The notes under the pieces were generated by a model. It had not been told where the DNA came from. It worked only from the letters and a program-made list of their open reading frames with translations, and ran no database searches. 5,647 bases of DNA from Chloroflexota bacterium (GTDB lineage: Bacteria; Chloroflexota; Ktedonobacteria; Ktedonobacterales; Ktedonobacteraceae), in assembly GCA_005881495.1 (NCBI GenBank), contig VBHI01000236.1, forward strand, positions 1 through 5,647, given 5' to 3'. The position numbers and the translations under genes were made by a program. Positions 1 to 5,647 of this stretch are shown piece by piece; the first letter of the stretch is position 1; the number at the start of each line of letters is the position of its first letter.

Positions 1-359
1 TGATGAACCTCTGGAGTTTATCGCCGAAGCTCCCCAGCGCAGGCGAGCATTACCTCCGCTATCCAATTATTGAGCGATTTCTCGCAACGCTGCAGCCAGA
101 TCAGCAGCAATGGAAGTTCGTGATACGAGACGATGAAGATGAGCAACTCCTCCGTTCGTTGCTCTGTATGTATCCAATTTTTGCAGAGCAAAAGCTTCCC
201 ATTATCCTGCAACCTGAAGGTGATACCGCGATCACAGATTATCCTGCGGCATTAGAACGCCTAGCCGAGCGCGTACACGATCCTTTTTGGAGTGACTACC
301 ATGTACGGGTCTTACCACAACTCCATGTGATTATCTGGGGAAGAAGACGATGGGTATAA
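1..359 (+). CDS. queE: 7-carboxy-7-deazaguanine synthase QueE, C-terminal part (5' end outside window)
   Basis: The gene is cut by the left edge. The first whole codon is at base 3, an ATG that is probably an internal Met, and the stop is TAA at 357-359. QueE is a radical SAM enzyme that converts 6-carboxytetrahydropterin to 7-carboxy-7-deazaguanine in the queuosine/preQ0 pathway. The visible 118 residues carry the family's central SPKL segment (LWSLSPKL, residues 3-10) and a C-terminal VLPQLHVIIWG stretch (about 103-113) like those I know from QueE proteins. The CX3CX2C cluster motif that would prove the family lies upstream, outside the window. About half of a normal 210-250 residue protein is present. 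The extreme C-terminus (RRRWV) is a little unusual. The complete queF downstream strongly supports the call. The alternative is another short radical SAM protein, which I consider unlikely. Confidence 0.8.
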   Translation, partial: MNLWSLSPKLPSAGEHYLRYPIIERFLATLQPDQQQWKFVIRDDEDEQLLRSLLCMYPIFAEQKLPIILQPEGDTAITDYPAALERLAERVHDPFWSDYHVRVLPQLHVIIWGRRRWV

Positions 360-370
360 AATGTTACTAA

Positions 371-413
371 CTTTCCATCAATCGTAGAAGGGACAGATTT
401 CTTGATGGTGAAG
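371..413 (+). other. Imperfect hairpin in the queE-queF intergenic region
   Basis: Bases 371-381 (ctttccatcaa) can pair with 402-413, with one bulged base at 409 and one T-G pair, giving about 11 pairs around a 20-nt loop. No T-run follows, so it is not a normal intrinsic terminator. It begins 12 nt after the queE stop and could be a processing or stability element in a shared queE-queF transcript. It does not match the short preQ1 riboswitch pattern that I know. The pairing is seen in the sequence; the role is unknown. Confidence 0.35.
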
Positions 414-434
414 ATACAAAAGAAGATGGAGAGA

Positions 435-472
435 GAGGAAACGGCACGAGGATACATTCTTGCCGCTTTCTC
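435..472 (+). other. Second imperfect hairpin upstream of queF
   Basis: Bases 438-446 (gaaacggca) can pair with 461-470 (tgccgctttc) with one bulged C at 466. The stem may extend outward by one or two pairs around a 14-nt loop. A small palindrome, caaaagttttg (472-482), follows directly. The stem ends about 20 nt before the queF Shine-Dalgarno (ggagag, 493-498), so it could influence queF translation or read-through from queE. There is no clean T-tract, and the role is unknown. Confidence 0.33.
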
Positions 473-506
473 AAAAGTTTTGTAACGCAATTGGAGAGAA
501 CACACG

Positions 507-947
507 ATGGACGAACAACAAGACCGCATCCCAGGCCGATATGGGAGAGATGAAATCGAGGAGAGTCAACTCGAAATCTGGCCCAACGCCCACCCGGAGA
601 GGGATTACGTCGTACACCTGGAGATCCCCGAATTCACCTGCCTCTGTCCCAGGTCCGGTTTCCCTGATTTTGCCACGATTACGGTCGATTACGTACCAGA
701 TCAGCAGGTCGTGGAGCTCAAGAGCCTCAAACTCTATATCAATAAATACCGCAACCGGCAAATCAGCCATGAAGCAGCCACGAACACCATCCTCAACGAC
801 CTGGTAGCGTTGCTCTACCCGCGTTGGATGCGGGTGGTCGCCGATTTCACCGTTCGGGGCAATATCAAGACGATCATCTTTGTTGAACACTCAACCCCGG
901 GATACCAGGGACCTCATCCCGAGTACCGGCGCTACTTCTCGGGATAG
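507..947 (+). CDS. queF: NADPH-dependent 7-cyano-7-deazaguanine reductase (preQ0 reductase) QueF
   Basis: QueF reduces the nitrile of preQ0 to the aminomethyl group of preQ1 in the cytoplasm, the step before insertion into tRNA on the way to queuosine. The 146-residue protein has the size of the short, unimodular (Bacillus-type) form. Family landmarks are in order. FTCLCP (43-48) has C47 as the catalytic cysteine that forms the thioimide, and PDFA (53-56) has D54 as the conserved acid. The QueF signature ELKSLKLY spans 70-77, and SHE (87-89) has H88 and E89 in substrate binding. [10 protein letters not shown] and DFTVRGNI follow as in the family. The ATG at 507 is fixed by ggagag (493-498), eight bases upstream. 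It lies 147 nt behind queE and is probably co-transcribed, because I see no convincing promoter in the gap. All key residues are intact. Confidence 0.96.
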
Positions 948-1048
948 CACGCATCTGACCTTGACCCGCTTGTATGGAGTATATTGCCTGATGTGTGAGC
1001 AATGATCCCTCTAAGGGCTCCCGCGGAAATAACGTACCCAGGGACAGG

Positions 1049-1077
1049 TTGACACATTCTCACCCCTCCCCTATACT
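1049..1077 (+). promoter_or_regulatory. Strong sigma70-type promoter upstream of the membrane-HNH gene
   Basis: The -35 box TTGACA (1049-1054) is a perfect consensus. The spacer is exactly 17 nt, and the -10 box TATACT (1072-1077) matches five of six consensus positions. Transcription would start near 1084, leaving a leader of about 34 nt before the ATG at 1118. The rest of the 170-nt gap after queF holds no gene, only weak inverted repeats (for example attgc 983-987 with gcaat 999-1003) without a T-tract. Confidence 0.75.
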
Positions 1078-1117
1078 CATCCACAAGAAATACTTATAGA
1101 TTGGCAGTTACATACAT

Positions 1118-1651
1118 ATGCGCATACAGGAACATATAAAATTATCGGGGGTGGCGGCACTTGTTGCGCTGCCCTGGCTAAAACAAGATGTGTGGATTCC
1201 TTTCGTGGCTAGCATTGGTATCGATGTTGACCATTACCTGTGGCATGCGGTTACACACCGCACGCTGAGTTTACGGGAGGCGGTAGGCTACTTTCAGCAG
1301 GCGGATCCGCCACAATTACCGCAGCAGCGACTCTTCCACCAGCCAATTGTGCTGGGTGTGCTTCTTTTCGTTGCTGCCTGGACACGCTCAAGATTTTTGT
1401 GGCTGATCCTGGCGGGTTTTCTCTTTCATGTCAGCCTGGACGCCATTCATATAACACAAATGCGGCGTTTGAAGACGAGGCTGAGCGAGCAGGCGAGTTT
1501 TACCTGTTCTAAATGCGGCCAGCATTACGATGTCTTGCAGTTGCATACTGTTTCTGTTGCGCGCAATGTGCTTGACCGCTATAATCCTGAGCATTTTGTT
1601 GTGCTATGCCCGACCTGTCATGAAGAGGCACATTCTCATTCTCCTCTTTGA
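1118..1651 (+). CDS. Membrane protein with DUF457/YdjM-like metal-binding motifs and a C-terminal HNH-like zinc module
   Basis: This is a 177-residue protein of unknown function. The N-terminal two thirds are membrane-associated, with hydrophobic stretches at about 10-34, 76-89 and 92-107. They carry Asp/His motifs reminiscent of the DUF457/YdjM 'inner membrane metal-dependent hydrolase' group: DVDHYLWH (36-43), H74, and FHVSLDAIH (103-111). The C-terminal part looks like a small HNH endonuclease fold. It has CSKC (130-133) and LCPTCHEEAH (163-172) as zinc-binding knuckles, LQLHTV (140-145) at the usual HH position, and N156 in the usual Asn region. The second His of the catalytic pair is Thr144, so nuclease activity is doubtful and the module may be only structural or DNA-binding. 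The start is the ATG at 1118; its Shine-Dalgarno is poor, but the strong promoter at 1049-1077 sits at a suitable distance. It appears monocistronic, because secG has its own promoter just after the stop. Confidence 0.75.
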   Translation: MRIQEHIKLSGVAALVALPWLKQDVWIPFVASIGIDVDHYLWHAVTHRTLSLREAVGYFQQADPPQLPQQRLFHQPIVLGVLLFVAAWTRSRFLWLILAGFLFHVSLDAIHITQMRRLKTRLSEQASFTCSKCGQHYDVLQLHTVSVARNVLDRYNPEHFVVLCPTCHEEAHSHSPL

Positions 1652-1665
1652 GGGCTCTATTTTAC

Positions 1666-1694
1666 TCGACTTCCGTTGGGCACTATGGTATAAT
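1666..1694 (+). promoter_or_regulatory. Extended -10 promoter of the secG operon
   Basis: The -10 box TATAAT (1689-1694) is a perfect consensus and is preceded by TG at 1686-1687 (TGnTATAAT, extended -10). The -35 box TCGACT (1666-1671) matches four of six positions at exactly 17 nt spacing. The start of transcription would be near 1701, giving a leader of about 43 nt to the TTG start of secG. The -35 lies 15 nt after the stop of the upstream gene. No other promoter was seen before the downstream lipoprotein and permease genes, so this one probably serves all three. Confidence 0.78.
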
Positions 1695-1743
1695 CTTGCG
1701 GAAACAATATTGGTAGGTAATTCACGAAAGTGAGGAATATCTC

Positions 1744-1977
1744 TTGGCCCAGTGGCTTCCAGCACTCCGAGTAATACAGATCATACTCAGCATTACCGTC
1801 ATTACCTTTATCCTGTTGCAGCCTCGCGGAGCAGGATTGGGTAGCGCATTTGGCGGCAGCAGTGCCGGCTCCGTGTTTAAGACTCGACGTGGCGTAGAGA
1901 AGTTGATTTTCAATTTGACTATCGTCTTTGTGGTACTCTTCGCCCTCGTGTCTTTAATCAGTGGACTGGTTCACTAA
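1744..1977 (+). CDS. secG: Preprotein translocase subunit SecG
   Basis: SecG is the small accessory subunit of the SecYEG channel in the cytoplasmic membrane and assists SecA-driven export. The 77-residue product has the family layout. A first membrane helix (about 8-25) is followed by the conserved loop LLQPRGAGLGSAFGGSSAG (24-42) and FKTRRGVEKL (45-54), and a second membrane helix spans about 55-74. The start is TTG at 1744. It is preceded by gagga (1732-1736) at seven bases, and an in-frame stop (1714-1716) excludes a longer protein with a normal start. The rare start codon may limit its expression. It is the first gene behind the extended -10 promoter, and its last 17 bases overlap the longest reading of the next gene, so the two may be translationally coupled. 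Confidence 0.95.
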   Translation: MAQWLPALRVIQIILSITVITFILLQPRGAGLGSAFGGSSAGSVFKTRRGVEKLIFNLTIVFVVLFALVSLISGLVH

Positions 1978-2734
1978 TTCTTTTCACCTGAGACGTTTGG
2001 CTGTTGTGCCGGTACACAACAATGGTAGCGCGTGGAAGAGAGCGATGCTCTCGACTATTGCGCTTTGTTTTGTTGTGGCCTTTTTGGTGAGCTGTGATGC
2101 TTCCTCCAGCGGGGGAATTGGAGCACACCAGCTGGTGGTGCAACAGGCTCCAAAGGCGCGGCTGACTTATGTAGCCATTGGCGCCTCGGACACTTTTGGT
2201 ATCGGCGCCGAAGATCCACAGACAGAAAATTGGCCGACAAACCTGGCTGCGGCATTGGGTTCGGGCGTTCATCTTGTCAATCTGGGTATCCCAGGCATTT
2301 CACTGCACCAGGCATTGAACGTTGAAGTCCCGGTGGCGCTCGATGCTCACCCTAACCTGGTGACCGTCTGGCTGGCTGTGAACGACCTTGCCAATAATGT
2401 CCCTCTCGGTAGTTACTCGCACGACCTTGACCTCCTATTGAGTCGCATACAAGCAGGAGCGCCGCATGCACGTATTGCTGTCGCCAATGTGCCAGACCTC
2501 ACACTGTTGCCCTATTTCAGCGCGGATGATCCGCAGATGCTGTATACACAAATCCAGGCTTATAACAGCGCTATTGCGTCCATTGTAAAGCGGCACCATG
2601 CCATCCTGGTAGACCTCTACCGACAATGGCCCGAACTGCGTAACCACCCGGAGTATATCAGTAATGATGGGTTGCACCCTAGCACGCTTGGTTATACGCA
2701 GATTGCGCTGCTCTTTTACCAGGCTTTGTCGTAG
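1961..2734 (+). CDS. SGNH/GDSL-type hydrolase, predicted lipoprotein
   Basis: A serine esterase/lipase-like enzyme of the SGNH superfamily, exported and probably lipid-anchored outside the cytoplasmic membrane. Numbering from the longest start (GTG 1961, 257 residues), the hydrophobic stretch at about 29-44 ends in a lipobox, LVSC (C45). Catalytic blocks are in the usual order. Block I is GASDTFG with Ser76, block II is NLGIPG (oxyanion Gly109/112), block III is VNDL with Asn141, and block V is DGLH with Asp236 and His239. Block I has GAS in place of the classical GDS. The start is uncertain. GTG 1961 overlaps secG by 17 nt and lacks a Shine-Dalgarno. GTG 2006 or TTG 1997 would give a typical signal peptide using K26-R27. 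ATG 2045 has ggaag upstream but loses the basic residues. The natural substrate is unknown. The FtsX-type permease six bases downstream suggests a TesA-YbbAP-like partnership. Confidence 0.85.
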   Translation: MDWFTNSFHLRRLAVVPVHNNGSAWKRAMLSTIALCFVVAFLVSCDASSSGGIGAHQLVVQQAPKARLTYVAIGASDTFGIGAEDPQTENWPTNLAAALGSGVHLVNLGIPGISLHQALNVEVPVALDAHPNLVTVWLAVNDLANNVPLGSYSHDLDLLLSRIQAGAPHARIAVANVPDLTLLPYFSADDPQMLYTQIQAYNSAIASIVKRHHAILVDLYRQWPELRNHPEYISNDGLHPSTLGYTQIALLFYQALS

Positions 2735-2740
2735 GAGCAT

Positions 2741-5647
2741 ATGACACATCTCTTTGGCATTCCAATCGATACACTCACAACAGTACTCCTGGCCGCGACG
2801 CTGGCGATTATCGGCGTAGTGGCGCTGCTGGCGCTCGGCAATGCCATCTTTTTCAGGATTGGCGTACGCAATATCCCGCGGCGGCGTACACAGATGTGGT
2901 TGATTATCTTCGCGCTGATGCTCTCTACGACACTGCTCTCCAGCGTGCTGGCTACCGGAGATGTCATCACGTCCGCGGTGCAAACGGTTGCGGTTTATAA
3001 TCTGGGCAGCGTGGATGAGACGATCGAGGGTGGTCATGGAGCTTTAGGATTTTTTCCAGATGGAGTGTACTATCAAATCAATGACCTCGCTCGCCATGAT
3101 TCCGATATCGCGGCGGTGGGAGCAGCGCTGGTCGAGCACGATTTGCTCGTGGCGGATAGTACGTCGCGACAGGTGCGCTCGAAGGTCACGGCGCTCGCCA
3201 TCATTCCTGGCAGCGAACAGGGCTTTGGAGGAATGCAAAATAACAATGGCAGAGGTCATCTCACTATTACCGCGTTGGGCGCAAACGAGATCTATCTTAA
3301 CAATACTGCCGCCGTGCTGCTCAATGCTCATGCAGGTGACAACATTTTTCTCTACTCTAAACGCTGGCCTGGGCAGCGTTACCAGATGCATGTCGCGGCC
3401 ATCGTTGTGGATGGTGGACTCGTCGGCCAACGACCATATCTCCTGAGCAATATTCAATTTTTCCGCAATATCGAACAGCGCAATGATGATATTACACAAA
3501 TATTTATTGCCAACCGCGGCGGCGCCAATGGCGTCGATCTTTCGGGTCGCGTGACACAGAGCCTACGGGCGTGGATTCCAGGCGATGTGCATATCATCCA
3601 GGTAAAACAACAGGGTGTGCAAAATTCGCAGAAGGCGGAGGATATCTTCTCCCGCGTCTTTGCGCTCTTTGCTCTTTTCGCTCTGGCGATTGGCCTGCTC
3701 TTGATCTTCCTTATTTTTGTCTTATTGGCGGCAGAGCGTCGCGTAGAGATGGGCATGGCCCGGGCCATTGGCGTGCAACGCCGCCACCTGGTGCTGATGT
3801 TTCTCTTCGAGGGAACCGTCTATGATCTACTGGCCTCATTCATTGGTCTTGGCCTGGGCATCGCGCTGGGAACGTTGCTCGTGCTCTTTCTCGGGCCAAT
3901 CCTGGCGCGTTTTAACTTCCCGCTCAAACTGATTCTGCAACCGCATAGCCTGGTTATTGCCTATTGCCTGGGCGTCATCTTCACGTTCTGTTCCGTCGCG
4001 GCCTCTTCCTGGCTGGTCAGTCGCATGACAGTGGTAGAGGCCATGCGCGATCTCCCCGAACAGACGCAGAACAGGCTTTCCCTGAGTGAGACCTGCCTGC
4101 GCCTATTGAAATTGCCAGCTATGGTACGAAAGCCCTTCAAGCTGCGGCGCATTTTCCTCGAACAGATCCCTGATGCGCTGGTTGATCTACTTCGTTCACT
4201 CATCCTATTGGGCTTTTTGCCACTACTGGCCGGCTACTGGCTGATGCAACTGGGGTTGGAGAAATTGCAGATCGCATTTTTCTCGCTGGGCTTTTCATTG
4301 ATCGTTTTGGGGGGTGGGCTGCTGTTAAAAGCTGCTATTGGGCAGGTTTGGCGGGTTGTGGGATGGTTATCGCGACGTATTTCTGGTACCACGTCCAGCA
4401 CTACAGTCGAGAGAGCGACCGACGGTAATAGGGCGATCAACGGCAACCGGGCGACCATCGACCAGAGATCGACCAACGGTAATAGGGCGACCACCGACCA
4501 GAGAGCGACCACCGGCAACCGGGCGACCGTCGACCAGGGGGTGACCACCGACCAGGGAGGCAACCGGGCGACCACAAGGGATCGCCCCTACCATGGACGT
4601 GATCATAGTAGGGACGTGAACAATGCGGCTTTGAAAAAATTGTTTGTTACGTTGGCGGGGTTGGTGATTGTTGCTTATTGGGCGCTGCCGTTCGATGTCC
4701 TGGCGCGGCTTGGGCTGCCGCGTTTCCAGGGTGGCATAGAGATTTTCTTTTTTGCCGGGTTGATGATGGTTTTGGGAACGGCGTGGGTGCTGTTGACCAA
4801 CGCGGAAGTGCTGGTATGGCCGGTTGTAGCGCTCTGTTCGAATCTGCCGGGATCGTATATTCTGACACGACTGGCTTCGGCGTATCCTTTACACCGGCGC
4901 TTCCGCACGGGATTGAGCGTGGTGATGTTTAGCCTGGTTGTCTTCGCCATGACGGTTATGGCGGTGATTACGAATGCCATGCAGAACACTTATACCAATA
5001 TTGATACGCAGACAGGCGGGTATGACATCCAGGCGGTGGCATATTTCAAGCCGCTGCCAGACATACGGACGGCTTTGCTACAGCATGGCATTCATCCGGA
5101 GGTATTTTCTTCGATAGGAGTACAGACATCGGCAGCCGTGGGGGTGATCCAATTAAGTACCGATAATCCTTCCTGGAAGCTGTATCCTGCGCAAGTGGTC
5201 AATGGTGGATTTCTGCATGGTCTGGGGCTGCACCTGCTGGCACGCGCCCAGGGATTTAACAGTGATGAGGCGGTATGGCAAGCGTTACAAACCCATCCCA
5301 ATTACGCGCTGATCGATAACGATGCCCTGCCGTATCGCCCTGATAGTTTCATCAGTTCACCCGTCTATGATCCCAACGCGCCGTTACCGGCTGATGCAGG
5401 GATGCCGACCCATCCACCGGGTTTTGATTCACCTTACACCTTTTCCATGAGTGGGGTCTACCAGGGCGATACCAGTTTCCCGGCCACTCCTCTCTGGGTC
5501 ACCGGCCTCCAAACGCCCACTCCTGATAACACGGCGCCACAGGCTGTGACGTCGGCGGTCAAGCTCACTATTATCGGCGTTGTTGACAACAGTGACAGCG
5601 AACATTTTGGGCTGTTCATTCCCCGTGCCGCCTACACGGCACATAGC
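2741..5647 (+). CDS. Large FtsX/MacB-type ABC transporter permease (3' end outside window)
   Basis: An uninterrupted frame of 969 codons that is still open at the right edge. The start is the ATG at 2741, six bases after the previous stop; GGAG (2734-2737) overlaps that stop, at a short spacing of three. Membrane segments lie at about 12-36 and 52-72. An extracytoplasmic MacB-core-like domain spans about 73-300. The FtsX block follows, with helices at about 306-329, 359-384 and 403-425. Between them is the family-typical AERRVEMGMARAIGVQRRHL (331-350), and VVEAMRDLPE (431-440) closes the block. More helices follow, interrupted by a repeat-derived hydrophilic insert (558-614). A helix after RRFRT (719-723) then leads into a second extracytoplasmic domain to the edge. 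A second FtsX block is expected beyond. Such permeases need a separate ATPase, which is absent here. The family is clear. The transported substrate is not, though hydrophobic molecules or lipoproteins are typical for it. Confidence 0.9.
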   Translation, partial: MTHLFGIPIDTLTTVLLAATLAIIGVVALLALGNAIFFRIGVRNIPRRRTQMWLIIFALMLSTTLLSSVLATGDVITSAVQTVAVYNLGSVDETIEGGHGALGFFPDGVYYQINDLARHDSDIAAVGAALVEHDLLVADSTSRQVRSKVTALAIIPGSEQGFGGMQNNNGRGHLTITALGANEIYLNNTAAVLLNAHAGDNIFLYSKRWPGQRYQMHVAAIVVDGGLVGQRPYLLSNIQFFRNIEQRNDDITQIFIANRGGANGVDLSGRVTQSLRAWIPGDVHIIQVKQQGVQNSQKAEDIFSRVFALFALFALAIGLLLIFLIFVLLAAERRVEMGMARAIGVQRRHLVLMFLFEGTVYDLLASFIGLGLGIALGTLLVLFLGPILARFNFPLKLILQPHSLVIAYCLGVIFTFCSVAASSWLVSRMTVVEAMRDLPEQTQNRLSLSETCLRLLKLPAMVRKPFKLRRIFLEQIPDALVDLLRSLILLGFLPLLAGYWLMQLGLEKLQIAFFSLGFSLIVLGGGLLLKAAIGQVWRVVGWLSRRISGTTSSTTVERATDGNRAINGNRATIDQRSTNGNRATTDQRATTGNRATVDQGVTTDQGGNRATTRDRPYHGRDHSRDVNNAALKKLFVTLAGLVIVAYWALPFDVLARLGLPRFQGGIEIFFFAGLMMVLGTAWVLLTNAEVLVWPVVALCSNLPGSYILTRLASAYPLHRRFRTGLSVVMFSLVVFAMTVMAVITNAMQNTYTNIDTQTGGYDIQAVAYFKPLPDIRTALLQHGIHPEVFSSIGVQTSAAVGVIQLSTDNPSWKLYPAQVVNGGFLHGLGLHLLARAQGFNSDEAVWQALQTHPNYALIDNDALPYRPDSFISSPVYDPNAPLPADAGMPTHPPGFDSPYTFSMSGVYQGDTSFPATPLWVTGLQTPTPDNTAPQAVTSAVKLTIIGVVDNSDSEHFGLFIPRAAYTAHS
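4412..4582 (+). repeat. In-frame 18-bp minisatellite inside the permease gene
   Basis: Nine imperfect 18-bp units and one half unit run codon by codon. Full units start at 4412, 4430, 4448, 4466, 4484, 4502, 4520, 4538 and 4565, with a 9-bp remnant at 4556-4564. They encode RATDGN, RAINGN, RATIDQ, RSTNGN, RATTDQ, RATTGN, RATVDQ, GVTTDQ, (GGN) and RATTRD, which are residues 558-614 of the permease. The recurring DNA core is gggcgacc. The block lies between RVVGWLSRRISG and ALKKLF, both positively charged, so the loop is probably cytoplasmic. Length and frame fit the reading frame exactly. Confidence 0.92.
4566..4587. repeat. Short palindrome at the end of the minisatellite
   Basis: gggcgacc (4566-4573) pairs with ggatcgccc (4579-4587) around a five-base loop, with one bulged A (4581). 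It uses the last gggcgacc core of the minisatellite as its left arm, so array and palindrome look like parts of one element. Confidence 0.6.
4586..4613. repeat. Terminal palindrome next to the minisatellite
   Basis: ccctaccatg (4586-4595) pairs with catagtaggg (4604-4613) at nine of ten positions around an eight-base loop. It shares its first two bases with the preceding palindrome and contains one of two direct copies of ggacgtg (4595-4601 and 4612-4618). It lies in the coding frame of the permease (about residues 616-624). Confidence 0.6.

Follow-up and report, generated by a model that had tools for sequence, protein, structure and literature searches.

Mobile palindromes in coding DNA are already known, although growth of such an element into coding repeats is seldom visible. 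One described group is PARCEL, the palindromic amphipathic repeat coding sequence. By the title of the paper on that group (PMC2996958), palindromic coding repeats have spread among diverse microbes. Rickettsia palindromic elements (RPEs; Ogata et al. 2000, 2002) are summarized in a passage of the review PMC10969869 as palindromic repeats of around 150 bp. The GTAG/CGTC REPs of Di Nocera et al. 2013 (PMC3733652), have stems mostly of 6–9 bp and up to 13 bp, form dimers in opposite orientation and in some copies lie inside ORFs; the paper also describes REP clusters that code for 43–82 amino acids in Thauera and R. conorii, and GTAG repeats from Chloroflexi. The string ‘ktedono’ has no occurrence in the main text of that paper. 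In the account of TnpA-REP (PMC8266576), GTAG adjoins a hairpin, whose stem is bulged in E. coli, and REPs are arranged in composites (BIMEs). Here, we report the analysis of a 5,647-nt stretch of DNA from a Chloroflexota bacterium (contig VBHI01000236.1; the whole stretch is termed the window), in which a coding tandem array adjoins a REP-like palindrome within a permease gene (Table 1). We consider it quite probable that a REP-like element, probably a dimer remnant, inserted in the permease linker, that a repeat based on one of its arms expanded, and that the linker is a tolerated passenger.

Table 1 Features of the permease locus, in window coordinates.
Feature	Position	Strand	Basis
FtsX-family ABC permease	2741..5647	+	Open frame, PF02687; continues past window end
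Hypervariable linker between predicted membrane helices	4328..4645	+	Residues 530–635; hydropathy, pLDDT, alignment
Eight 18-bp tandem units	4415..4558	+	TRF, unit parse, shuffle test, alleles
9-bp partial unit GGCAACCGG, array–palindrome junction	4559..4567	+	Unit parse
REP-like palindrome, 26 bp	4566..4591	-	DNA fold z −2.7; dispersed copies
Probable remainder of tail-to-tail dimer	4592..4617	+	G048 matches, inverted pairs, DNA fold

Permease gene and linker

The permease frame is free of stops from position 2741 to the window end and encodes 969 amino acids, in agreement with an earlier reading of the letters (the sequence-only reading), which had placed the array in an open permease frame. 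The encoded protein contains a single FtsX domain (PF02687, E 2e-15, residues 309–430) and matches the solved structures 5xu1_M and 5gko_A (MacB) weakly. Seven relatives (P0001–P0007) are 1,028–1,154 amino acids long, and the closest named relatives are from Ktedonobacteria. The host is described as a soil bacterium.

Hydropathy agrees with the earlier placement of the array between membrane segments and with its flanking by basic residues. In a structure model that is weak, residues 549–624 have pLDDT values below 50 and residues 551–620 mean values of 27–36; the loop is predicted to be disordered and cytoplasmic. Across 121 aligned sequences the loop measures 30–153 amino acids from anchor to anchor, the most frequent length being 32 residues (28 of 121), and it is long in several lineages.

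Tandem array and its alleles

The array is real: TRF reports periods of 18, 36 and 54 inside 4412–4557, and lag-18 identity over 4412–4582 is 0.61; shuffled sequences average 0.30 and do not exceed 0.43. None of 2,000 dinucleotide shuffles reaches 0.61, even when each is scored at its own best lag between 6 and 54. The 18-bp tandem arrangement proposed earlier thus stands, whereas the proposed count of nine and a half units becomes eight full units and a 9-bp partial one; the final unit of the earlier count belongs to the palindrome at 4566–4591, of which it forms the beginning. The units approximate to GCGACC RNC GRY MAN VGR and code for AT(x)GNR or AT(x)DQ(R/G), with variants, and the partial unit is read as GNR or GKR ahead of the palindrome in P0001, P0003, P0008 and P0033. 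As single-stranded DNA the array shows no stable structure (DNA fold z 1.35 and −0.30), and such structure is therefore not invoked for its expansion. A region search for the array peptide beyond permeases, which reaches proteins of similar length only, gave four permeases among 22 candidates.

Close relatives differ in unit number, at the level of predicted proteins, as expected of a minisatellite or VNTR: P0002 and P0004 carry one unit, P0003 three, P0001 seven, P0033 about eight and P0008 about 15, compared with eight in the window. Loop-length differences between these relatives are multiples of three residues. The flanks of P0001–P0004 are conserved, with identities of 97.6–98.2% on the N side and 98.5–98.8% on the C side; P0008 and P0033 are partial sequences, with C-side identities of 92.0% and 96.3%, respectively. 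No array was present at any of the 11 orthologous loci found in genome contigs, and nine orthologous loci have 46–71 residues between the outer anchors versus 145 in the window. These comparisons bear out the earlier proposal that the loop tolerates in-frame changes of length, including the orthologue alignment suggested as its check. All of these alleles are protein predictions and most come from metagenomes, in which repeats can be miscounted by short-read assembly; the collections list intact frames only. An array made by chimeric reads, or by assembly that collapsed or expanded a repeat, would accord with the metagenomic source of most alleles, yet such an artefact is scarcely credible: the units are degenerate rather than exact duplicates, the frame is unbroken, and several sources show arrays of differing sequence.

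P0005 (86% identical), the closest relative lacking the palindrome, carries the host residues TTNGNR. Its loop has 60 residues versus 114 in the window, which makes the latter 54 residues longer, where 57 added residues had been estimated. The loop of the one-unit alleles, at 69 residues, is only 9 residues longer than that of P0005, whereas a clean gain of 4566–4616 would give 17 codons; the shortfall means that host residues were lost or, alternatively, that P0005 itself derives from a deletion. Together these proteins form a natural allele series, from a loop free of the element through one unit to about 3, 7, 8 and 15, in a protein that is otherwise nearly identical.

REP-like palindrome

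The minus strand of the palindrome combines GTAG with GGGCGATCC-CTTGT-GGTCGCCC, which form an 8-bp stem with a one-base bulge and a 5-nt loop. By DNA folding, 4566–4591 thus has the arrangement of GTAG-tagged REPs, GTAG adjoining a stem-loop of 6–13 bp. Seven stem pairs are kept in 133–138 of 138 copies, although these copies were found with a pattern containing the stem and are not an independent test of it; covariation is weak, the stem being nearly invariant in the 138 copies. At gathering scores, no Rfam family matches the window.

Palindrome matches at E ≤ 1e-3 occur in 11 of 47 genomes of the class, a set outside which the window's own genome lies. The high dispersed copy number typical of REPs was found in two of these 11 genomes, G015 and G048, and is a count outside the window's own genome: with up to three mismatches, the hairpin has 98 copies in G015 and 42 in G048, spread over many contigs, and the pattern read backwards has none in either. 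A long frame spans the element at 8 of 36 sampled loci, four of them with Pfam support, and many element sites have no supported gene across the element.

Next to the palindrome lie the extension CATGGACG (4592–4599) and a degenerate inverted partner, CATAGTAGGGACG (4605–4617), which are probably what remains of a tail-to-tail dimer. G048 contains five 34-bp matches of 100% to 4566–4599 and, among its 42 copies, six inverted pairs, each with 64 bp from start to start (read at L138, L140 and L148), the opposite orientation known from REP dimers. Inverted pairing within 4560–4620 has a DNA fold z of −1.67.

A link to RAYT was considered through Y1_Tnp, which gave 35 matches in all eight genomes checked. 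At none of the 30 loci examined did the hairpin lie in the flanks of up to 1.5 kb on each side, with up to five substitutions allowed, and the link is not supported by this flanking arrangement. Separately, the octamer GTAGGGGC is present at two of the 30 loci (L113 and L118).

Tails beside the element in other genomes

Beside the palindrome, the array architecture recurs in other genomes as well as at unrelated sites. For G015 we counted tails at 67 copies, made up of every exact copy (62) and 5 of the 36 that have one to three mismatches. At 41 of them a further GGGCGACC (at most one mismatch) lies on the core side at a distance of up to 60 bp, compared with 10 of 67 on the other side and 6.7 in shuffled flanks. 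The spacing is 21 bp in 22 instances and 42 bp in 10. G048 has the most similar palindromes, yet few tails, with 5 of 32 copies, versus 2 of 32 on the other side and 0.9 after shuffling. The step varies, from 18 bp in the window and mostly 21 bp in G015 to 16 bp at L012 and 14 bp at G048:C792. The exact pattern of tail and hairpin was found in one of 400 sampled genomes of the phylum, and the exact tailed form is therefore rare or lineage-limited. A bare triple core matches 3 of 47 genomes and its backwards control 2 of 47 (G020 and G026); a scrambled core matches one of 47 (G028), and the backwards control of that core matches G027. Because these controls also match, the bare triple core is not decisive, and it is the abutting hairpin that counts.

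These recurrences bear on whether the array is an ordinary in-gene minisatellite that arose from host codons through slippage and has a REP-like neighbour by coincidence. The NGNR residues of the first unit do occur in P0005, in which the palindrome is missing, and the 18-bp step is unlike the 21-bp tails common in G015. We nevertheless regard this origin as improbable: the core of each unit is the arm of the palindrome itself, the units run into palindrome residues in all six unit-carrying relatives parsed (P0001–P0004, P0008 and P0033), and these cores also adjoin this palindrome at unrelated sites. The stand-alone minisatellite of the sequence-only reading gives way to an array that abuts a dispersed REP-like palindrome whose arm is the core of the repeat.

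A more speculative reading, which we put forward tentatively and as a whole, is that some Ktedonobacteria may carry ‘tailed’ REPs, composed of a GTAG hairpin and one-sided, step-regular half-hairpin units, with steps mostly of 21 bp (or some two turns of the helix) in one genome and of 14, 16 or 18 bp elsewhere, and that the tail arises as the element itself replicates or is mobilised and not through chance slippage. If so, the 18- and 21-bp steps would let the elements settle in genes of several protein families at once, disordered protein loops would turn into length-variable linkers, and an element that makes its own tails would provide a lead to a mobiliser in Chloroflexota. Searches of open-licence PMC papers listed none on such tails in Ktedonobacteria.

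Insertions in the same loop and in other genes

Dispersed elements with the same GTAGGGGCG head are present in the homologous permease loop of two further lineages, at L002 and L001, which suggests that a single loop of this permease has received such elements in three lineages or more and that protein linkers can thus serve as landing sites for them. In-frame copies of the element also occur in a VWA protein, a NadB-like protein and a DUF2298 protein. The stretch in the VWA protein has 46 amino acids versus 27 in an 85% identical relative and 25–27 in 110 of 121 aligned rows, and the NadB-like linker has 92 versus 64–72 in 19 of 19 relatives; the DUF2298 loop has 100 versus 37–87 in the 11 of 19 relatives in which it was measurable, in a place where length varies anyway. 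In-frame insertion with absence in orthologues is thus seen in four unrelated genes, the permease included.

The permease linker might instead be a selected, length-tuned cytoplasmic segment, in which unit number alters transporter coupling as at a contingency-type locus. The multiple-of-three steps between close relatives with one to about 15 units would suit such tuning, as would the long loop of several lineages. We judge it very unlikely, however, as the commonest loop is the 32-residue one, the weak model predicts disorder for the stretch, and the element also occurs inside unrelated proteins and at many places that no supported gene spans.

Model of array formation

In the mechanism that we favour, a GTAG-tagged dispersed palindromic element, probably a tail-to-tail dimer remnant (4566–4617), would have inserted in frame in the FtsX-type permease, within the linker that is predicted to be cytoplasmic and to join two membrane segments. 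Its outer arm GGGCGACC would constitute a direct repeat with a GCGACC that lies 18 bp off, in neighbouring permease codons, and replication slippage or unequal crossing-over between the direct repeats could then multiply the 18-bp segment, which would be part host codons (NGNR) and part REP arm. With a unit length divisible by three and a loop predicted to be disordered, alleles of one to about 15 units would persist. Most likely, the permease merely tolerates the linker as a passenger, and the linker is not a domesticated domain. The neutral passenger that the sequence-only reading offered fits the low modelled pLDDT best; its word ‘domesticated’ is unproven, as domestication would require function.

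Comparison with known systems

By analogy, we take the element to work in the manner of RPEs and of REPs that lie within genes. On the points taken from PMC8266576, it shares with the REP/BIME–RAYT system a GTAG with a bulged hairpin and a composite arrangement, and differs from that system in that no Y1 transposase gene was found beside it among the 30 Y1_Tnp loci. The likeness to PARCEL, drawn from the title of PMC2996958, lies in palindromic coding repeats. As with the RPEs outlined in PMC10969869, palindromic repeats are found genome-wide and in frame in genes for unrelated proteins; unlike RPEs as outlined there, the hairpin here has 26 bp, belongs to Ktedonobacteria and bears a tandem tail that varies in unit number, and the likeness is one of description and not of claimed sequence homology. 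With the REPs of PMC3733652, the element shares the GTAG tag, the stem size, the opposite-orientation dimers and the copies inside ORFs. The coding clusters described there consist of whole REPs or dimers, whereas the repeated coding unit of the permease is one palindrome arm with a spacer, in a number that varies from allele to allele.

An array beside a dispersed palindrome

The 18-bp array in the permease frame adjoins a palindrome that is itself a dispersed element. Its right edge, read on the minus strand of the window, is GTAG followed by GGGCGATCC-CTTGT-GGTCGCCC, and folded as DNA the palindrome forms a bulged 8-bp stem (z -2.7). In a first search of ten relatives' genomes, three gave matches, all confined to the palindrome part of the query; in a class sample of 47 Ktedonobacteria genomes, 11 had matches at E<=1e-3. 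Genome G048 holds five 34-bp copies identical to window 4566–4599. With up to three mismatches allowed, a pattern search put the copy number at 98 for G015 and 42 for G048, both genomes other than the window's own; the pattern read backwards found none in either. Twelve of the 42 G048 copies are arranged as six inverted pairs, the two starts of each lying 64 bp apart (three pairs were read in sequence), as in the dimers that PMC3733652 describes, and DNA folding shows a degenerate inverted partner still present at window 4605–4617. Classical GTAG REPs are linked to a Y1 transposase (RAYT), but no such link turned up here: the hairpin lies near 0 of 30 Y1_Tnp loci examined. Five of its six reading frames are open, which would ease settling in genes.

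The sequence-only reading counted nine and a half in-frame units; the in-frame array stands, with the count corrected to eight plus a 9-bp partial unit. Its periodicity is far above chance (lag-18 identity is 0.61, and none of 2000 dinucleotide shuffles exceeded 0.43). Two kinds of unit occur, GNR and DQR/DQG, consistent with the 36-bp higher-order period reported by TRF. Elsewhere in the window, neither the frame at 3–359 (no Pfam match) nor the 177-aa ORF (no family above cut-off) was assigned to a Pfam family.

Features of the window and of genes carrying the element elsewhere
Feature	Position	Strand or frame	Basis
QueF-like gene	507–947	+	Pfam match
177-aa ORF	1118–1651	+	Open frame; two CxxC motifs in C-terminal part
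SecG	1744–1977	+	
GDSL hydrolase frame, 257 aa	1961–2734	+	Pfam match
FtsX-type permease	2741 to past window's end	+	Open frame, Pfam match
Eight 18-bp units	4415–4558	Permease frame	Unit parse
9-bp partial unit	Up to 4567	Permease frame, between units and palindrome	Unit parse
Palindrome	4566–4591	Within permease frame	Unit parse
L041, VWA protein			Pfam
L094 (G015), DUF2298 membrane protein, 817 aa		Minus-strand frame	Pfam
L040, protein with FAD_binding_2 and Succ_DH_flav_C domains			Pfam
L154 (G048), one frame joining Aminotran_3 and Peptidase_M20 domains across REP, 830 aa	L154:34–2523		Pfam

Tandem tails at other sites

Such a tail is habitual for the element. Where the element sits at other, unrelated positions, further copies of its own arm, the core GGGCGACC, stand to one side of the hairpin, in steps of 21 bp (G015), 16 bp (locus L012) or 14 bp (G048:C792). 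We counted tails at 61 G015 and 35 G048 loci, leaving out duplicates and copies with under 60 bp of flanking sequence to either side. On the core side, 41 of 67 G015 copies have a further core (at most one mismatch) no more than 60 bp away (22 instances at 21 bp, 10 at 42 bp), against 10 of 67 on the other side, where seven instances are spaced at 60 bp, as whole-element tandem copies are, and 6.7 in shuffled flanks. These 67 comprise all 62 exact copies and only 5 of the 36 with one to three mismatches, so degenerate copies are under-sampled. The corresponding G048 figures are 5/32, 2/32 and 0.9; tails are thus common in G015 and rare in G048, whose palindromes most resemble those of the window. 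A search of 400 phylum genomes found the exact tail-plus-hairpin pattern in one, and among 47 class genomes the bare triple core occurs in 3 (backwards control, 2; scrambled core, 1).

An allele series in the permease

Of 7998 candidates scored in a protein search, 1284 were relatives at E<=1e-3, and the best 120 of these are considered here. Six of the relatives parsed carry units: one each in P0002 and P0004, three plus a partial in P0003, seven plus a partial in P0001, about eight in P0033 and about 15 in P0008. Outside the loop, P0001–P0004 are 97.6–98.2% (N side) and 98.5–98.8% (C side) identical to the window; on the N and C sides, respectively, the partial protein P0008 reaches 97.6% and 92.0%, and the partial protein P0033 98.5% and 96.3%. 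The expectation that unit number would vary between conserved flanks is thereby supported, as is the proposal that copy-number change would leave the gene unbroken: loop lengths in the window and the six carriers (114, 108, 69, 84, 69, 153 and 111) differ by multiples of 3 residues, though the alleles are predicted, mostly metagenomic proteins from a listing confined to open frames.

P0005 (86% identity overall) has no palindrome and reads TTNGNR at the position of the first unit, which suggests, at the protein level, that host codons and the REP arm together made up the unit. Its loop falls short of the one-unit alleles by just 9 residues, so either some host residues have gone or P0005 itself arose by deletion.

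A predicted cytoplasmic loop of variable length

Hydropathy and basic residues agree with the earlier placement of the array between membrane segments in a basic-flanked loop, predicting residues 530–635 to be cytoplasmic, between two membrane helices. An AlphaFold model from a 59-sequence alignment, weak overall (mean pLDDT 60.8, pTM 0.40), predicts disorder, with pLDDT <50 for residues 549–624 and no secondary structure between helices 511–548 and 622–648. Anchor to anchor, the loop spans 30–153 residues in 121 aligned sequences, most commonly 32 (28/121). Measured between different anchors further out, the interval is 145 residues for the window, 46–71 at nine loci, and 107 and 109 at loci L001 and L002.

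Both latter inserts match dispersed sequences, self matches included: that of L001 at least 13 times in G001, 16 in G002 and at least 52 in G048, and that of L002 at least 37, 20 and at least 60 times, respectively (40 candidates were scored for G001 and G048, whose counts may be low). Each has a GTAGGGGCG head, in opposite orientations. Such elements are thus present in this loop in at least three lineages. Orientation, differing inner sequence and the missing palindrome residues in P0005 and P0007 suggest independent arrival; the alternative is loss from a common ancestor.

The L002 insert represents a second family of dispersed sequences, about 50 bp long and sharing that head (G048, G001, G002). 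At the protein level, P0006 against P0007 looks like a further insertion. At L002:2843–6142 this MAG has its permease broken into two frames, with a GDSL-like frame of 204 aa (257 in the window) upstream; assembly error or decay may be responsible.

Copies inside other genes

Among 36 sampled element loci (21 G015, 15 G048), eight have an open frame extending 60 residues past the element on both sides, four with Pfam support. The VWA protein carries a clean insertion: its loop has 46 residues, whereas that of an 85% relative has 27 and those of 110 of 121 aligned rows have 25–27. The loop may have been hit twice: P0123, an 82% relative, has GQPQGIAP there, as the hairpin's GGGCAACC variant would encode. 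The linker of the L040 protein, presumably NadB-like, has 92 residues against 64–72 in 19/19 relatives. The DUF2298 loop has 100 against 37–87 in 11 relatives, a further 8 of the 19 fetched being dropped for want of a frame with the motif used. Before its array stand two VGRTFLSA peptides, which look as if encoded by another dispersed repeat; GGCGGACATTCCTG lies near another G015 copy, L155. In the L154 frame the two domains are separated by a REP that has a degenerate inverted partner; it may fuse neighbouring genes, or only appear to if the second gene starts downstream.

Origin and relation to known elements

Most likely, a mobilised element landed in frame in the permease loop and survived because the loop is disordered, and the array then grew through slippage, or unequal exchange, involving the REP arm and matching sequence close by; the resulting length changes would be neutral. 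A literature search of open-licence PMC papers found no description of a tandem tail derived from the element's arm together with an allele series in a single gene. In-frame palindromic elements are themselves already known, both in Rickettsia (PMC10969869) and as intragenic REPs, some of which form clusters encoding 43–82 residues (PMC3733652).
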